A DNA stretch of 64,000 bases, taken from positions 186,001 through 250,000 of the forward strand of contig NZ_CAJXWX010000001.1 of assembly GCF_913062585.1 (NCBI RefSeq), in the 5' to 3' direction. Numbering within the stretch: position 1 is the first letter of the stretch; every line of letters starts with the position of its first letter. Origin of the DNA: an uncultured Sphingomonas sp. (GTDB taxonomy: Bacteria > Pseudomonadota > Alphaproteobacteria > Sphingomonadales > Sphingomonadaceae). The translations under genes were made by a program, and so were the position numbers. The notes under the pieces are model-generated. The model did no database searches, was not told the origin of the DNA, and saw only the letters and a list, made by a program, of their open reading frames with translations. Positions 1-64,000 of the stretch are shown here, one piece after another.

Positions 1-689
1 AGGTCGCCGTTGCGATACGCCTCGCCATCGAACGCGGCATAGCCCGCCTGCGCCAGCTCGACCTCCTCGGCGATCTCGGCGGGCAGGGTCGGCGCCTCGT
101 CCACCTTGCCCAGGAATGCGCGGCTGTCGCCCTCGGGACGGCTGACCTTGCCGGTGGTCAGGTCGAGAATGCCCTCGAACAGCCCGCCCATGCCGACCGG
201 CCAGCTCATCGGCGCGACGTCGAGCGCCAGGATGTCGGCGATCTCGTCGAGCAGCTCGAAGGGCGGACGGCCCTCGCGATCCACCTTGTTGACGAAGGTG
301 ATGATCGGCACCGAGCGCAGACGGCACACCTCGAAGAGTTTGCGCGTCTGCGCCTCGATACCGCGCGCCGCGTCGATGACCATCACGGCCGAGTCGACCG
401 CGGTCAGGGTGCGATACGTGTCCTCCGAGAAATCCTCGTGGCCCGGCGTGTCGAGCAGGTTGAAGGTCACGCCGTCCTTCTCGAACGTCATGACCGACGA
501 CGTGACCGAGATGCCGCGCTGCTGCTCGATCTTCATCCAGTCCGAGCGCGCGCGCCGGTTCTGGCCCCGCGCCTTGACCTCGCCCGCCAAGTGGATCGCG
601 CCGCCGAAATAAAGCAGCTTTTCGGTCAGTGTCGTCTTGCCGGCGTCAGGGTGCGAGATGATCGCGAAGGTACGGCGGGGGGAAGTCAT
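1..689 (-). CDS. prfC: Peptide chain release factor 3, partial (3' end beyond window)
   Basis: Minus-strand translation from CAT at 687-689: [42 protein letters not shown]...[22 protein letters not shown]...[31 protein letters not shown]; GTPase G1/G3 motifs typical of RF3. Confidence 0.93.
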
Positions 690-864
690 GGGCGGCTCTG
701 TCGAATAGGGAATTGGCGCATCCGAGCGCCCGAGATGATCCGCCTGTTACAGCAAATTGTGGCACAAGACAGGCCCCGGATTTTGGGGGCCGATCATGCC
801 GAACGTCATACATGCCCCCCACCCCGGCGGAGGCCGGGGTGGGATGGAAGGAAGGGCGGAGTCC

Positions 865-1746
865 TTACCCCGCCAGCGTCACCGTCATCTGCATGACCTT
901 CTCACCCCCGACCGGCACGACGAATACGCCGGGCTTGTCGGTGAAGTCGCCGTCGAACCCTTCGGGGTCGGCGATGCCGTGCCAGGGCTCGACACAGACA
1001 TAGGCGGCCCCCGGCTTGGTCCATATGCCGAGCTTGGGCGTGTCGGGGAAGGCGATGCGGAGTTGCGGCGCGCTATCGACGCCGTAGGTCAGCGACTGGC
1101 TCTCGACCGGGTCCCAGACCAACGCGTCGTCGGTGAACAGGTCGTCGGCCAGGTGCAGCACCCGGCCGTCGAGCGGGCTGTCGCGGCGATCCTCGGCGAT
1201 CAGGCCATCGGGCGCGATCTTGCGCAGGCGGGCGGGCTCGTCCTTCTCGAAGAGGATGCGGTGGTCGGCCCGCGCCTCGCCATAGGGCAGCGGCCAGGCG
1301 AAGGCGGGGTGGAAGCCGAAGCTGGCAGGCATGGGTTCCTCGCCGCGGTTGAGGACGCGGATTTCCATCACCAGCGTCGCCTCTTCCAGCCGGAACTCCG
1401 CCTCCAGCCGGAAGGCGAAGGGATAGGAGGTTCGTGTCGCCTCGCTATCGCCCAGCGAGAAGACCGCGCGGGTGGCCTCATGCGTCACCAGCTCGAACAT
1501 CGAATGGCGGGCGAAACCGTGCTTGGCCATCGGATAATGCTGGCCGTTCAGGCGGATGCCGTCGCGGGTCACGCCGATGACCGGGAACAGCAGGGGCGCG
1601 CGGCCGGTCCAGAAAGCCGGGTCCGCATTGGTCATCAGCTCGCGACCCTCGGCGTCCTGCAACGACGACAGCTCGGCGCCGAACGGATTGATCGCCGCCG
1701 ACAGATGGCCATTGCCGATGCGGACCCAGTTTTCCTCATTAGCCAC
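865..1746 (-). CDS. Aldose 1-epimerase family protein
   Basis: 293 aa; NPFGAELSSLQDAEGRELM, FGFHPAFAWPLP, CVEPWHGIAD motifs of the aldose 1-epimerase family. Confidence 0.85.
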   Translation of the reverse strand: MANEENWVRIGNGHLSAAINPFGAELSSLQDAEGRELMTNADPAFWTGRAPLLFPVIGVTRDGIRLNGQHYPMAKHGFARHSMFELVTHEATRAVFSLGDSEATRTSYPFAFRLEAEFRLEEATLVMEIRVLNRGEEPMPASFGFHPAFAWPLPYGEARADHRILFEKDEPARLRKIAPDGLIAEDRRDSPLDGRVLHLADDLFTDDALVWDPVESQSLTYGVDSAPQLRIAFPDTPKLGIWTKPGAAYVCVEPWHGIADPEGFDGDFTDKPGVFVVPVGGEKVMQMTVTLAG

Positions 1747-4102
1747 GAAGTTGCGCTCCCTGCTTGGCGGCCGCCGCGACGATCTTGTCGGCGATGGCCT
1801 TCAGCTCCTCGTCGGTGAAGCTCTTCTGCGAAGGCTGCAGCAGCACCTCGACCGCGACCGACTTGTGGCCCTCGGGCACGCCCTGTCCGGCGAACACGTC
1901 GAACACGCGCGCGGCGGTGATCGCGGCCTTGTCCGCACCCCGCACCGCGCGGATCAGCATGTCGGCCGCGAGCGTGTCGGGCACCAGGAAGGCGAAGTCG
2001 CGGCGGACCGATTGCAGCGCGGGCGGCGTATAGGCCGGGCGCATGAAGCCGGTCGCGCGCTTGGGCGGGATCGCGTCGAGATACAGCTCCACCGCCGCCA
2101 CCGCGCCGTCGAGGTCGAACGCCTTGAGCACCGAGGGGTGGACCATGCCGAACGCCGCCAGCACCGTCTTCGGGCCGAGGCGCAGCGTGCCCGACTGGCC
2201 GGGATGCCAGGCGTCGCCCGCCTCGCCCATCACCTGCAAATTATCCACAGGGGCCCCTGCCTGGGCGAGCAGCGCGATCGCCTCGGCCTTGGCGTCGTAC
2301 GCGTCGAAGCCCTGCGCCTTGCCCGAGCGCCAGTTGCGGGGGCTCTTGTCGCCCGCCAGCACCACGCCCAGCGTCGGCCGCTCGGCCTCTTCTAGATAGC
2401 GGCGGCCGATCTCGAACAGGCGGACGGTGCCCGCGCCGCGCTTGATGTTGCGCTCGGTCGCGGCGAGCAGGCCGGGGAGGAGCGAGGGCCGCATGACCTT
2501 CAGATCCTCGCTGATCGGGTTGGCCAGCGTGAAGGCACCGCCGCCGAAGGGCGCGGCCTGCGCCTCGCTGATGAAGCTCCACGTCACCGCCTCGTCCAGG
2601 CCACGCGCGGCGGCGGCGCGGCGGGCGCGGCGCTCCAGCTTCTGCTGCGGCGTGGCGGTGGGACGCGCGACGCCGGGCGCGCGGGGGAGTGCCACCGGGG
2701 GAACATGGTCGATCCCCTCGATGCGGATGACTTCCTCGACCAGATCGGCGGGGCCGTCAATGTCGCGGCGCCAGCTCGGCGCAGTGACCTGCCAGTCGGC
2801 GGTGACAGTGAAGCCCAGCGACTCGAGGATCGCCTTCTGCCGCGCCGGTTCGACGGCGAGGCCGCCGAGCGTTTCCGCCAGATTCGGGTCATAGGCAATG
2901 GTCTTGCCCACGACCGGCGGCTGGCCCGCGCGCGTCACGCTGCTCGCCTTGCCTCCGCAGATGTGCAGGACCAGGGAGGTCGCGATGGCGAGGCCGTCAT
3001 CCAGGAACGCCGGGTCCACCCCGCGCTCGAACCGCTGGCGCGCGTCGGAGGTCAGGCCCAGCTTCTGGCCGGTCCGCGCGATCGCCTCGGGCGCGAAATA
3101 GGCGCATTCGATGATGACATCGGTGGTCGTCTCCGACACGCCCGAATGCTCACCGCCCATGATGCCGCCGATATCGTGCACCGCCGCTTCATCAGCGATG
3201 ACGGTCATGCCCTCGGACAGCGTGTAGGTCTTGCCGTTCAGCGCCTCGACCTTCTCGCCGTCCCTGGCCTTGCGCGCGACCAGACCGCCTGACAGCTTGG
3301 CCTTGTCATAGACGTGCAAAGGGCGGCCGAGATCGACCGTCATATAATTGGTGATGTCGACCAGTGCCGAAATCGGCTTCTGCCCGATCGCGGTGAGGCG
3401 CTGGCGCATCCATTCGGGGGCCTCGCCATTGGTCAGGCCCGACACGCCCTGCGCATAGAAGGCCGGGCAGCCCTCGGCATCCTCGATCCGCACATCGGGA
3501 CCAGCGCCCTCGCCCGCGACCGACGGCACGGTCGGCGCGATCAGCGTGCCCAGCCCTGCGGCGGCGAGATCGCGCGCGATGCCGTGGACCCCCATGCAGT
3601 CTTGGCGATTCGGCGTGATCGACACGTCGATGACCGGATCGTTCAGGCCCGCATAATCGGGGAAGGACGTGCCCACCACCGCATCCTCGGGCAGTTCGAT
3701 GATGCCGTCATGGCCCTCGCCGATCTGCAACTCGCGCGCCGAGCACATCATGCCGTTCGACTCGACGCCGCGAATGGCGGCGACCTTCAACGTCACGTCG
3801 AGGCCGGGGACATAGGCCCCCGGCGCGCCGAACACGCCGACCAGCCCTGCGCGCGCATTGGGCGCGCCGCACACGACCTGCATCGGGCCGTCGCCCGCAT
3901 CGACCGACAGCACCTGAAGCTTGTCGGCCTGCGGATGCCGCTCCGCCGACAGGATGCGCGCGACGCGGAACGAGGCCAGCGCCTCGCCCGGATTATGCAC
4001 GCTCTCGACCTCCAGGCCGATACGGGTCAGCCCCTCGACAATGGCATCGAGCGAGGCGTCGGTGTCCAGATGGCTCTTCAGCCAGCCCAGGGTGAACTTC
4101 AT
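1739..4102 (-). CDS. pheT: Phenylalanine--tRNA ligase beta subunit
   Basis: [35 protein letters not shown]...; start trimmed from the 840-aa ORF to MKFTL; adjacent to pheS. Confidence 0.96.
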
Positions 4103-5196
4103 GCGCCGACTCCTCCCGACAGCGTGGGTACGTCGAGGCTCGCGAACCCGTAATGCTTCAACCAGCGGATATCGCCGTCGAAGAAGGCGCGCAGATCGTC
4201 CATCCCGTATTTCAGCATGGCGAGGCGATCGATGCCGCAACCAAAGGCGAAGCCCTGCCACTCGTTCGGATCAAGCCCGCACGCCGCGATGACCTTGGGG
4301 TGGACCATGCCGCTGCCCAGCACTTCCATCCAGCCGCCGCCGGACCCGCCGATGACGCGCTTGCCCTTTTCGATGGTGTAGCCGACATCGACCTCGGCCG
4401 AGGGTTCGGTGAAGGGGAAATAGCTGGGGCGCAGGCGCAGGACGATGTCGTCGCGCTCGAAGAACGCCTTGAGGAAGGTCTCCAGCGTCCATTTGAGATG
4501 GCCGAGCGTGATGCCCTTGTCGATCACCAGCCCCTCGACCTGGTGGAACATCGGCGTGTGGGTCGCGTCCGAGTCGGAGCGATAGGTGCGGCCCGGCGCG
4601 ATGATGCGGATCGGCGGCTTGCTGTCCAGCATGGTGCGGATCTGCACCGGCGAGGTGTGGGTGCGCAGCACGCGGCGCACCGTCCGCTCGTCGCCGCCCA
4701 CCTCGACACCGGCCAGATAGAAGGTGTCGTGCATCGCGCGCGCCGGATGCGTCTCCGGAATGTTGAGCGCGGTGAAATTATGCCAGTCGGTCTCGACCTC
4801 CGGGCCGGTCGCCACCGCGAAGCCCAGATCGGCGAAGATCTCGGCCAGTTCGTCCATCACCTGGCTGACCGGGTGGACGGTGCCGAAACCGCTGGTATCG
4901 ACCGGCAGGGTCATGTCCAGCCGTTCGGACGACAGGCGTGCGTCGAGCGCCGCCTGCTCCAGCGCGGCCTTGCGCGCGGTCAGCGCCTCGGTCACGGCCT
5001 CGCGCAGGCCATGGATGCGCGGCCCCTCGACCTGGCGTTCCTCGGGGCTCATCTTGCCCAGCGTCTTGAGCAGCTGGGTGATGCGGCCCTGCTTGCCCAG
5101 CGCATCGACGCGCACCGTCTCCAGCGCGTCCAGCGCGGGCGCGGCGGCGATGGCGGCCAGCAGATGCTCGCGCATATGGTCTGTTTCGTTGCTCAC
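4099..5196 (-). CDS. pheS: Phenylalanine--tRNA ligase alpha subunit
   Basis: 365 aa; [41 protein letters not shown]-type motifs; 4-bp overlap with pheT. Confidence 0.96.
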
Positions 5197-5447
5197 TCTT
5201 CACTCCGTCGGCCGCTGCGCCCGCTCCAAAGGGAGCGGCCCGTGCCGGTTGGCGGTACGCCATCGCCGTAGCGGCTAGGGGCGGCCCGGATCAATCCTTC
5301 AGGAAAGCGCAACCCGATTTCGCCATCCGGAGCAACGGGCGTGGGATAATTTATTCAGGCAATGCAAGAAAACTGAAACCTATCCCAAGTTAGGGCCGCG
5401 TCAGTCGGCTCCGGGGGAGGCATACCGGCAGAAGCAGGGCCCGAACC

Positions 5448-6593
5448 ATGGTCATACTCGATATCGTCAGCTTGCAGGTCGTGGCGGCGCTGGGCAGCAT
5501 CCTGTCCGGCCTGATTCACTTCTTTCCGGGCATGACCAGCCGCGAACCCGGCCGCTGGCCTTATTGGTGGGGGGCGGGCAAGGTCCTGATCGGCGTGACC
5601 AACGGCCTGGGGCTGCATTTCGACGGCACCCGGCTGTCGCTGCCCGAACGCCTGACCGATCTGATCCTGCTGCTCGGCCTTTGCCTGTGCATCCACGGCC
5701 TGACCATTTTCGCGCGCCGCCGCCCGCCACTGCCGATCAACGCGATATTGCTGGGCATGCTCGCCCTGACCATCGTGCTGCTCCTGTTCGGGAGCCGTGA
5801 CGTGCGGCTGCCGGTCATGGTGCTGGGCGGCACGCGGACCTTGTTCAACTTCACCGCCGCATGGCTGCTCTTTCACATCGCCCGGACCGAGGGGTTGCGC
5901 ACCGCCTGGATCATGGGCGTGTTGTTCGCCGCCACGTTCCCGCTGTTCCTCGCGCGAACCGCGCTGGTCCTGATCGCGCTGGGCGACCCCGTTTGGCAGG
6001 ACGTCGCCCAGCGGACCGCCGATTGGAGCGTCGGCATCGCGATCATCCTGGTATCGCTCTGTCATTTCGCGCTGCTGCTGATCGACGCAGAGCGGGTCCA
6101 GGCGTCGCTGGCGCGACAGGCCGGGCGCGATCACCTGACCGGTGCGCTCAACCGTTTCGGGCTGGGGCAGATCGAACGCACGCTGGCGGGAACGGTCACG
6201 CTGCTGCTGATCGACATCGACCGGTTCAAGGCGCTGAACGACAGCCAGGGGCACGGCGCGGGCGACACGGTGCTGCGCCTGCTCGCCGATCTGGCGCAGC
6301 GCGAGATCGGCGAGCGCGGAATGCTGGTCCGGATCGGCGGCGACGAGTTCCTGTGCGTGCTGCCCGGGTGCGACGAGGTGACGGCGAACAGGATCGCGTC
6401 GGGATTGTCCGACCGTTTCGACCGCGCGGTCGCGGCGCTGGTCGACGGACCATGCCATCCGGGGCTGAGCATCGGCCTGGCACGCGGCCCGGTCACGCCG
6501 TCGCTGGACGCGCTGATCGCCCAGGCCGACGGCGCGATGTACACGATCAAGCGCCAGCGCCAGTCGCGAGGGCTGCCCGCCAAGGCGGCGTAA
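5448..6593 (+). CDS. Diguanylate cyclase with N-terminal multi-TM region (GGDEF)
   Basis: 381 aa; several hydrophobic segments, then DIDRFKALNDSQGHGAGDTVLR...RIGGDEFLCVLPG. Confidence 0.88.
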   Translation: MVILDIVSLQVVAALGSILSGLIHFFPGMTSREPGRWPYWWGAGKVLIGVTNGLGLHFDGTRLSLPERLTDLILLLGLCLCIHGLTIFARRRPPLPINAILLGMLALTIVLLLFGSRDVRLPVMVLGGTRTLFNFTAAWLLFHIARTEGLRTAWIMGVLFAATFPLFLARTALVLIALGDPVWQDVAQRTADWSVGIAIILVSLCHFALLLIDAERVQASLARQAGRDHLTGALNRFGLGQIERTLAGTVTLLLIDIDRFKALNDSQGHGAGDTVLRLLADLAQREIGERGMLVRIGGDEFLCVLPGCDEVTANRIASGLSDRFDRAVAALVDGPCHPGLSIGLARGPVTPSLDALIAQADGAMYTIKRQRQSRGLPAKAA

Positions 6594-6654
6594 GGGCGTC
6601 CGACCGGCGTCCCGGAGCCAGGGGACGGCGGCACGCGCCACCGCCCCTGTTTCC

Positions 6655-7866
6655 TCACCCCGCCTTGGTCGAACCCGGCGTGTTGACGCCCATCGACTGG
6701 AGGTAACGCTTGACGTTGCGCGCCGCCTGGCGGAGCCGCTGTTCGTTCTCGACCAGCGCGATGCGCACGAAGCCCTCGCCATTCTCGCCGTAACCGACGC
6801 CCGGCGCGACCGCGACCTTGGCCTCGGTCAGGAGTTGCTTGGAAAATTCCAGGCTTCCCAGATGCGCCAGCGCGGGCGGCAGCGGCGCCCAGGCGAACAT
6901 AGAGGCCTTCGGGCTGGGAATATCCCACCCCGCCCGGCCGAAGCTCTCGACCAGCACGTCGCGGCGCTTGTGGTAAAGCTGGCGGTTCTTCTCGACGATA
7001 TCCTGCGGCCCGTTGAGCGCGGCGCAGGCCGCCGCCTGGATCGGCGTGAAGGCGCCGTAATCCAGATACGACTTCACCCGCGTCATCGCCGCGATCAGCT
7101 TCCGGTTGCCGACCGCGAAACCGATTCGCCAGCCCGCCATCGAATAGGTCTTGGACAGCGAGGTGAACTCGACCGCGACGTCCTTGCCACCCTTCACCTG
7201 CAGGATCGAAGGCGTCGGATTGCCGTCATAATAAAGCTCGGAATAGGCGAGGTCGCTCAGCACCCACAGCTCATGCTTCTTCGCGAACGCCACGAGCCGC
7301 TCGTAAAAGGCCAGGTCCACCGTCTCGGCGGTCGGGTTGGAGGGATAGTTGACCACCAGTACCGAGGGGCGCGGCACGGTGAAGTGCATCGCCCGCTCCA
7401 GGCTCTCGAAATAGGCCTCGTCCGGCGTCGTCGGCACCGCGCGGATCGTCGCGCCCGCGATGATGAAGCCGAAGGTGTGGATCGGATAGGAGGGGTTGGG
7501 CGCCAGGATCACGTCGCCCGGCGCGGTGATCGCGGTGGCGAGCGACGCCAAGCCTTCCTTCGAGCCCATGGTGACGACCACCTCGGTCTCGGGATCGAGA
7601 TCGACGCCGAAGCGGCGGCCATAATAATTGGCCTGGGCGCGGCGCAGGCCGGGAATCCCCTTGGACTGGGAATAGCCGTGCGCGTCGGGCTTCTTGGCCA
7701 CCTCGACCAGCTTGTCGAGCACATGGTCGGGCGGCGGCAGGTCGGGATTGCCCATGCCCAGGTCGATAATGTCCTCGCCGCCCGCGCGCGCCGCCGCCCG
7801 CATCGCGTTGACTTCGGCGATGACATAGGGCGGCAGGCGCTTGATGCGGTAGAACTCTTCGGACAT
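6655..7866 (-). CDS. alaC: LL-diaminopimelate/alanine-type class I aminotransferase (AlaC-like)
   Basis: MSEEFYRIKRLPPYVIAEVNAMR...DLGMGNPDLPPP...SLSKTYSMAGWRIGFAVGN (PLP lysine motif). Confidence 0.8.
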   Translation of the reverse strand: MSEEFYRIKRLPPYVIAEVNAMRAAARAGGEDIIDLGMGNPDLPPPDHVLDKLVEVAKKPDAHGYSQSKGIPGLRRAQANYYGRRFGVDLDPETEVVVTMGSKEGLASLATAITAPGDVILAPNPSYPIHTFGFIIAGATIRAVPTTPDEAYFESLERAMHFTVPRPSVLVVNYPSNPTAETVDLAFYERLVAFAKKHELWVLSDLAYSELYYDGNPTPSILQVKGGKDVAVEFTSLSKTYSMAGWRIGFAVGNRKLIAAMTRVKSYLDYGAFTPIQAAACAALNGPQDIVEKNRQLYHKRRDVLVESFGRAGWDIPSPKASMFAWAPLPPALAHLGSLEFSKQLLTEAKVAVAPGVGYGENGEGFVRIALVENEQRLRQAARNVKRYLQSMGVNTPGSTKAG

Positions 7867-7981
7867 GGGTCCCTCTGTGTAACGATTTGGGACCCGGACC
7901 TTAGCGGCTTTCGTTTCCCGACGCGACCCGACATGATGACGCAATATCCTGACGCCAACACGGCGCGCGACGAATGAGAGG

Positions 7982-9715
7982 ATGCGGATGACCCCCGGCC
8001 AGACGAACGCCCCCAATTCCACCGGCGCCCTGCCCACGCTGGAGGAGTTGCAGCATTGGACCTGGGTGATGGGCCGTGCGCAGCAGATGATGATGGAGGC
8101 CGCGCTGACGCCCCCGCCCGAGGGGGTGCCGGTGGTGCCCGGCTTCAACGACCCCGCCACGATGGGCCGCGTCCGCGACTTCTGGTCCGATTCGATGAAG
8201 CTGTGGCAACGCTTCATCGACCCCGCCGCCGAGCCCAGCCCCCCGCCCAAGCCTGACCGCCGGTTCAAGGCCGAACAGTGGCAGTCGCCGCTCTTCGACT
8301 GGATCCGGCAGAGCTATCAGGTCATCTCCGACCATATGCTGCGCGGCGTCGATGCGCTGGAGGGCGTGGAGCCGAAGCAGAAGGAGCAGATCCGCTTCGC
8401 CGCGCAAGGGTTCATCGACGCGATGAGCCCGACCAATTTTCCCGCGACCAACCCCGAAGTGCTCGACAAGATCGTCGAGACGCGCGGCGAGAATCTGCTG
8501 AAAGGCCTGCAGAACATGCTGGCCGATCTGGGTCGCGGCCAGCTGACCCATAGCGATTCGCGGGCGTTCGAGGTCGGCCGCAACCTGGCCGCCACGCCGG
8601 GCAAGGTGGTGAAGCGCAATTACCTGTACGAGCTGATCCACTATAGCCCGACCACCGAACAGGTGGCGGCGGTGCCGATCGTGATCTTTCCGCCCTGGAT
8701 CAACCGTTTCTACATTCTCGACCTCGCGCCCGAGAAGAGCCTGATCAAATGGCTGGTCGACCAGGGATTCAGCGTCTTCATGGTGTCGTGGAAGTCGGCG
8801 GACGCCACGATGAAGGATGTGGCCTGGGACGATTATGTCGCGGCGCAGGTCGATGCGATCGACACGGTGCGCGAGCTGCTCGACGTCGAGTCGGTCCACA
8901 CCGTCGGGTACTGCGTGGCGGGGACGACACTGGCCGCGACGCTCGCCTATCTCTCGGCCACAGGCGACGCGGGCAAGGTCGCCAGCGCCACCTTCTTCAC
9001 CGCGCAGGTCGATTTCTCCAAGGCGGGCGAGCTGCTCCACTTCGTCGATGACGAGCAGCTGAAGCTGATCGCCGCCCTGTCGCCCGAGGGGTATCTGGAC
9101 GGGCGCTATCTGGCGATGACCTTCAACCTGCTGCGCGGGCGCGACCTGATCTGGAACTACGTCACCAACAACTATCTGCTGGGGCGCGACTATGTGCCGT
9201 TCGACCTGCTCCACTGGAACGGCGACGTCACCAACCTGCCGGCCAAATGGCATCTCGGCTATCTGACCGACCTCTACCGCGACAATCTGTTGATGACGCC
9301 CGGCGCGATGCGCATCGGCGACGTGGCGCTGGACCTGACCAAAGTGGCGACCCCCGCCTATGTCCAGGCGGGGCGGGAGGATCATATCGCGCCGCCCGAA
9401 AGCGTGTGGAAGATCACCGACGCCTTTACGGGGCCGCTTCGCTTCGTGCTGGCGGGATCGGGGCATATCGCGGGCGTGGTGAATCCCCCGGCGGCGGGCA
9501 AATATCAGTATTGGACCAACGACCAGCCCGCCGCCACGCTGGCCGAGTTCGTCGCGGGCGCCACCGAGACCAAGGGCAGCTGGTGGCCCGACTGGGCCCA
9601 GTGGCTGCGAGCGCGCGACTCCGCCACCGTTCCGGCAGAGGGTGCCCGCATCCCGGGCCAGGGCGCCCTGCCCGCCATCGACGAAGCGCCCGGACGCTAC
9701 GTCAGACAGCGCTAA
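7982..9715 (+). CDS. phaC: Class I poly(R)-hydroxyalkanoic acid synthase
   Basis: 577 aa; lipase-box-like GYCVAGTTLA, PPWINRFYILDL, GREDHIAPPESVW, SGHIAGVVNPP; typical PhaC. Confidence 0.95.
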   Translation: MRMTPGQTNAPNSTGALPTLEELQHWTWVMGRAQQMMMEAALTPPPEGVPVVPGFNDPATMGRVRDFWSDSMKLWQRFIDPAAEPSPPPKPDRRFKAEQWQSPLFDWIRQSYQVISDHMLRGVDALEGVEPKQKEQIRFAAQGFIDAMSPTNFPATNPEVLDKIVETRGENLLKGLQNMLADLGRGQLTHSDSRAFEVGRNLAATPGKVVKRNYLYELIHYSPTTEQVAAVPIVIFPPWINRFYILDLAPEKSLIKWLVDQGFSVFMVSWKSADATMKDVAWDDYVAAQVDAIDTVRELLDVESVHTVGYCVAGTTLAATLAYLSATGDAGKVASATFFTAQVDFSKAGELLHFVDDEQLKLIAALSPEGYLDGRYLAMTFNLLRGRDLIWNYVTNNYLLGRDYVPFDLLHWNGDVTNLPAKWHLGYLTDLYRDNLLMTPGAMRIGDVALDLTKVATPAYVQAGREDHIAPPESVWKITDAFTGPLRFVLAGSGHIAGVVNPPAAGKYQYWTNDQPAATLAEFVAGATETKGSWWPDWAQWLRARDSATVPAEGARIPGQGALPAIDEAPGRYVRQR

Positions 9716-9722
9716 AACGATA

Positions 9723-9784
9723 TTGCTGCACTGCACAATAGGCTTGATTCCGGTCAATCGAATCGCTATTGTGCAGCGCAACAA
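9723..9784. promoter_or_regulatory. Inverted pair of 19-bp PhaR-like boxes upstream of the phasin gene
   Basis: TTGCTGCACTGCACAATAG (9723-9741) and CTATTGTGCAGCGCAACAA (9766-9784; reverse complement TTGTTGCGCTGCACAATAG, 17/19 identical), 24-bp spacer, 9 bp before the phasin start. Confidence 0.6.
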
Positions 9785-9793
9785 ATCGGGAGA

Positions 9794-10678
9794 GTGCTGT
9801 TGGAAAAGGACAAGCCGACCGTTCCCGCCGCCAAGGCGGCAGCGAAGCCTCGTCGCGCCGCCAAGCCTGTCGCGGCCAAGACGCTTCCCGGTCTTCCCTC
9901 CGAAGCCAAACCGCCGGTCGTGGCGAGCGCCGCCAAGCCTGACGTGCCCAAGGTCGAGGCAGCGGTGAAGCCCGTGGCCGAAAAGCCCGTCGCTTCGGCG
10001 CCGGTCGAAGCGCCGAAGGTCGAGGCCAAGCCCGCGCCGGCCCCGGTCGCCAAGGCCCCCGCCGCCAAGATCGAGGCCAAGCCGGCCCCCGCCGAGCCGA
10101 AGGCCGAGGCCAAGCCGGTCGAGCCGCCGAAGCCGGCGCCCGCCCCCAAGCCCGCTGCCCCCCAGGCGGCGGCACCCGAAATTTCTTCCCCGACCGCCGC
10201 GGTTTCGGCGGACTCAAAGCCCAAGGACTTTATCATGGACGCCAAGAGCACCATCGAGAACGCGACCGCCAAGACCCAGGCCTTTTTCGGCGACGCCCAG
10301 GCCCGCACCCAGGCCGGCATGGAAAAGAGCGCCAAGCTGTTCGAAGACATGATCGCGTTCAGCAAGGACAACATCGAAGCGGTCGTCGAATCGTCGAAGA
10401 TCGCCGCCAAGGGCGCCGAGACGCTGGGCCAGGGCGCGGCGGATTACGCCAAGCGCTCGTTCGAGACCGCGACCCAGACGCTGCAGACCCTGTCGTCGGT
10501 CAAGTCGCCGACCGAGTTCATGAAGCTCCAGTCGGACTTCGCCCGCTCGGCCTTCGACTCGATGGTCGCCGAAACCTCGCGCTCGACCGAGCACATGATG
10601 AAGCTGGCGGGCGAGATCGCCCAGCCGCTGAGCAACCGCTTCGCGGTCGCCGCCGAGAAGATGAAGACCGTCGCGTAA
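9794..10678 (+). CDS. Phasin family protein with Lys/Ala/Pro-rich N-terminal extension
   Basis: 294 aa from GTG; about 145-aa AKP-rich region then DAKSTIENATAKTQAFFGDAQARTQAGMEKSAKLFEDMIAFSKDNIEAVVESSKIAAKG (phasin_2-like); downstream of phaC. Confidence 0.88.
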   Translation: MLLEKDKPTVPAAKAAAKPRRAAKPVAAKTLPGLPSEAKPPVVASAAKPDVPKVEAAVKPVAEKPVASAPVEAPKVEAKPAPAPVAKAPAAKIEAKPAPAEPKAEAKPVEPPKPAPAPKPAAPQAAAPEISSPTAAVSADSKPKDFIMDAKSTIENATAKTQAFFGDAQARTQAGMEKSAKLFEDMIAFSKDNIEAVVESSKIAAKGAETLGQGAADYAKRSFETATQTLQTLSSVKSPTEFMKLQSDFARSAFDSMVAETSRSTEHMMKLAGEIAQPLSNRFAVAAEKMKTVA

Positions 10679-10710
10679 TGCGCTGACGGTTTCTTCTTCG
10701 GAAAACGATG

Positions 10711-10739
10711 GGGCGGTCGCTGCGGTGGCCGCCCTTTTT
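10711..10739 (+). terminator. Rho-independent terminator downstream of phasin
   Basis: GGGCGGTC-gctgcggt-GGCCGCCC followed by TTTTT. Confidence 0.75.
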
Positions 10740-10770
10740 CGTGCCATTCGAGGCGGCATTGCCTGGGGCC

Positions 10771-10990
10771 TTCCCTCCCCCATCCCCTCCCGCTTGCGGG
10801 AGGGGCGTGCCAAGCGGCCGCCGATCAGCGCTGCTGAATGCGCTGCTAGATGCGATGATCATGTTGCTTATGTGGGACACTCGCCAAGCAACGCCCCCCT
10901 CCCGCAGGCGAGTTTCAGGTCGGTCATGCCCCCGGCATGACCTAAACGATGCGGGTCATCGTTTACCTGAAACTGGGATGGGGGAGGGAA
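10771..10990. repeat. 220-bp nested inverted-repeat (MITE-like or structured) element
   Basis: 16-bp perfect terminal inverted repeats TTCCCTCCCCCATCCC (10771-10786) / GGGATGGGGGAGGGAA (10975-10990); four internal stem-loops (see findings). Confidence 0.7.
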
Positions 10991-11056
10991 AGGGGGCTCA
11001 CCGAGACCACACCATCCCTACTGGCATCCCACGCCCCCAGCCCCTACATTCCCCCC

Positions 11057-11404
11057 ATGTCGTTCTTCGCCCGCTTCTCCCCCGTCCGCGCGATCCGCGA
11101 CCTGCGATTCTTCCTGGCGCAGCGCCGGCCCTATGAGCTGGTCTTCCTGATGATCGCGATGGGGATTACGGGCTTCTTCATCTACGCCTTTGCGCGCGAC
11201 GATTATGTGCCGGTGCCGTACAAGCCCAACATCATCTATGTCGAACAATGGCCTGCCGACCGCACCGATGCGCAAATCCGGGCGCAGCAGAAAATCGACT
11301 ATGTGAAGAAGAAGCAGGAACTGGCCGAGGAACAGGCGGCCAAGGATCAGCGCAAGGCCGAGTTCAAGAAGGTCGACGACGCGCTGACCAAGTGGGGCTT
11401 CTGA
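11057..11404 (+). CDS. Hypothetical single-TM protein immediately upstream of ribD
   Basis: MSFFARFSPVRAIRDLRFFLAQRRPYELVFLMIAMGITGFFIYAFARDDYVPVPYKPNIIYVEQWPADRTDAQIRAQQ...; start trimmed to ATG 11057; abuts ribD. Confidence 0.75.
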   Translation: MSFFARFSPVRAIRDLRFFLAQRRPYELVFLMIAMGITGFFIYAFARDDYVPVPYKPNIIYVEQWPADRTDAQIRAQQKIDYVKKKQELAEEQAAKDQRKAEFKKVDDALTKWGF

Positions 11405-11418
11405 CCGATCATCGCTGG

Positions 11419-12360
11419 ATGGGCGTGGCGCTGGCGCTGGCGGATCGCGGCGTCGGGCGGACCGCGCCCAATCCCAATGTCGGCTGCGTGCTGGTGCAGG
11501 GCGGCCGGGTCGTCGGCCGTGGCTGGACCCAGCCGGGCGGCCGTCCCCATGCCGAGGCGATGGCGCTGGCGGAAGCCGGCGAAAGATCGCGCGGCGCCAC
11601 CGCCTATGTCACGCTGGAGCCCTGTGCGCATGTCTCGACACGCGGCCCCGCCTGTACCGACCTGCTGATCGCCGCCGGCGTCGCGCGGATCGTGGCGGCG
11701 ATGGGCGACCCCGATCCGCGCACCGACGGCGCAGGCTTTGCCCGCGCCCGCGTTGCCGGAATCGCGGTGACGACGGGCGTGCGCGAGGACGAAGCGCGCG
11801 CGATGATCGCGGCTTTCCTGACCCGCCGGGCCAAGGCCCGCCCCTTCGTCACGCTGAAGCTCGCCACCTCGCTCGACGGCCGGATCGCGCGGCCCGATGG
11901 GGAGAGCCGCTGGATCACCGGGCCCGAGGCACGCGCGCATACCCATTTGGAGCGCAGCCGCCATGAGGCGATCCTGGTCGGGCGCGGCACGCTGGAGGCC
12001 GATTCGCCCCGGCTCGACGTGCGCCTGCCCGGTCTCGAGTCGCGCTCGCCGCGCCGCATCCTCCTGTCGCGCACGCCAGAGCCCGGCTGGGAGACGATCC
12101 CCTCTCCCGCCGCCATCGCCCAGCTGACGGGCGTCGACCGGCTGATGGTCGAGGGCGGCGCGCGAACCGCATCGACGTTCCTTGCCGCCGACCTGGTCGA
12201 CCGGCTGCTGCTCTACCGTGCGCCGATCCTGATCGGCGCGGGACGCGCGGCGCTGGGCGACATCGGGCTGGCCCGTCTGGCCGAGGCGCATGGCCGCTGG
12301 ACACTCACCGATTCGCGGATGCTTGGCAGCGACCGGTTGGAGGTCTACGAGCGCGACTGA
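11419..12360 (+). CDS. ribD: Bifunctional diaminohydroxyphosphoribosylaminopyrimidine deaminase / 5-amino-6-(5-phosphoribosylamino)uracil reductase
   Basis: [51 protein letters not shown] deaminase zinc motifs; start could be the upstream CTG at 11401. Confidence 0.93.
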
Positions 12361-12361
12361 T

Positions 12362-12964
12362 ATGTTTACCGGGATCGTCACCGACATCGGCTCCGTCACC
12401 GCCGTGGAAACGCGCGGCGACACGCGAGTCGTCATCGCCACCGCCTATGATACGGCGACCATCGACCTGGGCGCGTCGATCGCCTGTTCGGGCGTCTGCC
12501 TGACCGTGGTCGAGAAAGGCCCCGGCTGGTTCGCGGTCGATGTCTCCGCCGAGACGATCGGACGGACCGCCGACCAGTGGACGCGCGGCCAGCGCCTGAA
12601 CCTGGAACGCGCGATGAAGCTGGGCGACGAGCTGGGCGGGCATATCGTCACCGGCCATGTCGACGGCGTCGGCACCGTCGTGTCGGTCGCGGAGGAAGGC
12701 GGATCGCACCGGGTCTTCGTGCGCGTTCCCGCCGATCTGGCCCCCTTCATGGCGACCAAGGGGTCGGTGACGGTCGACGGCGTCTCGCTGACCGTCAACA
12801 GCGTCGAGGATGGCGCTGACGGCACGGTCTTCGGCCTGAACATCATTCCCCACACCGCCGCCGTCACCACGTTGGGCGGCATCGCCAAGGGCCAGCGCGT
12901 CAATATCGAGATCGACGTGCTCGCCCGGTATCTGCAGCGCATGGAGCATTATCGTGGCCGCTAA
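12362..12964 (+). CDS. ribE: Riboflavin synthase alpha subunit
   Basis: [16 protein letters not shown]...[10 protein letters not shown]...[29 protein letters not shown]. Confidence 0.95.
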
Positions 12965-14105
12965 TCCCGACGCACTGGCCGGTCTGCGCCGCGGCTTTCT
13001 CTCCAGCCCCGAAGAGATCATCGACGAGGCGCGCAACGGTCGTATGTTCATCCTGGTCGATGACGAGGACCGGGAGAATGAGGGCGACCTCGTCATCCCC
13101 GCCCAGATGGCGACGCCGGAGAAGGTCAACTTCATGGCGCGGCACGGGCGCGGGCTGATCTGCCTCGCCATGACGCGCGAGCGGGTCGACACGCTCGGCC
13201 TGCCGCTGATGAGCCCGAAGAACGGGACGCGGCACGAGACGGCCTTCACCATCTCGATCGAGGCGCGCGAGGGCGTGACCACCGGCATCTCCGCCGCCGA
13301 TCGCGCGCGGACCATCGCGGTGGCGATCGACTCGAACCACGGTGCCGATGCGCTGGTGACGCCGGGCCATGTCTTCCCGCTGGTCGCACGCGACGGCGGT
13401 GTGCTGGTGCGGGCGGGCCATACCGAGGCGGCGGTCGATGTCGCGCGGCTGGCCGGCCTCAACCCCTCGGGCGTGATCTGCGAGATCATGAACGAGGACG
13501 GGACGATGGCGCGGATGGACGACCTGGTGTCGTTCGCGCAGTTGCACAACCTGAAGATCGGCACGATCCGCGACCTGATCGCCTATCGCCGCCGCTACGA
13601 CCATCTGGTCGAGTTGCAGTCCGAGGCCACGTTCGAGAGCGAATGGGGCGGCACCTGGACCGCGCGCGCCTATCGCAACAAGGCGACGGGCACCGAGCAG
13701 GTCGCCCTCGTCAAGGGCAAGCTGGACACCGCCCAGCCCGTGCTGGTGCGGATGCATGCGCTGTCGCCCTTTGCCGATGTGTTCGGCGAGGCGGGATCGC
13801 GCGGCGCGCTGCTCGCCAAGTCGATGCGGATGATCGCCGAAGAAGGCTCGGGCGTGATCGTCGTCATCAACCGCCCGCGCACCGACGCCTTCACCACCGC
13901 CGTCCGCCTGAAGGCGGGTGAGGAGGTGCAGATCGACATGGAGGAACTGCGCGACTATGGCGTCGGCGCGATGATCCTGGCCGAACTGGGCGTGCAGGAC
14001 ATGGTGCTGCTGACCAACACCCACCACACGCTGATCGGGCTCGACGGGTACGGCCTGTCGATCGTCGGCGAACGTCGCATCGAAAATTTTGAGGGAGACG
14101 CCTGA
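12954..14105 (+). CDS. ribB: 3,4-dihydroxy-2-butanone-4-phosphate synthase fused to a GTP-cyclohydrolase-II-like domain lacking the zinc cysteines (RibBX-type)
   Basis: [11 protein letters not shown] RibB motif, [17 protein letters not shown]-terminal domain reads [25 protein letters not shown] where active GCHII has a cysteine-rich zinc site. Confidence 0.9.
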
Positions 14106-14524
14106 TGGCGCATGTGTTGATCGTCGAGGCGCGCTTCTACGAGCATCTGAACGACCTGCTCCTGTCGGGCGCGCGCGCCGCGATCGAGGAGGCGGGCCAC
14201 AGCCATGAGACGATCACCGTCCCCGGCGCGCTGGAGATTCCCGGCGCGGTAGCGATGGCGGCCGATTCGGGGCGTTACGACGCCTTCGTAGCGATCGGCG
14301 TGGTGATCCGCGGCGAGACCTATCATTTCGAGATCGTGTCGAACGAGAGCGCGCGCGGGCTGATGGCGCTGACCATGGACGGGCTGCCCATCGGCAACGG
14401 CATCATCACCACCGAGAACGAGGCACAGGCCCTGACCCGCGCCAAGCCGGACGAGAAGAACAAGGGCGGCGAGGCGGCCAAGGCGGCGCTCGCCATGCTG
14501 GCGCTGAAGGGCCGGTTCGGGTGA
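14105..14524 (+). CDS. ribH: 6,7-dimethyl-8-ribityllumazine synthase
   Basis: 139 aa; [40 protein letters not shown]. Confidence 0.95.
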
Positions 14525-15069
14525 CATCCCCCGTCCTCCAGACCGAGCGGTTGACCTTGCGGCTCCCCTCGGCGGAGGATTTCGAGGCGTGGGCGGCCTT
14601 CCATGCCGAGGAGGACACGATGCGCTTCCTGGGCGGTGTGCAGGCGCGCGGGGCGGCGTGGCGATCGCTATGCACCATGGTCGGCGCGTGGAGCGTGCGC
14701 GGTTTCGCCATGTTCTCGGTGATCGAGCGCGACACCGGCCGCTGGGTCGGGCGGATCGGACCCTGGCAGCCCGAGGGCTGGCCGGGCCGCGAGGTGGCCT
14801 GGGGCGTGGCGCGGGAGTTCGCCGGGCGCGGCTATGCCCATGAGGCCGCGGTCGCGGCGATCGACTATGCGGTCGACGTGCTGGGCTGGGACCATGTGAT
14901 CCATACCATCGACCCCGAAAATGCGGGTTCGATCCGGCTGGCGCAGCGGCTGGGCGCGGTGAACGAAGGGCCGGTCCGCCTACCCGCCCCGCTGGAGAGC
15001 TTCCGCGTCGACGCCTGGGGCCAGAGCGCCGACCAATGGCGCGCGCGGCGGGAATCCCTCCCCCAATGA
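14521..15069 (+). CDS. GNAT family N-acetyltransferase (RimJ/RimL type)
   Basis: [34 protein letters not shown]...[22 protein letters not shown]...[17 protein letters not shown]. Confidence 0.88.
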
Positions 15070-15506
15070 CCGACATGCCGCCCTCCCGCTTTCGCGTCGT
15101 CGAGCGGGGTCGGCGGCTGGTGGTGATCGACACCCAGGCGGGCAAGACCCTGCCGACGCCGCGTTCGGAGACGCCGCGCGCCCTATCGGACAAGGGCAAG
15201 CCGCGACTCTCGTTGCCCGCATTCCAGTTGCCCAAGACGCTGCGCTTCGACGGTGGTGGAAGCTGGGCCACCGACAGCTTCTATGACGCCAAGGGGCCGC
15301 GCACCCTGACGCTGGACGCGGGTGCGATGCAGAAACTGCGCCTGGCGGGCATCTGGCTGGTGGTGCTGATCGTGATCTGGGCAGTGGTCGGGGCGTTTCT
15401 ACCCATATTCTGGGCCACGCCGATGCTGCTTTTCAATTCCAAGGTGCGGGAGACGGTGCGGAATCAGGCAACTCTGTTCCTCGACGGGCTGGATTCGTCG
15501 GGATAG
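15066..15506 (+). CDS. Hypothetical membrane protein
   Basis: 146 aa from ATG 15066, overlapping the GNAT stop; C-terminal TM LAGIWLVVLIVIWAVVGAFLPIFW. Confidence 0.65.
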   Translation: MTDMPPSRFRVVERGRRLVVIDTQAGKTLPTPRSETPRALSDKGKPRLSLPAFQLPKTLRFDGGGSWATDSFYDAKGPRTLTLDAGAMQKLRLAGIWLVVLIVIWAVVGAFLPIFWATPMLLFNSKVRETVRNQATLFLDGLDSSG

Positions 15507-15516
15507 TCCCCGACCT

Positions 15517-15603
15517 CCGTTCAGGCTGAGCGAAGTCGAAGCGCACGGTTCGCACTGGCCGCGAGGGTTTCCCTTGGCCTTCGACTTCGCTCAGGCTGAA
15601 CGG
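15517..15603. repeat. REP-like inverted repeat family B, copy 1
   Basis: CCGTTCAGGCTGAGCGAAGTCGAAG ... CTTCGACTTCGCTCAGGCTGAACGG. Confidence 0.85.
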
Positions 15604-15784
15604 GGGTTTGGGCTCCAGCTCCGCATAAATACGCGCCACCCCGGCGGAGGCCGGGGTCCAGGTGCCATCCGGCGCGTGGCCTGGTACCGCCCGCGCCTTC
15701 GACATCGCTTTGCGACTGGCCCCCTGCCTTCGCCGGGGTGGTCCGTCATAGGGAAGGGACGGGGACATACCCCGCCCCCCATCA

Positions 15785-16879
15785 TCACGCCGCGCGGGCC
15801 TGTTCGGCGAGCGTCGGATAGTCGATATACCCCTCCGGCCCCTGGCTGTACCAGGTCTTCATGTCGCTCTCGTTCAGCGCCGCGCCGGTGCGCAGCCGTT
15901 CGGGCAGGTCGGGATTCGCCAGGAAGGTCCGGCCGAACGCGATGCCGTCCGCCACGCCCGAGTCGAGTGCCGCTTGCGCCTTTTCCCGGCTGTCGAAATC
16001 GCTGTTGAGGATCAGCGGCCCCTTGAACACCTCGCGGATCTGCGGCGACAGCTTGGGCACGTCGGTGCGGCCATAGGTGCCGTCCGGCCCGATCTCACGC
16101 AGTTCCAGGAACGCGATGCCCAGGTCCGACAGCATCTTGGCGGCGGGCACGAAGACCGAGGCGGGATCGCTGTCGTCGACGCCCTGGCTGTCGCCATTAG
16201 GCGAGAGGCGCACCGCCACCCGCTCCTTGCCCGCGACCGAAATCACCCGCTCGGCGATCTCGCGGAGCAGGCGGATACGGTTCTCCGGGCTGCCGCCATA
16301 TTCGTCCTCACGGTGGTTCGCCCCGTCGCGCAGGAATTCGTCGATCAGATAGCCGTTGGCCGCGTGGATCTGCACCCCGTCGAACCCGGCGGCCAACGCA
16401 TTGCGCGTCGCCAGTTCATAATCGTCGAGCAGGCGCGGGATTTCGGAGAGTTCCAGCGGGCGCGCCGTCTCGAAATCCTTTTTGCCCTCGAACGTATGCG
16501 CCTGCCCCTCGGTGCGGGTGGCGGAGGAGGACACCGGCTGCATCCCCGTGACCGAGCTGTGGACCTGGCGGCCCATATGCCAGAGCTGCGCGACGATCCG
16601 GCCGCCCGCCTTGTGCACGGCTTCCGTTACCGGCTTCCAGGCCGCGACCTGCTCGTCGGTCCACAGACCCGGCGCATAGGGCCAGCCCAGGCCTTCGCGG
16701 CTGATGCCGGTGGCTTCCGAGATGATCAGGCCCGCGCTGGCACGCTGGGCGTAATATTGCGCCATGATCGGCGTCGGCACCGCGTCGCGGGTGGCGCGGG
16801 CGCGGGTCAGCGGCGCCATCAGGATACGGTTGGGGGCGTGGATCGCGCCCAGGTCGATGGGGTCGAACAGAGTTGGCAT
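15785..16879 (-). CDS. Old-yellow-enzyme family alkene reductase (NemA-like)
   Basis: MPTLFDPIDLGAIHAPNRILMAPLTRARA...GFDGVQIHAANGYLIDEFLRDGANHREDEYGGSPENRIRLL. Confidence 0.92.
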   Translation of the reverse strand: MPTLFDPIDLGAIHAPNRILMAPLTRARATRDAVPTPIMAQYYAQRASAGLIISEATGISREGLGWPYAPGLWTDEQVAAWKPVTEAVHKAGGRIVAQLWHMGRQVHSSVTGMQPVSSSATRTEGQAHTFEGKKDFETARPLELSEIPRLLDDYELATRNALAAGFDGVQIHAANGYLIDEFLRDGANHREDEYGGSPENRIRLLREIAERVISVAGKERVAVRLSPNGDSQGVDDSDPASVFVPAAKMLSDLGIAFLELREIGPDGTYGRTDVPKLSPQIREVFKGPLILNSDFDSREKAQAALDSGVADGIAFGRTFLANPDLPERLRTGAALNESDMKTWYSQGPEGYIDYPTLAEQARAA

Positions 16880-16980
16880 CAAAATCAAATCCTTCAGCGG
16901 CCTTTCCGGCCTGGCGCAACGCAGATAGGGCGTTAAGGGAGCCCATGCCCGTGTCCACGCCCCCAAGAAAAACTGAACCG

Positions 16981-17916
16981 ATGCAAAGCGATCGTCTGTC
17001 GGTCCGGGGCGGACCGACCGGAACGCCGCCGCTGGCCTTCGCGGCGGTGATCCTGGCCAATGTCGCGCTGGCCTTCGGGCCATTGCTCGTGCGGATGGCC
17101 GATACCGGGCCGGTCGCCTCGGCCTTTTGGCGGATCACGCTGGCGGCCCCCGTGCTGGCGATCGTCGCGCTGATCGGTCCCGCGCGACCGCGTATGCCTG
17201 GCAAGGGGCAGGCGGGGCTGTGGATGCTGCTGCTGGTCGGCGGGGTCGCCTTTGCGGGCGATCTGGGCACCTGGCATATCGGTATCCGCCAGACGACGAT
17301 GGCCAACGCCACGCTGTTCGGCAATTCGGCGACCTTCATCTTCCCGCTCTATGGCTTTCTTGCCGCGCGCGCCTGGCCCTCGCGCAGCCAAGGAATCGCG
17401 CTGATCCTGGCGGCGCTGGGTGCGGGGCTGTTGATGGGGCGCAGCTATCAGGTCGATCCGCGTCATCTGGTCGGCGATCTGATGTGCGTCCTGGCGGGCG
17501 TGCTCTACGCACTCTACTTCATCCTGATGGCGCGGGTGCGGGAGCACATGCCGCCGGTCCCGGCGCTCGCCTGGTCGACCATGGCCAGCATCGTGCCGCT
17601 GTTCGTCTTCGCCATTCTGCTGGGCGAGCGGATATGGCCCGACCATTGGAGCGCGCTGATCCTGCTGGCGCTGGGGAGCCAGATCATCGGCCAGGGGTTG
17701 ATGATCTATGCGCTGGGGCTTTTGAGCCCGCTGGTCGTCGGCCTGGCCCTGCTGGTCCAGCCGATGGTGGCGACGGCGATCGGCTGGCTGGCCTATGGCG
17801 AGACGCTGGCGCTGCCCGATCTGGTGGGCGTCGCGATGGTGGCGGTCGCGCTGGTGCTGGTCCGGCACGGATCGTCCAAGGCGGTTGCCAAACCGGGCGC
17901 GTTGGACAACGAGTGA
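16981..17916 (+). CDS. DMT (EamA) family transporter
   Basis: Ten hydrophobic segments; two EamA-like halves; start at ATG 16981 chosen. Confidence 0.85.
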   Translation: MQSDRLSVRGGPTGTPPLAFAAVILANVALAFGPLLVRMADTGPVASAFWRITLAAPVLAIVALIGPARPRMPGKGQAGLWMLLLVGGVAFAGDLGTWHIGIRQTTMANATLFGNSATFIFPLYGFLAARAWPSRSQGIALILAALGAGLLMGRSYQVDPRHLVGDLMCVLAGVLYALYFILMARVREHMPPVPALAWSTMASIVPLFVFAILLGERIWPDHWSALILLALGSQIIGQGLMIYALGLLSPLVVGLALLVQPMVATAIGWLAYGETLALPDLVGVAMVAVALVLVRHGSSKAVAKPGALDNE

Positions 17917-17921
17917 AGCAT

Positions 17922-18596
17922 ATGACCGAGGCTGCCATGACCGATGTTCAGGACCTGACTCTCGACGAGGTACGCGCCCTTCTGGCCGAGGGGATCGCGT
18001 CCAACGCGGCCTTTGACGGCTGGGGCGACGAGGCGCGGGACATGGCGGCGGATGCGGCGGGCGTCGACCGCGACATCGCGCGGCTCGCGTTCAAGGACGG
18101 CACCGTGGCGATGATCGACGCTTGGTTCGCGTCGATCGACCAGGCGATGGTCGAGGCCGTCCCCGCCGAACAGGCCGCCGCGATGAAGATCCGCCAGCGC
18201 ATCACCGCGCTGGTCGAGGCGCGGCTGGCGGCGGTGGCCCCCAATCGCGAGGCGCTGCGCCGCGCGCTGACCATCCTAGCCATGCCGCAAAACGCCGCGA
18301 GCGGCGCGCGACTCGGCTGGCGGACGGTCGATACCATCTGGGCGCAGGCGGGCGATACCGCGACCGACTACAACCACTATACCAAGCGCGCGACGCTGTT
18401 CGCGGTCTATGCCTCGACCATCGCGGTGTTCCTGAACGACGAGAGCGAGGATCATGCCGATACCCGCGCCTTTCTGGCCCGCCGCATCGAGGGGATTATG
18501 CGGTTCGAAAAGTGGAAGGCGGGGATCGCCAAGCGGGGCGAGAATATGCCCAGCCTGTCGCGATTTATCGGGCGGTTGCGTTATCCGGCGGTGTGA
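17922..18596 (+). CDS. COQ9 family protein
   Basis: NAAFDGWGDEARDMAADAAGVDRDIARLAF...DTIWAQAGDTATDYNHYTKRATLFAVYASTIAVFLND. Confidence 0.88.
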   Translation: MTEAAMTDVQDLTLDEVRALLAEGIASNAAFDGWGDEARDMAADAAGVDRDIARLAFKDGTVAMIDAWFASIDQAMVEAVPAEQAAAMKIRQRITALVEARLAAVAPNREALRRALTILAMPQNAASGARLGWRTVDTIWAQAGDTATDYNHYTKRATLFAVYASTIAVFLNDESEDHADTRAFLARRIEGIMRFEKWKAGIAKRGENMPSLSRFIGRLRYPAV

Positions 18597-18625
18597 TTTG
18601 GGTTTGGGGTTGAAGGTTTCCCTTG

Positions 18626-18725
18626 GGCTTCGACTTCGCTCAGCCCGAACGGAGCGTAGGAATGGCTGAACGGGGTTGGGTATGGGTCTGGATACCATCC
18701 TCCGTTCAGGCTGAGCGAAGTCGAA
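18626..18725. repeat. REP-like inverted repeat family B, copy 2
   Basis: GCTTCGACTTCGCTCAGCCCGAACGG ... CCGTTCAGGCTGAGCGAAGTCGAA. Confidence 0.85.
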
Positions 18726-18783
18726 ACCCACGCCCTCACCCCGCCCCAATCCCCAAACCCGTCACCCATTTCACCAACAGGTA

Positions 18784-18796
18784 ATTGATAATCAAT
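18784..18796. promoter_or_regulatory. Fur-box-like palindrome upstream of feoA
   Basis: ATTGATAATCAAT perfect 13-bp palindrome with the TGATAATCA core of Fur boxes, 23 bp before feoA. Confidence 0.6.
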
Positions 18797-18819
18797 CGCA
18801 CGGGCGTTATGTATGTCCC

Positions 18820-19071
18820 ATGGCGATGCTCAGCAGTCTCGAAACCCTTCCCCGGCGGCAACCGGCGACCGTGGCCGCGATCGACTGGGCCCAGCTGGCG
18901 TTGCCCGAGGCGCGCCGTCTGCGCGAACTGGGCTTCGACGAAGGCGTGGGGGTCGAGGTGCTGCACCGCGCGACCCTGGGCAGCGGGCCGATCGCCTGCC
19001 GGATCGGTCGGATGACGGTAGCGCTGCGTCGCCGGGTCGCCGCCTCGATTCGCGTCGCGCCGGGCGCCTGA
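18820..19071 (+). CDS. feoA: Ferrous iron transport protein A
   Basis: 83 aa; RRLRELGFDEGVGVEVLHRATLGSGPIACRIGRMTVALRR; immediately upstream of feoB. Confidence 0.85.
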   Translation: MAMLSSLETLPRRQPATVAAIDWAQLALPEARRLRELGFDEGVGVEVLHRATLGSGPIACRIGRMTVALRRRVAASIRVAPGA

Positions 19072-19087
19072 AGCCGATCCGGATATA

Positions 19088-20947
19088 ATGAACGCCGCAC
19101 CGCTGGTTGCGCTCGTCGGCAATCCCAATGCCGGCAAAAGCGCCCTGTTTAACGCGCTGACCGGCGCGCGGCAGAAGGTCGGCAATTATCCCGGCGTCAC
19201 GGTCGAGCGCCATTCGGGCCGGCTGGTGCTCGACGACGGTCGCCCGGTCGAGCTGGTCGACCTGCCCGGCGCCTATAGCCTGGATCCCGGCAGCCTGGAC
19301 GAGCAGGTCACGCGCAACGTCGTGATGGGATCGCAGGCGGGCGAGCGGCGCCCCGACGCGCTGGTCGTGGTGGTCGATGCGGCCAATCTCGACAATCACC
19401 TGCGCTTCACGTTGCAGCTGATCGCACTCGGCCTGCCGGTCGTGGTCGCGCTCAACATGGTCGACCTGGCCGAGCGCGATGGCCTGACGCTCGATGCGGA
19501 TATTCTGGCGCGTGAGCTGGGGGTGACGGTGATCCCGACGGTCGCGGTGCGTCGTCGCGGCCTGGACGCCCTCAAGGCCGAGATCGACCGGCTGGTCGCC
19601 CAGGAGCGCGCCCAGGCCGTCGCCTCCGCCGACCAGATCGACGACATCGTCACCCTGCAACGCCGCGCCCGCCGGATCGCATCGGCCGCGACCGTGGCCG
19701 AGACCCCGACCCGCCGCTGGACCCATTTGTTCGACTCGGTCGCACTGCATCCGATCGTCGGCCCCATCCTGCTGATCGCGCTGCTCTTCATCATGTTCCA
19801 GGCGGTCTTCGCCTGGTCGCAGACGCCGGTCGAATGGATCGAGGACGGATTCAAATGGCTGGAGATCCAGGCCGGGCTGCTGCTGCCCGAGGGCTGGTTC
19901 CGCAGCCTGATCACCGACGGCCTGATCGCCGGGGTCGGCGCGGTCATCGTCTTCCTGCCGCTGATCCTGATCCTGTTCCTGTTCATCCTGGTGCTGGAGG
20001 CGACCGGGTACATGGTCCGCGCAGCCTTCCTGATGGACCGGCTGATGGCGCAGGTCGGCCTGTCGGGCCGCGCCTTCATCCCGCTGCTCTCGTCCTTCGC
20101 CTGTGCGGTGCCCGGCATCATGGCGACGCGGACGATCGACGATGAGAAGGACCGGCTGACCACCATATTGATCGCGCCGCTGATGACCTGTTCGGCGCGG
20201 CTGCCGGTCTATACCATCATCATCAGCGCCTTCATTCCCGACCGGCAGGTGTTGCCGTTCGTAGGCTTGCAGGGGCTGGTGCTACTAGGCCTCTATCTGA
20301 TGGGCATCGTCGGCGCGTTCGTCGCCGCGCTGCTGCTCCGCCGCACCGTCACCAAGGGCGCGTCGTCGGGCTTCATGATGGAAATGCCCAAATATCAGTG
20401 GCCGCATATCCGCGACGTACTGCTCGGCCTGTGGAGCCGCGCGCTGATCTTCCTGAAGCGCGCCGGGACCACCATCGCGCTGACCACCGTGATCCTGTGG
20501 GCGCTCCTCTCCTTCCCCAAGCCGCCGGAAGGCTCGGGCATCTCGCCGGTCGATTATTCGATCGCGGGCCGCATCGCGAGCGGGATCGAGGTCGTGGTGC
20601 GCCCGATCGGCTTCAACCGCGACATCGCCCTTGCCCTCGTCCCCGCCATGGCCGCGCGCGAAGTCGCGGTGGCCGCCATCGGCACCGTCTATGCCATCGA
20701 CGATACCGAGCATGAGGGCGGGCAGAAAGCGATGACCGACAAGCTGAAGCGCAACTGGTCGCTGCCCACCGCGCTCGCCTTCCTGATGTGGTTCGTCTTC
20801 GCGCCGCAGTGCATTTCCACCATCGCGGTGACGCGGCGAGAGACCAATGGGTGGAAATGGCCCGCCTTCATGGTAGGGTATCTCTTCGTGACCGCCTATG
20901 TCATGGCGGGCATCACATATTGGCTGGCCGTCTTCGCCGGCCTCTAG
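19088..20947 (+). CDS. feoB: Ferrous iron transporter B
   Basis: 619 aa; GNPNAGKSALFN, DLPGAYSL, LLSSFACAVPGIMATRTI, LIAPLMTCSARLPVYTI. Confidence 0.96.
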   Translation: MNAAPLVALVGNPNAGKSALFNALTGARQKVGNYPGVTVERHSGRLVLDDGRPVELVDLPGAYSLDPGSLDEQVTRNVVMGSQAGERRPDALVVVVDAANLDNHLRFTLQLIALGLPVVVALNMVDLAERDGLTLDADILARELGVTVIPTVAVRRRGLDALKAEIDRLVAQERAQAVASADQIDDIVTLQRRARRIASAATVAETPTRRWTHLFDSVALHPIVGPILLIALLFIMFQAVFAWSQTPVEWIEDGFKWLEIQAGLLLPEGWFRSLITDGLIAGVGAVIVFLPLILILFLFILVLEATGYMVRAAFLMDRLMAQVGLSGRAFIPLLSSFACAVPGIMATRTIDDEKDRLTTILIAPLMTCSARLPVYTIIISAFIPDRQVLPFVGLQGLVLLGLYLMGIVGAFVAALLLRRTVTKGASSGFMMEMPKYQWPHIRDVLLGLWSRALIFLKRAGTTIALTTVILWALLSFPKPPEGSGISPVDYSIAGRIASGIEVVVRPIGFNRDIALALVPAMAAREVAVAAIGTVYAIDDTEHEGGQKAMTDKLKRNWSLPTALAFLMWFVFAPQCISTIAVTRRETNGWKWPAFMVGYLFVTAYVMAGITYWLAVFAGL

Positions 20948-20967
20948 AACAAGCACAGGACTGATAC

Positions 20968-21549
20968 ATGGCGGGCAGCGTCAACAAGGTGATTCTCGTC
21001 GGCAATCTGGGACGCGATCCCGAGAGCCGCTCCTTCCAGAATGGCGGCAAGGTGGTCGAGCTGCGCATCGCCACGTCGGAATCGTGGAAGGACCGCAACA
21101 GCGGCGAGCGCAAGGAAAAGACCGAGTGGCACACGGTCAAGATCTTCAACGAAGGTCTGGCCAATGTCGCAGAGCGCTTCCTGCGCAAGGGCTCGAAAGT
21201 GTATATCGAGGGCGCGCTGACCACCCGCAAATGGCAGGACCAGCAGGGTAACGACCGCTACTCGACCGAGGTGACGCTGCAGGGCTTCAACTCGGTGCTG
21301 ACCATGCTCGACGGCCCCGGCGGCGGCCAGGGCGGCGGCGGCGGTCGCGGTGGCAGCGACTTTGGCGGCGGCGATGATTTCGGCGGCGGCGACTTTGGTG
21401 GCGGGTTGAGCGGCTTTGGCGGCGGCAGCCGTGGCGGTTCGGGCAACCAGAGCGGCGGCGGAAGCCAGAATGGGAACGGCGGCAACCGTGGCGGGTTCGG
21501 ACAGGGCGGCGGCTTCGCCGACGATCTGGACGACGACGTGCCGTTCTGA
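20968..21549 (+). CDS. ssb: Single-stranded DNA-binding protein
   Basis: [19 protein letters not shown]...; Gly-rich linker; acidic C-terminal tip DLDDDVPF. Confidence 0.96.
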
Positions 21550-21577
21550 TCGGGCAGGTTTTCCTCAAGGGGCGGAG

Positions 21578-23179
21578 ATGGACAAGACGCTGGAAGACGA
21601 TGCGACGGCCTGCCCTGGCGTGCGTGTAGCTGACACCCCCGCTTCCGCATCCGTGCGCGAGGCCGATCGCGCCGCCGTCATCCGCGCCTATGATCTGGCG
21701 GGCTATCGCGATAGCGGGCAGCTCGACGATCTGGCCGCCTTCGCCGCCGAACTTTGCGGCACGCCGATCGCGCTCGTCAGCGTAGTCGAAGAGGAAACCC
21801 AGCAATTTCTGGCGACGGTCGGCATCGACGCGGCGCAGACGCCGCGCGACACATCCTTCTGCGCGCATGTGATGGTCGGCCGGACCCGGACCATGGTCGT
21901 CCCCGATGCGCGTAGCGATGTGCGTTTCGCCGATTATTCGCTGGTGAAGGGCCCACCCTATATTCGCTTCTACGCCGGCGCCCGGCTTCTTTCGCGTGAA
22001 GCCATACCGCTGGGCGCGATCTGCGTCATTTCTCCCGAGCCACGCCCCGATGGCCTGACTCCGTTCCAGCAGCGCGGGCTGGAAGTGCTGGCGACCGCCG
22101 TGATGGGCCGGTTGCAGGACCGCCGCGCGCGGCGAGAGCATGAACGCACCGTCGAGGCGTCCGAGGCGCGCGTCGCCGACAGCGAGCAACGGTTCCGGAC
22201 GCTGGCCGACACCATGCCGCAAATGGTCTGGTCGACCCAGCCCGACGGCTTCCACGACTATTATAATGCCCGCTGGTACGAGTTCACCGGCATGCCCGAC
22301 GGCTCGACCGATGGCGAGGCGTGGAACGGCATGTTCCATGTCGACGACCAGGACCGCGCCTGGGCCCGGTGGCGGCACAGCCTGGCGACCGGCGATCCCT
22401 ATCAGATCGAATATCGCCTGCGGCATCGCGACGGCACCTATCGCTGGGTGCTGGGCCGCGCGCTGCCAATCCGCGATGGCGAGGGACGGATCACGCGCTG
22501 GTTCGGCACCTGCACCGACATCCATGAGCAGAAACTGGCGCTGGAAGAGCGCGAAATCGTCAGCCAGGAGCTGAGCCACCGGATCAAGAACATCTTTGCG
22601 GTGATCTCCGGCCTGATCGCCTTTGCCGCGCGCAGCCATCCGGGCTTTACCGGCATCGCCAGCGACCTGCGCGACCGGATCACCGCGCTGGGCCGTGCGC
22701 ACGACTTCGTCCGGCCGCATAGCCCCCAGTCCCGGCCCAAAGCGCGGCAGGACTCGCTGCACGGGCTGCTGACCGACCTGTTCGATCCCTATCGCGGCGA
22801 TACCGATGCGCGCATCCGCCTGTCGGGCGACGATGTGCCGGTCGACGACCGCTCCGCGACCCCGCTCGCGCTGCTGTTCCACGAACTGGCGACCAATGCG
22901 GCCAAATATGGTGCCCTTTCGGTGACCGAGGGGCATGTCGACCTGGCGATCGTCCGCGAGGGCGACATGGTCGCGTTGTGCTGGCGGGAACGCGGTGGCC
23001 CCATGCTGGAAGCCGTGCCCCACCATAGCGGGTTCGGCTCGCAACTGGTCGAGTTGTCGGCGGTCCGGCAGCTGGGCGGCACGGTGCAGCGCGACTGGCA
23101 TCGCGACGGGCTGGTGGTGACGATCCAGGTGCCGCTGGCAGCGTTCAGCCGTCCGGCGGGCACGGGGCCCTGCCGTTAA
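21578..23179 (+). CDS. GAF/PAS sensor histidine kinase of the HWE/HisKA_2 type
   Basis: GAF-like N-terminus (QFLATVGIDAAQTPRDTSFCAHVM), PAS (TLADTMPQMVWSTQPDGFHDYYNARWYEFTG), QELSHRIKNIFAVISGLIAFAAR, LLFHELATNAAKYGALS, LCWRERGG. Confidence 0.9.
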   Translation: MDKTLEDDATACPGVRVADTPASASVREADRAAVIRAYDLAGYRDSGQLDDLAAFAAELCGTPIALVSVVEEETQQFLATVGIDAAQTPRDTSFCAHVMVGRTRTMVVPDARSDVRFADYSLVKGPPYIRFYAGARLLSREAIPLGAICVISPEPRPDGLTPFQQRGLEVLATAVMGRLQDRRARREHERTVEASEARVADSEQRFRTLADTMPQMVWSTQPDGFHDYYNARWYEFTGMPDGSTDGEAWNGMFHVDDQDRAWARWRHSLATGDPYQIEYRLRHRDGTYRWVLGRALPIRDGEGRITRWFGTCTDIHEQKLALEEREIVSQELSHRIKNIFAVISGLIAFAARSHPGFTGIASDLRDRITALGRAHDFVRPHSPQSRPKARQDSLHGLLTDLFDPYRGDTDARIRLSGDDVPVDDRSATPLALLFHELATNAAKYGALSVTEGHVDLAIVREGDMVALCWRERGGPMLEAVPHHSGFGSQLVELSAVRQLGGTVQRDWHRDGLVVTIQVPLAAFSRPAGTGPCR

Positions 23180-23212
23180 AAGCTGCGCTGAGGTAGCGTC
23201 GAGGCCGAGCCG

Positions 23213-23617
23213 TCAGGCGCTCAGCCCGAGCGGAACGACATATTCGGTCGGCTGCTCTACCGCGCCGATCGTTCCCCCGGTCGCCATCGCCGCCGCCGCC
23301 AGGATCGCACGTTCGCTGAAGGGCTTGCGGATATAGCCCAGCGCCTGGACATGCGTACCGATCTGTGCGGGATTGGCGGTGACGAACACGATCTTCAGCC
23401 CGAAATCCTGCGCCAGTCGATGCGCGATCTCCGGCCCCGTCGCACCGTCGCGCAGGTTCACATCGACAAAGGCAAAGCTGCATCCGGGCGCGGTTTCGAT
23501 GGCGGTGCGGCTATCCGCCGCGATTCCGGCGACATTATAGCCAGCATCGGTCAGAATGCGCTCCAGATCGAGGGCCACGAAAATCTCGTCTTCCACGATC
23601 AGGGCGGTTTGGCTCAT
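23213..23617 (-). CDS. Single-domain response regulator
   Basis: MSQTALIVEDEIFVALDLERILTDAGYNVAG...FAFVDVNLRDG...IVFVTANP...GYIRKPF; convergent with the HWE kinase. Confidence 0.9.
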   Translation of the reverse strand: MSQTALIVEDEIFVALDLERILTDAGYNVAGIAADSRTAIETAPGCSFAFVDVNLRDGATGPEIAHRLAQDFGLKIVFVTANPAQIGTHVQALGYIRKPFSERAILAAAAMATGGTIGAVEQPTEYVVPLGLSA

Positions 23618-23643
23618 GTCAAATTCCCGTCACTTTCGCCCTC

Positions 23644-23669
23644 AACATTCTTGATACAGATAAAGTTCC
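23644..23669 (-). promoter_or_regulatory. EcfG (general stress response)-like promoter
   Basis: Minus strand GGAAC-TTTATCTGTATCAAGAA-TGTT (GGAAC-N17-TGTT), about 27 bp upstream of the response-regulator start codon. Confidence 0.55.
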
Positions 23670-23685
23670 GGCAAATGTCATGATT

Positions 23686-24279
23686 TCACCGACGTAACAA
23701 AAATACCGCATGTTCAGCCCGGAAATTGGCCGCCGCCGCGCTGGTCGGCCGGCCGCGCGACAGGAACCAGCTGCCCTCCACCGTGATCCGCCGCTGGCGG
23801 ACAAAGGCGCGGAAGTCGTCGATCGTCACATGGTGGATGTTGGGCGTGTCATACCATTGTTCGGGCAGCAGCTTGGTCACCGGCATCCGCCCACCCCAGA
23901 GCAGCGACAGGCGCACCCGCCAATGCGCGAAATTGGGAAAGGACACGAAGGCGCGATTGCCGATGCGCAGCAGATGGTCGAGCACCTGGTCGGGCGCGCG
24001 CGCGGTCTGCAGCGTCTGGCTGAGGATCGCATAGTCGAACCCCTTGTCGGGATAGCCCGCCAGGTCGACATCGGCATCGCCCTGCACCACCGCCAGCCCG
24101 CGCGCGACGGCCGAGGCGACATTGGCCGGATCGATCTCCAGCCCGCGCGCGTCCACGCCTGCTTCGTCGCGCAGCGCCGCCATCAACTGCCCGTCGCCGC
24201 AGCCTATATCGAGCACACGCGCGCCGCGCGCGACATGACGTGCGATGATCGCCAGATCGGGCCGCAACGCCTCGCTCAT
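23686..24279 (-). CDS. metW: Methionine biosynthesis protein MetW
   Basis: [21 protein letters not shown]...[51 protein letters not shown]. Confidence 0.94.
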
Positions 24280-25436
24280 GGCTCGGCCCGCAGGAAACCG
24301 TCGATCACCCGGTTCATCTCGGGCGCCTCCAGCAGGAAGGCGTCATGGCCATAGGGGCTCGACAGCTCGACGAAACTCGCCGCCGCCCCCGCCGCGTTCA
24401 GCGCCTGCACGACGCTGCGCGACTCGGAAGTGGGGTACAGCCAGTCGGTGTCGAAGCTGACGATGCAGAAGCGGGTCTTCGTCCCCCGGAAGGCGTTGGC
24501 GAGCAGCCCGCCATGCTCCTCGGCCAGATCGAAATAATCGAGCGCGCGGGTAATGTAGAGGTACGAGTTCGCATCGAACCGGTCGACGAAGCTCAGCCCC
24601 TGATGCCGGAGATAGCTCTCGACCTGGAAATCGGCGTCGAAGCCGAAGCTCTTGGCCCCGTCCGGCCGGTCGGGCCGCGCCTGGAGCCGACGCCCGAACT
24701 TCTCGGTCAGCCCGGCTTCCGACAAATAGGTGATGTGCGCCGCCATCCGCGCCACCGCCAGGCCGGCGGCAGGAGGATCGTTCGACTCGTAATAGGCGCC
24801 GCCGCGCCATTTCGGGTCGGCCATGATCGCCTGTCGCCCCACCTCGTGGAACGCGATATTCTGCGCCGAATGCCGCGCGGTCGAGGCGACCATGACGCAG
24901 GCGCGCACCCGCTCGGGAAGGGTCGCGGCCCAACTGATGGCCTGCATCCCGCCCATCGAGCCGCCGACCACCGCCTTCAACACGCCGACGCCCAGATGGT
25001 CGAGCAGCATGGCCTGCGCGCGCACCATGTCGCGGATGGTGATGACCGGGAAGCGCATCCCCCAGGGTTCGGCAGTCGAGGGGTCGATGGTCGCGGGACC
25101 GGACGATCCCATACAGCTGCCGATGACGTTCGAGCAGATGATGAAATGCCGCGCCGGGTCGATCGGCTTGCCCTCGCCCACCAGACGCGTCCACCAGCCG
25201 GGCTTGCCGGTGCGCGGATGGGGCGAGGCGACATGCTGGTCGCCGGTCAGCGCATGGCAGATCAGGATGGCATTGGAGCCGTCCGCATTCAGCGTGCCAT
25301 AGGTCTCATAGCCGATCTCGACCGGCGACAGGAAGCCGCCGCCGTCGAGCCGCAGCGGCCCGGGCAGCACGACATGCCGCGACAGACCGAAACGCTGGTC
25401 GTCGCCAAGGGATTGCGTGGAAACGGAAGCGGCCAT
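24276..25436 (-). CDS. metX: Homoserine O-acetyltransferase
   Basis: [55 protein letters not shown]; 4-bp overlap with metW; start trimmed to [11 protein letters not shown]. Confidence 0.94.
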
Positions 25437-25499
25437 GGAGCGATATCCGCTAGGCCGCGATGCTTGGCAACGCAAGGGCGAGGCCGCTATGGCGGGCCC

Positions 25500-26618
25500 A
25501 TGACCGAGCTTACCGCCCCCGAACCGATCTCCTGGGTCAAGGCGATCGCGCCTTATGTCCCCGGCCGCGCGACGACCGATGACGGGCGCAAGGTCGTCAA
25601 ACTCTCGTCCAACGAGAATCCGCTGGGCACGAGCGAAAAGGCGCGCGCCGCCTTTGCCGCCGCCGCCAGCCAGCTGGAGCGTTACCCGGACGCGAGTGCG
25701 ACCGCTTTGCGCGAGGCGATCGGCGCGGTGCATGGGCTCGACCCGGCGCGGATCATCTATGGCACCGGCTCGGACGAGATCCTGCATCTGGCGGCGGGCG
25801 CGTTCGCCGGGCCGGGGGACGAGATCATCCATGTCCGCTACGGCTTCTCGGTCTATGAGATCGCGACCCGCCGTGTCGGCGCGGAGCCGGTGGTGGTCGC
25901 CGATCACGACTATGCCACCGATGTCGACGCGATCCTGGCCGCCGTCACGGACAAGACCAAGGTCGTCTTCGTCGCCAATCCCAACAACCCGACCGGCACC
26001 TATGCGGGCGCGGGCGAGATTGCGCGGCTGCACGCCGGGCTGCCTGCCCATGTCCTCTTGGTCCTCGACCAGGCCTATGCCGAATATCTGGACGTCGGCG
26101 AGGATGATGGCGGGCTGGCGCTGGCCGAGCAGGCCCCGAACGTGCTGGTGTCGCGCACCTTTTCCAAGATCCACGGGCTGGCCGCCGAGCGGATCGGCTG
26201 GGGCTATGCCTCGGCGGCGATCGTCGACGCGCTGCACCGCATCCGCGCGCCGTTCAACGTGACCATCGCGGGCCAGAATGCCGCGATCGAGGCGATCCGC
26301 GACCGCGCCTTTGTCGAGGCGTCACGCGCGCACAATGCCACGTGGCTCGCCTGGTTCGAGGAGCAGATCGCGTCGCTCGGCAATGCGGGGCTGCGCTGCG
26401 TGCCGTCCAAGGCGAATTTCTCGCTCGTCCTGTTCGAGGGCAAGCTGACCGCCGAGCGCGCCTATCATGGCCTGATGGATGCCGGCTACATCGTCCGCTG
26501 GCTGCCGGGCCAGGGCCTCGGCCAGGCGCTGCGCATCACCATCGGCACCGAGGACGAGGTGAAGGGCGTCGTCGCCGCACTGCGTGCCATGGTGGAATCT
26601 GAGGCGAAGGGGGCATAA
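25500..26618 (+). CDS. hisC: Histidinol-phosphate aminotransferase
   Basis: [22 protein letters not shown]...[20 protein letters not shown]...[21 protein letters not shown]. Confidence 0.93.
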
Positions 26619-27529
26619 TGCTGCCCTTCGCGCGGATCACCATCATCGGGCTCGGCCTGATCGGCTCCTCGGTCGCACGGGCGACGCGCAAGGCGATGCC
26701 GACCGCGCGGATCACCGCCTATGACGCCGATCCGGCGGTGCGCGAGACGGTGCGCGCGCTCGATCTGGCCGATGACGTCGCCGACACGGCGGGCGCCAGC
26801 GTGATCGACGCCGACTTCGTCATCCTCTGCGTGCCGGTCGGCGCGATGGGCGCGGTCGCCGCCGAATTCGCCGACGACCTGCCCGCCGAGGCGGTCGTCT
26901 CCGACGTGGGCAGTTGCAAGGGCTCGGTCCTCGCCGCGCTGACCGACGCGCTGCCCGGTGCAACGATCATCCCGGCGCACCCGGTCGCGGGCACCGAGCG
27001 CAGCGGGCCGGAGGCGGGCTTCGCCACGCTGTTCCAGAAGCGCTGGTGCATCGTCACGCCGCCAGAGGGCGCGGACGAACTCGCCGTCGAGCGGGTGGCG
27101 GAATATTGGCGGCGGCTGGGCGCCGATGTCGAACTGATGGCCCCCGATCATCACGACCGGGTGCTCGCCGTCACCAGCCATCTGCCGCACCTGATCGCCT
27201 ATACGATTGTCGGCACCGCCAGCGATCTGGAGGAGGTGACCCAGTCCGAGGTCATCAAATATTCGGCGGGCGGTTTCCGCGACTTCACCCGCATCGCCGC
27301 ATCGGACCCGACCATGTGGCGCGACGTGTTCCTGACCAATCGCGAGGCGGTGCTGGAGATGCTCCAGCGCTTCTCCGAGGATCTCAGCCAGCTGCAACGC
27401 GCGATCCGCTGGGGCAAGGGCGACGAGCTGTTCGACCTGTTCAGCCGCACCCGCGCCATCCGCCGCTCGATCATCGACCAGGGCCAGGACGACGCCCGCG
27501 AGGATTTCGGGCGGAATCACGAGGGATAG
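26618..27529 (+). CDS. tyrA: Prephenate/arogenate dehydrogenase family protein
   Basis: ITIIGLGLIGSSVARATRK, DVGSCKGSVL, PAHPVAGTERSGPEAGFATLF; overlaps the hisC stop. Confidence 0.9.
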   Translation: MLPFARITIIGLGLIGSSVARATRKAMPTARITAYDADPAVRETVRALDLADDVADTAGASVIDADFVILCVPVGAMGAVAAEFADDLPAEAVVSDVGSCKGSVLAALTDALPGATIIPAHPVAGTERSGPEAGFATLFQKRWCIVTPPEGADELAVERVAEYWRRLGADVELMAPDHHDRVLAVTSHLPHLIAYTIVGTASDLEEVTQSEVIKYSAGGFRDFTRIAASDPTMWRDVFLTNREAVLEMLQRFSEDLSQLQRAIRWGKGDELFDLFSRTRAIRRSIIDQGQDDAREDFGRNHEG

Positions 27530-27534
27530 ACCCA

Positions 27535-27648
27535 TTCCTCCCCTGCAAGGGGAGGGGGACCAGCGAAGCTGGTGGAGGGGTGTCCCCGCTGGCCGTGACA
27601 CCCCTCCGTCAGTCCTTCGGACTGCCACCTCCCCTTACAGGGGAGGAA
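27535..27648. repeat. REP-like family A, copy 1
   Basis: TTCCTCCCCTGCAAGGGGAGGGGGACCAGCGAAGCTGGTGGAGGGGTGTC ... GACACCCCTCCGTCAGTCCTTCGGACTGCCACCTCCCCTTACAGGGGAGGAA. Confidence 0.9.
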
Positions 27649-28348
27649 GTTTCTCCAGCGCATTCATCGCCGCATGCACCCGCGCTTCTGCCTCGGCGCG
27701 GGGTAGGCCCGGCGGGATCACCTCGCCGAAGCGCAGCGTCACCACGCCCGGCCGCTTCAGCCCTTTGCGCGGCCAGACCAGCCCCGAATCGGTCGCCACC
27801 GGCACCACCGGCAGGTTCAGCATCCGGTACAGCCCGGCGAATCCCGGCTTCAGCGGCGGCGTCTCACCCGGCTTTACCCGCGTGCCTTCGGGAAAGATCA
27901 TGATCGCCCGCCCCTGCCCCACCGCGACCTGCGCATCGCGCATCATGCCGCGCATCGCCCTGGCCGAGGCGGATCGGTCGACGACAATCGCGCCGTACTT
28001 GCGCACCGCCCAGCCCCAGAGCGGAATATTGGCCAGCTCGCGCTTCAGCACCATGGCGGGGGCGCCCAGGATGCGTTGCAGCTCCATCGTCTCGAACATC
28101 GCCTGGTGCTTGGCGGGATAAAGTGCGGGCGTGGTCGGCCGCGTCCCTTCCACCCGCACCCGAATCCCCAGGATCCAGCGGGTGCAGATCCGGTGGAACC
28201 GCGTCCAGGTCGTCGCCCAGTGGATCACCGCGTGGCGTCCCCCGACCGCGATCAGCGGCGACAGCAGCGCCATCACCGCCGACACCGGATAGAAGATCGC
28301 CACGAACACGATGTTGCGAAGAAGAATCACGCCCCTATCCCCGTCCAA
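27635..28348 (-). CDS. 1-acyl-sn-glycerol-3-phosphate acyltransferase-like (PlsC family)
   Basis: KHQAMFETMELQRIL...MIFPEGTRVKPGETPPLKPGFAGLYRMLNLPVVPVA; C-terminus encoded inside the repeat. Confidence 0.87.
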   Translation of the reverse strand: MDGDRGVILLRNIVFVAIFYPVSAVMALLSPLIAVGGRHAVIHWATTWTRFHRICTRWILGIRVRVEGTRPTTPALYPAKHQAMFETMELQRILGAPAMVLKRELANIPLWGWAVRKYGAIVVDRSASARAMRGMMRDAQVAVGQGRAIMIFPEGTRVKPGETPPLKPGFAGLYRMLNLPVVPVATDSGLVWPRKGLKRPGVVTLRFGEVIPPGLPRAEAEARVHAAMNALEKLPPL

Positions 28349-28860
28349 AGCGCGATCCGGCGCAGGATCAGCTTGTTATATTCGTTGACCAGCGTGCCCA
28401 TGCGCGGCTCCGACGGCACCCCGTCGCCCAGCACCAGGATCTGCCGCCCCAGCGCCGCGCGCAACTCCATCCGCGCGCGCGGCAAATGCCAGTCGGAGGT
28501 GACGAGGCGCACGGTGCGATAGCCATGCTGGCGCACCCAGTTCGCCGTCTCCTCGGCATTGGAGCGCGTGTCCACCGCCTCGCCGCCCAGGTCGATGCAG
28601 CAGGAAAACAGGGCAGGCGCGGTATGATAGGTCCGCGCCAGGTCGATCGGTCGCACGCCCGGCGCGACGCCGGTGACCAGCATCCGCTTGGCCTGATGCG
28701 CTTTCAGCAGCGCGATGCCGCGGTCGATCCGCCCCGCGCCGCCGGTCGGCACCACGATCGCATCGGTGGTATTGTTCTCCAGCGGGTGCGGCAGGGTCAG
28801 CATGAAGGCCACGAAGCCCAGGCACCAGGCGAGTGCCGCCAAGCCGAACAACCGCAGCAC
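28327..28860 (-). CDS. YdcF (DUF218) family protein
   Basis: DAIVVPTGGAGRIDRGIALLKAHQAKRMLVTGV...LGGEAVDTRSNAEETANWVRQHGYRTVRLVTSDWHLPRARMELR. Confidence 0.85.
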   Translation of the reverse strand: MLRLFGLAALAWCLGFVAFMLTLPHPLENNTTDAIVVPTGGAGRIDRGIALLKAHQAKRMLVTGVAPGVRPIDLARTYHTAPALFSCCIDLGGEAVDTRSNAEETANWVRQHGYRTVRLVTSDWHLPRARMELRAALGRQILVLGDGVPSEPRMGTLVNEYNKLILRRIALWTGIGA

Positions 28861-28861
28861 G

Positions 28862-29767
28862 TTACAGCATCCGCCGCATCTGGCGCAGCACCGCAAGCCG
28901 CGCCGCGACCACCGCCAGCAGGACGAAGCCAAAGGGCACGGCGACCAGCAGGCCAATGTCCGCCACGCCCAGCCGCATCTCGTCGAGCAACTGCGAATCG
29001 AGCGCCCCCACCTCCCGCGCGATCAGCAGGATGGCGGCCCCCGCAAACACGCTGCCCGCCACCGCGCCGATCCCGGCGTCGATCGCGATCCGCCGCTGGA
29101 ACAGCCGCGCCACCTGCCGGTCGGTCGCGCCGAGCATGTGGATGACCTCGATCGTGCCGCGATGCGCCTCCAGCCCGGCACGCGCGGCCAGCATCACGAC
29201 GGCCCCGGTGGCGACCAGCATCAGGATGATGATCGCGCCCGCCAGCCAGGCGGCGGTGTCGAGCAGCCGCCCGACCGGCCCCAGCCAGGTGGCATGGGCA
29301 TCGACCCGTGCGGCGGGGCTTGCGCGGGTGACCGCCACGGTGACGCGGGCGATCGCGGCGGCAGCATCACTGGTCAGGTCGACGTCGATCAGGGCGGGCA
29401 CGGGCAGCCCCGCCGCCTCGGCATCGGTGCCCAGCCAAGGCTGCAGCATCCGGGCGAGATCGGCCTGCGGCACCGGGGTCGCACGGGCGACGTCACCTTG
29501 CGCGCGCAGGACGCGCAGCACCTGCGCGGCGGCGGCATCGCGGCGCTGCGTCTCGCCCTCGACGATCTGGACGGTCAGCCGCCCCGCCATCTGCCGGTCG
29601 AGCGCACCCGCTGCCCGCGCGGTGGCCAGGCCGGCGGCGGCGGACAACAGGGTCAGGAACAGCATGATCGCGATGACCCAGCTCATCACATGCGCGCCGC
29701 CGACATCGTCCAGCGCGCGCGATTCCGCACCGCCCCGGCGGCGGCCCCGTGTGAGCGTCCGCGTCAC
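28862..29767 (-). CDS. ftsX: Cell division protein FtsX-like ABC permease
   Basis: Four hydrophobic segments, THRGTIEVIHMLGATDRQVARLFQRR-type FtsX motif; directly downstream of ftsE with a 4-bp overlap. Confidence 0.86.
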   Translation of the reverse strand: MTRTLTRGRRRGGAESRALDDVGGAHVMSWVIAIMLFLTLLSAAAGLATARAAGALDRQMAGRLTVQIVEGETQRRDAAAAQVLRVLRAQGDVARATPVPQADLARMLQPWLGTDAEAAGLPVPALIDVDLTSDAAAAIARVTVAVTRASPAARVDAHATWLGPVGRLLDTAAWLAGAIIILMLVATGAVVMLAARAGLEAHRGTIEVIHMLGATDRQVARLFQRRIAIDAGIGAVAGSVFAGAAILLIAREVGALDSQLLDEMRLGVADIGLLVAVPFGFVLLAVVAARLAVLRQMRRML

Positions 29768-30513
29768 AGCCCGCTCCGCACGGTGGTCGAACGCGGGGGC
29801 GCCGCCGGGGATGGTGGCGGGGATGGTGGCGGCAGGTCGGGCCATTGCGCGTCGACCAGCCGCCCGCGCTCCAGATGCATGTGATGCGCCGACGGGATCC
29901 GCTCGATCAGATGCCAGTCATGGGTCGCCATCACGACCGTGGTGCCCAGCCGGTGGAGCGAGTTGAACAGGTGCAGCAAGCGTTCGGCCATGACCGGGTC
30001 GACATTGCCGGTCGGCTCGTCCGCGACCAGCAGTTCGGGCCGCGCGATCACCGAGCGGGCGATCGCCACCCGCTGCTGCTCGCCACCCGACAGGGTCGCG
30101 GGCCGCGCGCCCGCGCGCTCGGACAGGCCGATCCAGGTCAGCATCTCGCGCACGGCGCGCGCAATCTCCGATTCGGCCATGCCCGCCACACGTAGCGGCA
30201 GGGCGATATTGTCCGCCGCCGACAGATGCGGGATCAGCCGGAAATCCTGGAACACCACCCCGATCCGCCGCCGAAAGCCGGGCAGCCGGTCGCGCGGCAG
30301 GATCACCGCATCCTCGCCGAACAGGCGGATGATGCCCCGGCTGGGCCGCTGCGACAGGTAGAGGAGCTTCAGCAGCGAGGTCTTGCCTGCGCCGCTGGCC
30401 CCGGTCAGGAAATAGAATTGGCCCGACCGCAACGTGAAGCTGACGTCGCACAGGGTTTCCTCGCCCGCGCCGTAGCGAAGGCCGACATTCTCGAACTGGA
30501 CGATGTTCGCCAT
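29764..30513 (-). CDS. ftsE: Cell division ATP-binding protein FtsE
   Basis: MANIVQFENVGLRYG...LTGASGAGKTSLLKLLYL...ARPATLSGGEQQRVAIARSVIARPELLVADEPTGNVDP. Confidence 0.93.
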   Translation of the reverse strand: MANIVQFENVGLRYGAGEETLCDVSFTLRSGQFYFLTGASGAGKTSLLKLLYLSQRPSRGIIRLFGEDAVILPRDRLPGFRRRIGVVFQDFRLIPHLSAADNIALPLRVAGMAESEIARAVREMLTWIGLSERAGARPATLSGGEQQRVAIARSVIARPELLVADEPTGNVDPVMAERLLHLFNSLHRLGTTVVMATHDWHLIERIPSAHHMHLERGRLVDAQWPDLPPPSPPPSPAAPPRSTTVRSGL

Positions 30514-30665
30514 GCCCCATGGGCCTTGGCATGGCCCGGCCCCGGCTTCAAGTTCCGCGCTTCACGCTTGCCACGCCTAGGGGCGGCGTGCTTACTGGAC
30601 GGGCGGGGGGCCTGAACCGGATGGTCTGTTCGCCTGTGACCTGTCCTGTCCGTTGAAGTGCCTGC

Positions 30666-31391
30666 ATGATCCTGGAATGCCCCGAGTGCCGCACCCGCTA
30701 TCTGGTGCCCGACAGCGCGATCGGGCCGGAGGGACGGACCGTGCGTTGCGCCAATTGCCGGCACAGCTGGTTCCAGTCGCCGCCCGAGCCGGAACCCGAA
30801 CTGCCGCTGCCGCCCGTGGCGCAGGACCCGATTGGCGCGGAACCGGACGGGGCCTTTGCCGAGCCGCCGCCGCCGGTCATCATGCCCCCGCCCGCGCCGC
30901 CGATCCTGGCGCAGGAGGATGCCGGGTTCGACGCCTTTGCCCATCGCCCGCCCTTCCGCGCCCGCCGCAACCCGGTGCGCCGCTGGACCATCGGGGCAGT
31001 CGCCGCGTGCCTGTTGCTGCTGGCCGCGACGGCGGCGATCATGTGGACGGGGATGCCGGGCATCGGCGGCTGGCTGGGCATCGGCACGACCGAATCGGCG
31101 CTGGAACTACGCTCCAACCCGATCGAGCGGCGCGAGCTGGAGAACGGCTCGGAGCTGTTCGCGATTTCGGGCCAGGTCATCAACCCGTCGTCCAATACGC
31201 AGCGCGTACCCGATCTGCGCGCCGAGCTGAAGGACGCCAAGGGGCGCGTCGTCTTCTCCTGGGCGATCGCGCCGCAGCAGCGGACGCTGGGCCCCGGTGC
31301 GTCGATCGACTTCAACTCGGCCAAGCTGGACGTGCCGCCCAGTTCCAAGCGGCTGGATTTGAGCTTTGCGGGTGAGGGCGCGGCGAACTGA
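30666..31391 (+). CDS. Zinc-ribbon (MJ0042 motif) domain protein with TM helix
   Basis: MILECPECRTRYLVPDSAIGPEGRTVRCANCRHSWFQ; TM AVAACLLLLAATAAIMW. Confidence 0.88.
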   Translation: MILECPECRTRYLVPDSAIGPEGRTVRCANCRHSWFQSPPEPEPELPLPPVAQDPIGAEPDGAFAEPPPPVIMPPPAPPILAQEDAGFDAFAHRPPFRARRNPVRRWTIGAVAACLLLLAATAAIMWTGMPGIGGWLGIGTTESALELRSNPIERRELENGSELFAISGQVINPSSNTQRVPDLRAELKDAKGRVVFSWAIAPQQRTLGPGASIDFNSAKLDVPPSSKRLDLSFAGEGAAN

Positions 31392-31406
31392 TAGCGGGTC
31401 GCGTGG

Positions 31407-31549
31407 GCTTCGACTTCGCTCAGCCTGAACGGAGCGAAGGAACCGGGCCATATATACCAACAGCCGTTCAGCCTGAGCCCTTCGGCTGGCTGGCAAGCCA
31501 GCCGCTTAGGATAAACTTCGGCGCTCGCGCCGAAGTCGAAGGCCAAGGG
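31407..31549. repeat. REP-like family B, copy 3 (composite)
   Basis: CTTCGACTTCGCTCAGCCTGAACGG, CCGTTCAGCCTGAGC, CTTCGGCGC-TC-GCGCCGAAG hairpin, then GTCGAAGGCCAAGGGAA. Confidence 0.8.
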
Positions 31550-32903
31550 AATCCCGCAGCCGCCGCGCGACGATCGCGAACCGCGCCCCGTGCAGCATCG
31601 CCGCGACCAGCATCCCCAGCCCCGAAGCCCAGGCAAGCGCCGCCGCCCCCCACCCCGCGCCGACCAGCCACCAGCCCAGCCCGCCGGTCACCACGAAATA
31701 GGCAATGATGCTGTTGATCCCCGCCGCCACCTGATCGCCCAGCGAGCGCAGCGCATAGACCAGCACGACCTGGACCCCGTCGAACAGGATGAACGGTGCC
31801 CAGATCGTCAGCATGGCGATCCCGGCCAGGTGCGCCTCGGGCATGGCCGGAAACAGGCCGACGACCGTCTGGGGCAGGCTCCATAGCGCCAGGCTGCACG
31901 CCCCCATGATCAGCGCCATCATGGCAAGCGCCAGCAGAGTGCGCGGCACCGCCGCCCAGGCCGTGCCCTCGCCCACCGCATTGCCCGCGCGCACGCCCGC
32001 CGCCGATCCCAGGCCGAGCGCCAGCGCGAAGGTCACGTTATGGACGGAGAAGACGATCTGGAAACCATGCGCGGTCGCATCGCCCAGCCGGGTCGACAGG
32101 GCGATCAGCACCGCGAACCCCGCCAGTTCCAGCCCCGAGGCGATGGCGGGCACGACGCCGAACCGGGCCAGCGCCGCCGCGCCCTTCAGCGTCGGGGCCC
32201 AGGCGGCGCGGTCCAGCCGCCGGACGCCGCGCTGTCCCCCACGCGGCAGTCGCATCGCGCTCGCCACCATCGCGACCGCCCCGATCGCCGAGGCGATGAC
32301 CGTCGCCAGCGCAGCACCGACGGCCCCCAGTGCGGGCAACCCCAGCTCGCCCCCCGCCAGCGCCCAGGCGAGCAGCGCGTTGATCGGCAGGATCGACAGA
32401 TTGACCATCGTCACCCGGCGCGGACGGCTGATCCCCTCCAGAAAGAAACTGGCGGCAACCAGCACAAGCTGGAACGGATAGCCCAGCGCCATCACCGCCA
32501 CGACCCGCGCGGCCGGTTCGACCAAGGCGGGCGCCACCCCGATCCCGGCGAGCAGCTGCGCGCCGCCCAGCCCCAGGATCAGCATGGCGGCGACGCCCAG
32601 CATCAGCCCCAGTACCATGCCGTCGCGCAAGGCCTGGCCGGTCGCGGGCAAATCCCCCGCCCCGTCCGCCCGCGACGCACGCACCAGCACGCCCGACAGC
32701 CAGGCCAGACCGGTGACGATCGCAATATAGGTCAGCGACCGGCTGGCCGAGAGTGCTGCGACCTCATGCTCGCCGACCCGGCCGACCACGACGACATCGG
32801 TGACGTGCAGGATCGTCCAGTTCAGGCTGGTCAGCATCACCGGCCAGGCCAGCGCGAGCAGGCGTCGCGCCTCGGACAGGTCGGGGCGGAGGAAAGACGT
32901 CAT
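31506..32903 (-). CDS. MATE family efflux transporter
   Basis: 465 aa; LLALAWPVMLTSLNWTILHVTDVVVVGRVG..., twelve hydrophobic segments. Confidence 0.88.
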   Translation of the reverse strand: MTSFLRPDLSEARRLLALAWPVMLTSLNWTILHVTDVVVVGRVGEHEVAALSASRSLTYIAIVTGLAWLSGVLVRASRADGAGDLPATGQALRDGMVLGLMLGVAAMLILGLGGAQLLAGIGVAPALVEPAARVVAVMALGYPFQLVLVAASFFLEGISRPRRVTMVNLSILPINALLAWALAGGELGLPALGAVGAALATVIASAIGAVAMVASAMRLPRGGQRGVRRLDRAAWAPTLKGAAALARFGVVPAIASGLELAGFAVLIALSTRLGDATAHGFQIVFSVHNVTFALALGLGSAAGVRAGNAVGEGTAWAAVPRTLLALAMMALIMGACSLALWSLPQTVVGLFPAMPEAHLAGIAMLTIWAPFILFDGVQVVLVYALRSLGDQVAAGINSIIAYFVVTGGLGWWLVGAGWGAAALAWASGLGMLVAAMLHGARFAIVARRLRDSLGLRLRRERRSLS

Positions 32904-33042
32904 AACCCTGCCCTAAGCGGGTTGGCCCCCGGGCGAAAGCCACCGCGACCCTTTGGCGAGAAAGACCATTGCGCTGCCCCTATCGCTTTGCTAGGGGCAC
33001 CCGCCTACCAGCCCTCCGGCTTGCCGGTGGTGACTATCGAGT

Positions 33043-33129
33043 GCGGTCGTGGCGGAATTGGTAGACGCGCAACGTTGAGGTCGTTGTGGCCGAAAGGCCG
33101 TGGAAGTTCGAGTCTTCTCGACCGCACCA
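33043..33129 (+). tRNA. tRNA-Leu (GAG)
   Basis: Acceptor GCGGTCG/CGACCGC, CAACG-TTGAGGT-CGTTG anticodon arm, long variable arm, TTCGAGT T-loop, encoded CCA. Confidence 0.95.
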
Positions 33130-33196
33130 GATATTTCCGAAAATCCAGTATCGTGACGACGAGCGCCGATCGGCGCTCGTGGCCCATGCCGCCGCC

Positions 33197-33811
33197 TCAG
33201 CGCAGCGCGACGATCGCGGCCAGCGTTTCCATGCGCAGCGGCGAGACGAAGCGGAAGCCGAAGCGGCCGTCCTTCACCCAGCAGATCGTGCCCGGGATCG
33301 CGGTGCCGAGCGGGCGCACGACGATATGCCCCGCCAGACCGGGCTGGATCGCGCCATCCCCCTCCAGCTTGGCGCCGCCCGCCGAGATGTCGATCATCGC
33401 CGCGGTGAATTTGCGGTCGCCCAGCCGGACATCGGCGTTCAGCGCGATCGGGAATCGCGGCGGGCGCGGGATCGTGCCGTCCTCATTCTCGTGCGAGAAG
33501 ATCCGTTCATAGGGTTGGGCCGAATCGAACTGGATGCCCGCCTTCTGCCCCTTCACCCAGCGGACCGTACCCGCCAGCGGCGGCAGGCCGCGTACCTCGA
33601 TGCATATCGGATCGCCGACCGCGGGCACGTCGACGAATCGCGCCATCAGGCCGCTGGCGGAAATATTGTGGACCAGGCAGACGCCGGGATGGTCGCCGCA
33701 CACCTTGCCCAGCAGCAGGACAGCCGAATGCCGCCGACCCGACCGCCGTTCGGCGGGCGTGCTATGCTGCTGTTCGACCTGTTCCATTCCCATTCCTTCG
33801 GCCAAGTCCAC
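33197..33811 (-). CDS. PilZ domain-containing protein
   Basis: ERRSGRRHSAVLLL and a second RFPIALNADVRLGDRKFTAAMIDISAGGAKLEGDG block; start may be 33787. Confidence 0.75.
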   Translation of the reverse strand: MDLAEGMGMEQVEQQHSTPAERRSGRRHSAVLLLGKVCGDHPGVCLVHNISASGLMARFVDVPAVGDPICIEVRGLPPLAGTVRWVKGQKAGIQFDSAQPYERIFSHENEDGTIPRPPRFPIALNADVRLGDRKFTAAMIDISAGGAKLEGDGAIQPGLAGHIVVRPLGTAIPGTICWVKDGRFGFRFVSPLRMETLAAIVALR

Positions 33812-33984
33812 CCCCCTGTGGAATCCGGCATTTGCCCTGCCATATCCGAATCGGGTTAAAAAAGGCGAACAACTTCGCCCGCGCCGTACATAGGTGCATT
33901 CTGCGGTTCATCCTGCGGTCAGCGGCGCTGCGGCATCGGCCGCTTGTGGTCATGTTCAAAGCCCTGTAATTCGCGAGCCGTCCC

Positions 33985-36177
33985 ATGCCTCGCGCGTCGT
34001 CCTCCCGGTCCTCCCGGCCCCGCTCTTCCAAGCCCCGCTCTCCCTGGCGGCGCCGGATCGTCGTAACCCTGCAGATCCTGATCGGCCTGGCCGTGCTGGC
34101 GGTCGGCGCGCTGGCCATCGCGGTCTTCGTCGCCAAGTCGCAGCTGCCCAGCTTCGACGAGCTGAAATCCTCGCCCAACGGCCAGATGATCCGCGTCCAC
34201 GCCGCCGACGGATCGGTGATCGTGTCGCTCGGGCCGAGCTATGGCGAGTGGCTGCCCTATGACAGGATTCCGATCGTCATGCGCGACGCGACGATCGCGG
34301 TCGAGGATCGCCGGTTCCGCGAGCATCCGGGCGTCGACCCGATCGGCATCGCCCGGTCGGTCGAGGTGCGCCTGGAGAAGGGTCGCTGGAAACAGGGCGG
34401 CTCGACCATCACCCAGCAGATCACGCGTACCATCTTCCTGAACAACCAGAAGAAGTTCGGTCGCAAGTTCCGCGAGGCGATCCTGGCGCTGGCGATGGAG
34501 CTGAAATTCTCGAAGGACCAGATCCTCGAGTTGTATCTGAACAAGGTCTATTATGGCGGCGGCGCCTACGGCATCGACGCGGCCAGCCGGAAATTCTTCG
34601 GCCATGGCGCCGAGCATCTGAGCCTGTCCGAGGCGGCGGTGATCGCCGGCCTGGTCAAGGCGCCCTCCAACTATTCGCCGACCGCCGATGCCGAGGCGGC
34701 GGTGGGCCGCGCGGGCGTGGTCATCCAGCAGATGGAGCGCAACGGCTTCATCACCGCCGCCCAGGCCGCCGACGCCAATCCGCAAGCCCTGAAGCTGGCG
34801 CCCGAGCCCAAGCAGAATTCGGTGCGCTATTTCACCGACTGGGCGCTGCCCCAGCTCGACACGCTGATCGACGAGCAGAGCGCGCCGCTCGACGTGTGGA
34901 CGACGCTCGACCTCAATATGCAGCGCGCGGCCGATTCGGCGGTCCGCGCCGATGCCCCGCCGGGAACGCAGGGCGCGCTGGTCAGCCTGGACCGCGACGG
35001 GGCGGTGCGCGCGATGGTCGGCGGGCTCGACTATGTCTCGACCAACTATAACCGTGCGACCACGGCGGTGCGCCAGCCGGGTTCGGCCTTCAAGCTGTTC
35101 GTCTATCTCGCCGCGCTGGAGGCGGGCCATAAGCCCGAGGACCAGGTGGTCGACGAACCCGTCACCATCGACGGCTGGTCCCCGCGCAACGATTCGCGGC
35201 GCAATTCGGGCAATGTGTCCCTGCGCACCGCCTTTGCCTATTCGCTGAATACGGTGGCGGCCAAGCTCGGCCAGGAAGTAGGTTTCCAGACGGTAGCCGA
35301 CATGGCGCGCCGTTTCGGCATCACGACGCCGGTCAACACCCATCCCTCGATGGTGCTGGGCACGTCGGAGGTGCGGGTGATCGACATGGTCAGCGCCTTT
35401 GCCAGCGTCGCCAACAAGGGCGTGAAGGTCACGCCCTATGGCATCACCAAGGTGACGGCGAACGGCCAGACCATCTATACCCATGAGGTCGATCGCAGCC
35501 GGGTGCTGGTCGCCCCCTATATCGCCGCCGAGATGACCGACCTGCTGCAGACCGCGGTCAACACCGGCACCGGCCGCGCCGCGCAGATCGGCCGTCCGGT
35601 CGCGGGCAAGACGGGCACGACGACCAGCTCGAAGGACGGCTGGTTCCTGGGCTTCTCCAGCGGGATCACCACCGGCGTGTGGATGGGCCGCGATAATGGC
35701 AAGCCGGTCGCCGGGCTGCATGGCGGCACCGCGCCCGCCAAGGCCTTTGCCGATTATATGAAGGTCGCCGTCGCCAACCGCCCGATCGAGCAGTTCGAAA
35801 CCCAGGTCACCCTGCCCGAATGGCAGCTGGAGCCGGATGAGGAGAGCTATTTCGGCGAGCCCGACAATGGCGTGAGCGCGGTCGATGCCGATGGCAATCC
35901 GCTGCCCTCGCCCACGGCGGTCGCGCCGGAGGACGGCAGCGAGACGGTGGAAATCCCGACCCGTCGCGAACCCGGTACGCCGCCACCCATCCAGCAGCAA
36001 CCGGGTGCACCTGCACCCCAGCAACCGCCGGCACCCGCGCCGCAACAGCGGCTGGACCAGGCCTGGATCGACCGCGTGACCGGGCGCGGCAATGGCGCCG
36101 CGCCGCGTGACGGGCGGACCGGCGCCGCCCCGCGCGGCTCAGTCCGCGAGCGTCAGGACGACCGCCCGAACCAGTGA
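33985..36177 (+). CDS. Class A penicillin-binding protein (transglycosylase/transpeptidase, PBP1 family)
   Basis: AIVAVEDRRFREHPGVDPIGI, GGSTITQQITRTIFL, RQPGSAFKLFVYLAAL, VAGKTGTTTSSKDGWFLGFS. Confidence 0.93.
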   Translation: MPRASSSRSSRPRSSKPRSPWRRRIVVTLQILIGLAVLAVGALAIAVFVAKSQLPSFDELKSSPNGQMIRVHAADGSVIVSLGPSYGEWLPYDRIPIVMRDATIAVEDRRFREHPGVDPIGIARSVEVRLEKGRWKQGGSTITQQITRTIFLNNQKKFGRKFREAILALAMELKFSKDQILELYLNKVYYGGGAYGIDAASRKFFGHGAEHLSLSEAAVIAGLVKAPSNYSPTADAEAAVGRAGVVIQQMERNGFITAAQAADANPQALKLAPEPKQNSVRYFTDWALPQLDTLIDEQSAPLDVWTTLDLNMQRAADSAVRADAPPGTQGALVSLDRDGAVRAMVGGLDYVSTNYNRATTAVRQPGSAFKLFVYLAALEAGHKPEDQVVDEPVTIDGWSPRNDSRRNSGNVSLRTAFAYSLNTVAAKLGQEVGFQTVADMARRFGITTPVNTHPSMVLGTSEVRVIDMVSAFASVANKGVKVTPYGITKVTANGQTIYTHEVDRSRVLVAPYIAAEMTDLLQTAVNTGTGRAAQIGRPVAGKTGTTTSSKDGWFLGFSSGITTGVWMGRDNGKPVAGLHGGTAPAKAFADYMKVAVANRPIEQFETQVTLPEWQLEPDEESYFGEPDNGVSAVDADGNPLPSPTAVAPEDGSETVEIPTRREPGTPPPIQQQPGAPAPQQPPAPAPQQRLDQAWIDRVTGRGNGAAPRDGRTGAAPRGSVRERQDDRPNQ

Positions 36178-36821
36178 AGCCCCGCGCCATGCTGCCGCAA
36201 CCAGGCGGTGGCAGGAGCCGGGTCCTCGCCCAGCAGCTCGGCGACGAGCGTGTGGAAGGCGGGGGCGTGGTTCATATGGACCCGGTGCGCGACCTCATGC
36301 GCCACCGTCGCGCGGCGGACGTAATCGGGGGCCAGGATCAGCCGCCAGCTATAGCGGATCGCCCCCGTCGAGGCGCAACTGCCCCAGCGCGCCTTCGGAT
36401 CGGCGACGCTGACCTTCGACACCGCGACGCCCGCGAGCCGCGCGACCTCCGCTGTCTCGCGCGCCAGCACCTCCAGCGCCTGGCGCTTCAGCCAGGCCTC
36501 GACCCGGCGCCCCACCGTCTCCAGCGGGCCCGAGGCGATCAGCCGGTCGCCCTCGCGCTGGATCACCCGCGCGCGCCCCTCGACCCATTCGAGCCGTAGC
36601 GCGACGTCGCCGAATGGGATTTCGCAGCCCGGCACGAACGGCCGCGGCTGGGGCAGCCGCGCACGCTGCGCGTCGATCCAGTCCTTCTTGTCCTCGGCCC
36701 AGGCGAGCGCCTTTTTCAGCCCGGCGCGCTTGGGCACGACCAGGCGCGCGGTGCCGGTGGCGGGATCGACGCTGAGGCGGATGGTCTTGGCGGTCGGGTG
36801 GCGGACGACTTCGTCGATCAC
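36153..36821 (-). CDS. YgjP/SprT-like zinc metallopeptidase
   Basis: RWGSCASTGAIRYSWRLILAPDYVRRATVAHEVAHRVHMNHAPAFHTLV (HExxH-like HEVAH). Confidence 0.85.
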   Translation of the reverse strand: MIDEVVRHPTAKTIRLSVDPATGTARLVVPKRAGLKKALAWAEDKKDWIDAQRARLPQPRPFVPGCEIPFGDVALRLEWVEGRARVIQREGDRLIASGPLETVGRRVEAWLKRQALEVLARETAEVARLAGVAVSKVSVADPKARWGSCASTGAIRYSWRLILAPDYVRRATVAHEVAHRVHMNHAPAFHTLVAELLGEDPAPATAWLRQHGAGLHWFGRSS

Positions 36822-37258
36822 AATTCTCGGTCCACGATATGGTTTTCGAAATCGCCCGCATCATCCTCGCTGATCGTCCAGCCGCGCACCGATTGCCCGG
36901 CGCGGTGGACGGCCTCGCGGTCGCCGCAGACGAGGTAATGCCAGTCGGGCAGCGGCTCGTTCGCGGCGCGCAGGCGATAGGCGCAGGTGGTGGGCAGCCA
37001 GTCGATCGACCGGACATTGCCCATGGTCAGCCGCACGCATTCGGAGACATAGGCGCGGCGATGGCGATAGTTGGAGCATTGCCCGCTCCGCCGGTCGAGC
37101 AGGCGGCAGGCGACATTGGTCGCGACCAGCTCGCCCGTCTCCTCATCCTCCAGCTTGTGGATGCAGCATTTGCCGCAACCGTCGCACAGCGCCTCCCACT
37201 GCGCGCGGTCCAGGCTCTCGATCGGCTTTTCCCAGAAACGCTCCATCAGCGAACCCAC
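36818..37258 (-). CDS. YcgN family cysteine cluster protein
   Basis: QWEALCDGCGKCCIHKLEDEETGELVATNVACRLLDRRSGQCSNYRHR. Confidence 0.92.
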   Translation of the reverse strand: MGSLMERFWEKPIESLDRAQWEALCDGCGKCCIHKLEDEETGELVATNVACRLLDRRSGQCSNYRHRRAYVSECVRLTMGNVRSIDWLPTTCAYRLRAANEPLPDWHYLVCGDREAVHRAGQSVRGWTISEDDAGDFENHIVDREL

Positions 37259-37848
37259 TGGTCCAGCGTCTTGGCGACCGCCTCGGGCCCCTCATCGGCG
37301 GGCACCAGCGCCAGCGGCTTGCCTTGCGGATTCATCAGATAGACCTGGCGACTATGGTTCACCAGGTAACCGCCGCCCGGCGCCGGCTCGCCCTTGGCCG
37401 ACCAGATGGCATAGGCCTTTTTGACCGCGCCGATCTGCGCGGGCGTGCCCGTCAGGCCGACGACGCGGGGATCGAAGGCGGCGGCGAAGCGGCCGACCAC
37501 CTCGGCCGTGTCGCGTTCGGGGTCGACGGTGATGAAGAGGGGCACGATCTTCGCGGCCTTGGCGGGCGCACTTTTGTCGAGCAGCTTCAGGCCCGCCGCG
37601 ATCGCCTGCATGTCGGTGGGGCAGACATCGGGGCAGAAGGTGTAGCCGAAATAGACCACGCGGTAGCGCCCGGCGAAATCGCGGTCCGTCACTGTCCGGC
37701 CCTTCGCATCGGTCAGCTGGAACGGGCCGCCGATCTTCGCGCCCGCCAGCGGGGCCTGCGCATCCGGCTGGGCGGGTCCGCAACCGGACAGGCCCAGCGA
37801 TGCCGCAAGGGCCAGGGGCGCCAGCAAGGACGGGAATAATCGGGTCAT
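37246..37848 (-). CDS. SCO family copper chaperone/redox lipoprotein
   Basis: Lipobox-like LSGCGP; YRVVYFGYTFCPDVCPTDM (CxxxC); LMNPQGKPLALVP. Confidence 0.9.
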   Translation of the reverse strand: MTRLFPSLLAPLALAASLGLSGCGPAQPDAQAPLAGAKIGGPFQLTDAKGRTVTDRDFAGRYRVVYFGYTFCPDVCPTDMQAIAAGLKLLDKSAPAKAAKIVPLFITVDPERDTAEVVGRFAAAFDPRVVGLTGTPAQIGAVKKAYAIWSAKGEPAPGGGYLVNHSRQVYLMNPQGKPLALVPADEGPEAVAKTLDQWVR

Positions 37849-37920
37849 GACGCCGACAGCCTTGCTGTGATAAATCGCCCGTTGCAAGCCATGGTCCTTC
37901 ATTCTGGCCCCCATTCAGGA

Positions 37921-38544
37921 ATGCCGTTCATGCCCTTTCGCCCCCTGTTCGCCGCAGCCCTTCTGGCCTCCGCGCTGACTGGTGCCGTCGCCACCCCGGC
38001 TTCGGCCCAGATGATGCAGTCCGAAAGCTACAAATTCCTTCAGGCGGTGCGCGACGCCAAGGGCAATGAGGTGACCAACATGCTGGACAAGCCGGGCGCC
38101 AGCATCATCAATACCCGCGACGTGACCAGCGGCGAGGGCGCGCTGCACATCGTCATCAAGCGCGGCGACGAGACGTACTTGCGCTTCCTGCTGCAAAAGG
38201 GCGCCGATCCCAACCTGCGCGACGGGCGCGGCAATACCCCGCTGCTGCTGGCGGTGTCGGGCGGCCAGACCGACATGATCCGCATCCTGACCGCGGCCAA
38301 GGCCAATCCCAATATCGGCAATGCCAGCGGCGAGACCCCGCTGATCCGCGCGGTGCAGCGCCACGATATCGCCATGGTCCGCGACCTGCTGGCCGCCGGC
38401 GCCGATCCCGACCAGCCCGACAATGTCGCAGGGCTCAGCGCGCGCGACTATGCCCAGCAGGACGCACGCAACATCGCCATCGCCAAGCTGTTCGTCGAAA
38501 CGCCCAAAAAGACCCGCGCCGCCGTGGCGGGGCCGAAATTCTGA
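37921..38544 (+). CDS. Ankyrin repeat protein with signal peptide
   Basis: Signal-like MPFMPFRPLFAAALLASALTGAVATPASA; repeats GEGALHIVIKRGDETYLRFLLQKGADPNLRDGRGNTPLLLAVSGGQ. Confidence 0.86.
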   Translation: MPFMPFRPLFAAALLASALTGAVATPASAQMMQSESYKFLQAVRDAKGNEVTNMLDKPGASIINTRDVTSGEGALHIVIKRGDETYLRFLLQKGADPNLRDGRGNTPLLLAVSGGQTDMIRILTAAKANPNIGNASGETPLIRAVQRHDIAMVRDLLAAGADPDQPDNVAGLSARDYAQQDARNIAIAKLFVETPKKTRAAVAGPKF

Positions 38545-38552
38545 CGATCCCT

Positions 38553-38675
38553 ATTCCTCCCCTGCAAGGGGAGGGGGACCATGCGAAGCATGGTGGAGGG
38601 GTGACACGCTCTCGATAGGGCGCCCCCCCCCTCCGTCAGGGCTGCGCCCTACCACTCCCCTTGCAGGGGAGGAAT
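38553..38675. repeat. REP-like family A, copy 2
   Basis: ATTCCTCCCCTGCAAGGGGAGGGGGACCATGCGAAGCATGGTGGAGGGGTG ... CCCCTCCGTCAGGGCTGCGCCCTACCACTCCCCTTGCAGGGGAGGAAT. Confidence 0.9.
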
Positions 38676-38684
38676 GAATTTGGC

Positions 38685-39089
38685 CTAGATCAGCCCCAGT
38701 TCCACCAGCTTGCCGACCAGCACCGGCGGCATCCCTTCGATGCCCGTCGCCGCCCCGCTCAGGTCCGGCGGGGCGTCCGCCGCCTCCAGATAGCGCCAGC
38801 CCTGATGCGCGCGGCGTGGCAGCGCCTGGACCAGCACCAGTTCGGGGTCGATATGGATCGCACAGCGCCCGCCCTCGGCCTCGCCGAAAGACAGGATCGG
38901 CGAGCGTGCGACCAGCTGGTGCTTCAGGATCCAGAATAGCGAGCCCTGCCCCGCCACTTCCTCATGCCGCTTGGGCAGATAGCGCGTGGTCAGGAAGACC
39001 GGCCCGTCCTGCGCTCGGATCTTCAACCGTTCCGCCAGATGATCGATACTGGCCGCCCCGAACGCGACCTTGGTCAGATGAAGCGCCAT
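38685..39089 (-). CDS. Hypothetical protein
   Basis: 134 aa MALHLTKVAFGAASIDHLAERLKIRAQDGPVFLTTRYLPKRHEE...; no family recognised with confidence. Confidence 0.65.
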   Translation of the reverse strand: MALHLTKVAFGAASIDHLAERLKIRAQDGPVFLTTRYLPKRHEEVAGQGSLFWILKHQLVARSPILSFGEAEGGRCAIHIDPELVLVQALPRRAHQGWRYLEAADAPPDLSGAATGIEGMPPVLVGKLVELGLI

Positions 39090-39183
39090 GTCGCAGGGGC
39101 ATGTGGGGGCGAAGGGGCCGGATCGCTAGAGTCGGATCCGTCGCCGTGGAAGCGATGCTGGCCAGATCCAACAACCGGGCATT

Positions 39184-39990
39184 TTACGTCGCGCTGTCCG
39201 ATATCGACCGGAGCCAGGGCTTCAGCGCCAGCCAGTGATTGGCGCCCGCCTCGATCAGGACGATCTTGCCCGGTCCGACATGCGCTTGCAGGACCGTGAC
39301 GAGCCGGTGATTGCGCTCGGCGGTCTCGAACCGGACGATGTCGGCGCCGATGCCCGTGCCGCAGGGCGTGCCGTTCGCCGCGACAAAATCGGTGCCATAA
39401 TGGCGGCGATACCAGTCGGCATAATCGAAGCGCTCGACCGGGGTGACCATGGTCGCTTCCCGCCGTTCGGCGTCGACGATCGTCCCGTTCGCTTCGGCAA
39501 AAGGGTTGATCCGAAGGCGCAGGAGATGCGCGCCGAGCACGTCCTCGATCGCAAAGCCATGGCGAACGCTCGCCGCATAATCCTCCGCCGTCGTCAGGTC
39601 CCAGCCGGACACGGCCGTCCCTGCCGCCGCCGCCAGCGTGATCGCGGTCGTCACCTCGTCGGGGCGGCCGGCGGCGGTCCGCCGCTCGGCATAGCCCAGC
39701 ATCCGTTGGCGATAGGCCGGGTCCATGCCGCGGGTCGACGAAAAGCCCTCGACCAGCACGTCGCCGGGTTTGTAGCGGGCAAAATCCTCCTGGAGCATCA
39801 CCCGCGTCGGGCCATTGTCGCCATGCAGAACCGCGACGAACACCAGCGTCCCGCCACCCTTCAGCCGATAGACATGGGTGGCGGGCGGCCGGAAATCGGC
39901 GGGCATGGCGCAGGGCTCGGCAAGGACGGGAGGCGGGGTCGCGCCCTGTGGGACGGCGCCCAGCATCAACGCCCCGATCAGACCCCACAT
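39184..39990 (-). CDS. Hypothetical secreted protein (TraB/Tiki/EreA-like fold possible)
   Basis: Start trimmed to MWGLIGALMLGAVPQGA (signal-like); LVEGFSSTRG, SGWDLTTAEDYAAS, VLIEAGANHWLALKPWL. Confidence 0.6.
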   Translation of the reverse strand: MWGLIGALMLGAVPQGATPPPVLAEPCAMPADFRPPATHVYRLKGGGTLVFVAVLHGDNGPTRVMLQEDFARYKPGDVLVEGFSSTRGMDPAYRQRMLGYAERRTAAGRPDEVTTAITLAAAAGTAVSGWDLTTAEDYAASVRHGFAIEDVLGAHLLRLRINPFAEANGTIVDAERREATMVTPVERFDYADWYRRHYGTDFVAANGTPCGTGIGADIVRFETAERNHRLVTVLQAHVGPGKIVLIEAGANHWLALKPWLRSISDSAT

Positions 39991-40080
39991 GGCATCCTCC
40001 ATCCTGTCGACCGGCATGGGATCGCCCATAATATCGGCAGCAATACGGCATGGCAGACCGACAGACGTCGCAGCCGTTGA

Positions 40081-40100
40081 CACATAATTCTACATATGTG
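40081..40100. promoter_or_regulatory. Putative PadR operator
   Basis: CACATA-N8-TATGTG inverted repeat 11 bp upstream of the padR-like ATG and between divergent genes. Confidence 0.45.
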
Positions 40101-40111
40101 ACGTTATCAGC

Positions 40112-40411
40112 ATGACACGATCCCGCCGCCCGTCGAAGCAATTGCTGGCCCTGTTGGAAGCGCTGGCCGAGCGGGGCGGGCAATGGTGGCATGGCTATGA
40201 GCTGATGAAGCAGACCGGGCTTCAGTCGGGCACACTCTATCCGCTGCTGATGCGGATGACCGAGCGCGGCCTGATCGAGGCGGAATGGCGCGAGCCCGAG
40301 CAGCCCGGTCGCCCGCCGCGCCACGCCTATCGCCTGACCGCGGCCGGGGTCGCCTATATCCGCGAACAGGCCATCCCGGTGCAGAGCGACCTGCGGATCA
40401 TCGGGGCGTGA
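40112..40411 (+). CDS. PadR family transcriptional regulator
   Basis: 99 aa winged helix: LALLEALAERGGQWWHGYELMKQTGLQSGTLYPLLMRMTERGLIEAEWREPEQPGRPPRHAYRLTAAG. Confidence 0.88.
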   Translation: MTRSRRPSKQLLALLEALAERGGQWWHGYELMKQTGLQSGTLYPLLMRMTERGLIEAEWREPEQPGRPPRHAYRLTAAGVAYIREQAIPVQSDLRIIGA

Positions 40412-41040
40412 CCCGCCCGGCCGCCCGGATGGTCATGGCGGTCGCGCTGGCCTTGATGCGCGATCACGACCGTCGCTGGGCTCAGGCCATGGCGCTGGAG
40501 TTCGAGCACGCCGGGCGGGACGGGCATGGCCTGCGCTTCGCATGGGGCTGCACCACGGTCGCGCTCCAGCGGCTGACGGGATCGTCCGCCGGGTGGCATC
40601 TCCTTGTCCGCCATGCAGTGGCGGTCGTGGTGCTGTTGCCGATGGCGCTATTTCATCTGGGCTGCGCGATGCACGGCCTGCGGTGCTGGGTGCTGGACCG
40701 CGATCCCTATCTGGCGGCGCTGGAGGCCGGCGATGCGGGCCAGCGCGTGATCGCCATCGCCTATCGCACCTGGTCGCCGCCGATCCTGCTCGGCCTGGTG
40801 CTGCTGGGCGGCCTTCATATCCTGATCGCGTGGCGGATCGCCGCCAGCGACTGGCACCGTGCGCGCCGGGGGATGATCGCCGCGGCGCTGGTCGTCGCCG
40901 GGCTCCTGGCCTGTATCGCCGCTATCCACCCCACGACCTGGGGCATGATGCTGCAGGGCGTCGCACTCGCCGCCGAAATGCTGGCCGTTCCGATTCTCGC
41001 CGCGTGGCAGGCGCGGTCCGCTTCGCCTGCCGTCCCCTAA
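40408..41040 (+). CDS. Hypothetical multi-TM protein translationally coupled to padR
   Basis: GTG start overlaps the padR stop by 4 bp; hydrophobic segments AVVVLLPMALFHLGCAM, ILLGLVLLGGLHILIAW, AALVVAGLLACIAAI. Confidence 0.7.
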   Translation: MTRPAARMVMAVALALMRDHDRRWAQAMALEFEHAGRDGHGLRFAWGCTTVALQRLTGSSAGWHLLVRHAVAVVVLLPMALFHLGCAMHGLRCWVLDRDPYLAALEAGDAGQRVIAIAYRTWSPPILLGLVLLGGLHILIAWRIAASDWHRARRGMIAAALVVAGLLACIAAIHPTTWGMMLQGVALAAEMLAVPILAAWQARSASPAVP

Positions 41041-41065
41041 ATCGCGACCAACAGGGAAGATTTTC

Positions 41066-41518
41066 ATGAACCATCGCCTTTGGACGGGATGGGTGTGCCT
41101 GGCCGCCGCCATCCTGCCGCTTTCCGCCGCCGCGCAGACGAAGCCGCCCACGAGCCCGCTGGCCCTGATCGAGCGGTTCGAAGCCGCGCGGCGCGACTTC
41201 GCCCCCGCCGCGCTCGCATCGACGCTGGCCCCCGATTTCGTCGAGATCTCGCCGCGCGGCGAGGTCGATTCGCGCGACAGGGTGCTGGGCTTTTACGCCC
41301 CCGACCGGAAACAGGCCGCGCCGCCGTTCGAACGCGACGACATGACGGTACGATCGCTCGGCGATACCGCCCTGGTATCCGCCCGCCTGTCGCTGACCCT
41401 GCCGGGTACGAACCAGCGACGCGCGGTGCGCGTGCTGTATGTCACCCATCATGGGAAGGCCGGATGGCAGCTGGTGTCGGTGCAATACACCCCCATAGCG
41501 CTGCCTCCCGCGCCCTAG
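41066..41518 (+). CDS. NTF2-like/DUF4440 family secreted protein
   Basis: Signal peptide; ALIERFEAARRDFAPAALASTLAPDFVEISPRGEVDSRDRVLGFY. Confidence 0.65.
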   Translation: MNHRLWTGWVCLAAAILPLSAAAQTKPPTSPLALIERFEAARRDFAPAALASTLAPDFVEISPRGEVDSRDRVLGFYAPDRKQAAPPFERDDMTVRSLGDTALVSARLSLTLPGTNQRRAVRVLYVTHHGKAGWQLVSVQYTPIALPPAP

Positions 41519-41608
41519 GGCTCGGTCGGCCATCCGGGCTTTGATTTCGATACTGACTTGCAATAACAGAGGCTCACCCATAGGAGCGGCTCATAGGGAG
41601 TCGCGTAT

Positions 41609-43750
41609 ATGACGATATTGATGACGCTGGTGGCCAATGCGGCCGCCATCACCGCTGCTGCGCCCACGCCTGTGGCCGCCGACCCGCAAAATTCGCGCGA
41701 CGACATCATCGTCACCGGCCAGCGGACCGAGGGCAAGGACGACTATACGATCGACGGCCAGACGACCGCGACGCGCATCCCGCTCACCCTGCGCGAGACG
41801 CCGCAGTCGGTCAGCATCGTCACCCGCCAGCAGATCACCGACTTCCAGCTGAACGACGTCAACCAGTTGCTGACGACGGTGCCCGGCATCAACGTGCAGG
41901 CGAACGAGACGGACCGCGTCTATTATTCGGCGCGCGGCTTCGACATCCAGACCTTCCAGATCGACGGCATCGGCGTCCCCTTCGCCTTCGGCATCCAGAC
42001 CGGGTCGATCGACACCGCCATCTATGACCATATCGAGGTGGTGCGCGGCGCGCCCGGCCTGTTGTCGCCGACCGGCAACCCGTCCGCCGTCATCAACTTC
42101 GTCCGCAAGCGCCCGACCAAGGACCTGCAGGCGACCGCCAGCGTCCAATATGGCTCGTTCAACAGTCTGCGCCTGGACGCGGATGTCAGCACGCCCTTGA
42201 CCAAGGACGGTCATGTTCGCGCACGCGTCGTCGGTGCGTTGTCGGACGCCGACAGCTATCTCGATCGCTACAGCTTGCGGCGCTGGACCGGCTACGGCGT
42301 GGTCGAGGCGGATCTGGGCCCCGATACCGTGCTCAGCGGCGGTTACGGGCATCAGGATCATCAGAGCCACGGCGCGATGTGGGGCGCGTTGCCGCTGACC
42401 TATACCGACGGCACCCGCATCGACATGCCGCGATCGACCAATGTCGCGCCCGAATGGGCGGGCTGGAACGTGATCGACCGGCAGATCTTCGGCGACCTGA
42501 CGCATCACTTCGCCGGGGACTGGGTCGCGCGGATCAGCGCGGTGCGTCGCGCGACCAGCGAGGCGGACGCGCTGTTCTACGTCTATGGCAATCCGGTGCG
42601 CGGCGCCGCCAATGGCATCGCCCCCGATCCCGCCAATCCCGGCCAGTTCCTGGGGATCAAGAGCTATCCGGGCGCCTTCCGCGCGCAGACGCGCAACCTG
42701 ACCATGGAGGCCTATGCGACGGGCCCCTTCACGCTGTTCGGGCGCGAGCATCAGCTGATGTTCGGCGTCAATCGCAGCGCGCAGGATTACAAGCAGGGAT
42801 CGTCCTACGATTATTCACAGGTCGGCCTGACCCTGCCCTTCCCCGACCTGTTCCAGGGGACCTTCCCCAAGGTCAATTTCCCGACCACCTTCTCGACCGA
42901 TTACGCGTCGAGCCAGAATACCCAGACCCGGCGCGAGACCGCCTATGGCCTGGTCCGGCTCAGCCTGGCCGATCCGTTGAAGCTGATGCTGGGCGGCAAT
43001 GTCACCCATGCGCGCAGCATCGGCTTTTCCTACGGCGTCGACACCAATTACGACAATACGCGCTTCTCGCCCTTTGCCGGCGTCACCTATGACCTGAGCC
43101 CGTCGCTCAGCGCCTATGCCAGCTATACGACGATCTTCAATCCGCAGGACGCGATCGGCGAGGACGGCCGCATCCTCGCCCCCGTCAGCGGCAAGAATAT
43201 CGAAGCGGGGATCAAGGGCGACTGGTTCGGCGGGCGGCTGAACGCCAGCGCGGCGATCTTCCGCGTCCACCAGAACAACACTGCCGAGAGCATCGGCTTC
43301 GTCAATGGCCGCTTCGTCTCGCGCGGGGTGAACGCCAAGTCGGAGGGGATCGAGCTGGAGGTCGGCGGACGGCTGGCCGAGGGGGTGCAGGTCACCGGCG
43401 GCTATACGCTGATGCGGATCGAGGATCAGAAGGGCGACCCTGCCCGCCTGTTCGTGCCGCGCAACACCGGGCGTCTGAACATCGTCTATTCGCCACCCGC
43501 CCTGCCCGCACTGAAGGTCGGCGCATCGGCCCAGTATCAGAGCGTGATCTATACCCAGACCCGTTCGGTGCGGCAGGACGGCTATGCGCTGGTCGACCTG
43601 ATGGCGAAGTACGACATCACCCGCCGCATCGCGCTGTCGGCGAATCTGCGCAACCTGACCAATGCCAAGTATCTGACCGCGCTGACCTTCGACGGCGGCT
43701 ATTACGGTGCGCCGCGCTCGATCCTGGGAACGATCACGGTCCGGTATTGA
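41609..43750 (+). CDS. TonB-dependent siderophore receptor
   Basis: DDIIVTGQRT TonB box, plug TLRETPQSVSIVTRQQITDFQLNDVNQLLTTVPGINVQ, VVRGAPGLLSPTGNPSAVINFVRKRPT, C-terminal LGTITVRY. Confidence 0.92.
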   Translation: MTILMTLVANAAAITAAAPTPVAADPQNSRDDIIVTGQRTEGKDDYTIDGQTTATRIPLTLRETPQSVSIVTRQQITDFQLNDVNQLLTTVPGINVQANETDRVYYSARGFDIQTFQIDGIGVPFAFGIQTGSIDTAIYDHIEVVRGAPGLLSPTGNPSAVINFVRKRPTKDLQATASVQYGSFNSLRLDADVSTPLTKDGHVRARVVGALSDADSYLDRYSLRRWTGYGVVEADLGPDTVLSGGYGHQDHQSHGAMWGALPLTYTDGTRIDMPRSTNVAPEWAGWNVIDRQIFGDLTHHFAGDWVARISAVRRATSEADALFYVYGNPVRGAANGIAPDPANPGQFLGIKSYPGAFRAQTRNLTMEAYATGPFTLFGREHQLMFGVNRSAQDYKQGSSYDYSQVGLTLPFPDLFQGTFPKVNFPTTFSTDYASSQNTQTRRETAYGLVRLSLADPLKLMLGGNVTHARSIGFSYGVDTNYDNTRFSPFAGVTYDLSPSLSAYASYTTIFNPQDAIGEDGRILAPVSGKNIEAGIKGDWFGGRLNASAAIFRVHQNNTAESIGFVNGRFVSRGVNAKSEGIELEVGGRLAEGVQVTGGYTLMRIEDQKGDPARLFVPRNTGRLNIVYSPPALPALKVGASAQYQSVIYTQTRSVRQDGYALVDLMAKYDITRRIALSANLRNLTNAKYLTALTFDGGYYGAPRSILGTITVRY

Positions 43751-43759
43751 GGCACGGCC

Positions 43760-43891
43760 ATTCCTCCCCTGCAAGGGGAGGGGGACCGCCGCGAAGCGGT
43801 GGTGGAGGGGGATGGCCGCAAGGGACGTCCTTTGCGGCACGCCCCCTCCGTCAGGCCTGCGGCCTGCCACCTCCCCTTGCAGGGGAGGGAT
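43760..43891. repeat. REP-like family A, copy 3
   Basis: ATTCCTCCCCTGCAAGGGGAGGGGGACCGCCGCGAAGCGGTGGTGGAGGGGG ... CCCCCTCCGTCAGGCCTGCGGCCTGCCACCTCCCCTTGCAGGGGAGGGAT. Confidence 0.9.
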
Positions 43892-43902
43892 AGGCACAAA
43901 TA

Positions 43903-43939
43903 AAAAGGGCGCCGGTGGAACCCCACCGACGCCCTTTTC
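43903..43939 (-). terminator. Terminator downstream of rplT
   Basis: AAAAGGGCGccGGTGG-AACC-CCACCgaCGCCCTTTT; reads as a terminator on the minus strand. Confidence 0.75.
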
Positions 43940-43970
43940 TGATTTCCGGCGCTAGTCCGTCAGTCGCGAA

Positions 43971-44336
43971 TTACGCGGCCTGCGGCAGAGCGGCCTTCGC
44001 CTGCGCGACGATCGCCTTGAAGGCCTCGCCCTCGTGCATGGCGATGTCGGCCAGGACCTTCCGGTCCAGTTCGACGCCCGCCAGCTTCAGGCCGTGCATG
44101 AACTGCGAATAGGTCAGGCCCTCGGCCCGGACACCCGCGTTGATGCGCTGGATCCACAGACCACGGAAGGTCCGCTTCTTAACCTTGCGGTCGCGATACG
44201 CATACTGACCGGCCTTTTCGACGGCCTGGCGTGCGATGCGGATGGTGTTCTTGCGACGGCCATAATAGCCCTTCGCCTGATCCAAAATCCGCTTATGCTT
44301 CGCCTTGGTGGTCGTGCCCCGCTTGACGCGTGCCAT
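43971..44336 (-). CDS. rplT: 50S ribosomal protein L20
   Basis: [50 protein letters not shown]. Confidence 0.98.
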
Positions 44337-44357
44337 ATCTCTCTATCCTTCCAGAAA

Positions 44358-44561
44358 TCAGTTCAGGCCGTAAGGCGCCCAGGCCTTCACGGTCTTGGTG
44401 TCGGCATCGGACAGGACCGAGGTGCCGCGGTTCTGGCGGATATACTTGCCGTTATGGCTGATCAGGCGGTGGCGCTTGCCGGCGACGCCGTGCTTGAGCT
44501 TGCCGGTCGCGGTGAGCTTGAAGCGCTTCTTGACGCCGCTCTTGGTCTTGAGCTTGGGCAT
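44358..44561 (-). CDS. rpmI: 50S ribosomal protein L35
   Basis: [50 protein letters not shown]. Confidence 0.98.
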
Positions 44562-44727
44562 TTTTTTCCTTTCGCTTTGAGCAAGGCAGAAACGGCCGCG
44601 GCAGCCCTGATGGCCGGGCCGTTCGTGACACCTCGCTCGGGAAGCGGGCCGCATAGACGAAGCGGAGGCGGAATGCAACCGACAGGTATCAGGGAACCGC
44701 CGCTCCACTCGGGCGCTTGAGGGTTCC

Positions 44728-46844
44728 ATGGATCAGGCGCCGGCGGCCGACAGTCCCGCGAACGTGAACGCTGCCCGTGCCGGGTGGCGACGGTGGGCGA
44801 TTCGCATCGCCATCGGCCTGCTGACCGTCATCGCCGCGATCTGGCTGGTGCTGTTCGTCACCAAGGGCCGGTTCCTGCGCCACCCCTTCGAGTCGATCAC
44901 GGGCAAGCTGACCCGCCGGACCGTTACCGTGGGCGGCGATTTTCAGCTCTACTTCGCGCCGTGGCGGATCAAGTTCGTCGCCGAAAGGATCGCCATCTCC
45001 AATCCCGGCTGGGCGACGCGACCCAATTTGTTCACCGCCGACCGAATCGATTCGCGCATCGCACCACTGTCGCTGCTGTTCGGCAGACGGCGCTTCACCT
45101 GGCTGGAGTTGACGGGCGGCGCGGTCGACCTGGAATGGACGCCCGACCATAGCGCCAACACCTGGACCTTCAGCGAGAAGAAGGGTGGCAAGCGCCTGGA
45201 GTTCCCGCGCATCGACGTCGCCGTGGTGAACGGCACCACGATCCGCTACCGCGATCCCCGGATGCAGGTGACGGCCGATCTGGCGCTGGCGGATTTCCGG
45301 TCGCAGGACGCCCGCATCGGCCGCGCGGTCGGCGTGCGCGGCAAGGGCGTGATCCGGAGCACGCCCTTCGTCGTCAACGCCCAGCTGCTGTCGCCCGACG
45401 CCACCGCCAATCGCGGCAAGAACGAACTTCTCGCCCGGATGCGCGCGGCGGGCAATGTCGTGGATGTGAGCGGCACCCTGCCCTCGATCGCCGATATCGA
45501 AAATGTGCCGTTGCGGACGCGCGCGCGGGGCAAGGACCTGTCGACGCTGCTCGACGTGATCGGCGTCGTCATCCCGCGCACCCGCACCTATGACCTCCAT
45601 GCCCAGTTGGTGAAGGACGGCGACGTCTATCGCTTCACACGGATGAAGGGGACATTCGGCGACAGCGACCTGGCGGGCACGCTGACCGTCACGCATGGCG
45701 CGCGGCTGCACCTCGATTCGACGCTGACGACCGACAAGCTCGACATCGTCGATGCCGCGCCCTTTTCGGCTACAACCCCGATATCGTCGCGACCAAGGGC
45801 GCGATGGCCGCCGCCGCCGCGACCGGAGTCGGGCCGCAGCGGTTGCTGCCCGATGCGGCGCTGCCGGTGGCGACGATGCAGCGGTTCGATGCCGACCTGA
45901 AATGGACGATCCGCACGGTACGCTCGCGCCGGGTGCCGATCTCCAACGTCGCGCTTACGCTGGCACTCGATCATGGCAAGCTGACCCTGTCGCCGCTGAA
46001 CTTCGCGATGGCGCGGGGTAACGTATCGTCCGACCTGTTGTTCGACACGCGCCAGCGACCCAGCCTTGTCCGCTACGACATCCGCCTGTCGCCGACCCCG
46101 CTCGGCCGGTTGCTGGCGGGCTGGGGCGTGGCGGAGGCGGGGACGACCGGCACGGTCAAGGGCCGCGTCCAGCTGACCGGGCGCGGCGACACGATCCACG
46201 ACTCGCTGGCGACGTCGAACGGGCGCATGGCCTTCATCCTGCCTGCGGGCTCGCTCTGGACCAAGAATGCGCAGCTGGCCGAGCTCGACATCGGCACCTT
46301 CGTCCAGAAGATGTTCGAGAAGGAACTGAAGGAGCCGGTGCGGATCAATTGCGGCCTGATCGCCTTCACCGTGCGCGGCGGCGTGGGGGCGGCGGACCCG
46401 GTCCTGATCGACACGTCGAAGAATGTCGTGACCGGGCGCGGCGGCTTCAGCTTCCGCAACGAGGGCGTAGACATGGCGGTGCGCGCCGATGCCAAGACCT
46501 TCAGCCTGTTCTCCGGCCAGTCGCCGGTTGGCATCACGGGGACCTTCGCCAAGCCGGGGATCGACCCGATCAGCGGCGACCTGCTGGCGCGCGCCGGGGC
46601 TGGCCTGGGGCTGGCGGTGGTGGCGACGCCGCTGGCGGGGGTGCTGGCGTTCGTCGATGTCGGCGACGCGAAGGCCGCCGCCTGCGGCCCGGTGCTGGCG
46701 GGGGCGCGGGCGAGTGCCCAGCGGACGGTCAAAGGCGACAAGCGCGACGATGTCGGGCGCGGGACGACCGCCAAGGCCGAGGACGGGCGCGGCAATCCGG
46801 GCGAGGCGAAGGCGCAGCGGAAGAAGTTTCTGGGAATTTTTTAA
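44728..46844 (+). pseudogene. AsmA family protein, interrupted by an apparent -1 frameshift near 45763-45766
   Basis: Frame-1 ORF 44728-45900 is AsmA-like up to ...DKLDIVDAAPF; homology-like sequence resumes in frame 0 as FGYNPDIVATKGAMAAAAATGVGPQ... and continues to 46844. Confidence 0.75.
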
Positions 46845-46863
46845 TCCCGAATTTCTCGTATTT

Positions 46864-47274
46864 TCATAACCAGTCCGACCGCCTGTGCGGGCGCTTACGA
46901 CGAATCAATGCCGCGTTCGTATGAGGCAGGCGCAGCTCGAAACGCCGAAGCTCTCGACCAGCCTCTCGATCTCCCGCTCGCCAAGCCTTGTTGAGCCAAT
47001 GCCGATAACCGCGAAGATCGTTTCGATTGAATGCATGCATCGCCAGGTTCTGCGCACCTAGAGGATTGCCCCTACGGTACGCAGCGTACGCGAGACCGCT
47101 CAAACTGAACCGATCCGCGAACCTCCCAAAGTTGGTCATTTCGTTGCTCAATTCGACCATAGCGTTGGTGTCGCCGCGAAGAGCGAGATGCCACAGGATG
47201 GGCATACGGTGGCCGACCTTTCGATCATAGCGAATGCCCCAATATCTCGCCCACAACCGATCCATCTTGCTCAT
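46864..47274 (-). CDS. Hypothetical protein, weakly Sel1/TPR-like
   Basis: 136 aa; GRFADRFSLSGLAYAAYRRGNPLGAQNLAMHAFNRNDLRGYRHWLNKAWRAGDREAGRELRR. Confidence 0.55.
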   Translation of the reverse strand: MSKMDRLWARYWGIRYDRKVGHRMPILWHLALRGDTNAMVELSNEMTNFGRFADRFSLSGLAYAAYRRGNPLGAQNLAMHAFNRNDLRGYRHWLNKAWRAGDREAGRELRRFELRLPHTNAALIRRKRPHRRSDWL

Positions 47275-47353
47275 GTGTGCAGGATGCCAATGCGCATGAA
47301 GGACTGCAATCAGGTTAGTGAGGCGTTCATGCGCCCCACCCTGTCATTTGCGA

Positions 47354-48175
47354 TCAATGATCGTGATGGCCATGCCCATGCGGCACATTCCGCAGCGCCT
47401 CCAGCACCTCGTCCGCACGCGCCGGGTCGCCGATCGCCAGCACATGGCCTGCGCTGTCCGCCGTCAGCGGATCGCCGTTCCAGTCGCACATGCGCCCGCC
47501 CGCCCCCTCGACCACCGGGACCAAAGCGGCGAAGTCGTGGAGCTTCAGGCCGGACTCGCACACGATGTCGATATGGCCGCTCGCCAGCAGGCCGTAATTA
47601 TAGCAGTCGCCGCCATAGACCGGCCCCTGGCGCGGGCTGTTGCCGCTGACCGCCGCGACCAGCGCCATGAAGTGCGGCACGTCGTCATCGTCGAACAGAT
47701 GCGGGCTGGTCGTCGCGATCGTCGCGCCGTCCAGCTCGCGGCACGACCGGGTGCGCGCCGGCTGGCCGTTGAACAGGGTCGGGCGCCCGGCGACGCCCAG
47801 CCAGCGCTCGCCCGCGACCGGCTGGTCGATGATGCCCAGCACCGGCCAGCCATTGTCGACCAGCGCGATCAGCGTGCCGAAGATCGGCCGCCCGACGGTG
47901 AAGCTGCGCGTACCGTCGATCGGGTCGAGCACCCATTGGCGGCCGGTCACGCCCGGCTTTACGCCATATTCCTCGCCATGGATGCCGTCGCCGGAGCGCT
48001 CCGCCTCCAGGATGCGGCGCATCGCCGACTCGGCCTCGCGATCGGCCAGCGTCACCGGCGAACGGTCCTCCTTGATCTCCAGCCCCATCTCGCGGCGGAA
48101 ATAGGGACGGATGGCGGCACCGGCGGCGTCGGCCAGCCGGAGCGCCAGGGCAATATCGTCGGCATGTACGGACAT
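47354..48175 (-). CDS. hisN: Histidinol-phosphatase / inositol monophosphatase family protein
   Basis: MSVHADDIALALRLADAAG...DRSPVTLADREAESAMR...GEEYG...WVLDPIDGTRSFTVGRPIFGTLIAL. Confidence 0.9.
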   Translation of the reverse strand: MSVHADDIALALRLADAAGAAIRPYFRREMGLEIKEDRSPVTLADREAESAMRRILEAERSGDGIHGEEYGVKPGVTGRQWVLDPIDGTRSFTVGRPIFGTLIALVDNGWPVLGIIDQPVAGERWLGVAGRPTLFNGQPARTRSCRELDGATIATTSPHLFDDDDVPHFMALVAAVSGNSPRQGPVYGGDCYNYGLLASGHIDIVCESGLKLHDFAALVPVVEGAGGRMCDWNGDPLTADSAGHVLAIGDPARADEVLEALRNVPHGHGHHDH

Positions 48176-48269
48176 ATTGACCCGGATAGGATAGGTTGGC
48201 GCGATCAGCAATGGACGCCATCATCACGACCAGATAGGCGTTAATTATCTTGCTATAAGGAAACCGGCG

Positions 48270-48806
48270 ATGAGAGCAGTGTTGGGCGTATTCCTTGCGA
48301 TGGCCGCGGCGGTTCCGGCCGTGGCGGCGCTGCGACCCGGCGCGACTGCCCCGGACTTTACGACGCGCGGCGCGGTGGCGGGCAAGGTCTTTACGCTGCA
48401 CCTGAAGGAACAGCTGCGCCACGGCCCGGTCGTCCTCTATTTCTTCCCCGCCGCCTTCACCAGCGGATGCAGCGCCGAGGCGCGCGCCTTTGCCGAGAAG
48501 ATCGACGCGTTCAAGGCGGCCGGGGCCCGGGTGATCGGCATGTCGGCCGATCCGGTCGACAAGCTGGCCGCCTTTTCCAAGGCCGAATGCGCGGGCAAGT
48601 TCCCGGTCGCGAGCGCCGGTCCCGCCATCGTCAAGGATTACGACGTCGCGCTGGGCCGCCAGATCGAGGGGCGCGACATCACCTCGCGCACCAGCTATGT
48701 CATCGGCCGGAACGGTCGTGTCGTCTTCGTGCATGACGATATGAACCCCGCCGAGCATGTCGCCACCACGCTGGCTGCGGTGCGCGACCTGAACACCCGT
48801 CGCTGA
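48270..48806 (+). CDS. Peroxiredoxin (AhpC/TSA family) with signal peptide
   Basis: RPGATAPDFTTRGAVAGKVFTLHLKEQL...VVLYFFPAAFTSGCSAEARAFAEKIDAFKAAGARVIGMSAD. Confidence 0.9.
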   Translation: MRAVLGVFLAMAAAVPAVAALRPGATAPDFTTRGAVAGKVFTLHLKEQLRHGPVVLYFFPAAFTSGCSAEARAFAEKIDAFKAAGARVIGMSADPVDKLAAFSKAECAGKFPVASAGPAIVKDYDVALGRQIEGRDITSRTSYVIGRNGRVVFVHDDMNPAEHVATTLAAVRDLNTRR

Positions 48807-48822
48807 TCGAATCGACGGGGGA

Positions 48823-49896
48823 ATGACGATGAAGCGGACGGACGAGACCGTGCGGGGGGCTGCAACGGTATCCGATCGGCTTTATGATCAGATCGGTCGT
48901 TTTCTGGACGATCACCGGCTGGCGCCCGATCCGGCGCATTATGCCTTTGTCTATACGATCCTGACGGAGCCGAAGGGGCCACTGGCCCGTGCGGTCGCCT
49001 CGCTGATCGACGGCGGCGTCCGGCTGCATCGCGACGACATCGTTCGCCTGGGCGGTCCGACGACCTCGTCACGCCCCTCCCCGGCGCCTGCCGCGCCCGC
49101 CCGGCCCGCCGCGCCGCGCAGCTTGGCCCCGCCGCCCGAGGCACAGACGGATGCGCTGGCCGAACAGACCCAGAGCCATGTGGAGGCCTTCGCTGCGGCC
49201 CTTCGCGCGATCCAGGCCGACACCTCGGAATTCGGCGCCAACCTGGCGCGCAATGCCGCGGAAATCTCACGCGGCGAGCCGATCGGGCTGGCCGCGCTCG
49301 CCCGGCTGACCGGCGAGATGCTGGAGCGGGTCCATGCCGCCGAGCACCGCCTGGACGAAGCGACCGCCGAGGCGGAATCGCTGCGCGAAAAGCTGGCCGA
49401 GGCGCGTGCGACGGCGCGGCGCGATCCGCTGACCGGCCTGGCCAATCGCCTGGCCTTCAACGAGGCGCTGGGCCAGTGTTTCCAGGCCGCGCATCCCTGT
49501 CACCTGGCGCTGTGCGACATCGACGCGTTCAAGCGGATCAACGACGAACTGGGCCATGCGGTCGGCGACCGCGTGCTGCTGTCGATCGGCAATATCCTAG
49601 CCGAAGAGGGCAAAGGCCATTTGGTCTGTCGCCATGGCGGCGAGGAATTCGCGCTGCTGATGACCGGCCTGTCCACCGAAGAGGCCACCGCGCTGATCGA
49701 GCGGGCCCGCGACGCGGTGCGCGACCGGCGGATGCGGGTGCGCGAGACGGGCGAGCCGATCGGCGAGATCACCTTCTCGGCCGGGATCACCGCCTTTCGT
49801 CCCGACGATACGCAGGAATCGCTCTTCGCGCGCGCCGATGCGCTTCTCTACCGCGCAAAGAATGAAGGCCGCGATCGCGCTTTTGCGGACAGCTGA
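48823..49896 (+). CDS. Diguanylate cyclase (GGEEF)
   Basis: 357 aa; RDPLTGLANRLAFNEAL...DIDAFKRINDELGHAVGDRVLLSIG...CRHGGEEFALLMTG. Confidence 0.9.
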   Translation: MTMKRTDETVRGAATVSDRLYDQIGRFLDDHRLAPDPAHYAFVYTILTEPKGPLARAVASLIDGGVRLHRDDIVRLGGPTTSSRPSPAPAAPARPAAPRSLAPPPEAQTDALAEQTQSHVEAFAAALRAIQADTSEFGANLARNAAEISRGEPIGLAALARLTGEMLERVHAAEHRLDEATAEAESLREKLAEARATARRDPLTGLANRLAFNEALGQCFQAAHPCHLALCDIDAFKRINDELGHAVGDRVLLSIGNILAEEGKGHLVCRHGGEEFALLMTGLSTEEATALIERARDAVRDRRMRVRETGEPIGEITFSAGITAFRPDDTQESLFARADALLYRAKNEGRDRAFADS

Positions 49897-49899
49897 TCT

Positions 49900-49963
49900 A
49901 CGCCATCCGATGGCGTAAAATCCGAGCGAGATATGGCGGATTTCACCATTTTTTGTTATGGCG
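49900..49963. promoter_or_regulatory. Candidate enhancer: dyad ACGCCAT-CCG-ATGGCGT plus repeated ATGGCG hexamers
   Basis: ATGGCG at 49910, 49933 and 49958 (spacings 23 and 25 bp) plus inverted CGCCAT at 49901; dyad about 85-100 bp upstream of a sigma-54-like promoter. Confidence 0.45.
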
Positions 49964-49999
49964 AAAATAATACTACCGTTTTTCAGCTACTTATAAAAC

Positions 50000-50015
50000 T
50001 GGCATGCGACCTGCA
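50000..50015 (+). promoter_or_regulatory. Sigma-54 (-24/-12)-like promoter
   Basis: TGGCATGCGACCTGCA: GG-N10-GC spacing; compare consensus TGGCACGN4TTGCW. Confidence 0.55.
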
Positions 50016-50073
50016 ACGCTCCTGGCATAGCCCACCAAATGATTGGCGGGCCGATCACCCAGGGAGTTTTGCC

Positions 50074-50181
50074 ATGTTCGCTTCGTTCCAGACCCGCCAG
50101 ATCCTCGTCTCGCTCGTCGGCGCGCTCGTCTTCGCCAGCGTCGCCATCACCACCGCCGCGCCGATCTTCCCGGTCGCCTGA
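50074..50181 (+). CDS. 35-aa single-TM/secreted small peptide
   Basis: MFASFQTRQILVSLVGALVFASVAITTAAPIFPVA; SD AGGGAG 8 nt upstream of ATG; own promoter-like region and 5' UTR hairpin. Confidence 0.65.
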   Translation: MFASFQTRQILVSLVGALVFASVAITTAAPIFPVA

Positions 50182-50253
50182 GCGTGAATCCCTTCAACCT
50201 CCGACCCGGCCGGGCCGTCCGATCCTGAAGCCCGGCCGAGCGGCGGACGGCGA

Positions 50254-50874
50254 TCAGGCCGCCGCCACGGCACCGACCGGGCCGATGGGCGCTTCCTCGT
50301 CCCGCGAATAGGTGCCGGTCAGCACCCCGGCGGCGAGCACATGCCCCGCCATCGCCTCGACCATCGCGCTGCGTCCCGGCGTCTGCCCGCCGATATCGAC
50401 GGCCGCGTCCAGCGCGAAAAGCTGGAACACATAACGATGTTCGCCATGCCCGCGCGGCGGATCGGGCGGCAGCCAGCCTTCGCCGAAATAGGAATTGCGC
50501 CCCACATCGCCACCCTCCGGCGTGCCCGCGCCATCGGCGACGATAGCCCCTTCGGCCAGATCGCCCGCGCGGGGCGGCAGGTTCCACAGGATCGCATGGA
50601 CCAGCGGCTGCGGCCTGGGCGCGTCGGCATCCTCGACGATCAGCGCCAGCATCGCCGTCCCCTCGGGCGGATCGCCCCAGACGAGCGGCGGCGACACCCC
50701 CATACCATCGGCGGTGAAGCGTTCGGGCAAGCGCCCCATATCGCCAAAGGCGGGGCTGTCCAGCCGCATCGCGGCGGGGGGCGCCAGATCGGGCCGCACG
50801 ACCGCGATCGCCTCGACCCCGGCGCGCCAGCCGCTCAGCGCCTTGCCCAACCAACCCGGCAGATGTTCCAGCAT
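50254..50874 (-). CDS. YbhB/YbcL family Raf-kinase-inhibitor-like (PEBP) protein
   Basis: LDSPAFGDMGRLPERFTADGMGVSPPLVWGDPPEGTAMLALIVEDADAPRPQPLVHAILWNLPP...HRYVFQLFALD. Confidence 0.92.
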   Translation of the reverse strand: MLEHLPGWLGKALSGWRAGVEAIAVVRPDLAPPAAMRLDSPAFGDMGRLPERFTADGMGVSPPLVWGDPPEGTAMLALIVEDADAPRPQPLVHAILWNLPPRAGDLAEGAIVADGAGTPEGGDVGRNSYFGEGWLPPDPPRGHGEHRYVFQLFALDAAVDIGGQTPGRSAMVEAMAGHVLAAGVLTGTYSRDEEAPIGPVGAVAAA

Positions 50875-50894
50875 AGGCCCGCTCCTCTGTTGTC

Positions 50895-51923
50895 CTATCG
50901 CGCCGGGCTTGCCGCGACGCGGGTCCGCCAGACGGGCAGCGTGTCGATCGCCCCGCGACATTCGGTCATGCTCGCCGCCTCCAGCAGCCTGAACCGCTCG
51001 CCGTCCCAGCCGAAGCTCTGGCGATCGCCGCAGTCGCCCAGACCCCGCCCCTTGCCCCAGCTCGACAGGCGACCGTCCTGTGACCATTCGCTGTTGACCA
51101 GCGTCACCGCTCCACCGGGTTCGGGACCGTCGGCAAAGGGGATGGCATAGTCGAACCGCGCCGGACTCAACCGCCCGTCACGCCAGATCAGCGGCTTGAC
51201 CAGATAATTATAGGCCCCCGCACCGCAGGAGAGCAGGACCAGGGTCGATCGCCGGTCCAGCCGGTAAGCCTCGGCGCTGACCGGGCTGCCCAAGCTGTTC
51301 AGGCAGTCCAGCCGTCGCCGCATATCGTTGAGTGCGGCAGAGGGGATGGCAGGCGCGGCCCCCGGCGGCGGCGTCAGGATCCGCACCACGGGTAGTACCG
51401 GCGCCGCACGCCGATAGCGGGCGCTCCCTTTGGCGACGAGCGCGCTGCGCGATCCCGCCCGCCGCTGGCGTTCGTCCATATAGCGAAAGGCCGCCGCCGC
51501 ACCGTTCAGCGACACCGGCTTTGCCTCGGGCGTCAGGATCGCCGCCCGGTGCCCGCGGGCCATGGCCGCGACCAGCGCCTCGGCGGGCGCGCCGCGGACC
51601 CAGGCCTCGGCCTGATGCGGCAGGGCGGCGGTGGCGACCGCACGGCCGTCGATCCGCACGGTCGCGCGCTGCGCCTTGCCGGTCATGTCCGCGATCTTCA
51701 CCGCGAGCGTGCCGTCTGCGGCGCGGCGGACGAGCAGCCCGGCATCCTGCAACGCGCCTTCCTCGGGCGACAGCGACGCCGCCTCGCACGCGCCGCCATT
51801 GTCGCAAGCCACGATCCAGTCGCGGAACAGCTTCGACTTGGCCGGCACAGGCGTGTCCGGCGCGGCGGCGGCCGCAGGCAAGGCGGCACCGACAAGGGCT
51901 GCAAAAACGGCGGTACGGATCAT
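50895..51923 (-). CDS. DUF1176 domain-containing protein
   Basis: Signal peptide; KSKLFRDWIVACDNGGACEAASL; MRRRLDCLNSLGSPVSAEAYRLDRRSTLVLLSCGAGAYN. Confidence 0.82.
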   Translation of the reverse strand: MIRTAVFAALVGAALPAAAAAPDTPVPAKSKLFRDWIVACDNGGACEAASLSPEEGALQDAGLLVRRAADGTLAVKIADMTGKAQRATVRIDGRAVATAALPHQAEAWVRGAPAEALVAAMARGHRAAILTPEAKPVSLNGAAAAFRYMDERQRRAGSRSALVAKGSARYRRAAPVLPVVRILTPPPGAAPAIPSAALNDMRRRLDCLNSLGSPVSAEAYRLDRRSTLVLLSCGAGAYNYLVKPLIWRDGRLSPARFDYAIPFADGPEPGGAVTLVNSEWSQDGRLSSWGKGRGLGDCGDRQSFGWDGERFRLLEAASMTECRGAIDTLPVWRTRVAASPAR

Positions 51924-52013
51924 GGCGGATCAACCCCTTTGCTGGCAGTGGCGTTCCGAAACGGATAGGGCCGGGTCCAACGGACCAGGTTCCGAAGAAC
52001 AAGGAGAGTGGCG

Positions 52014-52883
52014 ATGAAGTCAGTGGGCGTGATCGGTGCCGGTCAGATGGGTGCGGGCATTGCGCAAGTGTCGGCGGCGGCGGGCCATGTCGTCAAGCTC
52101 GCCGATGTCTCGGTCGAACGCGCCGAGGCGGGCAAGGCGGGAATCGCCAAAGCGCTCGACCGGCTGGTGACCAAGGAAAAGACGACGCGCGAAGACGCCG
52201 ACGCCCTGCTGGCACGGATCGAGCCGGTCGGCAGCCTGTCCGCCATGGCCGGGTGCGAGCTGGTGATCGAGGCGGCGACCGAGCGCGAGAGCATCAAGCG
52301 CGCGATCTTCGCAGAGGTCGGCCAGGCGATGTCCGATACCGCGATCCTGGCGACCAACACCTCGTCCATCCCGATCACCCGGCTGGCCCAGGCCGCACCC
52401 GATGCGGGCCGCTTCGTCGGCGTGCACTTCTTCAACCCCGTGCCGGTCATGGGGCTAATCGAACTGATCCGCGGCCTCGCCACCTCGGACGAGACGGTCG
52501 CCAGAGTCGAGCGCTTTGCCCAGGAACTGGGCAAGCGCGTGGTCCATGCCAATGACGCGCCGGGCTTCATCGTCAACCGCGTGCTGATGCCGATGATCAA
52601 CGAGGCGATCTTCGCGTTGGGCGAGGGCGTGGCGACGATCCCCGATATCGACGCGGCGTGCCAGCTGGGCCTCAACCACCCGATGGGGCCGCTGACGCTG
52701 GCCGATTTCATCGGGCTGGACACCTGCCTGGAGATCACCCGCGTGCTGTTCGAGGGCACCGGCGACCCGAAATTCCGCCCCGCCCCGCTGCTGATCAAAT
52801 ATGTCGAGGCGGGCTGGTATGGCCGCAAGACCAAGCGCGGCTTCTACGACTATAGCGGCGCGGAGCCCGTGCCCACGCGGTAA
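52014..52883 (+). CDS. 3-hydroxybutyryl-CoA dehydrogenase
   Basis: [25 protein letters not shown]...[12 protein letters not shown]...[17 protein letters not shown]...[21 protein letters not shown]. Confidence 0.93.
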
Positions 52884-52935
52884 GGATCGCCCTTCCCCAC
52901 CGTCCCGACCTGTGCCGGGACGGTGGAGCATGGGA

Positions 52936-54555
52936 TCAATGGCGGAAGTGGCGCATGCCCGTGAACACCATCGCCAGGCCCGCTTCGTCCGCCGCCGCAA
53001 TGACCTCGTCGTCGCGGATCGAGCCGCCGGGCTGGATCACCGCCGTGGCGCCCGCCTCGACCGCCGCCAGCAGGCCGTCGGCGAAGGGGAAGAAGGCGTC
53101 CGAGGCGACCGCCGACCCGATGGTGCGGGGTTCCGCCCAGCCCGCCTTGTCGGCGGCGTCCTTGGCCTTCCACGCGGCGATGCGGGCGGATTCCAGACGG
53201 TTCATCTGGCCCGCGCCCACACCGGCGGTCGATCCGCCCTTGGCATAGACGATCGCGTTCGACTTCACATGCTTGGCGACGGTCCAGGCGAAGCGGCAAT
53301 CGGCCAGCTCCTGCTCCGTCGGCGCGCGCTTGGTCACCACCTTCAGCATGTCGTCGGTCAGGCGACCATTGTCGCGGCTCTGGACCAGCAGGCCGCCCGC
53401 GATCGACTTCATCATCAGCCCCGCGCGTGCCGGATTGGGCAGCTCGCCCGACAGCAGCAGGCGCAGGTTCTTCTTCTTGGCGAAGATCGCGCGTGCCTCT
53501 GCGCTGGCGTCGGGCGCCACCACCACCTCGGTGAAGATGCCGGAGATCGCTTCCGCCGTCTCGGCATCGAGCGGACGGTTGCAGGCGATGATGCCGCCGA
53601 ACGCCGACACCGTGTCGCAGGCGAACGCCGCCTGATAGGCCTCCAGCAGCGTCTCGCCGCTCGCCACGCCGCAGGGGTTGGCGTGCTTGACGATGACGAC
53701 CGTGGGCGGGCCGTCGATGAATTCGCTGACCAGTTCCAGCGCGGCATCGGCGTCGTTGAGGTTGTTGTAGCTCAGCGCCTTGCCCTGCAGCTGCTCGGCC
53801 TGGGCGATGCCCTGCCCGCCCCGCTGCGGCAGATAGAGCGCAGCGACCTGATGCGGGTTCTCGCCGTAACGCAGCGTCTCGGGGTGCTTGGTGAAGGCCA
53901 GCGGCAGGGTGGCCGGGAAGGCCTCGCCCTGGTCGGCAAAGGCGAACCACTGGGCGATCGCCGAGTCATAGGCGGCGGTCGCGGCAAAGGCCTTGGCGGC
54001 CAGGCGCTGGCGGGTCTTCAGCGTCGAGGCGCCGTCATTCGCGGCCAGCTCGGCCAGGAAGTCGGCATAGTCGGCCGGGTCGGTCAGGATCGACACATAG
54101 CCGTGGTTCTTGGCGGCCGAGCGGACCATGGACGGGCCGCCGATGTCGATATTCTCGATGATCTCGGGCCGCTCGGCGCCCTTCGCGACGGTCTGCTGGA
54201 AGGGGTAGAGGTTGACGACCACCAGGTCGATCGCGCCGATGCCATGCTCGGTCATCGCGGCGGCATGGGCGGGGTCGTCGCGCACCGCGAGCAGGCCGCC
54301 ATGCACCATCGGGTGCAGCGTCTTGACCCGGCCGTCCATCATCTCGGGGAAGTTGGTGACTTCGGAGATGTCGCGGACCGGCAGGCCGGCATCGCGGATC
54401 GCCTTGGCGGTGCCCCCGGTCGAGACCAGATCGACCCCGCGCCCGGCCAGCGCACGGGCCAGGTCGATGACGCCGGTCTTGTCGGACACCGACAACAGCG
54501 CGCGGCGGACCGGCACCTGGTCGACGGAAGGAGCGGAGGGGAGCGAAACGGCCAT
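52936..54555 (-). CDS. purH: Bifunctional AICAR formyltransferase / IMP cyclohydrolase
   Basis: [41 protein letters not shown]...[19 protein letters not shown]...KHANPCGVA. Confidence 0.97.
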
Positions 54556-54644
54556 CGGGCAGCGGATCCTACATGCTGAGGGGAGTTTGCGGCCCCGATA
54601 GACTCCGATTCGCCGAAGCGCAAAATGTGATTCGGGGAAGCGTG

Positions 54645-54784
54645 ATTCCTCCCCTGCAAGGGGAGGGGGACCAGCGAAGCTGGTGGAGGGGTGTCACCGG
54701 CGGCGAGGGAGGGGTTTCCTCACAAAAGGGGACACCCCTCCGTCAGGCCTACGGCCTGCCACCTCCCCTTGCAGGGGAGGAATT
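54645..54784. repeat. REP-like family A, copy 4
   Basis: ATTCCTCCCCTGCAAGGGGAGGGGGACCAGCGAAGCTGGTGGAGGGGTGTC ... GACACCCCTCCGTCAGGCCTACGGCCTGCCACCTCCCCTTGCAGGGGAGGAAT. Confidence 0.9.
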
Positions 54785-54817
54785 CGATTATTCGCGCCTC
54801 CGCGCGAACGATCCCCC

Positions 54818-56581
54818 TTAAAGCGCCCGCTTGAACGCCCAGCTGACATGCGCGCCGCCAGCCGGGGTTTCGCCGGTCACGACCAGCTGCTGGGTCGCCA
54901 CCGGCCGTCCGGTGCCGTCGATCCACAGCGATTCCTCGATCGCCAGCACGCCGCCGCGACAGCGGAACTGCCAGAGCGCGCCGTCGTCGAGGCGCAGGAT
55001 CGCCTGGCCGCTCTCGGCCGTCACCATCGCCTCGACCCCGTCGCCCAGGTGGAAGCGCAGCGCGAAGGCGGTGCTGCCCGCCTGCCGCTTGCGCCCCTCG
55101 GGCAGCAGCGCATCCTCGCCGCGCAGCTCGCGCCCGTCGCCGGTCAGCAGCAGCTGGCGGCGATGGGTGAAGCCATAACGGCGGACATAGCCGTCATGGC
55201 TCGCCTCGATCCGGCTGGCGGCGTCCGATTCCTGGCGGCTCAGCTCCACCTCGGCCACGCCGCGCCCCAGCGTGCCATCGGCATGGATGGCGGTGGAGTT
55301 GCTGTCGCCCAGCGTCAGCGTCGAATGCGCCGCCGTGGTGCGCAGGCCGTGCGCGAGGCTGGCGGGCACCTGCGCCACGGTCGCGCGCGCGCCGCCGCAA
55401 TTGACGACGATCCGCTGCGCGCCGTCCGAAAATTCGAAGGCCAGGGTCGAAGCGCAGCCACCCTCGATCGCGCGGGCGATCGGCGGCGGCGCGGCGTCCA
55501 TGACCAACACCGCATGTCCGGCCGCCAGCCGCTGATAGCCCCAGTCGCCCGCCTGGCGAAGCGGCCGGGTGCGCACGCCCGATGCCTCGATCACGGCGGC
55601 GATCCGCTCGGGCGTCTCGGGGCCGGAGCCCTGCCAGCTCGACAGCGCGCGATCGCCATGCATGACGCCGAGCAGCGCGGAGATCATCTTCTGCAACCGT
55701 GCCTGGAACGGCTCCGGGAAGACCAGCCCGCGTGCGTCATACACCTCGCGCATCATGGTCAGCAGCATGACCGCGTCGAGCTGCACCGCCGGACTGCGCG
55801 CGATGACACCGCCATCGGCGAAGAGTCCGGTATCGAGCGCCCGCGCCAGCCCAGCCTCGCCGAACGCCTGTCGCGGATCGCCCCCCGCCAGCAAGAGCCC
55901 GGCCGCGATCACCCCGCACCATGCCGCGATCCGCGCGACGCCCGGCGGGGCCTTGTCCGCGCCACGATCCAGATGGCGCGCGCCGCGCGCCATCGTGTTG
56001 AGCACGCGCGAACGATAGACTAGGTCGTTGGACGACAGGATCAGCGGCGCGTGCGCGGTCCAGAACAGGATGCGCCGCCCCCACAGGTCGGCGCGCCACG
56101 CCGTCGCATCCACCGTCTCGGCAAAGGCGTCGAGCCAGCGGCCCATCAGATATTCGGCGATCGGCGCGCCCTGTTGCCGGGTCGCGACGGTCGACAGGTC
56201 GCGCAGCCAGGCGAAACTGTGCAGATGGTCGGCAAAGCCGGTCGACCAGTCGGGCCGGGCGAAGTCGATCGACTCGACGCCCCGCTCCTCGCCGCGCCAG
56301 TCGAGCACCCCGCCGAGCAGCGCATGGCCGCGCTCGATATCGCCCAGGATCGGGTCCTCGGGCACCGCCATCAGCTTGATGGGATGCCGCCCCTTCAGCC
56401 GCAGCGAATGCAGCGGCGTGCGCCAGGTCAGCCGGTGGAGATGCTCGCTGAGCCGGTCGGCGAGCGACAGGCCACCGGTCTGGACACGGACGAGGCGCTT
56501 GCCCTCTTCGATACTGTCGGCGGCGATACGGGCCTCTTCGGCCCCGATCCGGTCGCGCATGTCGGTCAACCGCCCGCTCAA
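54818..56581 (-). CDS. Heparinase II/III family protein
   Basis: 587 aa; [66 protein letters not shown]. Confidence 0.88.
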
Positions 56582-57255
56582 CCGCGCAGGGCGGCGATAT
56601 TGGCGGCGTAATGCGTTGGGCCACCCCGGAACGCGGCCGTCCCCGCGACCAGCGCATCGGCACCCGCCTCGATACAGCGCTTGGCATGGGTGGCATCGAC
56701 GCCGCCATCGACCTCCAGGTCGATCGCGCGACCGCTATGGTCGATCATCTTGCGGATCGCCGCGATCTTCTTGAGCTGGCTCTCGATGAAGCTCTGCCCG
56801 CCAAAACCGGGGTTGACGCTCATCACCAGGACCAGGTCGACCATGTCGATCAGGTAATCCAGCATCTTGGCGGGCGTGGCGGGGTTCAGGACCACGCCGG
56901 CGCGCTTGCCCAGCCCCTTGATATGCTGGATCGTGCGGTGGATGTGCGGCCCCGCCTCCGGGTGGACGGTGATGGTGTCCGCCCCCGCCTCGGCAAAGGC
57001 GTCCAGATAGGCGTCGATCGGCGAGATCATCAGATGCACGTCGAACGGCTTGGCGGTGTGCGGGCGCAGCGCCTTCACCACCGCCGGACCGATGGTGATG
57101 TTGGGCACGAAATGCCCGTCCATCACGTCGATATGGATCCAGTCGGCGCCCGCGGCGTCGATGGCACGGACTTCCTCACCCAATTTGGCGAAATCGGCGG
57201 ACAGGATGGAGGGTGCGATACGGACGGGGAGCATGGCCTGCGTCCTTAACGTCAT
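56578..57255 (-). CDS. rpe: Ribulose-phosphate 3-epimerase
   Basis: [47 protein letters not shown]...[13 protein letters not shown]. Confidence 0.97.
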
Positions 57256-57267
57256 ATCGCGCCCAAG

Positions 57268-58611
57268 TCAGCCTTTGCGTTGCAGCCGCGCGATGAAGAA
57301 CCCGTCGAGCCGCCCTTCCTTTGCGAGCATCGTCGGCAGGGTGCGGATCGTGCCCTCCTCCGTGATCCCCGGCCATTCGCCGGTGATCGGCGACAGCGCA
57401 TAATCGGGGCGCTGGTCCAGGAACGCCGCGATCTGGCGCTCGCCCTCCTCTGGCTCCAGCGAGCAGGTGGCATAGACCAGGGTCCCGCCAGGCTTCAGCC
57501 AGTCGGCGGCGCGAGCCAGGATCACGCGCTGCAATTCCGCCATCTCGGCGATGATCGCGGGGCGGACGCGGTAGAGGACGTCCGGGTGGCGGCGGAAGAT
57601 GCCGCTGGCGCTGCATGGCGCATCGACTAGGATCGCGTCGACCGGCGCCTTCGGGCTCCATTCGCGCAGGTCGGCGGTGACGACGTCCGCCGACTGGTTG
57701 GTGCGCTCCAGATTCTCGGTCAGGCGGGCGAGCCGCGTCTCGGACTGGTCGATCGCGGTGACGGTCCAACCGGCGGCGGCGAGCTGCAACGTCTTGCCCC
57801 CCGGCGCGGCGCACAGGTCGAGCACATGGCCCTTGCCCTCGCCCAGCAGGCGCGCAGGGATCGAGGCGGCGAGGTCCTGCACCCACCAGGCGCCTTCGTC
57901 GAAGCCCTGCAACTCCATCACCGAATGGCCAGACGGCAGGCGGACATGGCCGGGCAGCAGGCTGACCCCGCCCAGCTTTTCCGCCCATTCGTCGGTCGCG
58001 GACGGATCGGCCAGCGTCAGGTCGAGCGGCGGCGGCGCGGCGATGGCATGGGCGGCGGCCTCGACCATCTCCTCGCCCCAATTTTCTTCCCAGCGCGCTT
58101 CGGTCGCATCGGGCAAAGCGGGGATTTCGGGGAGCAGCACGCCGCTCTTGGTGATGGTGCTGAACACGCCGTGGACCAGCTTGCGCGGGCCGCCATCGAC
58201 CAGCGGCAAGACGGTGGAAATGGCCGCATGCGGCGGCGTACCCAGCGCCAGCACCTGGACGAGCGCGATCCGAAGGGCAAAGCGCGCCTTGGCATCGTCG
58301 GGCAGCCGCTGCTTCGTCGCCGAGTCGATCAGTGCGTCGAGATCGGGCAGGCGGCGCAAAGTCTCCGCCGCGATGGCATGGGCCAAGCCGCGATCGGGAC
58401 CGCCCGGCAGCGACCGGGTGGCCGACGCCAGCGCGGCCTCCAGCGGCTCGCCCCGGCGCAGCACCGCGTCGAGCAGGCGGATGGCGGCGCGGCGCGCGGC
58501 GGTGCCCAGCGGCTCGGTGGGGCGCTGCTGCCGCCCGCGCCGGTCCTCGCCCTTGGGCGCTCCGCGACGATCGGGGCGGCCGGGGCGCGAGGATTGGGGA
58601 GGACGTGTCAC
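57268..58611 (-). CDS. rsmB: 16S rRNA (cytosine-C5)-methyltransferase RsmB family
   Basis: VLDLCAAPGGKTLQLAAAGWTVTAIDQSETRLARL...ILVDAPCSASGIFRRHPDV...LVYATCSLEPEEGE; NusB-like N-terminus. Confidence 0.93.
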   Translation of the reverse strand: MTRPPQSSRPGRPDRRGAPKGEDRRGRQQRPTEPLGTAARRAAIRLLDAVLRRGEPLEAALASATRSLPGGPDRGLAHAIAAETLRRLPDLDALIDSATKQRLPDDAKARFALRIALVQVLALGTPPHAAISTVLPLVDGGPRKLVHGVFSTITKSGVLLPEIPALPDATEARWEENWGEEMVEAAAHAIAAPPPLDLTLADPSATDEWAEKLGGVSLLPGHVRLPSGHSVMELQGFDEGAWWVQDLAASIPARLLGEGKGHVLDLCAAPGGKTLQLAAAGWTVTAIDQSETRLARLTENLERTNQSADVVTADLREWSPKAPVDAILVDAPCSASGIFRRHPDVLYRVRPAIIAEMAELQRVILARAADWLKPGGTLVYATCSLEPEEGERQIAAFLDQRPDYALSPITGEWPGITEEGTIRTLPTMLAKEGRLDGFFIARLQRKG

Positions 58612-58679
58612 TTGGCAAAACTCCTGTCAGCCCCGACATGGGCTGCGATCTATCCGCCCCTTAGTCGAAAGGACCGCCC

Positions 58680-58841
58680 ATGGGCCAGCGCCCCGACCAT
58701 GTGAAGCCGCCCGCCTATCTGTCCGAAAACCCGCCGGTGCCGCAGCCCGAGGCCAAGCCCGAGCCGCAAGACGATCCGCTCGGCAAGAACCCGGTGCGAT
58801 ATGGCGATTGGGAGTTGAAGGGCGTGGCGGTCGATTTCTGA
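58680..58841 (+). CDS. DUF1674 (SDHAF4-like) protein
   Basis: 53 aa MGQRPDHVKPPAYLSENPPVPQPEAKPEPQDDPLGKNPVRYGDWELKGVAVDF; the NPVRYGDWE C-terminal signature. Confidence 0.85.
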   Translation: MGQRPDHVKPPAYLSENPPVPQPEAKPEPQDDPLGKNPVRYGDWELKGVAVDF

Positions 58842-58901
58842 TCGCCCGCCCTGCCGCAGTGGTGTCCCGGGAGAGGCTAACGCCCCGACCTCAGACCAAC
58901 A

Positions 58902-59801
58902 TCACCGGCGGACTAACGTCCCCGCACCCTGCTTGGTGAAGATTTCCAGCAGCATCCCGTGCGGCACCCGGCCGTCCAGGATCACCGCCGCATCCACGCC
59001 CGCCTCGACCGCCGAGACGCAGGTCTCCAGCTTGGGGATCATGCCGCCCGAAATCGTCCCGTCAGCACGCAATTCCGCGATCCGCGCCGGATTCAGGTCG
59101 GTCATCAACTCGCCCTGCTTGTCCAGCACGCCTGCGACGTCGGTCAGCAGGAAGAAGCGCGACGCGCCCAGCCGTGCGGCGATCGCGCCCGCCATGGTGT
59201 CCGCGTTGATGTTATAGGTATGCCCGTCCAGCCCGATGCCGACCGGCGCGATGACCGGGATGATGCCGTCGGCGCACAGGCTTTCGATCAGGCGCGGATC
59301 GACCGAGACCGGCTCGCCGACAAAGCCCAGATCGACATGACGCTCGATACCCTTGAGCGGATCGGCCTCGCGCCCCTGGATCTTCTCGGCGATAACCAGC
59401 CCGGCGTCCTTGCCGGAGATGCCGACCGCGCGGCCCCCGGCGGCGGAAATCCAGCTGACGATTTCCTTGTTGATGGACCCGGCCAGCACCATCTCGGCGA
59501 TCTGCGCGGTTTCGCGGTCGGTCACGCGCAGACCGTTGACGAACTGCGACTCGACGCCCAGCCGCTTGAGCATCGCGCCGATCTGCGGCCCGCCGCCATG
59601 CACGACGACGGGGTTGATACCCACCGCCTTCAGCAGCACCATATCCTCGGCGAAGTCGCGCTGCCGCTCGGGATCGCCCATGGCGTGGCCGCCATATTTC
59701 ACCACGAAGGTCTTGCCCGCATAGCGCTGCAGATAGGGCAGCGCCTCGGTCAGCGTCTCGGCCTTGGCGAGCAGGGCGGCGTCGGGATCGTGGTTGGTCA
59801 T
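58902..59801 (-). CDS. argB: Acetylglutamate kinase
   Basis: [12 protein letters not shown]...[31 protein letters not shown]...[38 protein letters not shown]. Confidence 0.97.
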
Positions 59802-59864
59802 GGCGGCCCTATTATCGCGCGCGAGGGGCGGGGAAAACCATCAATATGGTTCCAGCCCCAGACT

Positions 59865-60518
59865 TCAGGCCCGGTCGAGACGTCGCCCGATCCCCACGAA
59901 CACATAGATCAGCGGCGGCACCAGCACGGCCGACAGCGTGACCTTGGCGATCATCTGGCCCACGATCAGCGGGCCGATCGGGAATTCGCCGTAAAAGGCG
60001 ATGGTGACGAACAGCAGCGTGTCGACGATCTGGCTGAGCATGCTGGCCACCGCCGCGCGCAACCAGAGGAGCTTGCCGCCCTCCTTGCCCTTGAGCGCGG
60101 CGAAGATGGTGACGTTCAGCGTCTGCGACACGCCGTACGCGATGATCCCGCCCAGCCAGATCCGCCAGGTCGAGCCCAGCACCAGCTGGATGGCATCGCG
60201 ATTGGCCGGGATCATCTCTGGCGAGGGCGGCAGCATCCACACGACCCAGGACAGCGCCAGCGAGACGAGTAACGGCACGAAGCCCACGCGCACCAGCCGC
60301 CCGGCGACCTGCGGCCCGTGCAGCTCCGCCACCGCGCTCGACGTCACGACCAGCAGCAGGAAGGCGAAGATGCCCGCCTCCACCGCCAGCGGCCCCAGCG
60401 CCACCTGCTTGTTGCCCAGCACGCCCGCGATACACACCATGCCGCCGTAAAAGATCGACAGCGCGAACAGCGAGGGCGAGATCAAACGGGGGCGGGATAC
60501 GACGTCGGGATGGTCCAT
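59865..60518 (-). CDS. Queuosine precursor transporter (YhhQ/VUT family)
   Basis: 217 aa; FYGGMVCIAGVLGNKQVALGPLAVEAGIFAFLLLVVTSSAVAE...YGVSQTLNVTIFAALK. Confidence 0.85.
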   Translation of the reverse strand: MDHPDVVSRPRLISPSLFALSIFYGGMVCIAGVLGNKQVALGPLAVEAGIFAFLLLVVTSSAVAELHGPQVAGRLVRVGFVPLLVSLALSWVVWMLPPSPEMIPANRDAIQLVLGSTWRIWLGGIIAYGVSQTLNVTIFAALKGKEGGKLLWLRAAVASMLSQIVDTLLFVTIAFYGEFPIGPLIVGQMIAKVTLSAVLVPPLIYVFVGIGRRLDRA

Positions 60519-60570
60519 CGCAGACTGCTAGCGCGAAAACGGTCCGGGGCAAAGGTTTAGGCGCAACCCA

Positions 60571-60593
60571 TTCCTCCCCTTCCAGGGGAGGAA
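60571..60593. repeat. Solo family-A-like terminal hairpin
   Basis: TTCCTCCCCT-TCC-AGGGGAGGAA, same outer arm as copies 1-4 without the interior. Confidence 0.6.
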
Positions 60594-60664
60594 AATTCCG
60601 TCGCTTGCGCCGTCCCTCGCAACACGCTCTATTCCCCACCGAGAAACTATAAGGGGGACGACAT

Positions 60665-62062
60665 ATGCGGTTGTCGAAATGGATCGGCGGAGCGCTGGCG
60701 AGCTGTGCGCTGTTGCCGGGTCTGGCGGCGGCGCAGACCCGTCCCGACCAGAAGGCGTTCTTCGATCTCTACAAGCAGCTGGTCGAAACCAACACCAGCC
60801 TGTCGGTGGGTAGCTGCACCCAGGCCTCGGCCCAGATCGCCGAGCGGCTGAAGGCGGCGGGCTATAAGGACGCCGACATCACCCTGTTCTCGGTCCCCGA
60901 GCATCCCAAGGACGGCGGCATCGTCGCGATCCTGCCCGGCACCGACAAGGCGCTGAAGCCGATGCTGCTCCTCGGCCATCTCGACGTGGTCGAGGCCAAG
61001 CGCGAGGACTGGACCCGCGATCCGTTCAAGCTGATCGAGGAGGACGGCTTCCTCTATGGCCGCGGCACCGTCGACGACAAGGCGATGAGCGCGGTCTGGG
61101 CCGACACGCTGATCCGCCTGAAAAAGACGCCGCCCAAGCGCACCATCAAGATGGCGCTGACCTGTGGCGAGGAAACGACCGCCGCGTTCAACGGCGCGGA
61201 GTGGCTGGCCCAGAACAGGCCCGACCTGATCGCGGCCGAATTCGTCCTGAACGAAGGCGGCGGCGGACGGCTGGACGAAAATGGCAAGCGCGAATTGCTG
61301 GCGGTGCAGGTCGGCGAGAAGGCGGCGCAGAACTATACCTTCCTCGCGACCAATCCGGGCGGCCACAGCTCGCAGCCGACGCCGGAAAACGCGATCTACG
61401 AACTCGCCGACGCGCTGAAGGCAGTGGAGGGTTATGAATTCCCCGTCCACCTGACCGACACCACTCGCGCCTTCTTCGCCGCCACCGCGCAAAAGGTCGG
61501 CGGCCAGCTGGGCGCGGCGATCACCCGGCTGCTCGCCGATCCGAACGACAAGGCGGCGGACGCGATCGTCAGCCAGGACAAGGCGCTGCACTCGACCCTG
61601 CGCACCAGCTGCGTCGCGACACTCCTGAAGGCGGGCCATGCCGAAAACGCCCTGCCCCAGCGCGCGACCGCCAATATCAACTGCCGCATCTTCCCCGGTG
61701 AGACGGTCGAGGAAACGCTTGCCAAGCTGAAGGAGCTGGCGGGCCCCAAGATCACCGTCACCGCCAACCAGCCGGTCCGCCCGACCGCGATTCCGCCCAA
61801 GCTGGACCCCAAGATCATCGGTCCGATGAAGACGCTGGCGGCCAAGCACTTTCCCGGCGTGCCGCTGGTCCCGATGATGTCCACGGGCGCGACCGACGGC
61901 ATCTTCTTCCAGGCGATCGGCATGCCCGTTTACGGCGCGCCGGGTATCTTCATCGAAAAGGACATGTCTGGCATCCACGGCCTGAACGAGCGCATCCGGG
62001 TGACGTCGCTCTATGACGGGCGGGACTATCTGTACGATCTGGTGAAGGCCTATGCCTATTGA
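60665..62062 (+). CDS. M20 family metallopeptidase
   Basis: MLLLGHLDVVEAKREDWTRDPFKLIEEDGFLYGRGTVDDKAMSAVW...CGEETTA...INCRIFPGETVEE. Confidence 0.93.
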   Translation: MRLSKWIGGALASCALLPGLAAAQTRPDQKAFFDLYKQLVETNTSLSVGSCTQASAQIAERLKAAGYKDADITLFSVPEHPKDGGIVAILPGTDKALKPMLLLGHLDVVEAKREDWTRDPFKLIEEDGFLYGRGTVDDKAMSAVWADTLIRLKKTPPKRTIKMALTCGEETTAAFNGAEWLAQNRPDLIAAEFVLNEGGGGRLDENGKRELLAVQVGEKAAQNYTFLATNPGGHSSQPTPENAIYELADALKAVEGYEFPVHLTDTTRAFFAATAQKVGGQLGAAITRLLADPNDKAADAIVSQDKALHSTLRTSCVATLLKAGHAENALPQRATANINCRIFPGETVEETLAKLKELAGPKITVTANQPVRPTAIPPKLDPKIIGPMKTLAAKHFPGVPLVPMMSTGATDGIFFQAIGMPVYGAPGIFIEKDMSGIHGLNERIRVTSLYDGRDYLYDLVKAYAY

Positions 62063-62110
62063 GGGCGGTGGGGCCCGCTCTTAGGCCCCATCGACATTCC
62101 GTCGGCCTAT

Positions 62111-62255
62111 CCCTCCCTCGCCCCTCTTTGAGGGGAGAGGGTTGCGCAGACTTGGTCTTTGCGAAAGCAAAGGCCTTAGTCGGAGCTGGGTGAGGGGTGT
62201 GCGCTCGCTTGCCGAGCGCGCGAGCCGAAGGCTCGCCCTCCCCCTCTCCGAGGCC
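62111..62255. repeat. Multi-hairpin intergenic element (different family)
   Basis: CCCTCgCCCCTC-ttt-GAGGGGaGAGGG; GGTCTTTGC-GAAA-GCAAAGGCC; GCGCTCG-CTTGC-CGAGCGC; CGAGCC-GAA-GGCTCG in tandem. Confidence 0.6.
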
Positions 62256-62258
62256 GCC

Positions 62259-62462
62259 TTAATCGTCCGCCGTCACACGAACACAGGCACGGAACCTGCC
62301 CGTCTCGCCATCCTCGCGATGCCAGACTTCCACGACGGTGTAATAGTCGAAATAGCCGCCCCGCTCCTTCGAGATCGTATCGCCCCGTCGCGGCAGAAAC
62401 GCAAAATCGCCCTCGAAAAGGGCGTGCATCTCGTCTTTTCCGTATATTTCGACCATCGGCAT
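62259..62462 (-). CDS. Hypothetical small protein
   Basis: 67 aa MPMVEIYGKDEMHALFEGDFAFLPRRGDTISKERGGYFDYYTVVEVWHREDGETGRFRACVRVTADD. Confidence 0.65.
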   Translation of the reverse strand: MPMVEIYGKDEMHALFEGDFAFLPRRGDTISKERGGYFDYYTVVEVWHREDGETGRFRACVRVTADD

Positions 62463-62532
62463 GGGCGTCGTTCCTCAATCGCCACGGGGCGTAACCGCCG
62501 CCCGCCCCGTCGGACGAGCGGCGATCCCCGCC

Positions 62533-63561
62533 TCACGCCGGCTGGTGCACCGGCGGCAGGCGAAGCCGCATCGGCTGGGCCAGCCAGCCGACCACCGTCC
62601 GCCGCATCGGCTGCCAGAAGGCCGACAGGGTCAGCAGCGCCGAGCCGATGACGAAGGCGGTGAAGGCCGATCCCAGCTCGACCGCGCCCGCACTGCGGAA
62701 CAGCGAGTAGAGCGCGTAGAGCACATAGACGAGGCTGGAGACGAGCAGTGCGCGCCGGTCCACCGCCAGCGCGATGCCGGCGAACACCAGGTAGAGCGCC
62801 AGCACGATCACCGCGACGCCCGCACCGATGTCGCCGTTGAACACGCCCAGCATCTGGAAGATCGGATGCGCGATCATGGGTGCGGCGGCGAGGTGCAGCC
62901 AGAAGGCGACATCGGCACGCCGGGTCTGACGCTGCGGATCCGACATGTCCCAGCGCATGGCGAGCGCGAAGACGCCGATCCCGCAGATCAGCAGCATCGG
63001 CCATACGCCCTGCTTGATGCCCGGCACCGCCGCCATCAACAGCCCGATCACCATCGCGACCAGCGCCGCCGCCCCCGCCGCGACGGTGATCGGCACCATG
63101 AACCGGCGCCAGTGTAGCCAGGCCGCCCCCGCCGAGACCAGTCCGACGCCCGACGCCGCCAGCGCACCCGCCGTGTCGCCGATATGCGGCCAGAGCGTCT
63201 CGATCGTCCCGATCAGCGCACCCGCGACGCCACCGACAAAGGCGAGCAGCAGCAGGATGCTGGGCAGCGCCATGCGCCGCTTGGCGGTGAAGTAGAAGGC
63301 GAGCATCCATGCCGCGCCCGCGACGAACGCGCCGCCCAAACCATAGCTGAGGCTGAACCCGATCTGCCCCAGCGCGGCCAGCAGCAGCGCGATCGCGATC
63401 GACACGAAGATGTCGTTGAACCCGGTGAGCAGCCGGAAATGCTCCTCGTCGACGGCCGGTGCAGCATGGGATGTCGCGACGTGCCGCCGCAGCGCCGCCG
63501 CGGCATCGGGCGAAATCGCCCCCGCCGCCACCGCGCCGTCAATGTCGCTTTCGCTGTACAT
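62533..63561 (-). CDS. DUF2157-like multi-TM protein
   Basis: MYSESDIDGAVAAGAISPDAAAALRRHVATSH...DIFVSIAIALLLAALGQIGFSLSYGLGGAF...; about ten hydrophobic segments. Confidence 0.75.
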   Translation of the reverse strand: MYSESDIDGAVAAGAISPDAAAALRRHVATSHAAPAVDEEHFRLLTGFNDIFVSIAIALLLAALGQIGFSLSYGLGGAFVAGAAWMLAFYFTAKRRMALPSILLLLAFVGGVAGALIGTIETLWPHIGDTAGALAASGVGLVSAGAAWLHWRRFMVPITVAAGAAALVAMVIGLLMAAVPGIKQGVWPMLLICGIGVFALAMRWDMSDPQRQTRRADVAFWLHLAAAPMIAHPIFQMLGVFNGDIGAGVAVIVLALYLVFAGIALAVDRRALLVSSLVYVLYALYSLFRSAGAVELGSAFTAFVIGSALLTLSAFWQPMRRTVVGWLAQPMRLRLPPVHQPA

Positions 63562-63599
63562 GGACTCGTCTCCCCGTTTCAGAATGAGGGAAGGATGAC

Positions 63600-63629
63600 G
63601 CGCGTGTATTACCATGTCAATACACGCGC
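63600..63629. promoter_or_regulatory. Perfect 11-bp-arm operator-like palindrome in a divergent intergenic region
   Basis: GCGCGTGTATT-ACCATGTC-AATACACGCGC between the DUF2157-like gene (start 63561, -) and the ORF at 63679 (+). Confidence 0.6.
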
Positions 63630-63678
63630 CACCGCGGGATCCTCTTGCCAGTGCGCTCTGCGCCGTTACGCTGAAGGC

Positions 63679-64000
63679 ATGAGTTCGGATAGGGAAACGA
63701 ATAAGCCTTATTCCGTCCGGCGGCGCTTGGGCCTGATGGTGCTCATCATGGTGGGCATCGTCGCGTTCGTGACCATGGCCATGGAAATGCAGGATGTGTT
63801 CGGCGTCCCGTTCGACACTAGCTACCGAGTCGTTTGTGCGGCTGCCTGCCTGGTCTTCATCGCCAAGCTGGGCTGGGATTCCTCGGGTGAAGCATGGCCA
63901 TGGGTGGGTTTGGGGCTGGCGACCATCGTCAATCTGGGCCTGTTCTTCACCCCGATCTTCGACCACCCCGCATCGCGCGGCGAGATCCTGTCGTTCGCGA
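63679..64000 (+). CDS. Hypothetical membrane protein, partial at window end
   Basis: MSSDRETNKPYSVRRRLGLMVLIMVGIVAFVTMAMEMQDVFGVPFDTSYRVVCAAACLVFIAKLGW...; hydrophobic segments, open to the window edge. Confidence 0.6.
   Translation, partial: MSSDRETNKPYSVRRRLGLMVLIMVGIVAFVTMAMEMQDVFGVPFDTSYRVVCAAACLVFIAKLGWDSSGEAWPWVGLGLATIVNLGLFFTPIFDHPASRGEILSFA

Follow-up and report, generated by a model that had tools for sequence, protein, structure and literature searches.

The locus considered here raises a simple question: does a bacterium really dedicate an elaborately controlled promoter to one tiny membrane peptide and, if so, which response does that promoter serve? The window (the whole stretch of DNA analysed, 64,000 nucleotides of a contig from an uncultured Sphingomonas sp.) provides the coordinates used below; features lie on its plus strand unless stated otherwise. 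A GGDEF-domain gene (PF00990; 48823..49896) is followed in the window by a convergent PEBP/YbhB-like gene on the minus strand (PF01161; 50254..50877). Between the two genes, a palindrome array and AT-rich DNA lead up to a -24/-12 element, which is followed by a hairpin, a Shine-Dalgarno sequence and a 35-codon ORF. The first-pass annotation had read this region as a sigma-54-like promoter driving a lone peptide, and a recheck of the sequence found each of its elements exactly where it had placed them, to the base. An Rfam scan of the whole window returned tRNA only. Among the 45 Sphingomonas peptide loci examined, the GGDEF gene is immediately 5' of the peptide in 44 and the PEBP gene is present in 39. 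We take the GGDEF gene as a neighbour, not as a demonstrated functional part of the locus, and the PEBP gene as a neighbour that closes the unit.

The peptide itself (MFASFQTRQILVSLVGALVFASVAITTAAPIFPVA; 50074..50181) has a pN/pS of 0.40 among nine near relatives and of 0.62 among 27 sequences of the 36-aa form, which argues for a protein-coding gene under purifying selection. Its 35 residues contain the one hydrophobic membrane helix initially attributed to them, the top 19-residue window (residues 10-28) scoring 2.31. Using BLAST with the single peptide as query (E up to 1), we found matches in 115 of 201 Sphingomonas genomes; a 22-member profile (E up to 0.01) raised this number to 171, including 157 of the 180 good genomes. 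These profile matches, together with the low pN/pS, confirm that the peptide is conserved in relatives. Among the named species with the peptide are S. sanguinis, S. parapaucimobilis, S. yabuuchiae, S. paucimobilis and S. zeae. In most species the peptide is 34-36 residues long; P30 and P33 are invariant and the final Ala is nearly so. Searches of Pfam and NCBIfam identified no family above cut-off, and no PspG model matched. The region following the helix is readable as a signal-peptidase site, so that the peptide could possibly be cleaved. In many Sphingomonas a second hydrophobic peptide of ~28 aa (MxRSILIGLxAFSTTxLLI...) comes right after the first; it is absent from the window and its clade.

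The 5' UTR of the gene is conserved as well. The hairpin noted earlier (CCCACCAA-ATGA-TTGGCGGG; 50031..50050) is confirmed, with one A.C mismatch. It has a 3-4 nt loop, lies just 3' of the expected start site and is retained throughout the genus, where five of its six pairs have changed in a compensatory manner. Its covariation score is 0.276; shuffles score 0.141 (0/500) and slid controls no more than 0.185. Since the clade of our genome pairs one base out of alignment register, the compensatory count is conservative for this clade. The hairpin may stabilise a short mRNA or tune its translation. Further downstream, the Shine-Dalgarno sequence AGGGAG (50061..50066) lies 7 nt 5' of the start codon at a conserved purine-rich site. 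As a separate observation, positions 50018-50028 are complementary to the Shine-Dalgarno region (50050-50068), the mean run being 5.12 within sequences versus 4.03 between them (0/302 permutations); because the stretch straddles the predicted start site, we did not use this pairing. The covarying hairpin might be taken to mean that the transcript functions as an sRNA in which the ORF is incidental, the more so as the E. coli annotation places an sRNA, pspH, directly behind pspG. However, the start codon, the length, the Pro-x-x-Pro-x-Ala end and the reading frame are all conserved, the Shine-Dalgarno sequence is kept at the loci examined, and both pN/pS values speak for a translated product. 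We therefore regard the small-RNA explanation as very unlikely and treat the peptide as the predicted product of the gene.

The element assigned as a sigma-54 (-24/-12) promoter, TGGCATG-N4-CTGCA (TGGCATGCGACCTGCA; 50000..50015), is kept in relatives. Nearly all of them have TGGCAYG-N5-TGCA, located 67-77 nt 5' of the start codon at nearly every peptide locus; the bases of the GG-N10-GC architecture are nearly invariant and the spacer varies. The genome also has rpoN (contig C14; PF04552, 213 bits), and this, together with the conservation of the element, supports the -24/-12 reading. Exact TGGCAYG-N5-TGCA sites number only three in the 3.9-Mb genome: this locus, the psp promoter and a site on contig C2. 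An upstream palindrome is present at all three. We also searched for the combined pattern of palindrome, 47-77 bp and -24/-12 element, using the same pattern reversed as a control. The pattern was found in 173 of 201 Sphingomonas genomes, the control just once across all 201. So few sites per genome, all of them with the palindrome, and so clear a difference from the control indicate that the promoter match is more than chance. The initial claim that a dedicated, elaborate promoter serves one tiny peptide, unusual as this would be, thus appears to have been right, judging by conservation across Sphingomonas.

The DNA upstream of the promoter was suspected of being compatible with an IHF-type bend. 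Its AT-richness is indeed striking: positions 49917-49999 have 35% GC versus 68% for the window, and only 4 of 63,917 windows of equal size (83 bp) are as AT-rich. An IHF-like site, TTTCAGCTACTTA (49981..49993), lies between the palindromes and the promoter and matches 7 of the 9 specified bases of WATCAANNNNTTR. The best WATCAANNNNTTR match falls exactly at offset -19 in 33 of 43 non-redundant relative loci, and the mean match at this offset is 6.4/9 compared with 1.9-4.1 at neighbouring offsets. This fixed offset in most relatives supports the proposed bend, the copy in our genome being a degenerate one, and IHF involvement has been reported for psp control (PMC3709507). The same conservation bears on whether a sigma-70 promoter is used instead, with TATAAA at 49992 or AATAAT at 49966-49971 and an accidental likeness to -24/-12. 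A sigma-70 scan did find one weak hexamer pair in the region (9/12). However, no -35 fits TATAAA, which sits at the edge of the conserved IHF-like site, and the conserved bases are those of the -24/-12 element, the palindromes and the IHF-like site. The sigma-70 alternative raised in the first-pass annotation accordingly finds little support, and we consider it extremely unlikely.

Returning to the sigma-54 promoter, its putative enhancers are 15-bp palindromes of the form TGGYG-N5-NNCCA (more narrowly, TGGCG-N5-CRCCA) lying, relative to the start of the -24 element, at about -67 and/or about -90, the two classes being 23 bp apart. Nearly all relatives have the proximal palindrome, here TGGCGGATTTCACCA (49934..49948), at -65 to -68. 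The distal one, TGGCGTAAAATCCGA (49911..49925), has a weak right half; its counterparts, for example TGGCGAAATTTGCGA and TGGCGGAATTTACGA, are found at -89/-90 in many relatives. Spans of 82-84 prevail at peptide loci and of 104-108 at psp loci. Palindromes at fixed positions across relatives support the enhancer reading that had been suggested for the ATGGCG repeats at 49910, 49933 and 49958. The repeats themselves are where they were said to be, but the hexamer is not the functional unit: the copies are left half-sites of the 15-bp palindrome, and the third (49958) is not generally conserved. The perfect dyad ACGCCAT-CCG-ATGGCGT (ACGCCATCCGATGGCGT; 49900..49916, assigned to neither strand) overlaps the distal palindrome, starts 3 nt past the stop codon of the GGDEF gene and is kept in the nearest clade only. 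Taken together, these comparisons indicate that Sphingomonas has conserved the 34-36 aa peptide along with its predicted promoter, the palindrome array and the IHF-type site.

Which activator would bind these palindromes? The genome encodes eight full-length sigma-54 activators (bEBPs). One is a PspF equivalog on contig C18 (TIGR02974, 480 bits versus a cut-off of 443.6), divergent from a psp operon with genes for PspA (TIGR02977), PspB (PF06667) and PspC (PF04024); pspF is found in all 180 good Sphingomonas genomes. The palindrome (UAS) of this psp promoter, TGGCGGAATTTCCCA, is identical to that of several peptide loci. In E. coli, PspF binds two UASs at the pspA promoter and one at pspG, helped by IHF (PMC3709507). 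The corresponding sites in NC_000913 are TGATGAAATTCGCCA and TAGTGTAATTCGCTA 5' of pspA and TAGTCAAATTCACCA 5' of pspG, and both halves of the Sphingomonas palindrome resemble them. Since UAS and promoter are shared with the psp operon of the same genome, and the palindrome is similar to the E. coli pspA and pspG sites, PspF is most likely the activator of the peptide promoter. Three observations count against placing the locus in a PspF regulon: the conserved neighbour of the peptide is the GGDEF gene and not a psp gene, the distal palindrome is weak in our genome, and its -24/-12 element departs from the usual TGGCACG at one base (TGGCATG). The promoter might also be served by another bEBP, be it NtrC, NtrX, RtcR, the FlbD-like protein or one of three other response regulators, as seven further full-length bEBPs are encoded and binding sites are not known for some of them. 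Yet both other exact promoter matches carry the same palindrome, one of them being the pspF-psp intergenic region, and the palindrome matches the sites 5' of E. coli pspA and pspG, which makes another activator quite unlikely. Control of the PEP-CTERM type by PrsR, which also depends on rpoN, was considered and dropped, as none of the encoded bEBPs reaches the cut-off of TIGR02915. As for the other activators, the RtcR-type protein is encoded on contig C6 (L052:1902-3494; NF038308, 823 bits); next to it is a divergent gene whose product, judged by eye, resembles a Ro60/TROVE-like protein. Another activator lies near flagellar genes on contig C14 (L049:1729-3021); its best model is FlbD, below cut-off, and it has no obvious receiver domain.

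If PspF is the activator, how far does this type of promoter extend within the genus? Among the 148 sites listed for the combined pattern, at least 63 adjoin pspF and at least 44 adjoin the peptide, and 41 were left unassigned by their coordinates. We inspected 20 of these 41: 13 precede an exported protein, five belong to divergent copies of the peptide and two have no clear gene. The exported proteins are 77-104 aa long and share the motif RYC...TGSRI...C.TR..W or a looser version of it. The contig C2 promoter of our genome (C2:297538-297553; L055:1539-1554), with the UAS TGGCGTATATTGCCA, is of this class. It precedes an 83-aa exported two-cysteine protein with a RYCVIDTLTGTRIRTKKCLTAAQW motif, after which another gene of this kind comes. 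We had at one time considered the C2 match to be due to chance, but its membership in a conserved third class overturned that view. Thus, going by the pattern searches, Sphingomonas has three conserved promoters of the predicted PspF type: those of the psp operon, the lone peptide and the exported two-cysteine protein. Neither the exported protein nor the leader peptide of the psp operon, described below, has a Pfam or NCBIfam match above cut-off.

Small hydrophobic peptides recur next to psp genes. The first gene of the psp operon in our genome encodes a hydrophobic leader peptide of 48 aa (MFATDITRQIAAIACTVVMSATCLLGALAPAH...; L047:2614-2760). In the 18 Sphingomonas psp loci examined, the operon opens with such a single-helix leader of 35-49 aa before pspA, and some species are without it (L057, L085). 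Comparison of the leader and lone-peptide sets with hhalign gave a suggestive probability of 72% (E 3e-5, 30 columns); this value is modest, and hydrophobic helices align easily. Other genera of the family have a peptide of 34-47 aa, several times in tandem, under a PspF-type promoter. Among 37 such loci, located via the promoter or the peptide profile, at least 20 have a solo PspC-domain gene directly 3' of the peptide (BLASTP-confirmed); in most cases neither pspA nor pspF lies within about 1.5 kb. Peptides of this type therefore seem to tend toward a PspF-type promoter and adjacency to a Psp gene, standing alone at this Sphingomonas locus. The linkage is relevant to whether the peptide might be toxin-like or pheromone-like rather than a Psp effector, with PspF merely supplying stress control. 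Its tiny size and hydrophobicity, the occurrence of tandem copies and the strongly conserved C-terminal PIxPIA, which could be a released hexapeptide, all fit such a role. Nevertheless, peptides of this kind are genetically linked to pspABC or pspC across genera and we noticed no antitoxin or antisense partner, so that we consider this role unlikely, if somewhat less so than the other alternatives.

Several known systems help to place the locus as a presumed part of the Psp response. The closest parallel is pspG of E. coli and Yersinia, likewise a single gene apart from the psp operon with a sigma-54 promoter, a PspF-type palindrome (TAGTCAAATTCACCA in E. coli) and a small hydrophobic product. 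However, PspG has 80 aa and an unrelated sequence, and the UAS duplication, the spacing and the neighbourhood are different here. By these comparisons, the locus would work like pspG in gene control only and not in protein sequence; PspF-type control as in pspG is of a known kind, whereas the peptide itself is undescribed. The pspF-pspABC operon of our genome (C18) resembles the locus in its UAS, -24/-12 element, 5' UTR and ribosome-binding region and, apparently, in its type of leader peptide, but in Sphingomonas psp operons the 35-49 aa leader is followed by pspA and the UAS is mostly at -90 instead of -67. The peptide-pspC operons of other genera share the promoter type and a 34-47 aa single-helix peptide as the first gene. 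There a PspC gene follows, whereas in Sphingomonas either nothing or the ~28-aa hydrophobic peptide does. Finally, E. coli YohP (PMC12719787) is also a stress-linked small membrane protein, hydrophobic, shorter than 50 aa and without catalytic residues, but it differs in sequence and in regulation.

Comparison of relatives establishes, at the level of sequence, that a coding gene lies behind a conserved sigma-54 promoter of the PspF type. That PspF occupies its sites here, that stress induces the gene, and that the peptide enters the membrane and acts as an effector are suggested by analogy with the Psp literature and by gene linkage. On these grounds we consider it quite probable that the locus belongs, as a single gene, to the PspF/sigma-54 envelope-stress regulon and that the peptide is a Psp effector or modulator. 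Inner-membrane stress would release PspF from PspA, and the freed PspF would bind the palindromes at 49911-49925 and 49934-49948. By bending the AT-rich DNA at 49981-49993, IHF would then bring PspF to the sigma-54 polymerase poised at 50000-50015. The ATPase activity of PspF would open the promoter, yielding a short one-gene transcript that starts at about 50025-50027 and consists of the hairpin, the Shine-Dalgarno sequence and the 35 codons. The peptide, a single helix, would insert into the inner membrane and there act on the Psp response as effector or modulator, probably close to PspC or PspA.

In E. coli, the PspF regulon is said to comprise two transcription units, the psp operon and pspG, and the role of PspG is still unclear (PMC9239133). 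Two broad surveys of Psp partners (PMC9239133, PMC11237479) make no mention of sphingomonads in their main text. It is tempting to speculate that sphingomonads have a rebuilt Psp response, in which tiny peptides that open the psp operon, form peptide-pspC operons or occupy lone loci are an overlooked core component, joined by a PspF-controlled exported two-cysteine protein; we give this idea about even chances. If it is true, the tiny peptides may act, for example, as a sensor or as an adaptor between PspC and PspA. Independently of this idea, the genus has a putative PspF-type regulon, recognised from sequence alone, in which three promoters serve three small proteins that are not catalogued, and which can be tested directly in culturable Sphingomonas. 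The lone peptide would be a second, independent orphan small membrane protein under PspF control, suggesting that the Psp response may generally need one.
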